Positions 1 through 64,000 of a stretch of 64,000 nt of DNA are shown here, piece after piece (the first letter of the stretch is position 1; each line of letters begins with the position of its first letter). The DNA comes from Crambe crambe. Its lineage: Eukaryota; Porifera; Demospongiae; Poecilosclerida; Crambeidae. Made by a program: the position numbers and the translations under genes. The DNA is taken from NCBI GenBank assembly GCA_963924555.1, contig OZ004586.1, forward strand, positions 8,514,501-8,578,500. Direction: 5' to 3'. The notes beneath the pieces are model-generated. The model had not been told where the DNA came from, made no database searches, and saw only the letters and a program-made list of their open reading frames with translations.

Positions 1-21
1 ATTTTTCCTTTATAAAAAAGA

Positions 22-280
22 GAAGTAGGGATGGCTGTGTGCAGTTCAAAAAAGTTCAGCAACAAGAGAGTGAACTTCAGTCAAGTAACACTTTACCCAT
101 CACCAATATTACCAACCTACGAGCTACTTCACTCCCTTTATATCTCATCTTGGCCTGTTATGGGAATGAAATAGTTATGGGAATGAAATAGGAATAGTTA
201 GGTCGTAATATTGATGATGGGTAAGGTAACTTGACTGAAGTTCACTCTTTTCGAACCGCATACAGCCATCCCTACTTTCT
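22..280. mobile_element. foldback MITE with long inverted arms
   Basis: The sequence starting AAGTAGGGATGGCTGTGTGC is repeated in inverted orientation at the right end, ending GCATACAGCCATCCCTACTT. The arms stay alike for about 80 bp through a shared AGTGAACTTCAGTCAAGT block. It has no coding capacity. The target duplication is unclear because the flanks are A/T-rich, so the superfamily cannot be named. Confidence 0.7.
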
Positions 281-295
281 TTTTAAATAATTTAT

Positions 296-1140
296 GACTG
301 CTTTAGTTTTAGTTCAACCAAAACTACACTTGGGTAAAATGTGAGCATCTATATGAATGACAAATTTATGGAATGACATCATAACCAATAATTGTAATAG
401 CATAATTCTTGCTTTCTCAAAATAACAGACCGATTGTAGGTCTGTGTAGCTACCTGCATTCATGCAGTACCCAGATAAAGCAGTGCAGAGGGAAATCCTA
501 GCCCTGTGCCAGCATCATGAGCTAGGCTGCCAGTGGCAAGGACAACTAAAGGACTGGGTAGGTTTGTGCATGTCACCTCATCCTGCATGACCACTTGCTT
601 GTACTAGAATCTTTTGCGTCACACTGGGTGCCCAAGGTTGAGAAGTAAAGGGAGTACCTGGCTTGGGGAAAACCATTATCCTTTGAGTGCCACCTTAACC
701 TCTAGGCAGAAGCTGTGTATGTACTAGCTAGGGGAAAAGGTGGGACAGATGTAGTCATTAGCTATAATCCTTTTAGTTTATTATGTGCCACACCCCTAAA
801 CTTGTACTTCTCCCCTTCTTTCTTCCAAATTAAAACTAATGCTGTGGGTGCAAAGGTCACACACCCCTGGGGAGCAGCTCTGATTCTCGAATGGCTGTGG
901 TGGAGAAGAGGATTTGACCAAACAGATGACGCTTGTCAAAGTCCACATGTAAGAACTGGAACAGCAACTACAAGCTTCTCTGGCCTCCATTTATAGCTCA
1001 CCATTCTATACTGGAAGGTCTTGTATTAAATTTTATATTGGGACTTATAGGGGCCACTATTATTATAGCCCATAATTCCAATCCAAAATAATTACACAAT
1101 CTGCAAAGATTTTTCATTTCAGAACCTATCTGAAAGTTAA
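296..1140 (+). pseudogene. TRAF-like gene fragment (degraded partial duplicate)
   Basis: This stretch is a shortened copy of the intact TRAF-like gene at 28,112-33,693. At 296-440 it matches the intron sequence before exon 3 (compare 30,250-30,410). At 467-556 it matches exon 3, the TRAF zinc finger. At 610-700 it matches intron 5. At 850-1,020 it matches exon 6, which holds the coiled-coil end and start of the MATH domain. Exons 4 and 5 are missing, the exon 6 copy has lost coding phase, and codons are missing in exon 3. It is therefore a pseudogene. The copy keeps intron sequence, so it arose by DNA duplication, not retroposition. Confidence 0.75.
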
Positions 1141-1494
1141 GGCATAGCAGGGCGCTATGCCTTCAGTTCTATCCCCTTCTTTTTGTATTGTAGATTAGTT
1201 ATTCTTAATGTAGCACACCAGATTAGTCATGCATGCATTTGCTAACATAATTCGCAGGTGTTGTTATTGTAGTACACATGTAAGGTTGCAGCTGTTTAAT
1301 GCATAATGCTCAGTTATCTCATTCTTTGCAGTCAGACCAAGGTTAGATGATAATGGTGTATGTCATCTGCATCTGTTTGTTGTACACCTGGCTACAATGA
1401 TGTATGTGATCTGCCCCTAAGATTAGGACATTAATTAGTTGAGAGTGGTTGCTTCTTTGCACAGATCCCCATGAACAATCCATGTACCTCAAGT

Positions 1495-2049
1495 TAGCCT
1501 CGTCCCCAGGCCCTCTTTAATTATGATTGTGGAGGGCCTGGTACACGAAAACCATAGAAACCCATAGCGTGGGTGTGTCCAAGGAAACACATTCCCATCG
1601 CATACGTCACCGGTGCTTACGACCACACATGAGCACATGGCCCTGCCCGGCCAGGCCTAAGAAAGAAGAGACATTGAGCCATTGACCTGCCACTGAATTC
1701 GAGTGTTGCTACGCTAGCAGCAGATAGTATTGGAGCTGCCTATCGTTAGATAGTAAAGCTATCAAGTAGTCTAGATTTTAGGCTTAGCGCAGAATTCTTC
1801 ACGAGTTTGAATAAGTCCTTGGTTGTATGGCCATAGCGAATTGGTCATTTTGTTGTAGCAGAAGTTCTTCTGAACACCTGGTGCCTTTAGGTTGATCCTG
1901 TAGTCGCTCCAGTCCGTAGCCCAAATGCATGGGCATGCTCTTGTGCACTACCCACGCCCAATTAAGACAGTTCTACCCAGTTCTATCCCCCCGTGACTTT
2001 GCGTACCAGGCCCTCCTAACTAAAAAGAGGGCCTGGGGGGATGAGGCTA
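1495..2049. mobile_element. hAT-type MITE with 8-bp target duplication
   Basis: It begins TAGCCTCGTCCCCAGGCCCT and ends with the inverted counterpart AGGGCCTGGGGGGATGAGGCTA. The 8-bp direct repeat CCTCAAGT flanks it at 1,487-1,494 and 2,050-2,057. An inner inverted motif (GAGGGCCTGGTAC) repeats the subterminal part. The 8-bp duplication fits the hAT superfamily. The same terminus recurs at 7,384 and 24,586. It has landed in a duplicated stub of the METTL14-like exon, since the target CCTCAAGT matches METTL14 exon sequence near 2,780. Confidence 0.8.
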
Positions 2050-2058
2050 CCTCAAGTG

Positions 2059-2648
2059 TGATGCTATAGATTACAGGGGATTCCTCTTAATAATGGAGTG
2101 GCAAGGGGATGATGCTGTAGATCACAGGGGGTTCCTCTTAATAATGGAGTGGCAAGGGGATGATGCTGTAGATCACAGGGGGTTCCTCTTAATAATGGAG
2201 TGGCAAGGGGATGATGCTGTAGATTACAGGGGGTTCCTCTTAATAATGGAGTGGCAAGGGGATGATGCTGTGGATTACAGGGGGTTCCTCTTAATAATGG
2301 AGTGGCAAGGGGATGATGCTGTAGATCACAGGGGGTTCCTCTTAATAATGGAGTGGCAAGGGGATGATGCTGTAGATTACAGGGGGTTCCTCTTAATAAT
2401 GGAGTGGCAAGGGGATGATGCTGTAGATTACAGGGGGTTCCTCTTAATAATGGAGTGGCAAGGGGATGATGCTGTGGATTACAGGGGTTCCTCTTAATAA
2501 TGGAGTGGCAAGGGGATGATGCTGTAGATCACAGGGGGTTCCTCTTAATAATGGAGTGGCAAGGGGATGATGCTGTGGATTACAGGGGTTCCTCTTAATA
2601 ATGGAGTGGCAAGGGGATGATGCTGTAGATCACAGGGGTTTCCTCTTA
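2059..2648. repeat. 51-bp minisatellite, about 12 copies
   Basis: The unit contains GGAGTGGCAAGGGGATGATG and GTTCCTCTTAATAAT, period 51 bp (50 in the last three copies where a G is lost). Copies alternate between GTAGATCACAG, GTAGATTACAG and GTGGATTACAG. Because 51 is divisible by three the array is an open frame of 134 codons. That frame is a by-product of the repeat and not a gene. Confidence 0.92.
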
Positions 2649-2740
2649 ATATATCATATCAATATATTTATGTAAATGACGTTAATTAAATAAGTTGAGA
2701 GAGGTGAGAGTGGTTTCCTTTTCTTTGTTCTCGTGCACAG

Positions 2741-5700
2741 GATGAACAGATCAAGAAGCGTGCCACTCACCCCATGTACCTCAAGTATGACCTTCGTACC
2801 TTTGACTTGAACTCCCTGAGCACCAAGTTCGATGTGATCCTGATCACCCCACCCCTGGAGGAGTTACAGCGCAGGGCCAGTGGGGTCACCTTCAGTTGGG
2901 AGCCGTAGGAGTGGGAGGACATCATGGGATTCAAACTGGAGGAGGTATCCGCACAAAGGTCCTTTATCTTCCTCTGGAGTGGTTCCAGCGAGGGCTTGGA
3001 CATAGGTGGGTGTGGCTCAAGGGTATGGATTTAGGTATCAGTGGGTGTGGTTCAAGATTTCGGCTAGGTGTGGGTGGGTGTGATTCATGTGGGTGTGGTT
3101 CAGTACAGGTGGGTGTAGTTCAAGAATTCAAGACATGGGTGGGTGTGGTTCAAGGAATAGATATGATCCTCTACTCTTTGGTGAGTCAATATACTAGGTA
3201 TGGATGTTACTTCATGCGCATATCATGTGTGGGGTGTTAGTGTATCTTTCCCCACGTCTAAAGTTTACACAAAAAAAAACATTTGGGAACACAACAATGA
3301 TGATTATGGGAATTGTAGTTTATCACAACAATACATGGTTCATTATCCAATAACAAGCTAACCATCTGTAATACAGTAAGTAGAGATGAGTATTGATGTA
3401 TCTGTTTTCGTGCATGGCATCTTTATTTTGAAGCATCGTACATGGTTTTGGTCAGCAAGCCACACTCTGCCTCTTCCATCCACTGCCATTCCACGAGGAT
3501 GACACACACCCTCTCCTTTCCCTCTCTCATCCAATACGAGTGGTTTTCCATCATCACTGAATGCCATGACCCTGTTCCCTTCCCAGTGACTGACAAACAC
3601 CACATCATCACTGATGCAGATGCAAACAGGATGAACCTGTTTCATATCGTCTCTACGTCTCTCATCAAACTTATCAATAAGCGATCCCTTATCTGTAAAG
3701 ACTTGGATGGAATTGGTATCAGCAACATACACTTTGCCACTGGCACTGCAAGACACGTCAGACGGGAACATAAATTCTGATCAACCTCTCCTGCCAAAAC
3801 TGTGAGAGAAAGTCAAATCTTTCTTGCACTCTCTGATTGTCAATTTCTGTGATGTATATTATGTCTTGCGTGTGAAGGTGCACGGCAATGCTGTAGGGAA
3901 ACTCAAACTCTAAGGGTCCGTTCCCACATCTACCTACTGTGGTGAGCAATTTCCCATCTTCTGAGAACTTTTGGACTCGATGATTTTTCTTGTCCACCAC
4001 TAACACACATCCTTCGCTGTCAACTGCCACTCCCCGAGGACTGTCCAACTGTCCCTCACAGGATCCACACATTCCAAAGGATCAAAGTTTGGCTCCTTTA
4101 TCATTGAATACAGAGACACAATTTCCACCATTTTCAACCACGAAAATCTCCTCTTTTGTTTTTGCCCATAGCCACTTCCCATGGTCCCTCTCCCCTCTCA
4201 ATACTCACAATTGGAGTGTCCAAATTGAGGGTGTGGTCATAATACCTTCTACTCCTTTGGCCATTCACTTCGTGTATGTGATCCATTATGTTCTGGATAA
4301 TAGAAGCAGTCTGTAGATCTGCCACACCTCCAAATGGGAGGGATGTGGCTTGATGACAGACAGGACAATTGATTTCCATTAGTTCCTGTTTTGTGAGCTG
4401 TTGGATGCAACATCTACAGAACACTGAAGGAACTTGGGCTCCTTCAACTGGAGCAGACAAACTGGACAAGCTAACTCCTTTTCAAGCTTCTTGAGTATAG
4501 TGAATCGTCATCAGACAGGTGATGGTGTGCCACCACCACTCATAGTGGACATATTCTAGTTGAATCTATATCCTTATAGCTTTATAAGACTGAATTAATT
4601 ACCTATTAACTCTCACTCTATCAGATCTTTGATCAAGAGCTGCGGTCTAAGTGGAACTGCTATCATAGCCAACACTCGTGAATCTTCTGTTTTTGTTTAT
4701 TCTTGTGAGACTAAACAATCTGCACATTGTGATTCAAAAACACAATTCAAATCTAGCTAGTGTGTCATATGATTTCCATTACGTGTGTAGCTATGTGTGG
4801 AGTCTTCATGAATATAGCTATACATGCTTCCTGCATGTGAACTTAGTGTAGCTATGTTATGAATCCCATGGATAATGAATATGATTACTCATTATAGCTG
4901 CTTGCATGCATCATTGACATCTGTAATGCAGTGTAAGCTATTTTGGTGGAACACAGAAATTAGATTTTTCCCCATTATATATTTAAGTAGCTACATTATT
5001 ACATTATTCCATGGCCGCAAGAGGTACTCTATAGCTATGCAGTGGAACCTTAATAAAAGGACACACTTTCTCTCATATCTTTGTATATACATGCATACAC
5101 TGCCTCCAAAGAGGAAAAGGCTGCATGGATCCCAAGTTATTCAGAGGTTCCACTGCATGTACTTATAGAATTAATACTGATGTTCTTTCAGAAATGCAAT
5201 TTGCTTGCCTTGATTATAACATCCCAGGCCTTAGTAGCTATTTTCATAAGAGAGGAGATATTATAGGGAGCAATTAGCTGCAGTAATTAATAAAGGAGCT
5301 GATAGCTGTAATAAGCAATGTTCAGCATGGACCGGTGGCTTCCTCCTCCATGCAGGGAGAGAGTGTTTCAAGAAGTTTGCGAGGACATTTGCTGGGTTAA
5401 GTCAAACATCAACAGACCAGGCAACAAAACTTACCTCGACCAGAAATCCATTTTCCAGAACACAAAAGAACACTGCTTAATGGGTAAGTGTGTAGGGTCC
5501 ATGCCATAACGTATGCATGTATCTGCAGCCTCTGCATGCAACCTTTTGTAAGCTAATTATGATTCAAGATTTTTGAGACTTGGCATTGATTGCATGGCTG
5601 TGTAAGTTTACCTCCAAGGTGACTGGATTATAATTTTGGCATAGATTTATATCATAGTTAGAAGATGTCTTTCATTAGATTTAGTGCCAGGGTCCTATTT

Positions 5701-5939
5701 ATTTGAATTCATAGAAGTGTAGTACAGCATTGAAAATTCCCAGGTAATAGTTTTTCGGAGGGACTCAGTTAGCTATGTATACAATTCCAATCGCTCAATT
5801 GTTGCATGATTTTTTTTTTTTCCTGTGAAATGATTGTTAATATTGCATGGGTGTAGGCATTAAGGGGACAGTTCGCAGGAATCAGGACGGCCACTTTATC
5901 CATGCAAATATCGACTTGGATATCATTATCACTGAAGAG
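2741..5939 (+). pseudogene. METTL14-like m6A methyltransferase subunit, broken partial copy
   Basis: Three exon-like blocks match METTL14, the RNA-binding, catalytically silent partner of METTL3 in the N6-adenosine methyltransferase complex. They are 2,741-3,005 (YDLRTFDLNSLSTKFDVIL, then ITPPLEE where the family has EPPLEE, then SFIFLW), 5,356-5,483 (CEDICWVKSN ... KEHCLMG) and 5,857-5,939 (KGTVRR ... [15 protein letters not shown]). All have GT-AG borders. Block 1 contains an in-frame TAG just before EWEDIM, and block 2 lacks about five codons before CEDICW. The 5' part and everything after IITEE are absent; a (ATT)n tract and inverted repeats follow. A non-functional duplicate is the best reading; the functional gene should lie elsewhere. 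Confidence 0.8.
3358..4490 (-). pseudogene. RING-NHL (TRIM2/3-type) protein, frameshifted
   Basis: On the minus strand, from high to low coordinate, lie a RING half (LACPVCLLQLKEPKFLQC, then CRCCIQQL and INCPVCHQAT) followed by at least four NHL-type blades. Blade motifs include LDSPRGVAVDSEGCVLVVD, FPYSIAVH and CHPRGMAVDGRGRVWLAD. The family are E3 ubiquitin ligases whose NHL propeller binds RNA or protein. The reading is broken: a frameshift inside the RING near 4,425, another near 4,150, an in-frame TGA near 4,085 and a further shift near 3,790. With no intron borders at these points this is a pseudogene. It lies antisense within the METTL14-like relic. Assembly indels could explain part of the damage, but not the TGA. 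Confidence 0.75.
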
Positions 5940-6014
5940 GTGTGGAAATGTATTATTATTATTATTATTATTATTCAATAGAATTAATTCTCATAAAATT
6001 AGCTTATGAAACAA

Positions 6015-6060
6015 ACCACCAACGTTTCGACCAGAATACTCCAGCCTTCATCAGGGTGAT
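6015..6060 (-). ncRNA. hammerhead ribozyme-like motif, inverted partner
   Basis: This is the reverse-strand counterpart of the motif at 6,536-6,580. It has the same CTGATGA, stem II (GGCTGGA/TCTGGTC), GAAAC and ACGT order with a single base change in stem II. Both arms keep the core, so the motif was present before the inverted duplication. Confidence 0.5.
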
Positions 6061-6535
6061 ACAAAAAATGCACACAGAAACGTCCTTATATAGCTACGCT
6101 CGTTATCTAGACAACGCACATGCAAACGCCTATGGATATTATATTATAGCATGCCAATACCTGAAGTCATAAACACTATTTCCCTAAGGCTTTAAGCGTA
6201 GAAACCCAGCAACCTTGAAGTTCTAGACCTACATCCCTATTAAAACGCTGCTCTTCTGAAGTTAAACCAATATAAAGCGCTTCTTTTAGAAGCAGCTCCT
6301 TCCTAGTCCTAGCTTGATCTACAACTGAAGCTTCCTTCCATAATATAGGATGATGATTACTCCAGGCATGATCAGCAACAGCAGATTTTTCTTTCTACGC
6401 TTAAAGCCTTAGGGAAATAGTGTTTATGACTTCAGGTATTGGCATGCTATAATATAATATCCATAGGCGTTTGCATGTGCGTTGTCTAGATAACGAGCGT
6501 AGCTATATAAGGACGTTTCTGTGTGCATTTTTTGT

Positions 6536-6580
6536 ATCACCCTGATGAAGGCTAGAGTATTCTGGTCGAAACGTTGGTGG
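6536..6580 (+). ncRNA. hammerhead ribozyme-like motif (type I, minimal stem III)
   Basis: The core CTGATGA at 6,542-6,548 is followed by a stem-loop (GGCTAGA, loop GTAT, TCTGGTC). Next come GAAAC at 6,568 and the self-complementary ACGT serving as a minimal stem III. Stem I pairs CACC before CTGATGA with GGTG after the predicted cleavage site. One extra A lies between CTGATGA and stem II. Penelope-like elements are known to carry hammerheads with such tiny palindromic stem III that act as dimers. Activity is not shown. Confidence 0.55.
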
Positions 6581-6661
6581 TTTGTTTCATAAGCTAATTT
6601 TATGAGAACTAATTCTATTGAATTTTTATCATGTTAGCTGAGAATAATAAGCAGAGTTTGA

Positions 6662-6733
<72 letters not shown>
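6662..6733. repeat. (ATT)n microsatellite
   Basis: About 24 uninterrupted ATT units. A shorter run of the same unit lies at 5,949-5,974, just before the inverted repeat, so the two tracts border that structure on both sides. The poly-isoleucine open frame over this tract is spurious. Confidence 0.95.
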
Positions 6734-6736
<3 letters not shown>

Positions 6737-6930
6737 TTTTTTTTTGAAGTATGCAAAGCATGAATGATATATAGGTAGCTTGTTATGTGTTCATCAGATA
6801 TCAAGCTAGCCAGATGTTCAGGAAAATTTAATCTGCAACTATATATTAGCCATAACCTAATGACCAATTCATGGAAAAATTTGACCCTTCCACTGAATTT
6901 AATGCTCGAATTCCTTATAATTATAGCTAC

Positions 6931-7198
6931 CTGCTGAATCACTGTGTAGTGCTCACAAACAGTACAAGAACTGTCATCATGCCTACACCACCCCTCAATA
7001 ATCACTGTTCTATGTTGGCAGGTAGTGATAGCTCTGTGACAAGTTTGCAAGCATGGCAAAAAGTGCATGTTTGGGTTATCAGATTCTGCCGACACCCCAA
7101 AGACGTTGAGTAGGTCATCCAGATGATTGCTGCAAAGATGCCCTGATTTTGTGGCTATAAGCTTGCCACAAACCCTGCACAGCTTCTCCAGGATAACT
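6931..7198 (-). pseudogene. RAG1 N-terminal-type zinc-binding exon (orphan)
   Basis: The minus strand between an AG acceptor (7,199) and a CAGCAG/GTAGCT donor gives an uninterrupted frame. It contains CRVCGKLIATKSGHLC, LLNVFGVSAESDNPNMH, CLQTCHRAI, then W-x2-HDDSSCTVCEH. The spacing (CxxC, then VF-x-[IV] with acidic residues, CxxC, W-x2-H, CxxC) resembles the zinc region in the RAG1 amino-terminal domain ahead of its RING. Free-standing relatives of that domain have been described in invertebrates. No catalytic core or RSS-like element is seen. It could also be another treble-clef zinc protein. I see only one exon, so it is listed as a fragment. Confidence 0.5.
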
Positions 7199-7383
7199 CT
7201 GTGATCTTATTTGTATACTCACTTATATTATCTAGCTACATGTATTGTTATAATTCAAATTTTGTTGAACTGTTGTTAGAATTTATGCTACATTTAATGC
7301 TCATTTATTCAGAGAGAAAAAATAGACAGTGTACCTTTCCTGTGAAACTATGTAGTGGAATGATCATGCTTCTGTCTGGACTT

Positions 7384-7700
7384 AGCCTCGTTCCCAGGCC
7401 CCTCCCACGAAGAAGGGAGAGCACCCGGTTCGCGTATTATCACGCAATCTATAGAAGGGAGTTATCAGCTTTTATCTAAATACGCAGCAAGGATTTATCA
7501 GCACCTGTGTACAGTGAATTGCAATAGCGTTGAGAAATTCCGTCAAGCGTGACGACCTCTTACGGGCTGGGTCTGACTAAAACACGGACCGGTGTTACAG
7601 TGATATGTGTTTCCCAGTGGCGCGTGTTCCCCGAACGCATAACTCTAGGGATATCTGTTCGCCCACGCGAAATCAAACGTCACTCTCAAAACCTGCAGTG
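7384..7700 (+). mobile_element. partial copy of the TAGCCTCG-ended repeat family
   Basis: It starts with the hAT-like terminus TAGCCTCGTTCCCAGGCC. It continues through CACCCGGTTCGCGTATTATC, then TTTATCAGCACCTGTGTACAG, then GTGACGACCTCTTAC, then TGATATGTGTTTCCCAGTGG. This copy is continuous where the copy at 15.0/23.0 kb is split, so it serves as the uninterrupted reference for that insertion. Its GTGATATGTGTTTCCC motif is also the core of the satellite that begins about 800 bp downstream. Confidence 0.75.
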
Positions 7701-7734
7701 ATATGTGTTCCCCACGTGCTAATTTTCGTTTGAT

Positions 7735-8040
7735 GCTAGTAGCAAAGTGTGGCATGGAAGAAGAAAGATAGCTACTTGGGTTATATTGAGAAGCAAGAAT
7801 ATCTTCTTGGTTTTAACAGCAATCAGATAAGGGCAAGCAAGAGTTATCAGCTGATAGGTGATCAGCTGCACTACATTCTGATGGTTCTACTTTCCAAAGA
7901 CTTATACTTCAAGGAAGAAATGAAGTAGACAGGGTCTTTATGGAATGTCATTCGACGGCATAGAATACTATTTGGTTAAATAAAGGCTTGTTATTATTGG
8001 CCAAATTATTACATGAAGAGAAGGTTAGAGTAGCTTTAGC
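7735..8040 (+). pseudogene. integrase-type (H2C2) protein relic
   Basis: A broken frame gives EYLLGFNSNQIRA, YQLIGDQLHYILM, LYFKEE and, after a shift, NEVDRVFMECHS. That order resembles the region just before and at the start of the HHCC zinc knuckle in retroviral-like and Ginger/KRBA2-type integrases. Several stops interrupt it and no DDE core follows. Assignment rests on motif memory only and is tentative. Confidence 0.35.
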
Positions 8041-9375
8041 TATAGCTACATAGCTAGTGATAATTCAATCATCACATACACTTGTGCACATGTTGGTCTG
8101 AAGTTCAGCTGGCCATCATTAGAAGAGCTAGTAACAGACTATTTGCTGACAACTCTGCATGCAGGAGCCTATCATGCAATGTACATTTGGTCTTGCCAGA
8201 TTTGGTCCATTAGTGTAACAACTATAGAGAGGGTAAAACTGCAAGGCGAAGTGCAAGCACGAAATCACTTCAGCATGCATGTTAGAGCCATTTCAATGGC
8301 CAATATGATATGATTGCAGTATTTTCATTGTGAGGGCAGTTAGTAGCTACATAGATATTGTCCATGGAATGAACAGAGTATGCTCCCATAATAGACTATA
8401 GTGTCCCCACTCACAAGCTAACCTCTATTGGCTCAAGAGCCTGCACATTTTTCATTAGATACAGACTTGCTCATCACAGCTCATCATTTTTCCTAACCAC
8501 ATCATGCCTTATATATAAAAGACTGAGACATTCTTGGTCCTATGCGCGCATATCTCAGACTTCTATTATTATGTTTCCCCTCAGTTTAATGCAATCTGAA
8601 TAATGTGACTGTGCATAAAATAGAACACATGACTTCTATTGTCAGTGATATGTTCCCCTCAGTTTAATGCAATCTGAATGAACTCTAGCTACATCGTAAC
8701 ATGGGATAAGCACATATCACTGATTCTGTTTCCCCTCAATTTAATGTGGACTGTGCATGATCACTGACTTATAATTATTGTGTTTCCCCTCAATATAATG
8801 CAATCTGAATGGACCTGCACACATATCACTGACTTCTAATGTCAGTGATATGCGTTTCCCCTCAATTTAATGCAATCTGAATGGACTTGCATGAGATAAA
8901 CACATATCACTGGCTTCTATTGTCAGTGATATGTGTTTCTCCTCAATTTAATGCAATCTGAATGGACTTGCATGAGATAAACAATTATCACTGACTTCTA
9001 TTGTCAGTGATATATGCTTCCCCTCAATCAGAATGGACTGTGCATGAGATAAACACATATCACTGACTTCTATCATCAGTGATATGTGTTTCCCCTCAAT
9101 TTAATGCAATCTGAATGGACTGGACTGTTCATGAGATAAACACATATCACTGACTTCTATTGTCAGTGATATATGCTTCCCCTCAATCAGAATGGACTGT
9201 GCATGAGATAAACACATATCACTGACTTCTATCATCAGTGATATGTGTTTCCCCTCAATTTAATGCAATCTGAATGGACTGGACTGTTCATGAGATAAAC
9301 ACATATCACTGACTTCTATTGTCAGTGATATATGTTTCCCCTCAATTTAATGCATGACATGAGATAAACTTATGA

Positions 9376-9447
9376 AGAAAATCAGATTCGAACTAACACA
9401 CAACTGCCTTCAAAGCAATCACACTACCCTTATCCACTTCTCTAATA
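9376..9447 (-). other. tRNA-like sequence inside the satellite
   Basis: On the minus strand, ATTGC-TTTGAAG-GCAGT makes a 5-bp stem with a 7-nt loop whose central triplet is TGA (serine if a tRNA). GTTAG-TTCGAAT-CTGAT makes a T-arm with the B-box-like AGTTCGAATCT. The D-arm region is too short and the acceptor stem is imperfect. I read it as a decayed tRNA or tRNA-derived SINE head, not a working tRNA. Confidence 0.3.
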
Positions 9448-10349
9448 ATCACTGACAATATAGAAGTCAGTGATATGTGTTTATGGTTTCTATCTACAAT
9501 TTGATTGTCACAGTGAAACTTTAAATAGAACTAAGCTTTCGTACGAAAGGATCGAGTGATAGATATCCACTGGTGAATCAATTATTGTGGGCCTCTGGTA
9601 AACTTTTGAGGGGAGTGGCTATGTGTTTTCACTCATTAACTCAATTTAATGCAATCTGAATGGACCTGCATGAGATAAACACATATCACTGACTTTTAAT
9701 GTCAGTGATATGTGTTTCCCCTCAATTTAATGCAATCTGAATTGACTGCTTATGAGATAAACACATATCACGTACGAAAGGATCGAGTGATAGATATCCA
9801 CTGCTGAATCAATTATTGTGGGCCTCTGGTAAACTTTTGAGGGGAGTGGCTATGTGTTTTCACTCATTAACTCAATTTAATGCAATCTGAATGGACCTGC
9901 ATGAGATAAACACATATCACTGACTTTTAATGTCAGTGATATGTGTTTCCCCTCAATTTAATGCAATCTGAATTGACTGCTTATGAGATAAACACATATC
10001 ACTGACTTCTATTGTCAGTGATGTGTTTCCTATCTGAATGGACATGCATGAGATAAACAATTATCACTGACTTCTATTGTCAGTGCGTGAGATAAACACA
10101 TATCACTGGCTTCTATTGTCAGTGATATGTGTTTCCCCTCAACTTAATGCAATCTGAATGGACTTGCATGAGATAAACACACATCACTGACTTCTATTGT
10201 CAGTTGACTTCTATTGTCAGTGATATGTGCTTCCCCTCAGTTTAATGCAATCTGAATGGACTGTGCATGAGATAAACACATATCACTGACTTCTATATTG
10301 TCAGTGATATGTATTTCCCCTCATTGACTTAATTTAATGCAATCTGAAT

Positions 10350-10586
10350 CAGGGTTTCATCTACTGCACTACCCCCCCCCCCCCCCCCCCCCCCAAGGCT
10401 GCTCCCTTTGGTGACCACAGGTTGTTACATGTAGTCACCAAAGGGAGTAATTAAGGACCAATTTGGGATACTTCAGATTGGTAAACATTTTTGGCTTTGC
10501 GCGGGAGGGGGGGAGGGCACATCCCCCTCCCGTATCTTCCGATCGGTGAGCTTCCCCCCAAGGTAAAATTCCTAGATGAAACCCTG
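10350..10586. mobile_element. 5-bp-TSD hAT-like MITE (CAGGGTTTCATCT ends)
   Basis: Ends are CAGGGTTTCATCT and AGATGAAACCCTG, flanked by TGAAT at 10,345-10,349 and 10,587-10,591. The interrupted satellite reads CAATCTGAATGGACT when the element is removed. A 23-C tract lies at 10,372-10,394. The CAGGG start with a 5-bp duplication suggests a hAT subgroup with 5-bp targets. A sister copy is at 29,521-29,722. Confidence 0.8.
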
Positions 10587-10999
10587 TGAATGGACTTGCA
10601 TGAGATAAACACAAATCACTGACTTCTATTATCAGTGATATAATAATTATGTTTCCCCTCATATTAATGCAATCTGAATGGACTGTGCATGAGATAAACA
10701 CATATCACCAACTTTTATTGACAGTGATATGTGTTTCCCCTCATATTAATGCAATCTGAATGGACTGTGCATGAGATAAACACATATCACCAACTTTTAT
10801 TGACAGTGATATGTGTTTCCCCTCAGCAATCTGAATTGACTTGCATGAGATAAACACATATCACCGACTTCTATTGTCAGTGATAATGTGTTCCCCTCAA
10901 ATTAATGCAATCTGAATGGACTGTGCATGAGATAAGCACATATCACTGACTCAGTTTACATAATGCACTCTGAACCATGCATGGGATATTAGCATGTAT

Positions 11000-11950
11000 C
11001 TAGCTAGCTTACCATGATGTGAGAGATTATTATGGCGGAGTATAGTGGAAGGATCTGTCCAGAGTACATACTCTTTTTCCCCATCAAAGGGAGAGAGGAG
11101 GAAGTTTTCATCACAGTAGCCCAATGACATGGTATATATGCCCAGATTAGATATAGCTATTAGCTATAGAGTTATTATTCATTGGTTGTTAATTGTTACA
11201 ACATTAACAGACAGCTGAGGTGGACACTTACTTGAGGGGTATTCAGAGTGATGTTCAAAATAAGAAAACAATTACCAACCTGTATAGCTATATTGCAAGT
11301 TATGTGCTCTGGCCTGAAGTAGCTGCTATTGGTACAAAGCTAGCTATACGTAGCTATAATGCTTGAAATGATACTTTCTTTTAAATGCAGGCAATGATTC
11401 TCCTTATAAGCAAAAGATTTGGACTCTGCTATAGCTAAAGATGCAAAAGAAATCAAGATTTGCAGCAGTTACTCAAACAGAACAAAGAATAGCTATAGCT
11501 ATAATTAATGTATCACTATGATATCACTTTTTTTTGTAAATAATTTGGTGTACAACACCAGGACCATGCATCAACTAGCATAGCATGGCCCTACACAAGA
11601 GATAGGGAAAACAGAACAATGGGGAAAAATCAACAACAAAAACGAAAACAACAACAAAAAAAAAAAAACCAAAAAAAAACGACAAAACACTAACTACAAA
11701 AATTTTTTTGATAGCTATTTTAAATGCACTATTTTGAAGATAGGGAAATGGTACAGTGTCCCACGAATGTACCACACTCTCACAAAGACTGACATTTTGT
11801 GATATTTTATTTGAACTAAATAGTTGGCAAGAGTTGACCTGTTGGAGGTTTGAATTGCTTGCAGGGAAAAATATCATGGGTAGTATAAGAGAATAGCCAG
11901 TCATAATTCTTCAGCACAGATACAGCTTCTGACAACTCCTTCTGGAGAGA
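11000..11950. other. no recognisable gene
   Basis: AT-rich sequence with scattered AGCTATAG words and an A-rich tract at 11,655-11,690. I see no conserved protein motif on either strand; the 109-codon minus frame here is driven by the A tract. No repeat boundary is visible. Confidence 0.6.
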
Positions 11951-11976
11951 GTATATAGCCCAATCCAACTCCTCAC

Positions 11977-12161
11977 CAGTGGCAGAGATACTGGGGGGGG
12001 CAGGGGGGCTCTAGCCCCCCCACTTTTTGACAGTTGATGCCCACTTTTTGACAGTTGATAATTTAATATACATGTATTATTAGTACATTGTGGTATGTGC
12101 CACCAGCCCCCCCCCCCCCCCCCCCCCCCCCCCCACTTTTGTTGTGGTGTTTCTGCCCCTG
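11977..12161. mobile_element. 5-bp-TSD MITE with C28 tract
   Basis: It begins CAGTGGCAGAGATA and ends with the imperfect inverse TGTTTCTGCCCCTG. CTCAC flanks it at 11,972-11,976 and 12,162-12,166. It contains a G8 run and a 28-C run (12,107-12,134), and an internal short tandem of CCCACTTTTTGACAGTTGAT. The ends and 5-bp target again suggest a hAT-type MITE. Confidence 0.7.
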
Positions 12162-12429
12162 CTCACACACAATCTGGAGCATCCCCTGTGGTCAAGCTAC
12201 TGCTATAACAAGCTCATTATAACTGAATAGCTATAATCATATTCATATGCTTTGTTATAGCAAACTATTATACAGTGGAACCTCTCTAAAATGGACCAAG
12301 CATTTTTTGTCTGTAGTTTATAGCTACAATTAAGGGATTATATCTACTGCATGCCACCCCTGAATTGCAGATTACCTCCACCACACATGTACAAAGACCA
12401 CACACCATTAGTAGCTATCAGATTATGGC

Positions 12430-15067
12430 ATAGCTAATCCCGGCAGGCGAGGGAACAATTTACCCTGGGGAACATCTATCCCTGAGCGCTTTAAAAAAAC
12501 GAAATCCAGTGTTATGCGTTCGGGAGAACAGATATCCCTAGAGTTATGCGTTCGGGGAACACGCGCCACTGGGAAACACATATCACTATAACACCGGACC
12601 GGACCACCGGACCGCGATAAACTTTTGCGCACGAAGTCAAAAATGCGCATGCGCGCTTGATTGCAAAGATCTGGGACGTACACAGCTGGCCCTGGACTTT
12701 GGCCAAAGAGGTACCAAGGCAGTACAGTCATTATTCAAAGAAATGACCAGACCTGTATTTTGGCAGCATCCCATGCAGCCTATGCGATCAGTCAATTCCA
12801 GAGTCTAGGGTAGATCACTATGTCACTGAATGAACACATCCAAGGACAAGAGACCAAGGAAGATATCGAAAAGACCCTTCCTGGACCTTGCATTTATTAT
12901 TGCACTGTTTTCCACCACACCCACCTGACGGGGGCAGTTTTCTCGTTTTTATTTCACTCCTACCTGTTTGTGCCCCTGCGGCTTATTCAAACTTGAATTG
13001 AATTGGAATTGCCATGGCCAGGTGGGGCTGACAAAATCACAGACCATGGACCACTAATAAAGTTGCTCCCATAACACTTAGCTAGCCTACATAGCTAGCT
13101 ACAGTTCACACTTGCTGAACTAGTTAATATTAATATTAAATCAAAATCTTGCAATTTCTAATTGCATCTGTTTCCTTTTCAAAGGAATATCATTCTGTAT
13201 GAGTAAAAAGACCATAACAATAGTTAGCTGAGTATATGGTTATTAAATCAACCCACCTGAGAGAAGGTGAATGGCCTGGTAGTGTGCATACTAGCTATTG
13301 CTATTATCATAACAGTAATGCATAATTATGGCTAGAGCTTGTACTATCATGTAACACTTACTAAGCACAAAAATACTCCACAATCGTGGCCATAAGTTGT
13401 GTTGTGCAGGGATATTCTGTTTGAAAAATAGTTCCATAATAGCTATAGCTATAGCTACTGGCTAATGGCAACACCACACATACAACTAGCTAGCTTAACT
13501 CACTTTAGCAGAAAACAATCTCCATTTTGAGCTAGGATGTTTAGTCATTATATATTTGCTGTGTGGACATAAATACTATCATCTAGTGGTATATAGACAG
13601 AGTAGCTATATAGCTAGGTGACTTAAAACTTATAGGCTAATAGCTAGTTGTGCTAATAATTATATAGGTGGATATAGCTAGCGCAGTAAAAGAAATTTAT
13701 CATACCAATACTTTTGGGGTGTCATTGGACTCTCAATTTTGAGAAGTATGAGATCAGATATTATGATTCATTATTGGGTGACAACATGAAATGCTTACAA
13801 AATGTGCAGTAAGTCAAGCATCTTATCAGTTACTTTAATCCAAGATTCAACTTCAGAACATCCAAGTAGGAGCTTGTATAAAAAAGTTGACACACAGAAG
13901 ACACTTTTCAAGTTTCTTATTGCATTCTTCCACAATCAAAAATAAGTAGAAATCTACGATCTGAGCAAACCATATTATATAGCTAGCTACTGCATACAGT
14001 ATACATACTGTTTATATGTTGCAGCACACAACATACGTATCCTATCATTTTGAAGGTCCAGGAAGGGTCTTTTTGATATCTTCCTTGGTCAAGTACTCAG
14101 GAGTCACGTGCAAGGTGGGAATAAATTTCTATTGTAATTTATTTATTATTATCATAATGTTGATAAAATGAGAAAACTGCCCCCGTCAGGTGGGTGTGGT
14201 AGAAAACAGTGCAATGATAAGTGCAAGGTCCAGGAAAGGTCTTTTCGATATCTTTCCTTGGTCATCTCTTGTCCTTGGATGTATTCATTCACATAGTGAT
14301 CTACGCCATAGACTCTGGAATTGACTGATCGCATAGGCTCCATGGGATGCTGCCAAAACACGGGTATGGTCATTTCTTTGAATAGTGACTGTATTGCCTT
14401 GGTACCTCTTTGGCCAAAGTCCAGGGCTGTGTCCCAGAGCTTTGCAATCAAGCGCGCATGCGCATTTTGACTTCGTGCGCAAAAGTTTATCGTGGTCCGG
14501 CGTCCATGGTCCGGTGGTCCGGTCCGGTCCGTGTTTTAGTCAGACCCCAGTCAATTGCAGCTCCGTTCGAATTTCCGTCGGAAGCGTATGGTTTGTGCGT
14601 GCCATACAAATTTAGGCCTATCAACACTTCTATTTCAACAAAAAGAGATGATATCTACAGCAACACCATGGGCTGGATCCGATGTCGTCTCTCATTCTCT
14701 CTGCTACGTGCAGCTATCATGAGCATCAGGGGCGCCCGTTCCACCATTGGCCATGCAACCAGGGAACCGGAGGCCCCAACAGATCTTATCACCCGGGTCT
14801 GCCACATCCCAGCATTGGACTAATCACACGTCACCCTAACCTTTTGTCTCACTTTTCTTATTATTTACTTCTCCTCTCTACATCCTTATATTTCAGTTGC
14901 TGAGCAACGTTAAATTTAAAAAAAAAAAATAAAATAAAAATATCTATGGTTAATAACTAAAATTTATGGCACGCACAAACCATATGCTTCATACGGAATG
15001 TCTGCAATTGACTGTAAGAGGTCGTCACGCTTGACGGAATTTCTCAACGCTATTGCAATTCACTGTA
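12430..15067. repeat. inverted-repeat element, arms 12,580-12,960 and 14,160-14,545
   Basis: The two arms, each about 380 bp, are reverse complements. Both share CCTGACGGGGGCAGTTTTCTC, GACTTTGGCCAAAGAGGTACC and a GGACCGGACC cluster. They enclose about 1.2 kb of AT-rich DNA (13,000-14,100) with no gene that I can see. The right arm continues into a second, smaller inversion (14,575-14,615 against 14,955-14,995, GGTTTGTGCGTGCCATA) and then into the repeat half that borders the KDZ unit. The open frames in the arms are not conserved genes. Confidence 0.7.
14620..14938 (+). pseudogene. 3' end of a LINE (RT C-terminus plus poly-A)
   Basis: The frame gives GWIRCRLSFSLLRAAIMSIR and then a short tail to TAA. 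The W-x-R-x-R-LSFSLLRxAI-x-x-RG ending is typical of the C-terminus of L2/CR1-like and related non-LTR reverse transcriptases. An untranslated stretch and an A-rich tail (14,918-14,938) follow. The copy is truncated to its last few hundred bases and sits between the small inverted arms of the surrounding repeat. Confidence 0.65.
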
Positions 15068-15749
15068 GAACCATAGATAATGCATTGCGTTCACATAGCA
15101 CGCGCACTACGTCAGGCATGACCACGTGGCTGTAGTGGAGAGTGCTGCCTCCTGTCATTTTTCTTTCTTTTTTCCCACTATGAGTAAGTCAGCTAGAGTA
15201 GCCAAACTTTGTAGCTACAAGAGAGTATCAAGTACTTGGTGCATCGGTGGGCTAGGGTGTTATGCCCTTGCACTAGTCTTGTTTCCAGATTATGTACATC
15301 TTGGGTAGAGGCCATCTGGGGACTTTAGCAGGGCTGATCCAGGATTTCCTTGGATGGTGGCTGGTGTTGCCAGTAGACCATATTCCAATCTTACCATGTG
15401 GCCTATTTGGCTCGTGTTACAGCTATTTAGATCCATGGAAAAAAGACAAAAGCAAATAAAGCTACGTATATAGCTCTTGTTCTGAACTGCAAAGTAAGCC
15501 GCTAGAAGAACTACTCCATCAGTGCCATCGGCTGATCAACCAATCATGGGAGTTTGTATGAGATCTACCTAATATTCTAATAGCCCAATTCAAGCCCCTG
15601 TTAGTCCAAAATCTTGCTCAGAGATCTGTCCAATTAAAACCCAGAATGAGCTACATAAGTGGACCTTTACCTAGAGAATCTTTAGAGCAAGCTGAGAAGA
15701 TGTTGTGGATGATATTTTAAAAGCATGAAATTACATAGGAAATCACTGG

Positions 15750-18700
15750 ATGGGTACTCTTCTCAACCTCACAAATGTAACAGGGCAGCCTTTTAAGCAT
15801 TTAAGCTTCTCATGTCAGTCACTTGATAAAAGACATTGTGTGCTGCCTCTGTCACAATGTCTTGAACAATCCCCAGATGTTCTCCTGAGCTTCGTGTGGG
15901 AACATCTGGGAAATGAGAGAGAAAATTTTTCTCTGGTTTTCCAGCCAATCGTTACTTATCAACAAGGTTCTAAAGATAATAATTATGGATATCAATACAT
16001 GTATGTATACTGAAAATGATCACACATAATTTGGTAAAAACCATAACTATTATTCATTAATTTTAGCTTGAGGTAAATAATTTTGTCTCATTCTGAGTAG
16101 TATAATATTTATAGCAATGTTACTCTTTATTATGTAGATAAAAAAATTAGCGATGAAAACAAACAGGTACTTGAAGGTTTGTTCCAGAGAGGTATGGTAT
16201 CAACATCAGTGACCAATACCCTTTCAACGAGCCTAATTGAGAAAGCTGTTGATGAAACAAAACTTAATAGGAAGATAGTGAAGGTAATATCTGTTTGTAC
16301 TGTTTGTTGATTTCCTAACCCAATATGATTGTGTTAGCTATGCAATTAACTGTATGCAGCAACCAAAATTCTAAATGGTGCACCCCAGCTCATGGGATGA
16401 AATTCAAAGTTCAATAGCAACTTGATTGGTACAATTTTTAGCTATGGGCTATATGCCTTAAGAGCTTATGAGGCTCAAGTACGTAGGATACAATGCTGTT
16501 ATGAAACTTAAAGCAGCTGATATGTAATAGTTAGAACACGGTGGTCTGGTGATTATGGTCAATAAACAACCGGCGCAGCCCGAGGATAAGGTTGTTTATT
16601 TGGCCATAATCACCAGGACTACCGTGTTCTGTTATATATCCCCAGGGCGCATGATTTCATTGGTCGGTCTATAGTTTCAGCTAGCTAGCTACCCTTAGTT
16701 ACGAAACAAAACGAAAACTCCTGCCATGGCTTGTCCTGTCCTGGGATGTGCGGTTATTCAGACGCCAAATCTACAGAGCCTCGTGCTCTCGAGCCCGTTT
16801 GCGAAGACTACGACAACTACGAGGCTCAACTCGAACTCCTCCCATGCCCACCACACCCAGCTATTAACGAGTTCCTCCACCCACATTTTGCTAGCGACAG
16901 TGAACTAGCTAAGCTAGCAGAAGATATGACGCCAAAAAATACTGAACAAATACCAAATGTGCCTTAGACAATAATTTCTTCCAGTGGAAAATTGCAAGAA
17001 ATAGCTATGAAGTTTCCTTGTGACCCAGCCAGATGACTTCTTCATTTTCCAACAATCACTACTTTAGTAATAGTTAGATAATGTCATTATCTTCATAATC
17101 ATCTTCTTCCAACAGTCACCTTCCAACAGTCAGCTATAAACTACCAACATAATACAGAGACAGAAATAGACTCTTTAGTAATAACTAGTTAATGACAATG
17201 TTATCTCAGGTTATCTTCATTATTATCATCTTCCGAAAGTCAGCTTCAGAAAACCTAAAACTGTTGTTATTCATAGCCTGGGGAACAGTGTGTTTATGAG
17301 TCATAAACGCACTTTACCCTAAGGGAGGGAATTTATGACAGTAAGAGCACTTTTCTCTATGGGAGTAAATGTATTAGGTGAGATATATTATATCAAATAG
17401 TGCACTTCCGAAAAGGCATTCTTTATTGGTGAGGATTACTATATCAAGACTAAGCTAAGCATAGACAGCTGAGTAACAGTTTGTAAAACTTTCAAGGTCA
17501 TGTCTTTTTCAACTGCTTTTAACCACAAAATCCATGAAAATTTCCCACTATGCAATACAGTCATGGGATTTAGAGTAGCTAGCTATGATATCACATGTAC
17601 TTGGACAGCTTATGGGAGGTGGGACAGTAGGTGGGGATGGATTCTGAGTCCAGGAGCGTATATGGACCAATAAGTCATGGTATGAAAGCAATGTCGTAAC
17701 TACTATGACCTAATAGAGCTATGTTATCTCATAACTACAACTATGCATTCTTGGGTAGGTGGCAACAGGGAACATTCTTAATTAAATGCTCTTTTCTACT
17801 AAATATATTAGAATTCAGTCCATGCTGTCTGTTTCGCTTACCACTTATGTATATACTCAGGAGGGCATGATATCGGCCTGATAATAAACATTTTGTCATT
17901 ATGCAGAATTGGATTGGCAATCGTAAAAGAAAGGTAGAAAATACCACTCAAGAAGATGCAGAACATGATGCACCCATTCCAAAACGACAAAATTTTCATG
18001 GATATCATGAATTTATGAAGACGCAGAAGGGCCATAAAGGTATGGTTGTCCTATTCAGGTTCCAGTTTTGACACTAGTTAATTACTGGTGAAGATAGTAT
18101 GATGTATAGTAACAGAAAAAATATGGAGTCTCAAAAGCAAAATTATTAGCAGTACCATTATGACAACTCTTTGCACTGGTTTGATATACTCTCTGGCTCA
18201 CCATACTCATAGGATCTGGAGCTACCATTGGCGAATGTTCATCAGCAATTAGCTCTTCATGGAAAAGACTTTCTGTGGAAGAGAAAGATGAATTTCGTGA
18301 TAGGGCAAAAAGAAGAAAAGAAGGTGAAGGGATACCACCTGCGCAGAAGTGGAAGGAAGTTCAAAAATCCATGAAGAGAATCAACCAAGAGGTATGATTA
18401 GAAAGTTGAGATAGACCACACACCCTTACATAATGTTTACTGCATTACTGAATAGATTAGTTACATTGAGAAGATGGGAGGAGAGGGTGTTGCAATGCTG
18501 TGGGCCAATGGAAGCTACTACCGTAGCTACAGTAATTTGGGCCAAAAGTGGCTAGATAAAAATGAACACATTTCATCAATGTTTGTCAGCCACATGCTTT
18601 CTGGTAAGTCAACAATAGAATTTCATATTAGTTATTATTCTATGTATTCAGCAAAGAATCAACCAACAGAAGAACTGACAATCACAAAAGATCAATTAAT

Positions 18701-19538
18701 TGAAAGAGTTAGAAGCATTTTCTTAACAAAGTACAGTAAGTATTCCACAGATGTAATCATATAATTATTACATGGGTGTATCATTCCATAGAGAATCTGA
18801 CTGGAAAGAAGAGTTGTAAACAAGTCCCTTATGCTCATAAATCCTTTAATGTCCTTCATATGCCTGGGGGATTAGGGTTTAAAAATCCAAGATTGTACAA
18901 AATTTGTGAATTGCAAGAAATCATAAATTATCAAGATGACATCATATTTGTCAGAGGTGGGTTTACTGCACAGACTTTATATGGACTATACCCTTTTACA
19001 TGCCCATTCTCAACCTTTCTCTTATGACTCCTAATACTGTGTCAGTTTTATCATTATAAAAACAGCATGAAGACATACCTATCAGGAGTACGTAGCTAGC
19101 TTCTAGTAATGGTAACACAGTCCGTTCCATTCTGATCTTTTGTGTGACCGATCAGCATACACAGGATTAGGTTGGCACAGAGTTCTGGTGAATCCCCTGA
19201 ATAAAGCACACCATTTGCTGCGATATTGACACTATTTCATTACATTATTCAGTTGCTTCACAATCTCAACCCAATACATCCTCTTCATCCACTCCACAAG
19301 TGATCTCCTCCATAGCAACTCAAGCGTCTGTATCTTCATCCATCCCTCAAGCTATCTCCTCCATAGCTACTACATCAACAACCCATTTTCATGCTCCCGT
19401 ACCTTCAGTATGTATATGAGAAAACTATTATGACAATGATTGTACTTTCTGTCCTTATTATAGGCTCCTATGCGGACACCTGTGTCTGTAAGAATTATAC
19501 GAATAGAACAAAGAGAACAAAGAGGAACAAGTAGCTAA
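15750..19538 (+). CDS. homeodomain plus HMG-like DNA-binding protein, 433 aa
   Basis: Nine exons join in phase without a stop: 15,750-15,966; 16,138-16,283; 17,907-18,039; 18,213-18,391; 18,456-18,603; 18,652-18,735; 18,792-18,956; 19,253-19,407; 19,464-19,538. Residues about 73-130 end in a homeodomain recognition-helix-like segment, VKNWIGNRKRK (around 120-130), which spans an intron. Residues about 175-200 (SSSWKRLSVEEKDEFRDRAKRRK is the core region) look like HMG-box helix 2. The C-terminus is Ser/Thr/Pro-rich and ends in basic RIIRIEQREQR. I infer a nuclear DNA-binding role. It lies convergent to the KDZ transposase in the same inserted unit, so it may be the element's own accessory factor. 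The start ATG is the first in the exon and is the least certain part. Intron 2 holds a hairpin and an unrelated ORF. Confidence 0.7.
16528..16636. repeat. short palindromic foldback in intron 2
   Basis: AGAACACGGTGGTCTGGTGA and its near-inverse TCACCAGGACTACCGTGTTCT border arms of about 42 bp that include GGTTGTTTAT. The loop is about 20 bp. It is a hairpin-forming MITE or the terminus of a larger element that supplies the next ORF. Confidence 0.75.
16731..16967 (+). pseudogene. N-terminal fragment of a multicopy transposon-type protein
   Basis: A 78-codon frame reads CGYSDAKSTEPRALEPVCED, then CPPHPAINEFLHPHFASDSE, then TPKNTEQ. PKNT following an acidic, proline-rich leader is reminiscent of the start of Crypton-derived (DUF3504, QRICH/ZMYM-type) tyrosine recombinase-like proteins. 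Nothing of a recombinase core follows. It lies in intron 2 of the homeodomain gene next to the palindrome. The family call is weak. Confidence 0.35.
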
Positions 19539-19705
19539 TGATGAATTTTCATAATAATGTTTATAGCAAGTTTATGGGCAAAGACATAATATTTACCAGG
19601 GGTGGTAGGGCTTGTCTTGAGTGCCTTCATGCGACTGGTACAATTCAACAAGCAGAGTTATTGAGGTGAAGTTCATTCCTCACAGGGGGAGGAAGGTCAT
19701 CTATT

Positions 19706-19741
<36 letters not shown>

Positions 19742-20383
19742 CTGGGTGTAATAAAAGTGTGACCACACTAGCATGTGAAGTGTGCCATCTAGGGGGGTCG
19801 GGGGCATGCTCACCCAGGAAAATTTTAAGCCTGATTGGATTGGGGTTCTAGGGTGATATCTCAATTCCCACTGAATATTATAGTTTGTTAGCTAGCAACT
19901 GCAACAACAACAAAAAGAAGCTATTCCAGTTATACTTATTAAGAACATGTCATAGTCCATCATTTTTGAGGGGGCTCAGCCCCCACCTTCTGAATATTAG
20001 GGGGGGGGGCTCTAGCCCCTCCAGCCCTCACCTTCCACCTCATGTTCTTGATTGGCTAGAATCTTGTTACCCTGGCAAATAGTTGAACAAATTCTTTTGC
20101 AATTGCTTCTAGAATTACCTGGGTAATTACCATACCAGGATCACTGGTTCTTAGGGCTATTGCTTCAGGATAGCTTGTGTATCACCTAATCACATTGGGG
20201 TATGTGTAGCTAGTCATTTCAGATCAAGTAATGACAGTTTTGGAGATTAGCCATGGAGTTTGTTCAATACGCAAATAATATTACAAAAAAGGTAAACTGA
20301 TGATATAAACAAGTATCTTCTGTGTTATTAGTCTGGTTGTTCATATTATTATTGTACACCTTCATCATGACCCACTGCAGCCA

Positions 20384-22858
20384 CTATATCGTCAACTGTT
20401 TCTTTCTAAAGAGTAGACAGCTAAATGAAATAAAAGCAGTATTGCAACTGTTATACACACCTCATATAAACGCCACTGATCTAGTTGGTATCTTTGAATA
20501 GCCCTAGCTTTCAATATCTCAGATAAGTCCTCCCTGGCATTATCTTCATCAGAATCTGAGGTATGTGCCTTTAAATACAAATAATACCAAGTTTGAGGTT
20601 TGCTTCCCTTCCAAGATGGAGTAGTATATCAGTTAACACATCTATACGATGACTAGGTCTCATCTCCTTGGTCATTCTTGAGTAGCGCCTGAGTTTTGAC
20701 CACAACCTTTCTACTACCTCTCCATCAGTCAGGCCAAAACCTGTTTGTTTTCTTGGACTATACATAATCTGAAGGGATGAATAGCATGCTAATTATTGGG
20801 GGGGAAGGAAAAAGGAAAGAAAGTTACCTGACACTTGGCCTGATGTCCATAGACATGAAATATAGGTATAGCCAGTTGTACATTACTCAAAAGTTCACCA
20901 TTACCACTTGCCTATAATAAATATAGCAAAGCTGAAATAACTAGCTTAGCATGATTAAACTACAGGCTTACATGGAGATGTTTCTTAAGCATACATGCAA
21001 TGTCATACAATAGATGTATTCGCATTCTTTCATTCTGTTCCTTCATTTCTTTCAACATCCAAACAGAGTAGGCCAGTCTAAATCACATGACGTATTTTTC
21101 TTTATCATTGGAGTTTGAAATTTGTTCACCTCTCTCCATGCTTCAGGTTGATGAATCTTTTTGGGAACTCATGTCTACATGCACGACCAAAAATAGCAGT
21201 TTCATCAAGTGCTGAATATCGTCCTGATGATTTCAGTGGGTGTCCAGCAAGAAATTGATTGCATCCCTATATATGAAGTGTACACAATTTATAAAAAAAT
21301 ATAGGCCATTAGTTCAAATTCACAGAATCAAAGGAGTTGTGTTTATAGGTTGAAATAAATCGATCGACAGCTGTTTGATTACCAAACATCAAATTCCCAT
21401 GAAGGGGTTCACGAACACTTTTACCAGAACTTTTCTTCCTTGATAATCCAAACATGGCATCAAATGACTCAAACAAATCTCCTTCTTCCTAAAGAGACTT
21501 CTTTATTCTATATCTGACCAAACAGATGATTATATATCTTACACTTGGACAAGCAAGACATGTATTTCCTCTGGGAAAGGAGGGGCAAAACTCTGTCAAG
21601 TACCTTTTCCTGTACTTAAAATATCTAACAGATTCAGAAATATGATAATCAGGCACATTATTAATATACCTACCTACCTGTACTCTTCAAATGAATCAAT
21701 TATAGCTGGATACACTTTGGAATCCTGTATAAAATAGTAAAACTAGGATATAGAATAAGTATTATACATAATCACCTGGGATTGGGATAAAATAGAATAC
21801 CATGGCCTCCTCAGTTCAAGTGCGTGAACAAAATCCTTCACTGCCACCTGACACTCAAGTAAAAGTGCCTCTAACCAATCTAGAAGATCAAAATGGAAGG
21901 CTTGTATGGGGGATGATGGAGTTGCTGGCCACAGATTATAGCGAATAAGAGTGACAGCTTCTGGTTCACAGTGGCAAAATACCACAGACAAATTATGCTG
22001 GTTTCCTTTTAAAAAATTAAACTTAAATAACATTGATAACAGAATAATTTGACTTACCAAAGCCATCCAAGCAAGCTAATGATTTCAGATATTTGCCTGA
22101 ACAGTTATGGTCACTACGGGATAGCTGTTGGTGTATCTTGTATGGCATGAACAAACCATCCTAAATTTCATTAGTCATAATTATACATTATTATTAAATT
22201 ATAGCCACACCTTCCATACTTCCAATAGATGATAGATGTTCATGTACTGGTGATTTTTCACTGCACATTGATGGCAAAAGTGGGAGTAGGGTCCACAGGA
22301 TTGACAGCGGACAAGAGCAGGCATTCCACAATAACATTTCCATTCATGTGGTGGAGCACAGTTCTCAACATGTGCCATAAATAGTGCTGAATAAAATACA
22401 GATGGTGGGATCAGCCCATGCAACACTGGTTTAAAGCAACATACAATCTCTGAGTTTCTTCCATGAGTCTGATAGTGCATGTTGTCTTGACTCATAGGAC
22501 TGACGTGGTCGTACACATTCAGGCTGAATATCACACTCCTGACCACCCCCAATATCATCATACAAATCAACTTGGGGAGGCTGTTGTGTGTGAGGGAAAT
22601 GCTCCCCATCATCAATGCTGTTTCCAGCTGCTGGAAACTCAGAGCTTACCACTTTTGATCTGCCTGTCAGTGAATCAGAGATAATATTTTTTGCCTTGAT
22701 AGTGGTTCGCTTCCTACGCCTAAACCCTTTCCCTTTTGAGTAGTGATTGAGTAAGGAAGCTGCATACATAGGGATGACTATAAGTGTGACCAATAACTGA
22801 TTTAAAGGGCTAGGTAATAAAATATCAAAGAGTAGATTATTACAAGATACTTACCCAT
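20384..22858 (-). CDS. KDZ-family transposase, about 577 aa, intact
   Basis: Fourteen exons on the minus strand join in phase: 22,858-22,855; 22,759-22,445; 22,386-22,211; 22,160-22,058; 22,005-21,776; 21,724-21,678; 21,609-21,543; 21,488-21,324; 21,266-21,130; 21,077-20,972; 20,911-20,828; 20,768-20,588; 20,555-20,461; 20,407-20,384. Motifs in order are a basic GFRRRKRTT stretch (likely nuclear import); the CxC zinc module CYCGMPALVRCQSC...FCHQCAVKNH; the second module VFCHCEP...WPATPSSPIQAF; ALDETAIFGRACRHEF; the catalytic-type LLYDIACMLKKHL; PIFHVYGHQAKC; and FGLTDGEVVERLWSKLR followed by RPSHR. These are the hallmarks of Kyakuja-Dileera-Zisupton transposases. The start is an ATGG spliced to exon 2. 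Intron 12 would be only 32 nt, so that junction is the least certain. All key motifs are present, so activity is possible. Confidence 0.82.
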
Positions 22859-23010
22859 GAATAAACAGTCACTTTAGTCACTGAAAAATAGGAAGACTCA
22901 CCGTCAGCAGAACACAGAACGATGCACTCGCCACGTGGGTGGGTGGGCGTAACGCACGGTAGCTTTGGGGCGCGCATGCGATCTGCGGTGCATTGAGATT
23001 GTATTAGTCA

Positions 23011-24586
23011 TACACAGGTGCTGATAAATCCTTGCTGCGTATTTAGATAAAAGCTGATAACTCCCTTCTATAGATTGCGTGATAATACGCGAACCGGGTG
23101 GGGAGAGGGCCTGGTACAGACTATTTGCGCATGCGCTAACTTTTCCGTAAATATTTCAGTAAATTTCTCCGCACATTGTTTAATCATAGATATAAGAGGT
23201 TTACGGGATTGGAAACGGATCACGTGCTCTCGTTAGCAACTAACAACCGAGGCGCGTTGACAGCTGAATGACATAGCACTTTTGTCAAACTTGAAAGTTG
23301 CTGTTCTGACAAGATCCGTGAGGTAAGACTTATGCCAATGATACTATAATACACTAGGGCATAGATTTACTGTATGAAATAAATTTCAGCTCAGATTTTC
23401 AAGTTTAATCCTACAAATACTACTGTAGTGGTTAATGGGGACTATAATCCCTCTCACGCTTGATAGAATCAATTGCTGTTGCCCATTTTCTGATCAAAAG
23501 GCATGTAAACTTTAGCTACATGGAATAGTAATGTTAGTTTTTGTATTAGCTGACATATATTGTCTCTAGCATTTGCAAGTGGTGTTAAAACTGTAATCCC
23601 TCTCCCGAGAAATTGATTAACAATATTGCAACTGTATTAGTTGTTTCAGGGAAAGGATAGAACAGTAAATGGAATTGGTGCATTCGTTTTCTATACAATA
23701 GTCATCCTATGGAGATGGCAAGCTTACTATATTTCCCCCCTAATATCCATAGGGTCCACAGGACAGCTGACTGAGCCGAATTCTTGAGGTGGATGGTGTC
23801 AAAATCCAACAGCCAAAAGCTGGAAGTATTGCAATAATGCTGATGAGGGAGAACTGAGCAGAAACTGGCGGATAACTTTGGGGCAGAATTATCTAGCTAT
23901 AATAATGATGAATTTATGTCTAATTTTAATACCAAAAGTCATTCTGGCCTTTCTTTCAAATCAATCACATAAAATTAATGTATAATGAGCAATGATAGGT
24001 ACTCATAGTTATAATTACAAGGAAAAAAGTTATGAATAATTAATAACTTCCTTCCTCAGACTCTCCAACTTCAACTCTCTGACTCTTCACTTCTTCAATA
24101 CCTTCCCCTTAGCTTACTTGTACTATTCTGTGAGCTGTAGGGGCAGAACATCACTTTAACTGCCTTGAAAGGAGTGAAAATTGATCTCCTTTCACGGCCA
24201 TTAATATAATTAATGCTGCATGCGCGTGCGCATCTGTCAACGCGCCTCGGTTGTGCAGTTCATTGGGCGTTTCCAATCCCGTAAAACCTCTTATATCTAT
24301 GGTTTAATCTACGTGGATTCAAAACGGAGAAATATTACGGACCACAAATACGGCTTGCCGCGTGATAGCTGGGAAACCACATGTCAAATCAAGTGGCAAA
24401 GAAAGGTCAAAGGTTAAGCTTATCCGTTTGACGTTCGCGACATTAGAAGTTTACTGCTTAGATATGCTGAGTGCTTTACAAAGGTATACGGATTCCCAGA
24501 TTTTCTGGGAAAATAGAGCATGCGCAAACAGTCTGTACCAGGCCCTCTCCTTCTTCGTGGGAGGGGCCTGGGGACGAGGCTAGTCT
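23011..24586. mobile_element. right half of the host repeat, with nested P MITE
   Basis: From 23,011 the sequence continues the repeat interrupted by the KDZ unit (ACACAGGTGCTGATAAATCC onward). Between 23,108 and 24,545 GGCCTGGTACAGAC and GTCTGTACCAGG form an inner inversion. It ends at 24,586 with GGGGCCTGGGGACGAGGCTA, the same terminus as the elements at 1,495 and 7,384. A P-type MITE (23,185-24,301) sits inside. It has no conserved gene; the small frames here are not supported. Confidence 0.65.
23185..24301. mobile_element. P-superfamily MITE A, copy 1
   Basis: Ends CATAGATATAAGAGGTTTAC and the inverse GTAAAACCTCTTATATCTATG, each followed inward by CGGGATTGGAAACG. The 7-bp target duplication GTTTAAT lies at 23,178-23,184 and 24,302-24,308. 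It is 1,117 bp with no coding frame. It is nearly identical to the copy at 60,877-61,985. The end blocks match the autonomous P-like element at 38,727-43,750, which is the likely source of transposase. Confidence 0.88.
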
Positions 24587-25327
24587 GGACTAGATCTGAT
24601 AACCGTGAAAACTTCCTGTTCGTGGTTATATGAATTTCATTCAAACCGCTTTCTCGTCTTCTTCAATTAGCCAGCTGTACCTTCCGCTTTTATACATGCT
24701 CAGTACTCTATTTTATATTATTGTTATTGCGCAGTGCATCTCTATGGTATTATCTGGAATGGATTTATATTGGAACCAAAGCTCTAGGCTCCAGCAGGAA
24801 TAGTTTCCATTCCACAATTCCAGGAAGTTGTGCATGAGTTGCTATGTACAGTCGTTACGCAACCAAACCGGAAGTCAATTGAGCCCCATTGAAATTTAAT
24901 TTTACCGGAAATGTCAATTCTTGCCGTAGGTGCAGTGCACGGTGAATCAAAACAGCACCTCTAGAAAACGTTTTCTTATTCCGTTACCTGTGCATTCTTG
25001 GACTTGAAATTTGTTAGCGAGGACACACAACCTTCCTAGTACACTATTAACGCACTTAATCGCTTAGGCCTACAACTGCTAAAATCCACTTGCACGGGCA
25101 CCAAACACGCAACATACCTGTTTTGAAAGGATGTACTAACTAGCGTGGTATAATATTTTTCGACACAGATCTAAAGCTTTACTTTCTCCAACACTATTCA
25201 GACATCCTTAGCTTACAATCATCCAAGTATGGACTTGTGTACGATCGGCACTTTCGGCAGCAGTGTACTTAGCGCGTGCAAAGTCCAACTGCATTCACTG
25301 TGCAGCTGAAAGTGGTTAAGGTAAGTG

Positions 25328-25663
25328 CAGTGGCTGATGTAGAAAAATGGAAAGGAGGGTTGCAACTGTATCCGCGCGCAAGCGCGGAAAAATTTTTACG
25401 CTTAGCCACGCCCACTTTACCTAACCACACCCTTTTGGTTAAACTTTACTGCCGTTGTTGCTAGCTAGCTGTTGTTGGAGCTGGAAAAGGCAGAGTCCGC
25501 GATCGATCGTAGAATATATATTATAGTCTCCAGAAGATCGAATTAGTAGTGCGTACCGGTAGGTTAGGAGACTCTTATAAGTTGCTAGAGTCTCCACCAA
25601 GACTCTGCCAGCCTGAAAGGGGGGTTCCATGGAACCCTAGGAACCACCCTAAATCCGCCACTG
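25328..25663. mobile_element. 5-bp-TSD MITE (CAGTGGCGGATTTAG-type ends)
   Basis: It begins CAGTGGCTGATGTAG and ends CTAAATCCGCCACTG. AAGTG flanks it at 25,323-25,327 and 25,664-25,668. It is nested inside the 3.1-kb element and therefore younger. Ends of this form are common in hAT-derived MITEs. Confidence 0.7.
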
Positions 25664-25843
25664 AAGTGTACTTGTGGTTTATAATTGTATGTAGGTTGAT
25701 AAGTAGGTAAACAATCCTATTACTTAGTATTTCAACTGCTGCTGAGTGTATTCTGAGGGAGAGAAGGAACAAACGAATATACATGGTAATATTTTATCAT
25801 TAAAAAAGGTTATCAGTACACTAATACATATAGCTATAGTGCA

Positions 25844-26089
25844 ATGACAGAGCAGACCACCAGCCTCACAGAAGCTTGCTACCTCTGCCATGGAAAAATC
25901 CATCTGAACACGCCATCCAAGTGGAAAAATGTAGAGGGTTACAGGTACATATCAAGCCTTGATGTCCCTGAAGATGGAGTAATCTGTCAAACCTGCAGAA
26001 GGGATATAACAAGGGTACTTGCAGATCCTAGCCATACACCTAGGTGGCTGGTTACTTTTCCAAAAACAAGGATAAATCAGCCTTTATAG
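25844..26089 (+). CDS. small zinc-cluster protein / N-terminal exon
   Basis: An 81-codon frame contains ACYLCHGKIH, then VICQTCRRDITRVLAD. The two CxxC pairs about 45 residues apart form a treble-clef-like zinc site. It lies within the 24,849-27,937 transposon, upstream of the XPG-like relic, so I take it as the first coding exon of that element's protein. The readable frame ends at 26,089 shortly before a nested MITE. The function is unknown. Confidence 0.45.
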   Translation: MTEQTTSLTEACYLCHGKIHLNTPSKWKNVEGYRYISSLDVPEDGVICQTCRRDITRVLADPSHTPRWLVTFPKTRINQPL

Positions 26090-26151
26090 TGCCAGAGAGT
26101 TAAGGCTATTTCACCTCAAAAATCTGATCATGGCCTTAGAAGCTGATCCAG

Positions 26152-26725
26152 TAGTCTGGTGTAGCCAACCCTTTACCTTCCTTTTCTTGGGGGTGGGGGG
26201 AAGGAGAAAGGGTCTGGTGACTCTAGCATATACAACTTGTGTCATTTTTGAACATTACATCATGGCAATCATAAATCGTGCGCAAGTAATTTGCGTGAAA
26301 AGCAGTAGTTAGAGAAAGGAGAATTCTTGGAGAGTCTAAGAAGTGGGGATCAAGTGACAAGAGCCTTGGAGTCACAACAGTGTTTGAATAGTACATCCCA
26401 TACACCTAATGCTCGCTCCCCTAGCCTCATAATGCCGTATAAGTCAATTGATCCACCTGCTGATAACTTCTCATCTCACTTGAAACAGCTAGCTACAGCC
26501 ACGATCGATCCCATCAAGGGCTTATCGAGTCGATCTTGATCCCATAGAAAAGCAAGGGGCAGGCTCCAAAAAGTGGTAGAAACAAAAGTTTATGGCTATA
26601 TCACATGATGAATCCAAGTGTTGTTTTTCATGCGCGACACAAGTCTTGATGCTAGAGTCACCAGACCCTTTCTCCTTCCCCCGCCCCCAAGAAAAGGAAG
26701 GTAAAGGGTCGGCTACGTCAGACTA
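26152..26725. mobile_element. MITE with 9-bp target duplication
   Basis: Ends TAGTCTGGTGTAGCCAACCC and inverse GGGTCGGCTACGTCAGACTA, with arms of about 95 bp that include CTTTACCTTCCTTTTCTTGG and AAGGAGAAAGGGTCTGGTGA. CTGATCCAG lies at 26,143-26,151 and 26,726-26,734. The internal part has no gene. A single end of the same family remains near 45,690-45,735. Confidence 0.75.
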
Positions 26726-26739
26726 CTGATCCAGAGCTA

Positions 26740-27480
26740 GGCAAGCTCACACCATCAGAGTTACCCCATGTTCTTCAGACACTGTTGGTATGTACTGGCT
26801 GTGATTATGTGTCCTTTTTCAGTGGGATAGGTAAAGCCACTTTTCTGCTTCCTTATTACTAGAAGTACTGCTTCAGGAACCTTTTTTTTATTTTATAACT
26901 TTAGTGTCCAAAATGGGCACAAGGCGAACCAACTAGCCACTGGCTAATACTAAAGCTGCCTAAGGGTTACCCTTAAACTGGAAGTCAGGCTATTTGGAAT
27001 TCCTACAATTAGTGGGTACGGTGTACTTCAAAAGGTTTTATTACACAATGTCCGGCCACCCACTACTCTATGTTCAATAACCTGGGATTGTCGGTGGAAG
27101 AACAGCATCATAAATGGCTTGATGACATCCGTGGTTCAGAACAAAATTTGAAAATGGGATGACGGCCTCCAATGAAGCACTGGAAGAGATCCTGCTGGGT
27201 TCTGCACCTGTGGGGACAATACTTCAGTCACTATCATAATTATTACAGATGGTCCATAAAGAATAACTCACTCGCTGTAGTGTGAGACACTAATGAAAAC
27301 ATCAAGACCATCAGGAATAGACTTGAGAGTTTGATAAGAGGTTACAGGTGTGCGAACCAATTGTAGAAAGAAGGCAAACTCTTGCTCAGCTGGATATGAA
27401 TGCAGAAACTGCTGCAACACCACAGAGAGAGATCATGATGTTGATATTATGGACTTCGTTTTTTAAGATGAAAATGATAA
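26740..27480 (+). pseudogene. XPG/FEN-like (PIN-fold) multicopy protein, decayed
   Basis: Broken frames give LTPSELPHVLQTLLVCTGCDYVSFFSGIGKATFLLP, of which CTGCDYVSFFSGIGKATF resembles the GxDY...GIG helix-hairpin-helix of XPG/FEN nucleases. Next come LEFLQLVGTVYFKR and, in a third frame, HWKRSCWVLHLWGQYF, followed by a Cys-poor remnant of what should be a cysteine-rich tail. Several frameshifts and stops occur. Proteins of this layout are multicopy in cnidarians and sponges as I recall them, but I cannot name a family. Its place inside clear terminal inverted repeats suggests it was the transposon's cargo or enzyme. Confidence 0.5.
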
Positions 27481-28044
27481 TTGAAAGTGAGGATGATAGA
27501 TGGATTTATTGTAGCTCTATTATTATTATCATTCTGTAATCTCGTGGATTATATTTTTCGACACCTATATATCTACTTTAAAATGACATATCTACTGCTA
27601 AAATAACTATCTTTAACATACCTGGTTATTGAATTGTGCACGCTTTCCAATGTTGTCCTAGAGCGCGCTTTCCAACGAGACCCAAGTACAGCTCTTTAAT
27701 CCATCTAACAGAAGTTCCCCGTTAAAAACAGAGTGCCCAGCTATCTACACTCCATAAACACATAGCTCGTTTTTACAGCTTTCCTGCATAGGTACTTCAA
27801 GCGTGGCCACTGAAAACTGCTCTAAAGGAGAGTAGAGAGGCTAGAACTACCTACCACTTCTTCAACAAAAAATTGCCCACGTGGCAAGTCAAACATGACG
27901 TCATACAAAATTAAAATTTAAGGTTGCGTAACGACTGTGTACAAGCATTGTGGTTGCTATGGTTGACACGCCCCTACCGTAAATTAAACGAGTAGTCAAA
28001 AAAGGGGTTTCACCCGGGTATCTCCCGGCCGGCGGACCGCGGGA

Positions 28045-28052
28045 TATAAAAG
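28045..28052 (+). promoter_or_regulatory. TATA box of the TRAF-like gene
   Basis: TATAAAAG lies 60 bp before the ATG, directly after a GC-rich CCGGCGGACCGCGGGA segment. Transcription would begin near 28,075. The transposon end at 27,937 lies only about 110 bp upstream, so it may have altered the distal promoter. Confidence 0.6.
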
Positions 28053-28111
28053 CAGAGTAGTTTTAAAGCTGTCACTTTCTACGTCTCCAACTGACTTCCC
28101 ATCTAGCTAAG

Positions 28112-31100
28112 ATGCCTGGCTACACAGCTACTGCTGCAGACTCCTCCCCTAAACCAGGACTCAAATGTGTGCACTGTGACCTCCTGTTGAAGGACCCTGT
28201 ACAAACTGAAGAAGGTCAGCGTCTCTGCAGAGGCTGTTTTGTAAAAATACAAAGGTGAGTAGCTTGCTATTTAGCACTGAGAGCAAGTAGCTAGTGGCCA
28301 TTCTTTATGATACCTAGTTTACCGGGCAAAACTTGCAAGATTTGCAACACTTCACTCCTATCTTCTGAAAATGTAAGTCTGTCACGAAAAATTTGGACTG
28401 GGAGGTCCATTTTTTTTTCCAGGAAAAAAGTGGACCCCCTTGACAAAAAATGCCATGATCTGTACAAGAAAATGGACCTAGTTGACACAGCTTTCTTGTA
28501 CATAAAAAAAGAGAGTCATCACTGCCCTGACAGAACACTGTGCATATGAGATGATCAGGTGGTGGGGATAAGCACATGCCAAGTTATCAGAAAAACTGCA
28601 GCTTGATCCCTCATTGACATTGGATAAAGGCAATCACACAAGCAAGAACCTGTACATCAACTCTAGTCAGAGGGAAGTATTGACCTCCGTATTAGAGCTA
28701 TCCAAAGGAGAAAAAGCTATTCCCAGAAAAGTTATACCCGCAAGGTGAAACCCTCGAACAGTGATAAGTGGGAAATCACCCCTTCATGACAGACAACACT
28801 GCCCTTGATACCATTGATTGGAAGCAGTTCGAAAGGAGTTGCAAAGGATGGAAGAGCTAGGAGTCATCACACCAGTCACAGAACCGATTGTGGTATAAGG
28901 CCAAAAGCAGGTGGAAAAGCGAGAATCTGTGTGGACTTAACCAACTTGAATCGGTGTGTGTGTGTGCAGAGAGAGACATATCTTGTCAATTTTGTCGAGA
29001 GTTTGCCAGGTGAGATCAAACATCATTAAAAAGAATGCCAGCAGATAGTGCTGTATTCCCAACAAGGTTGGCCGGAGAAGAAAGAACTCACACGAAAACT
29101 TCGGCAGTACTATCCAGTAGCTGCTGAGATATCAGTTGTAGCTGACATACTCATGCGTGGGAGCAGGATAATCATTCCTTCCTCAAAAAGATACATGTTG
29201 GTCATCAAGGCATAACTAAATTGCTAGACAATCTGTTTGGTGGCCAGGCATATCCTTGGACCTGGAAGTGCCATTCAGGAGAGCAATCTCTATGAATTGT
29301 AGTCAACTACTAACAAATACAATCTTTGTTTGAACTTGAACAGGTCGGTTGCAACTTTCTGCCATGGCAGACTCAGCAAATTTGCATCAATGGCTGATCA
29401 CGTGGTTTCTCACTAAATCTTCAGCAGACACACACACTAAAACATTTTTGCTAGGTATGGCATCCCAGAAGTCATATCACAATTCCACAATTCAGTTCAG
29501 AAGCTTATCCACATTATACTCAGGGTTTCATCTTGGAATTTCACCTTGGAGGGGAAGCTCATGGAACGTGTGGCTGTAAGGCCATGGTAAGGGGGAGGGT
29601 GTGAGAGGGGGGTGTGCCAAAAATGTTTAGAAGTATTCTTTTGGCAAGGTCAGTTTGGGGGGGAAGTTGAGCTGTTTGGAGGTGAAGCTTCCCCTGCGCC
29701 CCCCTCCTTAGATGAAACCCTGATACTAGCAGCCCTTACTATCTGAGAAGTAAATGGAGAAGCAGAACAAGCCATATTGCAACAATCAAGAGCATATTGA
29801 AAAAAGAGGATGGCCCAGCCACGAGGGATAACCGGGTGCTCATGAGGGCAAGGTTAAGGTAGCTTTAGGGATATTTTCCTCATGCTACCGAACCTGGCCC
29901 CCATGCTTATCAGGTTTGCCCTCATATTTAGCTAGCATACAGATCAAGAGAGTACCTGCACAAGTCGATGCCGAAATACCCCCATGATGGCAGTGAAATT
30001 GGACCAGGCAGAAAAAAGTGGACCCCCCTGGTCTATTTATTTTTCTGCCAAAATTGGAACTGGGGTCCACTTTTTTCCCGGTCCACTTTTGGCATGACAA
30101 GTCAGCAGTTAGCTGGCAGGTGTAGCCAACTAGCTAGCTATTAGGTTTGCATGGCAATGCCTTGGCTATATTAGTCTCACATAGCTGCCCAAAATGGCTG
30201 ATCACCATGGAAACCATTCTAGTGTTGCTAAAAATGGAATCTATGAGTGTACTATGACTATATCAACTGCTTTAGTTTTAGTTCAACCAACACTACAACC
30301 AAAAACGAGCATCTATATGAATGACAAGTTTAGGGAATGACAAGTTTACCATAATTATTGCAATAGCATCATAATAATTATTTTTTTACTTTCTCTGACC
30401 AATTGTAGGTCTGTGTAGCTACCTGTGATATTATGCATTCATGCAGTACCCTGATAAAGCAGTCCAGAGGGAAATCCTAATGCTCCAAGTCCTGTGCCAG
30501 CATCATGAGCTAGGCTGCCAGTGGCAAGGACAACTAAAGGACTGGGAGGTATTATCTTTTAAAGTATATCATAGCTCTCCTCTCTGTGTCTACTTTGTTC
30601 TCAACAAGTATTCTTCATTTTATTTTTTATTTTCCATCACCCCTTACCCCTCCCACTATCACCACACCTATTTACCAAACTTGTTACTTTTTTTTTTTAC
30701 AGATTTTGTAGCCACACCTACCCTTGCCTATTTAGTTAGAGAGTGATGTCAGGTCTAGGTTCATGCATGTCACCTCATCCTGACCACTTGTGACCTTTTT
30801 TTGTTGATCTTTTATTCTGTTTTTCTAACTATAGCTCTGTAAAGTAGTGTAGCTTAGCTATCAGGTTGTCAGTTGGTTATTATTATTATGAAAGATAGAT
30901 CTGCTGGAATTCAAAGCTTCTCTCCCTGCTACTAAGAGTGACATTTTTAATGTATTGTGTCTTGTTCTCTTCCCAATAGTTGCATAGCTCTGACTGTTCC
31001 TACAAGGGCATTGCATGCCCACACAAGGGGTGTGGCAAGCTCCTCCCCAAGAAGGACCTGCAGGATCATGAGGAGGCGTGTCAGTTTCGTCCCACCCCCC

Positions 31101-33693
31101 ATTCAACGAAATTTCATTTTAATCAAATCCAGGTACAGAATTCCCTACATCTTGAGTAGTGATTATGGTATTCCTGATCTTCAGTCTCGTTATATATACA
31201 ATCTCATATATGCCCCCCTAGACAATGCATATATCAGAGTAGGAATTCAATAGTTTATGAGTGAAAGTGAGCAATAATTAAAGTTAGTATTTTCCCCTGG
31301 TACATCCCATTCAAGTGAGAAATCTTTAATCCATTGCTATACAGTGGTTAATGGACACACTTTGCCCAGTTGGTATGTAATGAGGTTCGAGTGTGTATAC
31401 AAAGGTACTTTAAGAGGTTTGTCTTCTTTTGGAATGCCCTTTTATAAGAAGTTCCACTGTTGTTCACATCACATCCCACCGTGGGTTCATAATCTATCAC
31501 TCACATCCATTGCTATAATCCATTGCTCACATCCCAAACACTGTCTTTATTGCAGAATGAAAATCAGAACTTGAAGTCGTTGGTGCAGGAGCTGAAGCTG
31601 GAAATATCAGCACTGACTAACCAAGTAAATGAAATACGTCAACAGACTGAATCTTACAACAAGAAACCTGTCATTGACCACACCCTCATCAGCAAACTGG
31701 AGGAACTCAGAAAGTCCGATGCTGAAAAGACTGCTACCGTCATCCGCTTGAAGACTGAGCTGAATCACCTTCAGAGGACAGTCGAGGTCATTAAGACTCA
31801 GTCAGAGAGCAATATCAGGCAGTTTGGAGATGCCATGACAACCATGGGGGTGGTGGAACAGGATAGTGTCAGGAGAAGAACTGGTGAGTCATGTGAGGAA
31901 GATTTGGTATTTGATGTGGTTGATAGCAGATCACACCCTATATACAGCATCACACTGGGTGCCCAAGGTTATACTAGAGAAGTAAAGGCTGTACAGTAAA
32001 TAGCTAGCTTTCTATTTAGTTTCCAATCTCCCTAGAGTACCTTGAGGATTATCTCTAGGGAAAACCCCACCCCAGTCCTCTAGAAGTTATTTCTAGGGGA
32101 AACCGTTGTTTAAGTACATTAACCTTTAGGGAGAAGTCTAATTATCTACCCATATAGGATCAGGTTTTGTGGTTCTTATAAGCCACTCCTATTTCCATCC
32201 AATTTCTAAAGATAGAGCTGTCAATGCATGAACATAATGGTTTGAATGTTAATCTGATATAATCATGCTTACAATAATTAGTATTGTGGTATTATTGTGG
32301 TTTAATAATGGACTTTTTTCTTTATTTTTCTTCCAAACCCACATAAACTGATGCTATGGGTGCAAAGGTCACATACCCCTTGGGAGCAGCTCCGATTCTC
32401 GAATGGCTGTGGTGGAGAAGAGGGTGGAGGACTTGGCCAAACAAATGACCCTCGTCAAAGTCCACGTGCAAGAACTGGAACTGCAACTACAAGCTTCTCT
32501 GGCTAGCACTCACAACGGAGCGTTCCTCTGGAGGATCCCGGATGTGTCTCGGAGGAAGAGGGATGCCATTGAGGAGAGAGTCACTTCCATTTATAGCCCA
32601 CCATTCTATACTGGAAGGTCATTCATGTATATATATATAGAGGCAACTTATAGGGGCCACTTATTATAGCCCACAATCCAAAATAGTTACACAATCTGCA
32701 AAGATTTTATATTTTCATTCTGGAACCAGGAATCGGCATAGAATGTATATCCGTGCCTATCTGAATGGAGATGGTATGGGCTACAAGACACACCTCTCTC
32801 TCTTTTTCATCATGATAACGGGAGAGTATGACCTCCTCAAGTGGCCATTCGAGTACAAAATTTCAGTCAGTAAGTCAAGCGTGCATACACTTAGCTATAT
32901 TAAGAGCTAAATGTAAATAAAATCTTGTGTTCATGTTTAGATCATACACATCACAAGTACGTGGTCCAGACCTTCAAACCAACAGTGGAGTCCAGCTCCT
33001 TCCAGCAACCTCAGACTGACATGAATGTGGCCTCGAGCTGTCCACAGTTTGCTAAGGATGATGCCATACAATGCAGAGTGGACACCAGCTACACAGTTCA
33101 GACTTTGGAACCAGCAGGAGAGTCCAGTGTTTGCATTGATGGAGGGTGCATTGACACTAATGCTGAAAGCATTGAAAATGATCTAGATGGTGCATCTTAC
33201 TATGATGGCATTTCTGACAATGGTAGATCTATGTATAATTATTATGTATTCGTGCTATCTTGAATTCAGCAAAATATAATGAGCATGCGTATTGGCCTGG
33301 GGGCAAGCTAGTGATTTGTGGTAAACATTATAGTGAAGCCATTCTGGGTTCCAGTGTGTAATATTGTATGCCTGTTGCACACTCCGTACTTGAATTTTTT
33401 TGCTACCCTCGGTTAGGCATAGCTATTTCACTCTGCCTGCGACCCTCCCGCCGATGGTAGCTATTAGTGAGGGGAAAAGGAGTCTGGCTAGCGAGACTAG
33501 GTAGCTATGAGTGTGCAATTATTAAATAATCATGCTTAAAATATAGAAGATGATGATGATGGCTATGAAGCTGATGATGAACGAGATAATGGCTCTGATG
33601 GAAATGAAAGCGCCCATCCAACTAGAGGTACGTATATTGTATAGACGAATTAATTAGCTAGAGAACATTATTCTTCACTTTCTTGTAGGCTGA
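28112..33693 (+). CDS. TRAF-like RING / TRAF-zinc finger / coiled-coil / MATH protein, 511 aa
   Basis: Ten exons join in phase to a stop at 33,691-33,693: 28,112-28,254; 28,318-28,372; 30,447-30,548; 30,980-31,132; 31,556-31,883; 32,368-32,617; 32,730-32,869; 32,941-33,222; 33,547-33,627; 33,689-33,693. Residues about 18-62 form a RING (CVHCDLLLKDPVQTEEG...LCRGCF...CKIC); about 66-140 TRAF-type zinc fingers (CQHHELGCQWQG; CPHKGCGKLLPKKDLQDHE); 152-300 a coiled coil; about 310-425 the MATH/TRAF-C domain (GAFLWRIPDV; YLNGDGMGYKTHLSLFF; LLKWPFEYKISV). An acidic tail (EDDDDGYEADDERDN) follows. TRAFs are cytoplasmic adaptors and ubiquitin ligases downstream of TNF- and Toll-type receptors. The length (about 510 aa) is normal for the family. 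A poly(A) signal is 40 bp past the stop. Intron 2 carries a dead gypsy copy. Confidence 0.92.
28555..29820 (+). pseudogene. Ty3/gypsy pol relic in TRAF intron 2
   Basis: 28,555-29,010 matches the intact gypsy at 62,070-63,150 in patches (gag end, LQRMEELGVITPVTEP region, ICVDLT) with large internal deletions. 29,050-29,260 encodes GWPEKKELTRKLRQYY and SRIIIPSS, the integrase zinc-domain leader. 29,450-29,520 and 29,723-29,800 give integrase core pieces (YGIPEVI; LRSKWRSRTSHIATIKSILKK). Frames are broken throughout. A MITE has inserted within the integrase part. Confidence 0.8.
29521..29722. mobile_element. 5-bp-TSD hAT-like MITE, sister of 10,350-10,586
   Basis: Ends CAGGGTTTCATCT and AGATGAAACCCTG with ATACT duplicated at 29,516-29,520 and 29,723-29,727. 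Removal restores the integrase-like sequence of the surrounding gypsy relic, so the order of events is gypsy insertion, decay, MITE insertion. Confidence 0.85.
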
Positions 33694-33732
33694 GGTGTGA
33701 GGTGTAACAGAACCTTACATGTATGAGATTTT

Positions 33733-33738
33733 AATAAA
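33733..33738 (+). terminator. poly(A) signal of the TRAF-like gene
   Basis: AATAAA lies 40 bp after the stop codon of the TRAF-like gene, in the TTTTAATAAATTCAATTG context. No other hexamer is closer. Confidence 0.6.
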
Positions 33739-34230
33739 TTCAATTGATGACCATTAATTTTCTTGTAAAGCATAAAGGCTGGTATCTTAATAGGCTTCTG
33801 GCAAGAAAGGGGACCCTTCCAATGTATACAGCATGATCCTGGGACCAATGTATCATGTATCAGGAGCTGCAGCGACAAAAATAAGAATAGTCAATGCTTT
33901 GAAGTATATTTCTGGCAACCCCACCCCCTTTACAGGGGTTACCCGATATCCTTATGATGAATGTTTTTAAAACTTCACCATTTTTGTCACTAGCTAGCTT
34001 TACACAATAAAAATGACCATGTGCAACTTATGGATGAAAGTTGCATAAAAAGCTTATGGAAATTTCAGAATTGAGGGTACAGCTAGTACAATATGTATGC
34101 AACAATACAAAATATAATTTCTACGACATGTCCATTGTCTCAAAATCGTCCACTTCGACTCATCCCACTGAACTTGGGTTCCCTTGTGAGAGAGCCACTC
34201 CTATTAATGCCCACTGTGGAAGCTCCTTGG

Positions 34231-35260
34231 TTACCCATCATTATGGAACCTTGTGGTGCTGCGGTAAGGGGAACGGCCAAGGGAAGCAGAGGACTGAGGG
34301 AGGGCTGCAGCAGCTGGAATCTTTTTCTTCAGTTCTACAATAATTATAAAACAAAACAGATGTAGTATGGCCCAATTTGTTCCTACAGGCATGCTAAGAA
34401 GATACTCTAATACAACACCATGAACACACTTGGAACTCAGCCTTTTGTCATAAGACTCTTTTGGAGGTCATTTCATATAAAGTCCATTATGTAAGTAAAT
34501 GCATTAAGTCTTTTTGATTGTCTTTTGTTGAGAAGTTTGTCCTCTGTCAGTCATTGAGACAGCTCTAATTACTCTCTACTGACCTGAGCTGGCAATCTGC
34601 AGTTTCCTGCGTGCCCCCAAGGTAGTCATACCCACTTCCTTGAGGTCAGCCTCAGTCATGGCCAGGAAGACAGTGAGGTCCACTTCCTCTCTCTCGAAGC
34701 AGGCCTGGTAGTGGTCCAGGTTGAGGCACTACATACAAAATGTGCCAGTGAACCCTTATCAGCATCATGTGACATTATAAACTTTGTCCTCTACTTCATA
34801 CAGTGTTTTGCAAGTCCTAGCTGCTATGTAAACTCTCTATTGAATTTAAATGTGTTTACATAGAAAGCAGCTATGGCATGAAATAGCCAAAGCCAGGAAT
34901 AACCACATCCTCACTGCTTCCCTATAGGTATGGAAACAAGATGGAGGCAGTCCACCCTATTCCGCTGAACTGTTCTCCTTTTCCTATAATTAGATAAAGG
35001 GAATGAGGCCAATCGACCCCAGGGTATTATTTAGACTGCAATATTTGGGGTATGCCCTTTATTATCAGTGATCTTACTCAGTCTGTGGTCATCCCTAGAC
35101 CGACTGCAGCCTTTGAAAATCAGGCACTGGAATTGATCTACTGCACATGTGCAATACAGCTCTCACTTTAGGCCCAGATTTCTTGATCACACTTACCAAC
35201 ATCCCTAATGAAGTTCTGGGCACGTTGCTCCGTGTCCATAAAGTGTTGGGAGTAATCATT
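34231..35260 (-). CDS. SAM-domain protein (Bicaudal-C/ANKS3-like), 3' exons
   Basis: Minus-strand exons are about 35,260-35,197 (LGML at its end), 34,728-34,584 and 34,334-34,231. Joined they read SLGMLCLNLDHYQACFEREE, VDLTVFLAMTEADLKEVGMT, TLGARRKLQIASSELKKKIP and a Ser/Pro-rich tail (SSASLGRSPYRSTTRFHNDG) before TAA. This is a complete SAM domain of the BICC1/ANKS3 class, with the DLKE-[LV]-G-[IM]-T-T-x-GARRK signature and SEL-K after it. SAM domains of this class polymerise; Bicaudal-C is an RNA-binding regulator in the cytoplasm. The KH or ankyrin part was not found, so the 5' end is missing or lies in exons I cannot see. The stop and both terminal splice sites agree in phase. Confidence 0.75.
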
Positions 35261-35397
35261 ATGGCTCTTTGAGTTGGAATGCCCAGTGCGTGGCAGTAAT
35301 GTGCATCGTGTTAGTAGAACTCAAAGATATACAGGGAAGGAATGTACATACAGTAAGGTAAAAATTGATAGGGGAGGGGAAAACCCCAGAGAAATCT

Positions 35398-35428
<31 letters not shown>

Positions 35429-35858
35429 AGCCCAAATTCTATTATTGTTTCATGCTAAGAAGTGCTACAATACATTAAACCACTTTGAACATTGCCTACT
35501 GAAGGAAGAATGATGATCTCTACTTTGTCTGCACAGAAATTAAAGCTTCCTGAGAGCCTGTGGGTCCGGGTATGAAGACATAACCACACCCATCACTGGC
35601 TGGGATTGACACACCCACTCAAAACCACACCCACTTCATTTGGATCATTCAGTGAACATGTAAAGTCACAAATACCAGTACGTCCCTACATAAACATGCA
35701 CATATGCACACAAAAACAAAATGTAACAATGTCCTGCACAACTACAATACAGCTAGCTTTACACATTGCCAACCCTTTACCTATTATTAGGAGACCCTAT
35801 ACCTAGTATGTTTGAATTCCCTAACTCCCTCGCAGTGTTTATTACCTGTTGTTCCTCC

Positions 35859-36060
35859 TTATTTCAGTATCTTGACTACAGTCTTATTGGTTTCATGGCG
35901 TTTGTCGCCTTTTTCCTGTCTTGAGCTGGAAGCTTCGTTGTCTCTAGAGGTCGACTGCTGCTTCTTAGAGAATGAGGCTATAGCTGGCCGCTTAGGCGGA
36001 GGAAGAGTCTCACCACTACCACTTTCAGCACGCTTTCTAGAAGACACATTGGTCTTAAAA
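35859..36060 (-). CDS. low-complexity Ser/Lys/Arg-rich exon, possible 5' part of the SAM gene
   Basis: A minus-strand frame reads SSRKRAESGSGETLPPPKRP, then SFSKKQQSTSRDNEASSSRQ, then ETNKTVVKILK. It is basic, serine-rich and nuclear-signal-like. A CTATTTAG acceptor precedes it at about 36,068. It either ends at TAA (35,859) or is spliced onward from a weak GTAGTC donor toward the SAM exons. No domain is recognised. Confidence 0.4.
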
Positions 36061-36264
36061 TTTCTAAATAGAGCTCACCATCGCCCTCGCGGCGCGCGGC
36101 GGGAGACGTAGACCGGGGCTCTCACAGGGACTGCCCCTCTTCTGTAAAGAATGTCTGGTACGATATGTGAACAAGTCAAAGCTGTAAACTACATACAAGC
36201 TGACTCAAATGTCTGGGTACAGAACTATCCCAGCTGAAAGGCTCCTGGCTCGCGAGACTATAAT

Positions 36265-38346
36265 CATAGATACTATACTCCGCCCCGGGATTGGAAACGA
36301 AGTCTGCGCATCCAATTTTTTCCATTACAACAATACAAAACATGCGCGGACACTCCGTGTTGTATAGTAACGGTCGTCAACAAGCCGTAGCAACGGAGGT
36401 TTTTTCGTTATTATAAGGTGAGCAATAGAATCTATACGGTAAAAAGATGGTCAAACTTTAGTATCCATAGGTAACTTACTAATGCTATAAATTCAGTAGA
36501 GCAAAAGCAGTTTGGGATAGAGATATTCTCACTCCAAGAAATAAATATATGTACAGAACTTGTTGGGGTAAAAATGTCCATATAAGAAGCATTTGAGCAT
36601 TATTTTTTCATGAATCTGCTGCAACTAGGATTGGGATATCGCTTGAGCTTGTTTATAACAAGTGTGCTACAATAATAGTCTAGTTTTACCCAGTTAGAGG
36701 TATGATAGGGTCTTAACTGGTCGGGGGAAGAACATCAGTACTATAATATTAAAAGAAAAGCTCCATCATGCAAATACTAAAGCTAGGACTAGATTATCGC
36801 TTGAGCAATATAAGATTTGGTGTACTCTTGTAATGATGCACTTTTGCTAATCTATAAATTATGACATTGATCAGCTATCTGTAAAGTAACACCACATTCA
36901 TATATAGCTAGCTAACTACAACCATGACTATAGCTGTGCATTGTGCATGGGATACTAAGCTATATAGGCTAGCTATGTCTATCAGCCATGGGTGGAAGGA
37001 AGTTTCGCTTGAGTGCTCGAAGATCATGCAGAAAGAAGCAGCAGCAGAGAGCGATCAATGCATGGGCTTAGAGCATATCATTTCCCAACAACAAGCTGAA
37101 TCCTATGAATTGTGAATTATTGTGGAATTTACCTACTGTGGTATCAAGTGTTCCTGCTATTGAAACCAAAAATTGATTCCAGCAAAGTATATGTACTGGA
37201 AATGCAGATACCAACCTCATCAAAATGACATTATCAGTAAAAGAAAATTCAAGACCCCTTCCTAAAAGATCAAGACCACAGAAAGTGTCTAAAAAACCTC
37301 TTGGGTTATAATAGCATGTAGCTATAGCTTGATGCTGACATTATTCCACAAGTATATTATTATAACATCAATATTTAAGATGATTGGGGTGACACTCACT
37401 GGAACTAGATTCAGAAATTAGTTGTTTTCTTATTTTTGCATGGTTTTCTTATGTGTGGCCTTAAAGTTTTCTATCCACGAGGAGGCATAGGAAAATCCTC
37501 TGATTTTCAAAAACTGGCTGACCACCATATGCAGGAGGGCAACACTGCTCTCCTCTTACCATTCCTCATTCAAGAGGGATCAACTTGATCACTTTCTGCT
37601 ATCTCCTTCATAACCGCATCTGTCAGCTCCATATCTTTTCCCAGTCTGTTTCTCACCTCGTATTCTATCACAACAAAAACATCAAATGTTTTATTATTTA
37701 CTAGGGTGAGACCACCACAATCCACTAGGTCTACCCAGTCATGTGAGTCATCATCATCATCTTCTTCATCACCATCATCATCAGCCAGTAGCTAGATCAC
37801 TGATGCACAAAATTATGTTGCTCCTTTTTCAATGGATGAGTTGAAGTAGAAAGTTTCTTTTTCAACAGTCTTGGAATAATCCAGCAACAAATCGTAGAGC
37901 GTTTCTTTCATTGTAAGTTAATGATGGTGGTGGAGTGGAAGCTACAGTAGGTACAGGATGACAGATCTTTATCAGTTCCTTAATAATGTGATATCCAATA
38001 TACTGTACAGGATTCATTAAATTCGATACAGGATTGCTCTAATACATCCTTCCACATTGTTTGGTACGTATCACACACTCATATTTTGTGGTAAGATGAC
38101 TATGTTTGCTCTCTGTTTTTTTGTTTTGTTCTTCTTAGTAAACTTATTGTGATGATTTATACTTATAAGTATCAAATTTGTAAGTACTGTAGCTTATCTT
38201 GTCCTTCTAGCTCATCTAGTATGCTTATTGTAGAACAAGAAGCCATTGTCATAACGACAAATTTTCGCGCGCAATTTCTCCTCCAACACGGAGTGTCCGC
38301 GGGAAATCTCCGGTTTCCAATCCCGGGGCGGAGTATAGTATCTATG
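36265..38346. mobile_element. P-superfamily element B, internally decayed
   Basis: Ends CATAGATACTATACTCCGCC plus CGGGATTGGAAACG, inverted at the right (GGCGGAGTATAGTATCTATG). CTATAAT is duplicated at 36,258-36,264 and 38,347-38,353. It is 2,082 bp. It contains a degraded minus-strand copy of the accessory gene found in the autonomous element, but no transposase exons that I can see. It is the evidence that the accessory gene belongs to the P elements and is not a passenger of one copy. Confidence 0.88.
37395..37914 (-). pseudogene. decayed homologue of the P-element accessory protein
   Basis: The minus strand reads ETLYDLLLDYSKTVEKETFY, then an acidic run, then HDWVDLVDCGGLTLVNNKTF, IEYEVRNRLGKDMELTDA and, after a shift, FLKIRGFSYASSWIENFK. 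It aligns segment for segment with the C-terminal half of the accessory protein at 38,920-40,069 (EWVGSVDRGGG, FALLCSIEYALRREL, ITIRGFSFASSVMEMYK). There are at least three stops and one frameshift. Confidence 0.7.
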
Positions 38347-38371
38347 CTATAATTATGTGATAGTATACTTG

Positions 38372-38597
38372 AGAAAAGGGGTCTTATCGCGCAAAACATT
38401 AAAAGCTGTTAAACGCTTGTAAAGTTTACAAGCTACATATAAAATGTACATGAGATGTAAAATTCAATTAAGTATAACTCAGGAACAAAGTGGTGTATTA
38501 ATTAGATTTAAAAACCATGTAAATCTCCAGTTTAAGAGCTTTAGAATGACCGATAACTCCGTTTTGAATTTTTGCGCGATAAGACCCCTTTTCTCAC
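38372..38597. mobile_element. MITE with 26-bp TIR
   Basis: GAGAAAAGGGGTCTTATCGC followed by GCAAAA at the left is perfectly inverted at 38,572-38,597. The 226-bp element has no gene. The target duplication is not clear. It lies between the two P-family elements. Confidence 0.7.
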
Positions 38598-38648
38598 ATA
38601 TGATTGGTGCATTAGTTAGACTCACCATTGTATCTCTACAAAACGATT

Positions 38649-38720
38649 AGTCTCGCGGGCCAGACTCGATTCTTTCCTTTTTCTTGGAAAAGAAAAAATC
38701 GAGTCTGGCCCGCGAGACTA
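38649..38720. repeat. 72-bp near-perfect hairpin
   Basis: TAGTCTCGCGGGCCAGACTC and its inverse GAGTCTGGCCCGCGAGACTA enclose a smaller self-complementary CTTTTTCTTGGAAAAGAAAA core. It ends exactly at the target site of the autonomous P-like element. Related partial hairpins occur at 36,240-36,260 and 33,480-33,505. Confidence 0.85.
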
Positions 38721-38919
38721 CATAACCATAGATAATCTATACTACGTACACGGGATTGGAAACGGCTGGATTAACCCTCTCAATCCTTGACCCGGATTTA
38801 ATCACGTGCGATTTTACGGGTTATTCGATTAACCCTTCGATGGTTGTATAAAAATTGGCGCGCAAGATTGCATGCATGCTAGCTAGCTAGCTACCGTATG
38901 TGGTTTGCGGTTGTTCTGA

Positions 38920-40069
38920 ATGGCTGATCTTGTTACTTCTCCTAGTGCGAGTGATATAGAAGATGCAAATGAGCTACCTATCCCCGCAAGGATCCTCGAT
39001 ATTCAGGTGAACTTAGCTATTATTGTTATGTCCAGTATAAATTATTTAGCATAGAGCAAGCTAGCTTATTACTGGGCTCTATTGGCAAGCTAGCTAAATT
39101 AACTAAGGATTGGTACTTATAGGAAAGGAATATACATATTAAAAGCTGCCTGCAAGGCCATAGAAGATGATGAATGTTTCTCGGTTGAAGCAGAGGGAAT
39201 GAAAATTTATCTTTCTTCAGCAAGAAAGTTGAGGGAGTACATTGAAAAGAATAGTTCAGAAGAAAAAGTAATTGAATTTACAGAATGGCTGTTGGCTCAA
39301 CTACAGACCATTGTACGTAAAGCTACCAAAGCTTCATTGGACCAGGTAGTTTTATGGTCGCATTTCCACCATTTTCGTTGCAGTGATGGTTTCAAGGAAA
39401 AGTGGAAAACATTTTTGTCTTATTCTGCATTAACCGATTCTTCTATATTTTATCAGACTCTTACTACTCGTATTTTAGACTATATAATATTAGATTCATT
39501 CCCAATTCCTACCGAAACCCCTTTCCCTGATTCAAGTGTCAATAATTTGACGTATGAAGAGGAAAATGCTATCAGATACGTCGGTGGTTACATCATCAAA
39601 ACATTGAAGAAGCAAAACTGTGACACTATAGATGTAGCTTTGAATGATTTGGTGGATGAAGATGGTAGTGGAGAAGCTGATGAATCAGGAGAGTGGGTGG
39701 GCAGTGTTGATAGGGGGGGGGGGGGGGTTTGATTTACATTAGTGATCCTGCATTTGCTTTGTTATGTTCAATCGAGTATGCTTTGAGAAGAGAGTTAAAT
39801 GTCCAGGCTGCACACACTATGGATGACAATTACCGCAAGAAGATGAAGGAATCAATTGAGAGTGATGAAGACGTGCAGTTCAACTGGACAATGGTTTCTG
39901 TTGAAATGGATGATGAAGTGTCGGAAAAAATTTTAGACCTAATTATAGATAAATGGATTACCATTCGTGGATTTTCATTTGCGAGTTCAGTGATGGAAAT
40001 GTATAAAATGGAGACCAAGCAAGGGACCCAGAAGGCGAAGAGATTGCGACATGATGTTACTCAAAAATA
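38920..40069 (+). CDS. P-element accessory protein, function unknown
   Basis: Exon 1 is 38,920-39,006 (MADLVTSPSASDIEDANELP onward, 29 codons). The second exon starts near 39,123 and is open to the G15 tract at 39,713-39,727. Reading resumes in another frame (ISDPAFALLCSIEYALRREL) to a TAA at 40,067-40,069. Two joints are imperfect: the first intron junction is off by one base, and the G15 tract shifts frame. Both could be assembly error, since long G runs are hard to sequence. Conserved-looking segments are YLSSARKLREYIEKN, LTYEEENAIRYVGGYIIKTL, an acidic linker, VDRGGG, SIEYALRREL and ITIRGFSFASS. No catalytic signature or known domain is seen. A homologous but dead copy lies in the divergent P element at 36,265-38,346, so the gene is a lasting part of this transposon lineage. 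It may regulate or assist the transposase. Confidence 0.65.
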
Positions 40070-40280
40070 AAATCCACAATCCACTTTGCATTATTCTTTT
40101 ACATGCACCGGGACATCCAGGTGTGCACCAACCAGTTGCAAAGACACTTTTTATTTCATGCCTTTCATGCTTTTCCTTTTTTTTTTTTTTTTTTTAACTG
40201 GCTTTTATAAAAGCCACTAAGTTAACAAAAGATTCACTTTTTTTCTTTCAAAGTATAATGTAGATGAATAAATTAGGACA

Positions 40281-43122
40281 TTAATTATTGACTTTTCTTC
40301 TCTTGCAGAGAGGTTGATTAGGCATATCATGCTGAAATTCAGTCTTTCTTCCCTGGCAATTTCCTGTGATATCATCCAACCATATTCCATCAACAATCCT
40401 GATTGTTTCAGTACTCTTTATAGCTTCTGCTACTGCAGGATTATCATTTGTTGACCCTTTTTGACGCAGCTTCCCAAAATGTTTTTCTAAAATGTCCTGA
40501 TTTAGTTTGGAACTCAAGAATATGGTGACATCAGGTATCTCCATGATGCACGGAAGTAATTCCATGAAGGAGTGAGCTAGCATTATGGTAATTATTATTG
40601 CATATGCATTATGTTTTACAATGCAACCTACTAGTTATGTGTATGCCATCCAACGTTTCTTGGCTAAGAAGCATTCTCTTTTTTTCACCTTTTTTAAACC
40701 CTTTCCTTTCTTCCACAGATTTTTCCCACTGATTGAAATAGGGAAGGAGCTCTTCTTTCAGAAACTTTAAAGGTAGGTATTGATTGTGCCATGAGTTAAT
40801 AAAAAATATAAAGTTATCATTCACATTACCTTGATGCGAAAATCATTTTTACTCCTGTAAGGGTTCATAAATGGTTTCCTCTCATGTTTTCCTTTGGTAT
40901 ACGAGGAAACATTTAGGCAGTCAAAGAATTTATCCATTAGAGATAGAAAAAGAGATGTTTCTGATGCTTCTTCCCCCCCAGTGAGGGCCAAAGCTTGAGC
41001 AACACTTTCACTCAGAACCTATAGATATTTAGTATATAGAGCTATATTATACATGTATAGCTAGTTGTGTTATATAATACCTGAGCAGCTAGATCCACCC
41101 TCATTTTCGAAAAATTGTTCAAATAGATATGCTCATACTTCAATTTATGTGCTATGGACAGTCCAGGAGTTGATGTAATTGTACCAGTATTCCTTTTATA
41201 CAACTGACTGATGTGGTCCCACTTCAGGGATTTACCACAGCACTGCATGAAATGACAAAACAGAATGACAAGGCGACTTCAAATAGCTATATAAAGCTGC
41301 ATGTGTATAAAGCTCACCCACAAGTTCCTCTTTTTGCTAGCAAGGCAGTTCCTAGCAGTCTTCAAGAGGTGTGGAGGGTCTGATATAAAGAAAATTTCCC
41401 CTGACATGTAAACATTGCTGGTCTTGTAGACCAGCTCTTCTTTGAAGGAGTGCATGGCAAACATTTTTCGATTGCACTTTGCGCCATCACAAGTAACGGC
41501 TAGAATTTTGAAGTCCATTAGTGATAACCGTTCAATCGTCCGCCAGAGTAATGAAAATAATTCATAGGCTTTGAGAGTTTTTACGGGAAATAGGGCATAT
41601 GGGAAATGGAGCCCAGTTACCAGTCCTCTCAGCATGAAAACTACAATAGACCTATAAATTGTTGTAATAAGCTTATTATTAGTAGCTATAGTTATTCCCC
41701 AGATTACCAATTAACTACTCATTGTATATATAATTACTTAGCCAAAGAGTGCCTTGGAACATGATCCTGAATCTGGTATTGATTTTCATAATCAAGTAGG
41801 TGAGTGCCTATATCGTCTAGCTGAACAAAGCCAGTCAAACTCCCAGTAAACTTATTGAATATTAATCCTTCCTTTATGTACATTTCATCCACCAACAAGC
41901 ACAGGTTTTTGGCCAAGGATGGTGATGGCTTTGTTTGCTCCACCAATCTGAGGAGCTGTTGGTCTACTGCTGTGGAGAATCCAGTGGAAGAAGGGACAAA
42001 ATGCCGATAGTCTCTGAGTGTCCTGCCAGAAGGCAGCTCAATGATACCAGATTTTCGCAATGTTTCGTATGCACCACTGGACCTGTAATGAAGATAGAGA
42101 CACCACTTGATGACAAGTGGATGCCAGCGCATTGATCTTTTGCTCTTTAGCGTCATTGCTTTTAATTGCTGACTCCAAAAAATATGCTTGAAGGAGTCTT
42201 CTGCATGTGTTGAAAGAACTTTCGTGGAGTACTGTTCCATCAAAGCCTTCATGTCAGCATCAATTTCGGTGCACAGAGGTAAGCTTTGCCTCTCGAAAGA
42301 TCGTGCGATGATATTCTGCAGCCTAGCATATGATCGGTTCTTTTTGTGCAGTAAACTGTGCATGTTTTTCATACGCTCCGTAAGTTGCTCAGGATTCAAG
42401 AACCTGTAATTAGCATGACTGCTGGGAAGACAGATACTATTATCCTTCTTGTTGCAACGCCTTAGTGCACACTTTAGGTAGTTTTCTTGATGGATTGAAC
42501 ATTGGTGGCAATGATTTCTTATGCTCGTTCTTTCCAAGAAATACTGGCATTTGGCATGCCTAATGCAAGGTGGCTCATGTCTGTCATCCACATATGCTGT
42601 TATTAGGCCTATTATTGTATAATGATCATAGCTAGTAAGTAATGATTACACATCATTTATATTAATTATACCTTCAGCATTTGTAAAAATATCACCATGT
42701 GCCTTCATTTCAATCACTTGTGAGTATTTTGACAGGTCATTGCCAGTGCAGTAATGATAAGTATCAATTCTGCTAAGTAGTTCTAGTAATGCTTCTTTCC
42801 TTTCAATTGTGGGAGGAAGAGGCTCCAAAGAAGAAGGGAGGCTGATCTCTCCAAGTGGTGGAACAGTAACACTCCATTTCAACTCTTTGTTGATATCCAC
42901 TTTTATAGTCATCATTGCTCTAGAGTTGAACTTGCAGACTTGAATCATGCCATTAAGCTCAGGGAGCATGCACCATTTCCCCAAGTTTGCACATCTAAGG
43001 TCATCCCTTAGACTAAGGAACTTTGAAATTTTGCACGTCTCTAAACTTATGCTAATTTTCAAAGACTTGGGTCTATGATAGTACTTTCTGTGCCGGCCAA
43101 GTCTGAATTTTCTGTAACCCAT
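40281..43122 (-). CDS. P-element/THAP9-type transposase, about 807 aa, intact
   Basis: Seven minus-strand exons join in phase: 43,122-42,672; 42,596-41,738; 41,651-41,318; 41,242-41,081; 41,018-40,830; 40,764-40,632; 40,576-40,281. Order of motifs: a novel N-terminal region; CIRHAKCQYF...CHQCSIHQ; RWHPLVIKWCLYLHYRSSGA with LPSGRTLRDY (family signature); first acidic residue in LCLLVDEMYIKEG (about residue 388); second in LAVTCDGAKCNRKMF (about 493) followed by SDPPHLLKTARN; LKWDHISQLY; MRVDLAAQVL; NPYRSKNDFR; MLLSQETLDG; and the catalytic glutamate in SSKLNQDILEKHFGKLRQKG (about 738). All three catalytic acidic positions are intact, so it is plausibly active. No THAP zinc finger is seen at the N-terminus. 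A CAG/ATC acceptor just before the first ATG leaves room for an unseen upstream exon. Confidence 0.9.
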
Positions 43123-43868
43123 GATCTGCAATGTACATGGGGATTGTAATAATTATTTATCATACACTTTGAAACTCATATTTTATATTTCAGGTTATGT
43201 TATTGTATGGCTAATTATTACAATGCCACCCACTAGCCCTTCTACTCTTATGTCATATGGTTGATGAAGATTTTCACACTAAGGAAAGGCAGAAATTGCT
43301 TCAGCTCTGGGACTATGTTATTTTATTTCACTTATAAAAAACTAGCCCACCTTTAATAGTAGTGGTATAATTTATAGCCTAAGCCATGTAAAATCAAGTG
43401 TACAATGTGAATATTATGTTGCTTTGGCAAATTTCAGTACCATATGAGAGAAACTGCTTCAATACAGTTTTCAAGTAAGTACAACCCATGTGAAACTGCA
43501 CTTTCATGCTCGCATATATATTTTTTACTTCACTGATCCTTAGTTACTTTAGTGTACTTCGTATTTATTTACTCACCCAATTCTATACTCGAGTGCGTAG
43601 CGAAAAAATCGCAAACTATAACGGCTGATGCATTGATTCTGCATATCACCAAGCGGGTCAAGGAATGCGCAAAAATTATTGCATTGTCTCTATGGGCGCA
43701 CGTGACCCGTTTCCAATCCCGGGCCGTGTACGTAGTATAGATTATCTATGACATAACGATACCCATCTTCAGTTTTGCACTGGGTCCTTTTATAAGAGGT
43801 CACAGTGCATACATTTGAGCCCTTCGGGAAAAGGCCCACTTATTTTTTTGCGGGGCGGTTGAGTTGTT

Positions 43869-45228
43869 CCAAGGGCTTATCGAGTCGCGAAGCGACGAGA
43901 GGGCATGCAACTTCCAATGCTCTGTATATAGACGGCGTAATGTAAAATATTACTATAAATAGCTTAGCACGTGCAGGATTGGAAACAGGTCACGTGCGCC
44001 CATAACGACAATACTGACAATCCGTGCCGTGTAGGCAGCTGTTCGTGCTAAATTGCCCCAAACAAACAGGGGAGGAGAAGTAGTGTGCCAAATTTCTGCT
44101 AAACTATAGCCAATTGGTAAGTTCAAAGAATGCAAAGAGTGGGCTAGTATAGTGCTAAACAAGCATAGTTCTTAAAAAGGCTGGTTTCTCAAGTGTTAGA
44201 GGGTATAATTGCGAGTAACAATGGTAGTTCGACTTTGTGGACCTCTGGAGCTTGGATGTTAAAAGTATAGTCTCTTTTTCCCCACTAATCTGTTAGGTAG
44301 TGATCATTTATATGTACATATGTACTTTTTAAAGGTGCCTGTAAAAAAATCATGTCGATGTTACTGTTTCTTCAGATTACCCATGGCTGGCTGTCAAGAA
44401 AAGCTATATGTAAAGAAGGATACTATAATGTAACAACTAATACTGTCACTTTACACATATTTCCTTTCATGTTATAATAAAAAAAATGATAATAACAAGT
44501 ACTGATAGTGCACTGCTGAACATCCAATTCATCGAGAGATTTGTTGTGATATACTTGTTTTGAGGGATCAAGATGAAGAGTAAAGCTGCCCCAGTGTATC
44601 CTTTCCTGCCCCTGATACAAGGAGGTATCTCATCTCCTCATATAAGAACAACATAGTGAAATGGCTTCTTAAACCATCAATGGCAAATGGCATGCCATCT
44701 CCAGCCCTGCACAAAATTAAAACTACTTGAGTACATATGGTCAACTAGTATCCTTCATTTTATACCAAAAGTAAGGCAGCTAGACTTCTATTTTAGTAGT
44801 AGGAGTGCCACAAAATTTTTCAGTCACCTGTTTCCACGTTTTTCTTCCATAGCAACAGTAAACAGACTAAACTGACATGATAAACTACTACAGCTATAGG
44901 TCATTGAGCCTTTTCACTTATAATCATAATTATTGCTGCGCTAAATACCTTGCCTTTCATCCTCTTTCTTATTTTGTGTAAGATTTCTCTGTTCGCCAGG
45001 TACCTACACGGCCGGATGGTCTATAAATTCTACGCGCGCATGCCCTGTTTCCAATCCTGTAGCTGTAGCTGTGTACGTAGTCTAGTATATCTATGGCACG
45101 TGGTAGGCTCCGTCCGCATATGTCCGGATACTGCAGTAAACTGTGGTTAAATATAGTAACAATTTACATTTTGCCGTCTATACTAGCTGCATGCCCTCTC
45201 GCCGCTTCGCGGCTCGATACGCCCTTGG
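43869..45228. mobile_element. 5-bp-TSD element, TIR CCAAGGGC...
   Basis: CCAAGGGCTTATCGAGTCGC at the left matches the inverse of GCGGCTCGATACGCCCTTGG at the right over about 41 bp, ending at GGGCATGCA. TTGTT is repeated at 43,864-43,868 and 45,229-45,233. It has been entered by P-family element C and carries no gene of its own. A scrap of the same end lies at 26,513-26,530. Confidence 0.7.
43974..45095. mobile_element. P-superfamily MITE C, left outer end lost
   Basis: The right end is complete (CCAATCC ... CTAGTATATCTATG). The left begins at the inner block CAGGATTGGAAACAGG, so the outer CATAGATA block has been lost. GCACGTG is duplicated at 43,967-43,973 and 45,096-45,102. It has 1,122 bp without a gene. 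Its interior (44,122-45,051) is the source of the copy at 60,013-62,030. It lies only 217 bp from the autonomous element. Confidence 0.75.
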
Positions 45229-45261
45229 TTGTTCCATAGATATGAAGTGTAATTTGTGTCA

Positions 45262-45530
45262 AAATTCCATATACACTAAACACTATTGCAATTCCAATTT
45301 GCTATGCGCTAAACACGATTCCACTTCGAGTTTCTCTGTGAAAAACACATTCCAATTCCAATTCCTTTAAGATGAACGCGATTCGAATTCGAATTCGATT
45401 TCTAATTCGAATTCTAATTCGAACTGCGAAATTTTTTCAACACCGCACCAAAATGATGATTGGAACTGAGATCGAGAATTGGTTTTGCACCATTTTGTGT
45501 CGGACGATACCTTACCAGTCTCTCAAAGGT
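45262..45530. repeat. segment with inverted copy at 59,757-60,014
   Basis: A stretch rich in GAATTC words (GATTCGAATTCGAATTCGAT, 45,378 onward) that is present in reverse complement at 59,757-60,014. The 65-codon arginine/isoleucine frame found in both copies is a product of the GAATTC-type repetition. No gene is supported. Confidence 0.8.
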
Positions 45531-45895
45531 AATAGGCTATGTATTGCTATAACAAAAACTAAGCTTTAGCAGTAGTCTATAAGAGCGTGGGGCAGGAGAA
45601 CCTGAAAACTTATAAGCATCTGCAGTCGAGGGTGTTTTGGTGTGGTGTCTTAGTCCGTTTACTTTTGTCATGACAGATTTTTCTACCCTGCTGACAGAAA
45701 AGGAGGTAAAGGGTCGACTACGTCAGACTATATACCGCGCGCGCCGAGCTTTTTATTAAAAGCTACACGCATGCGCTTCTTATTATACATGTAGACGTAG
45801 CCAGAATTGGAGCAAGAAACAGTTTGGGAAGGGTAAAACTACACACAAAATAGAGGGGTTAAGTCAAAGTCATACACTGAACGTTTTCTCCTTAG

Positions 45896-48384
45896 CTATA
45901 TAGCATTGAAAGTTTCATCAAATATGGACATGTTGAGAGCAAGTGTAAAATCATCTCTTGAAGTAAATTCTGGCAGACACAACGTCTGCAAACAAGTCGA
46001 TGCATAAATTCCGTTTGATTCACTGTTCAGTGTCACAGTGATGGTAGGCTTGGTCAAACCAATAGGTGGGATTGATCCTGCACCAGTGCAAAACTGTAGA
46101 AACTTTGATCGACCTATATAAAGTAAAACAGTACACAGATAACTTGATTGGGCACACACGAGAGTTCTTTCTGGAAAGTACTCATACCTTTTTCATCCAA
46201 TTGCTCCACATACTCCCTCAACCAACTGAATATATTGAATGGCACATTCGTGGCAGGTCTAATAATCAACAGCAGCTCTTCTGTGCTGAGAACAGAGTTG
46301 CCATACACAAAGAGACTTTCCAGTTCCTCTGCAAATGCTCTGACAACACTCCAAAAATCCAGAGCCTTAAGGCCTTCAACCAAATTCTCCACAGCCATCT
46401 GCCTTTTAGTGATAAGCTGATGCAGGAGTATATCCTGGATTATGGCTTCCCTAGTGGCCAACTAGAAAGGCATACAATGAAGCAAAAAAGTGTTAGTAGC
46501 TATAGCAGAAGTGTGCACATTGCTGTTTTTCTAGCATAATCATTCCACCAAAATTATTTTTGGGGTGCTCATAGTATGCACGTATACATCCTTAATTACA
46601 CCGTGTGTGCAAACTTACTGTTGGCAGTACTCTGCAGCCACATTCTTCTATCACTGCAGAACACATCTCCTCCTGGCATAACTGTAGTAGTTCTTCATCT
46701 GCCCTTGCCTCTAGAAGCTATGATAAAAACAGCAGTAAGTCAGTGACTGCTGCAGGTAAGTTTCTAAATTTCAGAAGATAAAACTAGAGAAAGCTTTCCC
46801 CAAAACTTGCATGAATGCATGCTGGCCCACAAAAAGAATCAAATTACCTTATCCACTGCTGATTTTGAACAGCAAGGAAGATCAGAGATTGAAAGGAACT
46901 GAATACTTTTCTCTATGCTTCCAGTACACATATACCAGTATAGGCTAGGTGGAAAGTAAGGAAAAGCAGGTCCCTCCTGCATCACACTGTGTACTATGAT
47001 AACTCCAAGCATCTTGAAATGGCCACATACTATGGCTTGGTTGTTACAAGCTGGGAGAAGAGCATTAGGACCCCCCTCAAACAAACCAAGGGTTGAATTG
47101 ATTTTTAACTCATTTAAGAGTGTGGTGAAGAAGCTTCTTCTTACTCCTCCCACGTCCATAGCTCTCTGGCCTTCATATTGAACCACCAACGGCACAGATA
47201 CATCAAAAGACGAAAAATCCTTGTAAATTGATAGAGCATCATGAAGGAAATTCTCTGTATTAATATGTATGTTTCGTCGTTGGATCTTTGCCATCCTCTT
47301 GCTACGCATGAGTAGTATTGTTCGACAGTTGCACTCTTCAACCAAAACTTGACATGCCAAGTTCACATCATCTGAGCATAACTCCAACATACTATCAACT
47401 TTTTCTCTTGAGTTGATGAACATTTCATATAGGACATCCTTCTTTCCACCACGTGAAGGCACATCTTCCGAACTGTCAGAATCAATTATCACAGGAGATT
47501 GTCCAGATGACGGGCCAGGAAGATTTTGATAGGGAGAAACGCTAGCATGTGGATTACTGGGGGGAGGGAGAGAAGGATCAGATTCCTCCAAGAGAGTGCA
47601 GGCAGGAGAATGATCCTGGAAGACATCGCTTTCAGCTTGAGAAGACAGCGGCACAGAGTTGCAGTCCGCCCGAGAAGATGATTGACGAAATCGTGGAGGA
47701 GGGGGGGGATCAAAATCATCGTCACTGTCTCCAGCTCCACAGGTACTGATGTGTGCAGCATCACTGTCTCCAGCTCCACAGGTACTAATGTGTGTAGCAA
47801 GGGATGAAAAACTCATCCTCTTGTTGCATTTAAAGTACTTCTCAACAGGGCCTCCTGAAGTCTAAAAGCAAAGGAAGTAATTAATTTATGATTATTTGCT
47901 TCCAAGCTTCCCCTTTGCTACTAATTAAACTTACTAACCTCAATTATTTCTTTCCTCTGAGTTAAAACAATACTTTTTTGGAGTGGCCTAATGTAGATTC
48001 GTGATTGGCCCACAGCTTCCTTCAGGCTCACTGGGTTGTGGCCAGTTTCTGGTGGCTGTAATAGTTGTAAATTTCTGGAGTTGGGCACACACCTTAGAAG
48101 TGAATAGCCTCCACAATCACTTAAAAGTGGGAATGCTGCCAGAAGACAGTCATGCAGTTGTGTTGAAGAACAATTCTGCTCAACTTCAATTCTCTTCTCC
48201 CCTAACCCTGCATCAAGTAGTTGCTTCTTCTCACGTTTCTGTCCAGGGATAGAAACTGCATCTCTATCGCATAGGCAATAAAAGTTGTGCTTCCACATTG
48301 GAGGGTTTGGAGCTGTGTTGAATGGATGAAAGCGGCGTTGTGCCCTTGAAGAGCTTCTACTCCTAAATAAGCTTCGAAATTCTT
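45896..48384 (-). CDS. HECT-domain E3 ubiquitin ligase, 3' five exons (683 codons)
   Basis: Minus-strand exons in phase: 48,384-47,939; 47,861-46,848; 46,717-46,619; 46,461-46,188; 46,113-45,896. The order is an N-terminal module (FRSLFRSRSSSRAQRRFHPF; GGYSLLRCVPNSRNL; SRIYIRPLQ), an acidic Ser/Pro-rich linker containing a duplicated HISTCGAGDSD, and a HECT N-lobe (VPLVVQYEGQRAMDVGGVRR; AFPYFPPSLYWYMCTG). The C-lobe follows with FLQFCTGAGSIPPIG and the active-site cysteine in YASTCLQTLCLPEF, then a 25-residue tail. HECT ligases form a thioester at that Cys before passing ubiquitin to substrate. The layout resembles G2E3-like multicopy proteins of cnidarians and sponges. The first exon listed begins at a splice acceptor, so earlier exons exist upstream, perhaps those at 54.8-55.6 kb. 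Confidence 0.85.
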
Positions 48385-48399
48385 CTAGAAATAGAGTGA

Positions 48400-50590
48400 T
48401 AAATTTTTTTGAAAAGTATGGTGTTCCTATAAATTATATTACGTGGGTGGATCTAAGGAGCGATACCATACTATACAGCACAGTTTTTGAATAGGATGTG
48501 CTGTATGAAACTCATACAGAACAGTGCGCAATGCGCAAATTAATCACACAAAGCCACTGATCCCACTGTGCACCTAATTGGGACATCTAGAATAGTTAGA
48601 GTCCATGCAGTATTACAGTATGTGGTGGGTTTGTTGTGTAGTTTCAAAACAATGTGCAGATTGACCTCAATCTTAAAAAATTGAAGCCAAAGTAGGCTTA
48701 GGTAGATAATATAATTCTTCCAGTTTTCTATTCCACAATGCTATACCTATAATAATAATGCTTGCCCAGCCATAGCAGAGCTAGCCCATTGCCATAAACT
48801 AACAGCTGTCATAATTATGTAAGAAAATCACTTGTGGCTCCACATATGCACTGTCACAGAGTAGCAAGAAACCAATAGGCCTGGACCACATCAGTATAGC
48901 TATAATAGCTGGCAATATAGTCTAGCAATGTTTACATAGCTACATCAGCTGCTGTTGCATGCAGCTGCAGTAATTTCAGGCAGCAAGCTTAGGAATGGAC
49001 TATGTTGATATTGAACACTATATCACTGCTCATTGATGAAGATGAAACTGTTCTGTATCCATGTATACAGTTGATTTAATAAGACTTGCAACAAATTTTT
49101 TTAGCATCCTACTACAATGTTATCACAGGTTACCACATTTCATTGATGTAGCCAGAGTTTGGTTAACCACTGGCTACAAAAGTCCAAAACTCTGTTGCAA
49201 GTTTTACTAAATCAACTGTACAGGCACTTGCATTATGATTGCAGCATCATACTACAGTCATAATACATTATAGTTTTTGCCCTCCCCCCAATATTTTTAT
49301 TTAGTTGCACTCACTTGTATAAACATATCTATATCCCCAACCAGCAGATTATCCATGCATAGTTTCATTATGGTTGTCAACAGACACTATAATAAAACCA
49401 CTGTCTTGGCAAAGTACCAGTTCACAGCCAGCCCACTTTCACTAATGCCAACCCTATAGAACAAGGTGCTAGATTGGGGTGGTCAACACTTGCAGCCAGG
49501 CTGTCTTGCAGCTTATTTGAAATATTCAAGCTTTGATGTTGATAAAGCTCACTAACAACTGCTGCAGCAAAGAAAATTTGGCTCTATGAGTAAATACTAA
49601 CTGTGATCAGAAGAATAAAGGTCTAGAGTGCATGTAGCTATGTATTAAGAGATTACTCAGTATGAATTGTTTTGTTGTTTGGGGATATATATTTTTTCTT
49701 GGAGGGAGGACTAAGCTTGTACTATAAGATCATGCAGTAGAGATGGAGCACATGCATGTACTCAGTCTGGAGTACTTCTAGGAGTCTTAATTCTATACTT
49801 GAAAATGTTCCCCTAGTTGATACTGATAAAAGTAATACCTCCTAGGTGCACAATGCCCCAAGGACTAAGGCTATATTATATCCCATGGTTTAACCATGCC
49901 AATTATTGGCTTCCTGGTATATTGCCCTATAACCACAACTTAGGTAATATGAATAGTACTTTGCTCCTCCCTTGTTGGTCTGCTCTATGGTGTATGATGA
50001 TCAGGACTATCAAAATAATTATACATAGCTAGTCTCTCTTGTGTGCTCAAAGCTTTCAAATTTTAGGCTCTCTTGCTGTGGTTTTACATTGGTTCCCTTG
50101 CTCCCAGTGCATGCTTTCTTTCACTGTACTGGTTAGTTGCAATTGCTGCACAGCCATGGAAACCCCTGTTCCAGAAGTCATCAGCTATTTCCCACCATTG
50201 TTATAGAAGTGGTGACTACCTACATGGGCTTTGACGCAAATGAGCAAGTGCTTCAAGTTAGATTCTAGAGTTGAATTGGTTATTAGCATGCACAACAGAG
50301 AGATATCCCCGAGACATTTTAAAGTGTAAACCCTATAGATAACATTAATTTTGACAAAGAATCAGCTTGCTCACTATTAAAATTTTATAGGGTTCTCCCC
50401 AGACCCTTTTTTTTTTTTTTACATGCACTCAGTAAGTTTTCAATGCAATTGATAATTACATCTTGTGGTGTCTATGCATGTGCAAACCACCTTATGAAAT
50501 GTGATGAAAAGGAAGAGCCCCTCCTCCTTCCCATCTTTTTCTGGGGAGAACTACGGAATTGATCACTTGTAGAAATAATTATAATGTACT
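48400..50590. other. intron or intergenic DNA without recognised gene
   Basis: AT-rich sequence between the HECT exons and the gypsy element. Only a 151-bp TA-flanked MITE is identified. If the small exons at 54.8-55.6 kb belong to the HECT gene this whole stretch is a large intron. Confidence 0.5.
49068..49218. mobile_element. Tc1/mariner-type MITE
   Basis: Ends CAGTTGATTTAATAAGACTT and the inverse GTTTTACTAAATCAACTG with TA on both sides (49,066-49,067; 49,219-49,220). It is 151 bp and noncoding. A longer relative is at 56,577. Confidence 0.75.
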
Positions 50591-53500
50591 TGTAAAAGTA
50601 TGAAATACTAATGGACAAATCAGTTAACTCTCAACTATGAGCAGCTGCTCAATCACGAGACTCACATACAAAATGACATAACTATAGGATGATACAATGG
50701 CATGTATAATAACTAATGGAAATACACAACTAAACATAATACTGTCACATCTCCCCTTTTGACTTATAGCAAGTGGTAAGGAATGGAGTTACTCTTGATG
50801 AGCAAGTCTGGTTTGGGATCTTGTCATGATCCTTCGAGGTGGTTCCTCAGGTAACTGCGTAGGAGGATTTGGTGGCAAGGTTTCTTGCCCTACGTCTGTT
50901 GGTTCTAACGTTGTACTACTCTTTGAGGTAGCTCCAGGGTCTGGATCATTTTTTGGAGAAGGAACCACGGTGAGATGTCGTCGATTCCTCTGCACTCTTC
51001 CTGAAGGTGTCTCCACAATATATGAGCGAGGTCTGCCTGCTTGGGATACCACTGTCCCTTCAACTGGTCCCCCCTCTGTGGAAATCCAGACATCAGTATT
51101 ATCAGGAATCTCCGGCAAATCATGAACTCGGTGGTGGGAATCGAAATAATGTTTTTGGCGATCTTTCTGTTTTTTGTTCTCTCTACAAAAGAATTCCATA
51201 TAAGGCCACTCAGGAATTAGATGCTTATCAATTCGAGGAACTAGTGTTCGAATTGAACGGCCCATGGATAACTGTGCAGGGCTTAAGGAACACCATGGAA
51301 GAGGAGTAGCTCTGTAATTGAGAAGGGCTATATACGGGTCAGAAGACTGTGTGAGCAAACTTTTTACTGTTTGGACTGTACGTTCCGCCTGTCCATTACT
51401 CTGTGGGTATCAAGGACTGCTGGTAACATGTTGGAAAGTGTAGGTCTTGGCAAATTGAGAAAATTCATGTGAATTATACTGAGGACCATTGTCTGTACGT
51501 AACACTTCCGGGATTCCAAATCTTGAAATTATTGCCTTTAATGCAGAGATAACGGCACTGGATGTTGTGGAGGTCAGTTTGATAATCTCAGGATAGCGGG
51601 AGAAATAGTCAACCACTAAGAGATAGTGTACCCCATGTAACTCGAATAGATCTGAACCTGCTATTTGCCAAGGGTAATCTGTATTGTGTGATATTTTAAG
51701 TGGTTCTCGTTGTGAACGAGCTACTTTTGCACAATCACGGCACTGTTGTACCATTCGTTCCACTTCCTTAGAAATTCCTGGCCACCATATGGAAGATCGG
51801 ATCCGCATTCTGCATCGCTCAATACCCTGATGTCCAGCGTGGACCTTTTCCAAAGTTTCCTTTCGTTTAGATTGAGGGACAACTATGCGATGGTTAAACA
51901 GCAAGAGTCCTTTGTGAACTGTTAGATAACCCCGTTGTTTCCAGTATGGGATCATAGATTTTTCCACAAGGTGTTTTTGGGGCCAGCCGGTATTGCAGTA
52001 GCCAATGGTTTGGTTACAAATTTCATCCTCATTTTGAGCTTTCCGATAACTTTCCAAACGATCCTCATTAGCTGGTAGGGCTTCAATGACCATGGCCACA
52101 TAGCTCTCCACTTCCTCCGATGATCTTTCCGGGATGTCTTCCTCGAAATAAGGGGCACGAGAGAGTGCATCAGCAGTGTGCAGCTCTTTGCCTGGTACAT
52201 GGTGGATGGAATAGTCATATTTGTTCATCCGTAAACGAAATCGAACAATACGTGGAGGAAGATTATCTAAGCTTTTTGTGCTGAGGAGAGGAATAAGGGG
52301 CTTGTGATCTGATTCTATCAAGAATCTATTTCCTAAGATATAATCATTAAACTTCTCACAGGCCCATGTGATAGCAAGTGCTTCTTTTTCAATCTGCGCA
52401 TATCTTTTCTCTGTCTCTGACATGGAACGAGAAGCATATGCTATGGGTTTCCATTCTTGGCCAGATGACTTCTGGAGAAGAACAGCTCCCAGGCCAAAGG
52501 ATGAGGCGTCTGCTGAGATTTTTGAACAAGCTTGGGGATTGAACAAGGCTAGAACTGTGGGTTTGGCTAATTCACATTTTACATTTTCAAAGGCTGTTCG
52601 TTGGTTGGGACCCCACAGCCATGACCTCTTTGGACTAAGAAGTTCTCGAAGTGGTTGGCTGAGTTGCGATAGGTTGGGTGAAAATTTTCCCAACTGATTT
52701 ACCATTCCCATAAATCGACGGAGATCGGTGATGTTGTTTGGAGGTTTCATTTGAAGAACTGCTGTAGTTTTGGCGGGGTCTGCTTGTATACCACATTGGT
52801 CGATTAAATGACCCAAGAATTTGACTCTTGTTTCATTAAATTTGCATTTCTCTGCGTTGAGTGTGACACCCGCTGCTTCTAGGCGTTTCAACACTGCAAT
52901 TAGCCTCTCATCATGCTCAGTCTGGTTTGATCCAAATATTAAAATATCATCCATCAAGCAGACAACTCCTGTTAGCCCCTCCAAAATTCTTTTCATTCGT
53001 TTCTGGAAAAGCTCAGGGGCACTTGATATTCCGAAAGGAAGTTTGTTGAAGCAATATCGACCTGCTGGTGTTATGAATGTGGTGAGTAGTCGCGATTCTT
53101 CTGCCAATGGTATTTGCCAGAAGCCACTATTGGCATCCAACTTGCTGAATATTTTGGCCCCGGCTAAAAGAGCTAATGTCTCATCCACCTTAGGAATAGG
53201 ATGGACTTCTCTCAGCACACTCTCGTTGAGGGGTTTTAAGTCCACACAGATACGAACTGCTCCATTGGGTTTGGGGACAACCACCATCCCTGCACACCAT
53301 GGAGTGGGTTCATCCACCTTTGAGATGACACCCAGTTTCTCCATTTTGTCTAATTCTTCTTGGACTTTCTGACGTAATGGAATAGGAACTCTTCTTGGTG
53401 TGTAAAGAGCATGTGGGGTCGCATTATCTTTCAATTTGATTGTGTAATCTTCACCAATTTTTCCAAGACCCTGGAATAGCTTCCCAAATCTTCCTCGTAC

Positions 53501-54825
53501 ATCTACTCCATTGCAATAATTGGCCTCCATTATGTTCACAAGTTTTAGGGCAGTGATGGCCGGCAATCCCAGTAAGTTATTCCTTAAACCTCGGACAACA
53601 AAGATTATTTGATGGGAAGAGGAATCTTTGTGAGTGAGTAGGGCTGAGAATTGGCCTATAACTTCCAGTGATTCTCGTGTTGGTCCACTAAGAACTTTGG
53701 TTGTTTCTTGCAGGGTTATTTCAGGGAGAGTCTTGTAGGTTTCCTCCATAATTGCTGTAACCTCTGCCCCAGTATCCAGTTTGAAGTCTACAGCTGTATT
53801 CTTCATTTGGATCTTGCAGTGCCACGAGAACTTGTTTTCTGTGACAGCATCAACAATGTCAAGGTAAGCAGTGTCCATATTCATCTCATTAGTGGCTGCT
53901 GCTTGTGTTTTTGAGAAACATCTGGCTCCAAAGTGACCTTTACGATTGCACTTATAGCAGGTTGCATTCATGGCAGGACATTTGTCTCCAGGCACATGTT
54001 TATCATGACCACATCTTGTACATTTTGATGTTCTAGCACGGGCTCCACCACCTCGGCCACTTCGACCTTTGTTGACCTCATCAATAGTGATTGGGTCTTT
54101 CTTGCTGCCTTCTTGTAGAAAGGCCTGTTGTTCTGTTACCGCTTCCTTCTGTCTTATGGCTTTCTTGGCTTTTTCTAGAGTTAGAGTGGCATCCATTTGT
54201 AGTTTTTCAGAGAGTGCCACATCTCTAATGCCTACCACTAAGCGGTCTCGCAACATTTCTTGTTTAAGGGTTCCATACTCGCAATTCTCAATTAGTTCAT
54301 AGAGTGTTGTAATGTATTGCTCAGAAGATTCACCCTCTCTCTGATCTCTGCGGTTGAATTTTGCCCTCTCATATATAGTATTTTTCCTAACTTGGAAATA
54401 ATCATCAAATTCCTCCATGACTGTATCATACATTTTCCGTCCCTCTGCTGTGATGTTTGTAGAGCTGAGGACAGCATCAGCTTCCTCTCCCATACAGTAT
54501 AGCAATGTACTGACTTGTCTGAGGTTGTCTTGGCTGGCTAAATTGGAGGCTTGTCGGTATTGTTCAAATCGCCTCTTCCATTTCGCCCAGTTGTCAGGAT
54601 TTTTGAAGTCAAAGGGTTCTGGAGCAGGTAAGCGAAGTTCAGCCATCTATCCCACTTCTGACACCATGTAAAAGTATGAAATACTAATGGACAAATCAGT
54701 TAACTCTCAACTATGAGCAGCTGCTCAATCACGAGACTCACATACAAAATGACATAACTATAGGATGATACAATGGCATGTATAATAACTAATGGAAATA
54801 CACAACTAAACATAATACTGTCACA
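50591..54825 (-). mobile_element. complete Ty3/gypsy retrotransposon, identical LTRs
   Basis: The element is 4,235 bp on the minus strand. LTRs at 54,667-54,825 (5') and 50,591-50,749 (3') are 159 bp, start TGTGACAG, end CTTTTACA, and read the same at every base by eye. GTACT is duplicated at 50,586-50,590 and 54,826-54,830. A candidate primer-binding site, TGGTGTCAGAAGTGGG, follows the 5' LTR after two bases, and a polypurine tract AAAAGGGGAGA precedes the 3' LTR. Identical LTRs mean a very recent insertion. The LTRs are unusually short. Confidence 0.95.
50789..54646 (-). CDS. Ty3/gypsy gag-pol, single frame with one TGA
   Basis: One frame from 54,646 to 50,789, about 1,285 codons, holds gag (WAKWKRRFEQYRQAS), two zinc knuckles (CTRCGHDKHVPGDKC; CYKCNRKGHFGARC), protease (KLDTGAEVTAIM), reverse transcriptase (FSKLDANSGFWQIPL; VCLMDDILIFGSN), RNase H (SADASSFGLGAVLL), an integrase zinc domain (HAGHQGIERC...CRDC) and integrase core (VVDYFSRYP; RTDNGPQY). 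A single TGA at 51,410-51,412 falls after HVTSSP and just before YPQSNGQAE, which carries the catalytic glutamate. A chromo-like or Pro-rich tail follows. Apart from the TGA the frame is clean. gag and pol are fused with no frameshift. Confidence 0.93.
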
Positions 54826-54830
54826 GTACT

Positions 54831-55620
54831 CACCTACTGAGGCATGAGCCCTCTGATGAATACCTACCAAGTATAGAAAAATAAAATGTTTACACATTTT
54901 TGGCATCTTAAGGCAAGCAAGAAATTAACTTTGCCAGTGGAGCCAGAGAGACCGACAGTTTTGTGAGTAGATGGTTAGCTAAAGCCAGCCATGAAAAAGT
55001 TACATGAAGGGGGGATCCAACCAGCAATTAGTGTGGAAAATCATGAGCCCAAACCAAAAAAAATTCCAGTGAACTCCGCCCCCTTACCGAAACACATTTA
55101 CAAGGGAGGGGATATGCACCACTAAAATGTAGTTTAGTAATGATCCCGAGTCAGTATTTTTAAAAGTAGTTTCTATTTAGTCCTAAAAATAATGCTTACT
55201 TCTGACAGGTAGTGGTGCGACGACTGGGGTTGCAGTAGCACTTGAAACTTGAAGATCATGACCTGTAAAAATAGAACAAAATTATATAGACGTCTAGCTA
55301 CTGTATAGTTTCGTCAACTTATACAGAAACACTATAGTCACTGAGAAACTAGCTAGCTAGCCAGCTACTATAAATGCGTATGGTATCTAAACTTAATGCA
55401 TTCACTGTATATTACTTGTACCCATACGATTTAGAAGCACAAACTATTTCTGCTAACTGACCTGTAACTGGTGCCATTACACTTTCACGAACACCTGCAA
55501 TGCAAAATTACTGGCTTAATTTTTTTTTATTTTTTTTTTTTAATGAATCACTAGTTAATTATACTGACCTGACTCCGTAGTTGTGGATGTTGTTCTGGTA
55601 CAGATGTTCCTGGCTATTTA
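54831..55620 (-). other. minus-strand small exons, candidate 5' part of the HECT gene
   Basis: Three short segments have GT-AG borders on the minus strand: about 55,612-55,570 (RTTSTTTESG), 55,497-55,462 (VRESVMAPVT) and 55,262-55,208 (HDLQVSSATATPVVAPLPV). All start with the second and third base of a Gly/Val codon, so they are phase-compatible. They are Ser/Thr/Pro-rich and unstructured. The first lies just across from the integrase gene start. Their link to the HECT exons past the gypsy insertion is a guess. Confidence 0.35.
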
Positions 55621-55826
55621 CAATAAGGTATTGCAACATTGTCTCAGTTGCCCTTCTACATCATCCATAATACTAGCTAGGTACTCCAACTCTTTGGTCT
55701 CCAACTAAACAGACTACATTCTTCCATCCAGAGTGCAGCATGCAGAATCACAGTAAAAGTGAGCTAGCGCTCATGCGCATGCGTGGGCGCACTAGGCCAG
55801 CTAGCTGTAGCTAGCCGGAAGCTAGA
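55621..55826. promoter_or_regulatory. probable bidirectional promoter
   Basis: The 200 bp between the minus exons and the integrase ATG contain ATGCGCATGCGTGG (55,773-55,786), close to an NRF1 site, and CCGGAAG (55,815-55,821), an ETS-type core. No TATA box is seen. Such pairs are typical of housekeeping, CpG-type promoters in animals. Function is inference. Confidence 0.5.
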
Positions 55827-57984
55827 ATGGAAGTCTTGAATGATATGATCCGTTCTTTGGCTAGACATATAAACAGATGTACGGAAGATGGAGTGACGCT
55901 AGATGCGATGGACTCCATTTTGGTGACCTCTGAGAGAGTTCAGCGAGGAATGGTTGCTTTGCTGACAAGATTTTCACCAGAGATGGTAACTCAAAACTTG
56001 AGAGCAATGGATATGGTTATTTCTACACTAACAGACATCGCCACAACTCTAGGAAGCAGGAGTGCCCAAGACTATCACTTGGCTCCACTGGCTCCACTTA
56101 CCTTTCAAAATGATAGAGGGAGACCTCAATTGCATATCCCTAGAGGTCAACTATTGTTTTTTTTGGAACGTGCTTTTTCAGCTACTCAAATAGCTATGCT
56201 GCTACAGGTGTCCCTTAGTACAGTGAGAAGAAGATTAAGTGACTTTGGTCTTTCTGTAAGATCATCATACAGTACTCTATCAGATGCAGAACTAGACAGG
56301 ATTGTTACAGTTGCTAGTCATGAACATCCTCACTGGGGATATCGTCTTATGCAAGGACACTTGCTGTCCCTGGGACACAGAGTTCAGCAAACTAGGATTC
56401 GGGAATCTCTCATGCGAGTTGATCCAGAAGGCATTGTTTCAAGGTGGATAACTAGCATCAGGTGTCGTACCTATTCTGTTGCAGCACCCAATTCTTTATG
56501 GCATGTGGATGGCAATCATAAGTTGATAAGGTGTGTTGTGTACATGCTCATTCTGTAGTACACAACTGCATGTATACAGTTGATTTAGCAAACAGGCACT
56601 AGTGACCATTCTATTCACTTATTCCTCAGTTGTGGTCTCTTATAATAGCTATGATTTTAGACACTTCTGAGAGCACTGTTGAAGTCTTATTACGGTAGTT
56701 AGCAGTGCATAAGACAGAGATAGGCAGTGGCTGTGATGGATAAGAACAATAGGGCTATGAAAACATTTTATTGTTCCACAAGCCATAAATACTTCACCTA
56801 TCCCTGCATGCCTGATGCTTCTGCAAACTACTGTAAGTCAACTGTACTATCATGCAGGGTTGGCTCATGTGCAAGGTTTATTACCACAATTATTATTCTG
56901 GGTTTAATGTTGACAGAAAGGCATTTTATAATACTTTCTTGAAAGGGATGAGATCTGTGGTAGTTTAAAGTTTGGCATTATCCATAACCAAAATAGATCT
57001 ATAGGGTTTATTCCATCGAGTGCATGTGTACCAAAAACTCCTCTCAGCTAATATTTCTGCCTTGAAACTAAGTGTGTGTATATAGTGGTTGCCCTCATAG
57101 CACCACTACCAGTATATAAGCTTTATATAAACCTTGGACCCTTGGACAATTAAATGTTATGGTAGTATAATTAAATTCAATAGGTGGCGGCTGGTTATAC
57201 ATGCTGCTATTGATGGATACTCAAGACTGCCAGTATTTTGTGTTTGCTCTGACAACAATCGTTCTGACACTGTTCTGTCTTACTTCCTCAATGCGACATC
57301 ACTTTATGGAATACCATCAAGAATTAGAACAGACATGGGTACCGAAAATGTACAGATTGTTCGTTTTATGCTAAGCCATCCTCTCCGAGGACCAGGGAGA
57401 GGAAGTGCTATAGTTGGTTCTAGTGTGCATAACCAACGTATTGAACGTTTCTGGCGTGATCTATTCATTGGGTGTACAGGGATATTCTACCATTTGTTTT
57501 ATTATCTTGAAGAAACAGGAATATTGGATCCAAATGATGAAATTCACTTATTTTGTCTACACTTTGTATATATACCATATATCAATTATGCTATTCAACT
57601 ATTCACGAATGCATGGTCTGACCATCCTATGAGTACAGCTGGAAATAGAAGCCCAAACCAACTCTGGATTGAAGGAATGTTGATCAACAACAGAATAGAA
57701 GAGGTCAACTGTGTATAATTCATGATGTTCAATTATTCAATTGCCTTTATTAATTATAGGAGGATGAACTATTTTACTACGGGATTGACTGGGATGCTCC
57801 CATCCCTCAAATAGACCAGACTGAGGGTATCAACATTCCACAAACTGCAATACCAATTTCATCTCAAGACCTGGCCGAGTTAAGTACTCAGTACCACTTA
57901 CAGAGATCTCTCTCGTCAAATTATCATGCTGTTGATGTCTTCTTGGATGTTTTGCACCATGTTGAGGAGAGGATTGCAATATAG
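55827..57984 (+). CDS. IS3-type (IS3EU-like) DDE integrase protein, 482 aa, intact
   Basis: Three exons join in phase: 55,827-56,530; 57,184-57,703; 57,760-57,984. Residues about 110-150 carry a helix-turn-helix (SATQIAMLLQVSLSTVRRRL). HPHWGYRLMQGHLLSLGHRV is the pre-catalytic motif of IS3 transposases. The rve-like core has LWHVDGNHKLIR (first Asp), HAAIDGYSRLPVF, SRIRTDMGTENV (second Asp) and VHNQRIERFWRDLF (Glu). The C-terminus is hydrophobic, then acidic. All three acidic residues are present. Proteins of this layout occur as IS3EU elements and as single-copy genes in fish and cnidarians. I see no terminal inverted repeats here, and the gene has introns and an animal-type promoter, so a host-retained gene is possible. 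Intron 1 carries a TA-flanked MITE. Confidence 0.85.
56577..56844. mobile_element. Tc1/mariner-type MITE in integrase intron 1
   Basis: It starts CAGTTGATTTAGCAAAC and ends CTGTAAGTCAACTG, flanked by TA at 56,575-56,576 and 56,845-56,846. The right end has one or two mismatches to the left. It is noncoding and related to 49,068-49,218. Confidence 0.6.
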
Positions 57985-58791
57985 GTCTATATGTGTTCCT
58001 CCATGCCACATGCCATTGTGTATTTCTGTTTGTGTATGAATCTATATACCCAAAGCAATTTCACTCTTCACGCTAAACCATGGAATCATGCAGCACCTTC
58101 AGTTTGGTACATGTATTTTTGTTGAGAATGGTATTGAATTATAATAATTGTTAGTTATTATAGTGATCAATTATGAAGTTAAAGAATTAAGAGAGTCAGC
58201 CATGCATGCAGCATTGCTATACTGTATCTGTAGTATAATTCAGGTTTACGCCATTCACTTATTTCAAAGATGTTTCCTCAGTTTTCACTTTAAGAGAACT
58301 TGATACCACCAAGAATGTTCAGTATAATAAGACTGTCCTCCACAAGATAACTACCTAGTAACACAAAATCAGTCTTTGCACAAATAGGTAGACAAGGGGT
58401 GGCTTTGGAGGCTAAAGCCCCCCTCCCACATTTTAGCGAAAATTATTTAAATGGTTCAAGTATACTTGGACAATTTAAATAAAAATTTTCACTGCATTTA
58501 TTTATGCATTCTACTACAGTAACTGTTACGATAAATGAATTCATTAACATTCTATATATCTGAAGCTAAATAAATGAATTGCTACATTATTATTATTATT
58601 TTTGGCCTGCTCACTCACTCTGTAAGAGGAGGCACATCCACCTCCTGCAGCTGCTTATACAGCCATATTGGCATGCATACTATAGCTAACCCTTAGCCCC
58701 CCACCCTATCAAGGTTATCTACACCTCCTACAAAAGAATAGTTTCCTTAAATTGAGTTGTACTCTTGGAAACATTCTTATTTTGAAACAGT

Positions 58792-58836
<45 letters not shown>

Positions 58837-59756
58837 AAAGTTAGCTGGCTAGCAGGTCTGCATTATATTTTTGGCGATCATCAGTGCAATTGCTAGCTAC
58901 CTGGTGCATGGTCCAGAGTAGCTACTCAGAGATGCCTACTAGCTACCTGGTATCTGAACCACTGCTACTTTGCAAGGGTGGGCTGGTCACTAGATGGTTG
59001 ATACCTCTTCTTTCTGGAATGCCTAAAATTGTTGCAGTATCATACTACTGGTAGCAGAGTGGAACACGTAACAGTACCGTCTCAGAAGTGCAAAGTGGAT
59101 GTAACATATGTAACAGCACAGTCTCTTAACTACTGTTTTAATAATTTCTCCCAGCATGCTATGTATATTAGCTTGATTATAGAGAATTAAAGTGGACAGC
59201 TAATTTGAGAGTCCTACAATGTTACACCAGTCAGAAATAGCCAGTGCCACCTGGCACTATTATTTTGTGTTTTTAATGAGACACTACACCATGCCAGCAC
59301 TGTTGTCTGGTGGAGTATCAAGTGCTTGAGGATCTGCAATAGGGAGAGCAAACCAAAAAAAGAAACAAACAAAAATATATGGTATTAAAACCAGACCTAT
59401 ATCTCGTATACATATGCAATGCAAAGTAACTGAGGTGTGGTACCACAACTGAACGTAGGGACTCCTTCCTTATTCAAGAACTTTGAATATTTTGGCTTAC
59501 ATAACATACTCTATACACTAAGTCTTGTGTAACACCAAGCAACAAAGGAGAAGGAAGCTCTCATAGTTGTCATACATAACAAAATTTTAACAGGACTGCA
59601 TGTAAGTTTGCAAGCTCTCCTGGACTTTGCTATGCTCTATACTTGATTATAACCCAGTACAGATCCAGCTGCTATAAGCTTATAGTCAGTATAGCAGCAA
59701 TTTTGTTTTAAATCAGCAAAAGTACTTCTGACACCTTCTGGGCACTCGCGCGACTG
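57985..59756. other. intergenic DNA, no gene recognised
   Basis: AT-rich with a (GT)n tract (58,792-58,833) and one GGGGTGGCTTTGGAGGCTAAAGC-type transposon scrap at 58,395-58,435. No protein motif is seen on either strand. Confidence 0.6.
58792..58833. repeat. (GT)n microsatellite
   Basis: About 20 GT units with one GCG near the end. Confidence 0.95.
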
Positions 59757-62030
59757 GTAAGGTATCGTCCGACACAAAATGGTGCAGAACCAATTCTCGA
59801 TCTCAGCTCAGTTCCAATCATTATTTTGGTGCGGTGTTGAAATAATTTCGCAGTTCGAATTAGAATTCGAATTAGAAATCGAATTCGAATTCGAATCGCG
59901 TTCATCTTAAAGGAATTGGAATTGGAATGTGTTTTTCACAGAGAAACTCGAAGTGGAATCGTGTTTAGCGCATAGCAAATTGGAATTGCAATAGTGTTTG
60001 GTGTATATGGAATTTCAAAGAATGCAAAGAGTGGGCTAGTATAGTGCTAAACAAGCATAGTTCTTAAAAAGGCTGTTTCTCAAGTGTTAAAGGGTATAAT
60101 TGCGAGTAACAATGGTAGTTCGACTTTGTGGACCTCTGGAGCTTGGATGTTAAAAGTATAGGTAGTGATCATTTATATGTACATATGTACTTTTTAAAGG
60201 TGCCTGTAAAAAAATCATGTCGATGTTACTGTTTCTTCAGATTACCCATGGCTGGCTGTCAAGAAAAGCTATAGTAAAGAAGGATACTATAATGTAACAA
60301 CTAATACTGTCACTTTACACATATTTCCTTTCATATTATAATTAAAAAAATGATAATAACAAGTACTGATAGTGCACTGCTGAACATCCAATTCATCGAG
60401 AGATTTGTTGTGATATACTTATTTTGAGGGATCAAGATGAAGCTGCCCCAGTGTATCCTTTCCTGCCCCTGATAGCTACAAGAAGGTATCTCATCTCCTC
60501 ATATAAAGAACAACAACATAGTGAAATGGCTTCTTAAACCATCAATGGCAAATGGCATGCCATCTCCAGCCCTGCACAAAATTAAAACTACTTGAGTATA
60601 CATATGATCAACTAGTATCTTTCATTTTATACCAAAAATAAGGCAGCTAGACTTCTATTTTAGTAGTAGGAGTGCCACAAAACTTTTCAGTCACCTGTTT
60701 CCACGTTCTTCTTCCATAGCAACAGTAAATAGACTAAACTGACATGATAAACTACTACAGCTATAGGTCATTGAGCCTTTTCACTTATAATCATAATTAT
60801 TGCTGCGCTAAATACCTTGCCTTTCACCCTCTTTCTTATTTTGTGTAAGATTTCTCTGTTCGCCAGGTACCTACACCATAGATATAAGAGGTTTACGGGC
60901 CGCGGGATTGGAAACGGATCACGTGCTCTCGTTAGCAACTAACAACCGAGGCGCGTTGACAGCTGAATGACAGCACTTTTGTCAAAGTTGCTGTTCTGAC
61001 AAGATCCGTGAGGTAAGACTTATGCCAATGATACTATAATACACTAGGGCATAGATTTACTGTATGAAATAAATTTCAGCTCAGATTTTCGAGTTTATTC
61101 CTACAAATACTACTGTAGTGGTTAATGGGACTGTAATCCCTCTCACGCTTGATGGAATCAATTGCTGTTGCCCATTTTCTGATCAAAAGGCATGTAAACT
61201 TTAGCTACATGGAATAGTAATGTTGGTTTTTGTATTAGCTGACATATATTGTCTCTAGCATTTGCAAGTGGTGTTAAAGCTGTAATCCCTCTCCCAAGAA
61301 ATAGATTAACAATATTGCAACTGTATTAGTTATTTCAGTGAAAGGATAGAACAGTAAATGGAATTGGTGCATTTGTTTTCTATACAATAGTCATCCTATG
61401 GAGATGGTAAGCTTACTATAATTATTTCCCCCCTAATATCCATAGGGTCCACAGGACAGCTGACTGAGCCGAATTCTTGAGGTGGATGGTGTCAAAATCC
61501 AACAGCCAAAAGCTGGAAGTATTGCAATAATGTTGATGAGAGAGAACTGAGCAGAAACTGGCGGATAACTTTGGGGCAAAATTATCTAGCTATAATAATA
61601 ATGAATTTATGTCTAATCTTAATACCAAAAGTCATTCTGGCCTTTCTTTCAAATCAATCACATGTATAATGAGCAATGATAGGTACTCATAGTTATAATT
61701 ACAAGGAAAAAAGTTATGAATAATTAATAACTTCCTTCCTCAGACTCTCCAACTTCAACTCTCTGACTCTTCACTTCTTCAATACCTTCCCCTTAGCTTA
61801 CTTGTACTATTCTGTGAGCTGTAGGGGCAGAATATCACTTTAACTGCCTTGAAAGGAGTGAATATTGATCTCTTTTCACAACGATTAATATAATTAATGC
61901 TGCATGCGCGTGCGCATCTGTCAACGCGCCACGGTTGTGCAGTTCATTGGGCGTTTCCAATCCCGTAAAACCTCTTATATCTATGCCTACACGGATGGTC
62001 TATAAATTCTACGCGCGCATGCCCTGTTTC
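59757..62030. repeat. rearranged duplicate of 44.1-45.5 kb
   Basis: 59,757-60,014 is the reverse complement of 45,262-45,518. 60,013-60,876 continues directly as a forward copy of 44,122-45,006. 61,986-62,030 resumes the same copy after a P MITE. The inverted and direct parts meet at TTCAAAGAATG. The copy ends in CCCTGTTTCC where the second gypsy begins. A double-strand-break or template-switch origin is likely. Confidence 0.85.
60877..61985. mobile_element. P-superfamily MITE A, copy 2, with empty site available
   Basis: Same ends and interior as 23,185-24,301 (1,109 bp; a few substitutions and small indels). CCTACAC is duplicated at 60,870-60,876 and 61,986-61,992. The unoccupied site is preserved in the parental copy at about 45,000 (GGTACCTACACGGCCGGATG), proving the 7-bp duplication. 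Confidence 0.93.
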
Positions 62031-62039
62031 CTGTAGTGA

Positions 62040-64000
62040 GACCTTTTGTACTATGATGAGATGATCAGAGACAGATTGGTGGTGGGGATAAGCAATGCCA
62101 AGTTATCAGAAAAACTGCAGTTGGACCCCTCACTGACATTGGAAAAAGCCATCACACAAGCAAGACAGAGTGAAGCTGTACATCAGCAACAATCTCTAGT
62201 CAGAGGGAAAGCATTAGAAGTATCTGACCTCCCTATTGGAGCTATCCAAAGGAGAAAAAGCTATTCCCAGAAAAGTTATACCCACAAGGTGAAACCCTCG
62301 AACAGTGATAAGCAATCATCTTGTTACAGATGTGGGAAATCACCCCTTCATGACAGACAACACTGCCCAGCACGAGATGTCAGCTGCCGAAAATGTGGTA
62401 AGAAAGGACATTATCAATCAGTGTGCCGAACTTCCACAAAGGTTGACAACATTCACCAGAGTGGCAGCAGCAATAATGCAGATGCCTTCCTCGGGGCAGT
62501 AACAACAGATCCAAAAGAAGACACTTGGGAAGCTACCGTAAAGATTAATGAAACACCTGCCAAATTTCAAATTGATACTGGAGCTGAGGTAACTGCAATT
62601 TCGAAAACTTTGCATAAGACCATCGGAAGTCCTCCATTATCATCACCAGGAAAAGTACTGAAAGGTCCCAGTAATAGTAACCGTCCAGTCCTCGGAAAAT
62701 TCACAGCAACACTGAAAAGAGGTGACAAGAAAACTGACCAGAGTCTCTATGTGGTGAAGAATCTCCACAGACCTCTCCTTGGACGACCAGCAATTGAAAA
62801 CTTGGAGTTATTAGCACGAATCAATAACATTGCCAAAGATCACCATGATCCAGTGCAGAAATTTTCACATCTCTTTCAAGGACTTGGCAAGTTGGAAGGA
62901 AACTACACAATCAAGTTGAAAAATGGAACTGAACCTTATGTCCTCACTACTCCTCGGAGAGTCCCAATACCATTGATGGAAGCAGTTCGAAAGGAGTTGC
63001 AAAGGATGGAAGAGCTAGGAGTCATCACACCAGTCACAGAACCTACAGAATGGTGCTCTGGGATGGTGGTAGTCCCAAAAACAGGTGGAAAAGTGAGAAT
63101 CTGTGTGGACTTAACCAAGTTGAATCGGTGTGTGTGCAGAGAGAGACATATCCTACCAGCAGTAGAGCAGATCCTGGCCCAACTAGCAGGAGCCAAAGTA
63201 TTTTCAAAACTGGATGCCAACTCAGGTTTTTGGCAGATTCCGTTAGCAAATGAATCGTCTCTGCTCACTACGTTTATTACTCCTTTTGGCCGATATCGAT
63301 TCAACCGCCTTCCATTTGGAATTACGTCAGCTCCCGAACATTTCCAGCATCGTATGTCAGGAATTCTACAGGGCCTAGACGGAGTGGTGTGCATGATGGA
63401 CGATGTTCTTGTTCATGGAAAAACCCAAGAAGAACATGACCAATGCCTACAGAAGGTTCTCCAAAGATTGGCTGAGTCAGGATTGACTTTAAATCGAGAA
63501 AAATGTCAATTCAACAAAGACCAAGTCACGTTTCTGGGCCAAGTGGTGAACAAAGAAGGAATCCAGGCTGATCCAGATAAAGTCACTGCCATTCGAGAAG
63601 TCCCACTACCAAGAAATGTGGGAGATATACGCCGCTTCTTGGGAATGGTGAACCAAATGGGAAAGTTTATTCCCAATCTGGCACAGAAAACGAAACCATT
63701 ACGTGATCTACTAGTTCAAGAAAACCTCTGGACTTGGGGGAATTCCCAACAGAAATCTTTTGAAGAGGTGAAAGAAGCTCTCACAACAAGTCCAGTGCTA
63801 GCACTATTCGATCCTAGCCTGGAAACAGTGATTTCTGCCGATGCATCATCATTTGGACTAGGAGCAGTTTTGATGCAAGTACAGAACTCCGGAGAGCGGA
63901 AGCCAGTGGCATACATATCCAGATCAATGTCTCAAACAGAACAACGTTATGCTCAGATAGAAAAAGAAGCATTGGCCTTCACCTGGGCATGTGAGCGTTT
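62040..64000 (+). CDS. second Ty3/gypsy family, gag-pol, open to window end
   Basis: One open frame on the plus strand from about 62,040 to the last base. It begins inside gag (DRLVVGISNAKLSEKLQLDP), continues through two zinc knuckles (CYRCGKSPLHDRQHC; CRKCGKKGHYQSVC), protease (FQIDTGAEVTAIS), reverse transcriptase (FSKLDANSGFWQIPL; VCMMDDVLVHG) and enters RNase H (SADASSFGLGAVLM; YAQIEKEALAFTWACE). No stop is seen. The 5' end, LTR and start of gag are missing at the junction with the duplicated segment. The 3' part lies outside the window. It is a sister family of the 50,591 element and the parent type of the relic in TRAF intron 2. Confidence 0.9.

Follow-up and report, generated by a model that had tools for sequence, protein, structure and literature searches.

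A P-superfamily transposon with a second, convergent gene for a protein resembling the C-terminal domain of the P transposase

P elements are the textbook one-gene transposons, and the enzyme of the fly P element is known for an unusual GTP-dependent assembly in which a C-terminal domain (CTD) lies between subunits. In the fly complex this domain is helical and connected to RNase H by a disordered linker; it is placed between one RNase H domain and another subunit's GTP-binding domain, and it contacts both transposon and target DNA, its basic helix extending to the target (PMC7776569). In the Drosophila P element and in THAP9 a single protein bears the THAP domain and the CTD (PMC7776569, PMC10983969). 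Galileo of Drosophila also encodes a P-superfamily transposase with a THAP domain and has long terminal inverted repeats (TIRs) and mostly 7-bp target duplications (TSDs); the available part of that source mentions no second gene (PMC4168063). Two convergent genes between TIRs, one catalytic and one for a partner, are described for the RAG-like elements (RAGL/ProtoRAG), which are Transib-related and have a 5-bp TSD (PMC7204232). The literature search found no split P transposase.

The locus described here lies in a 64-kb stretch of DNA (the window) on contig C9 of a 143-Mb genome assembly and is a P-type element of 5,024 bp (38727-43750) with a transposase gene and a convergent accessory gene (Table 1). 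It shares with the transposases of Drosophila P (6P5A, 6PE2) and zebrafish THAP9/Pdre2 the RNase H domain with a GTP-binding insertion, the DDE and D(2)H motifs and an HTH, and its TIR starts with CATA, as in Pdre2 (PMC10983969). It differs from classical P and THAP9 in three features: no THAP domain was found, the CTD is not in the transposase chain, a CTD-like protein being encoded by the second gene instead, and the TSD has 7 bp instead of 8. Galileo has the same type of transposase and TSD length, unlike the RAG-like elements, to which the resemblance is one of layout only; to our knowledge, RAG2 is not a detached piece of the transposase.

The terminal repeats and the 7-bp target duplication that the first-pass annotation had described were both confirmed. 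The repeats are complementary at 27/27 positions, and their pairing extends to 39 bp but for a 5-bp insertion at the right end; identical copies of ACATAAC adjoin the two ends. A second full-length copy on contig C1 (L002, 96 % identical) has a perfect 39-bp TIR pair and its own perfect TSD, GCCATAG, and there are many partial copies too. The TIR core motif occurs 10 times in the window, with 0.02 occurrences expected by chance. Perfect 7-bp TSDs flank eight of the 11 elements inspected, namely four in the window, where ends were picked jointly with the TSD, and L002, L047, L048 and L049; the TSD of L009 matches at 6 of 7 bases, and in L016, a 265-bp derivative, the two copies match badly. TIRs with a TSD of 7-8 bp, which characterize the P superfamily, are thus present. 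A near-perfect hairpin with 33-nt arms (38648-38720) ends on the first base of the left TSD.

The transposase gene was found intact, as had been claimed, with all seven exons bounded by GT-AG introns and a stop-free frame of 807 aa in which the three acidic catalytic residues (D387, D492, E740) are in place and D528-H531 forms the D(2)H motif (motif definitions from PMC4168063). A non-coding exon may lie upstream of exon 1, since an acceptor-like site precedes the ATG at 43122. Pfam matches above the cut-offs (PF21787, 1.9e-20; PF21788, 7.2e-19; PF21789, 2.1e-05) cover the TNP-like RNase H N-terminal part, the GTP-binding insertion and the RNase H C-terminal part, and the match to the P-type HTH is below its cut-off. 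Both family features of the P superfamily, the RNase H domain with a GTP-binding insertion and the DDE and D(2)H motifs, are therefore present. The label 'THAP9/P' used in the annotation fits the family but not the domain, since a Pfam scan (E ≤ 1) of the 807-aa protein revealed no THAP domain. In the same genome, 0 of 30 THAP matches lie within 6 kb of any of at least 151 transposase loci. Among the matches listed, the one named relative is a protein of the sponge Dysidea avara (42 % identity over 86 %). The host is therefore probably a sponge.

Table 1. Coordinates of the P-type element, its two genes and the neighbouring element in the window
Feature	Position	Strand	Remarks
Neighbouring P-type element, 2,082 bp, TSD CTATAAT	36265..38346	-	TIR/TSD-flanked, decayed accessory gene
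Left TSD ACATAAC	38720..38726	.	7 bp, perfect
Left TIR, 27 bp perfect	38727..38753	+	27/27 complementary to right TIR
Accessory gene, probable exon 1, ATG to GT donor	38920..39006	+	analogy with C1 copy L002
Accessory gene, main exon	39127..40070	+	ORFs, CTD match of relatives, alignment to C1 copy
15-G run breaking the accessory frame	39713..39727	+	8 G at same site in C1 copy
Transposase exon 7 with stop	40281..40576	-	E740, then 67 aa, basic tail, no C-terminal domain
Transposase exon 6	40632..40764	-	
Transposase exon 5	40830..41018	-	GTP-binding insertion domain
Transposase exon 4	41081..41242	-	GTP-binding insertion domain
Transposase exon 3	41318..41651	-	D492, D(2)H 528/531
Transposase exon 2	41738..42596	-	HTH, RNase H start, D387
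Transposase exon 1, coding part	42672..43122	-	ATG at 43122
Right TIR, 27 bp perfect	43724..43750	-	5-bp insertion interrupts longer match
Right TSD ACATAAC	43751..43757	.	7 bp, perfect

A CTD in the same polypeptide as the transposase, as in classical P and THAP9, was not found. The catalytic glutamate is followed by 67 aa in the window copy and in L002, 75 in L047, 76 in L048 and L049 and 71 in L050; the transposases of these six paired elements were checked and have no CTD, and their tails are K- and R-rich. In the four of 41 database relatives of the transposase that show the motif, 50-79 aa follow the glutamate. In the fly structure the CTD comprises residues 617-734 of the chain B model.

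The main exon of the accessory gene encodes an N-terminal helical domain (to approximately 39540), a P-transposase-like CTD and a long, K- and R-rich final helix. Its acceptor is unfixed, slightly before 39127, its stop is at 40068-40070, and its frame is broken by the G run. The exon-1 frame of the window copy, which is open in L002, does not join exon 2 at the acceptors tried, while the later ATGs at 38963 and 38969 do. In L002 exon 1 joins exon 2 in frame and 232 aa are open, the frame failing just past its own run of 8 G. The tract differs between the two copies (15 vs 8 G) in an otherwise conserved stretch, and this difference may be true slippage or a homopolymer error of the assembly. 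Other families of the same genome have stop-free accessory frames of approximately 300-350 aa, and in the near-identical recent copies L048 and L049 the frame is open over 342 aa. The spliced second gene running toward the transposase is thus real as a family, with 129 matches in its own genome and 94 relatives in the protein database, but the copy in the window is not intact.

The view that the second protein has no recognisable domain had to be abandoned. The comparisons were made with relatives of the window protein. A sequence-profile search against the PDB gave a single hit, chain 6p5a_B of the fly P transposase (E 0.0047), and a structure comparison against the PDB placed the accessory part on the same chain with full coverage, 5.6 Z units above the next row; the fold found is that of residues 617-734 of the fly protein. 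The catalytic part of the element matches chain A of the fly complex, the accessory part chain B. The Pfam family PF22824 is assigned to 14 of the 94 relatives by precomputed label and did not appear in local scans, and the match to PF12596 is weak. These results support the conclusion that the accessory protein is folded like the P transposase CTD and shows a weak, tentative sequence signature of it. It could be objected that helical folds resemble one another by chance and that the protein is an unrelated helper, but this is very improbable, as sequence profile and structure independently single out the same short chain from the whole PDB and the partner protein lacks the CTD.

We therefore propose, with a probability of roughly 80 %, that the locus is a P-superfamily cut-and-paste element encoding its transposase as two separate polypeptides, one on each of two convergent genes. 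From the large gene would come the catalytic subunit, comprising the N-terminal domain, the HTH and the RNase H domain with its GTP-binding insertion and ending soon after the catalytic glutamate, and from the accessory gene the CTD with an extra helical domain in front. Since the fly CTD lies between subunits on a flexible link, such a domain can be provided by a protein of its own, and because the accessory protein contains a domain of this kind with a basic final helix, it is taken to be a transposase subunit. The linker of the fly enzyme would be replaced by assembly in trans, so that both proteins should be needed for cutting and joining. We infer that the two proteins bind each other and that the extra N-terminal domain probably docks the CTD onto the catalytic subunit. 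The proposal is supported by the CTD homology, the absence of the CTD from the transposase, genome-wide convergent pairing, co-divergence of the two proteins and recent mobility of a related family.

Truncated products restrain transposition in fly P elements, and the accessory protein might likewise act as a regulator: a CTD-like protein on its own, bound to element DNA or to the transposase, would hold back a catalytic protein able to work without a CTD. A DNA-contacting fold with a basic C-terminal helix, encoded by a separate gene that could be expressed apart, would suit such a role. The transposases of the six paired elements, however, have no CTD of their own, and a free CTD would therefore fill a gap rather than compete; moreover, the recent copies L048 and L049 retain the open accessory frame, and regulation is considered unlikely. 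The annotation had suggested that the second protein assists or restrains transposition or contacts the host: its likeness to the CTD, with a partner lacking one, favours assistance, and nothing was found for the other two roles.

If the two-polypeptide transposase is real, a lineage that makes the CTD as a separate protein would reveal the essential contacts of the P transposase, would provide a P system that already has two components and could be gated, and would add a further convergent two-gene transposase to RAG1/RAG2. A function is also suggested for a nameless family of stand-alone proteins of approximately 300 aa, that of the 94 database relatives.

The pairing of the two genes was tallied by joining three accessory and two transposase-domain searches of the same genome, which gave at least 191 accessory and at least 151 transposase loci. 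For at least 106 of the 191 accessory loci a transposase lies no more than 6 kb away, the median gap being 1.24 kb; approximately 2.4 such pairs are expected by chance. The convergent arrangement is common, being found in at least 98 of these loci, with 6 pairs on the same strand and 2 divergent; in a first, smaller tally of 117 loci, 76 of 77 linked ones were convergent. An inward TIR core lies 273-547 bp upstream of the accessory gene in 18 of 26 loci inspected, several of which are copies of one family; it occurred in 2/26 in the opposite orientation and in 0/26 inside the gene. In the loci checked, which include a minority of the unlinked ones, homologues of the accessory protein are accordingly not mostly outside P-type termini. 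Among the loci listed, no partner lies within 6 kb of 85 accessory and 50 transposase loci. At the three transposase loci lacking an accessory gene that were opened, the exon with the catalytic glutamate was also missing in the 4 kb fetched downstream; no active P element lacking the second gene was thus encountered among them.

Distances between families are correlated for the two proteins (r 0.76, 25 families; 0 of 9,999 permutations), also after families more than 80 % identical were dropped (r 0.57, 19 families; 0 of 9,999), and in 14 of 25 families the two proteins have the same nearest neighbour. Over 4.9 kb, L048 and L049 share 99.9 % identity, and each has a perfect 7-bp TSD of its own: their family, related to the window element, moved recently. 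The earlier idea of the second gene as a long-standing, inherited component of the transposon is borne out by its genome-wide convergent linkage, its co-divergence and its retention in a decayed neighbouring element. A passenger gene, host-derived or captured and serving an unrelated purpose such as host contact, would not be expected to pair convergently and co-diverge with the transposase across many families, nor to be homologous to the transposase's own CTD, and is hardly credible.

RAG2 is an obligatory licence for RAG1. By analogy, the separate CTD might be an obligatory licence and the two convergent genes might gate the element, the split state being the older one in animals and the one-chain P/THAP9 proteins having arisen by fusion; this extension of the two-polypeptide proposal is possible, if rather doubtful.

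The decayed accessory homologue reported in a neighbouring P element was confirmed, on the minus strand in three pieces within 37433-38038, although the edges of the two elements are 380 bp apart and not 2 kb. The transposase-domain search of the genome lists no match inside this neighbour, which has both ends, a perfect TSD and a decayed accessory gene, so at least one kind of unlinked accessory locus is a deletion derivative. Near-copies of the neighbour (97-99 %) are present elsewhere in the genome, and its accessory part is matched at 90 % by a family of two-gene loci on C16 (accessory genes at C16:5515388 and 5583613).

Several further P-type sequences were noted. Two short elements of approximately 1.1 kb lie in the window at 23185-24301 and 60877-61985, with the TIR CATAGATATAAGAGGTTT and perfect 7-bp TSDs. 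Just to the right of the main element, 43974-45059 carries an inward pair of TIR cores with one mismatch each; its ends were not found by the script, nor was a TSD in the script search of the window. A single natural chimera was seen in L051 (C5:4462500-4467000), where a 400-aa open frame (1924-3123, minus strand) runs from an accessory N-terminal domain into the HTH and RNase H domain of a transposase. Finally, C21:274366-303634 contains, within 30 kb, eight matches of 0.3-0.6 kb to element positions 4385-4995 in the right part (92-93 % identity). Two of the eight are adjacent halves, and the whole looks as though this piece had been amplified locally as an array.
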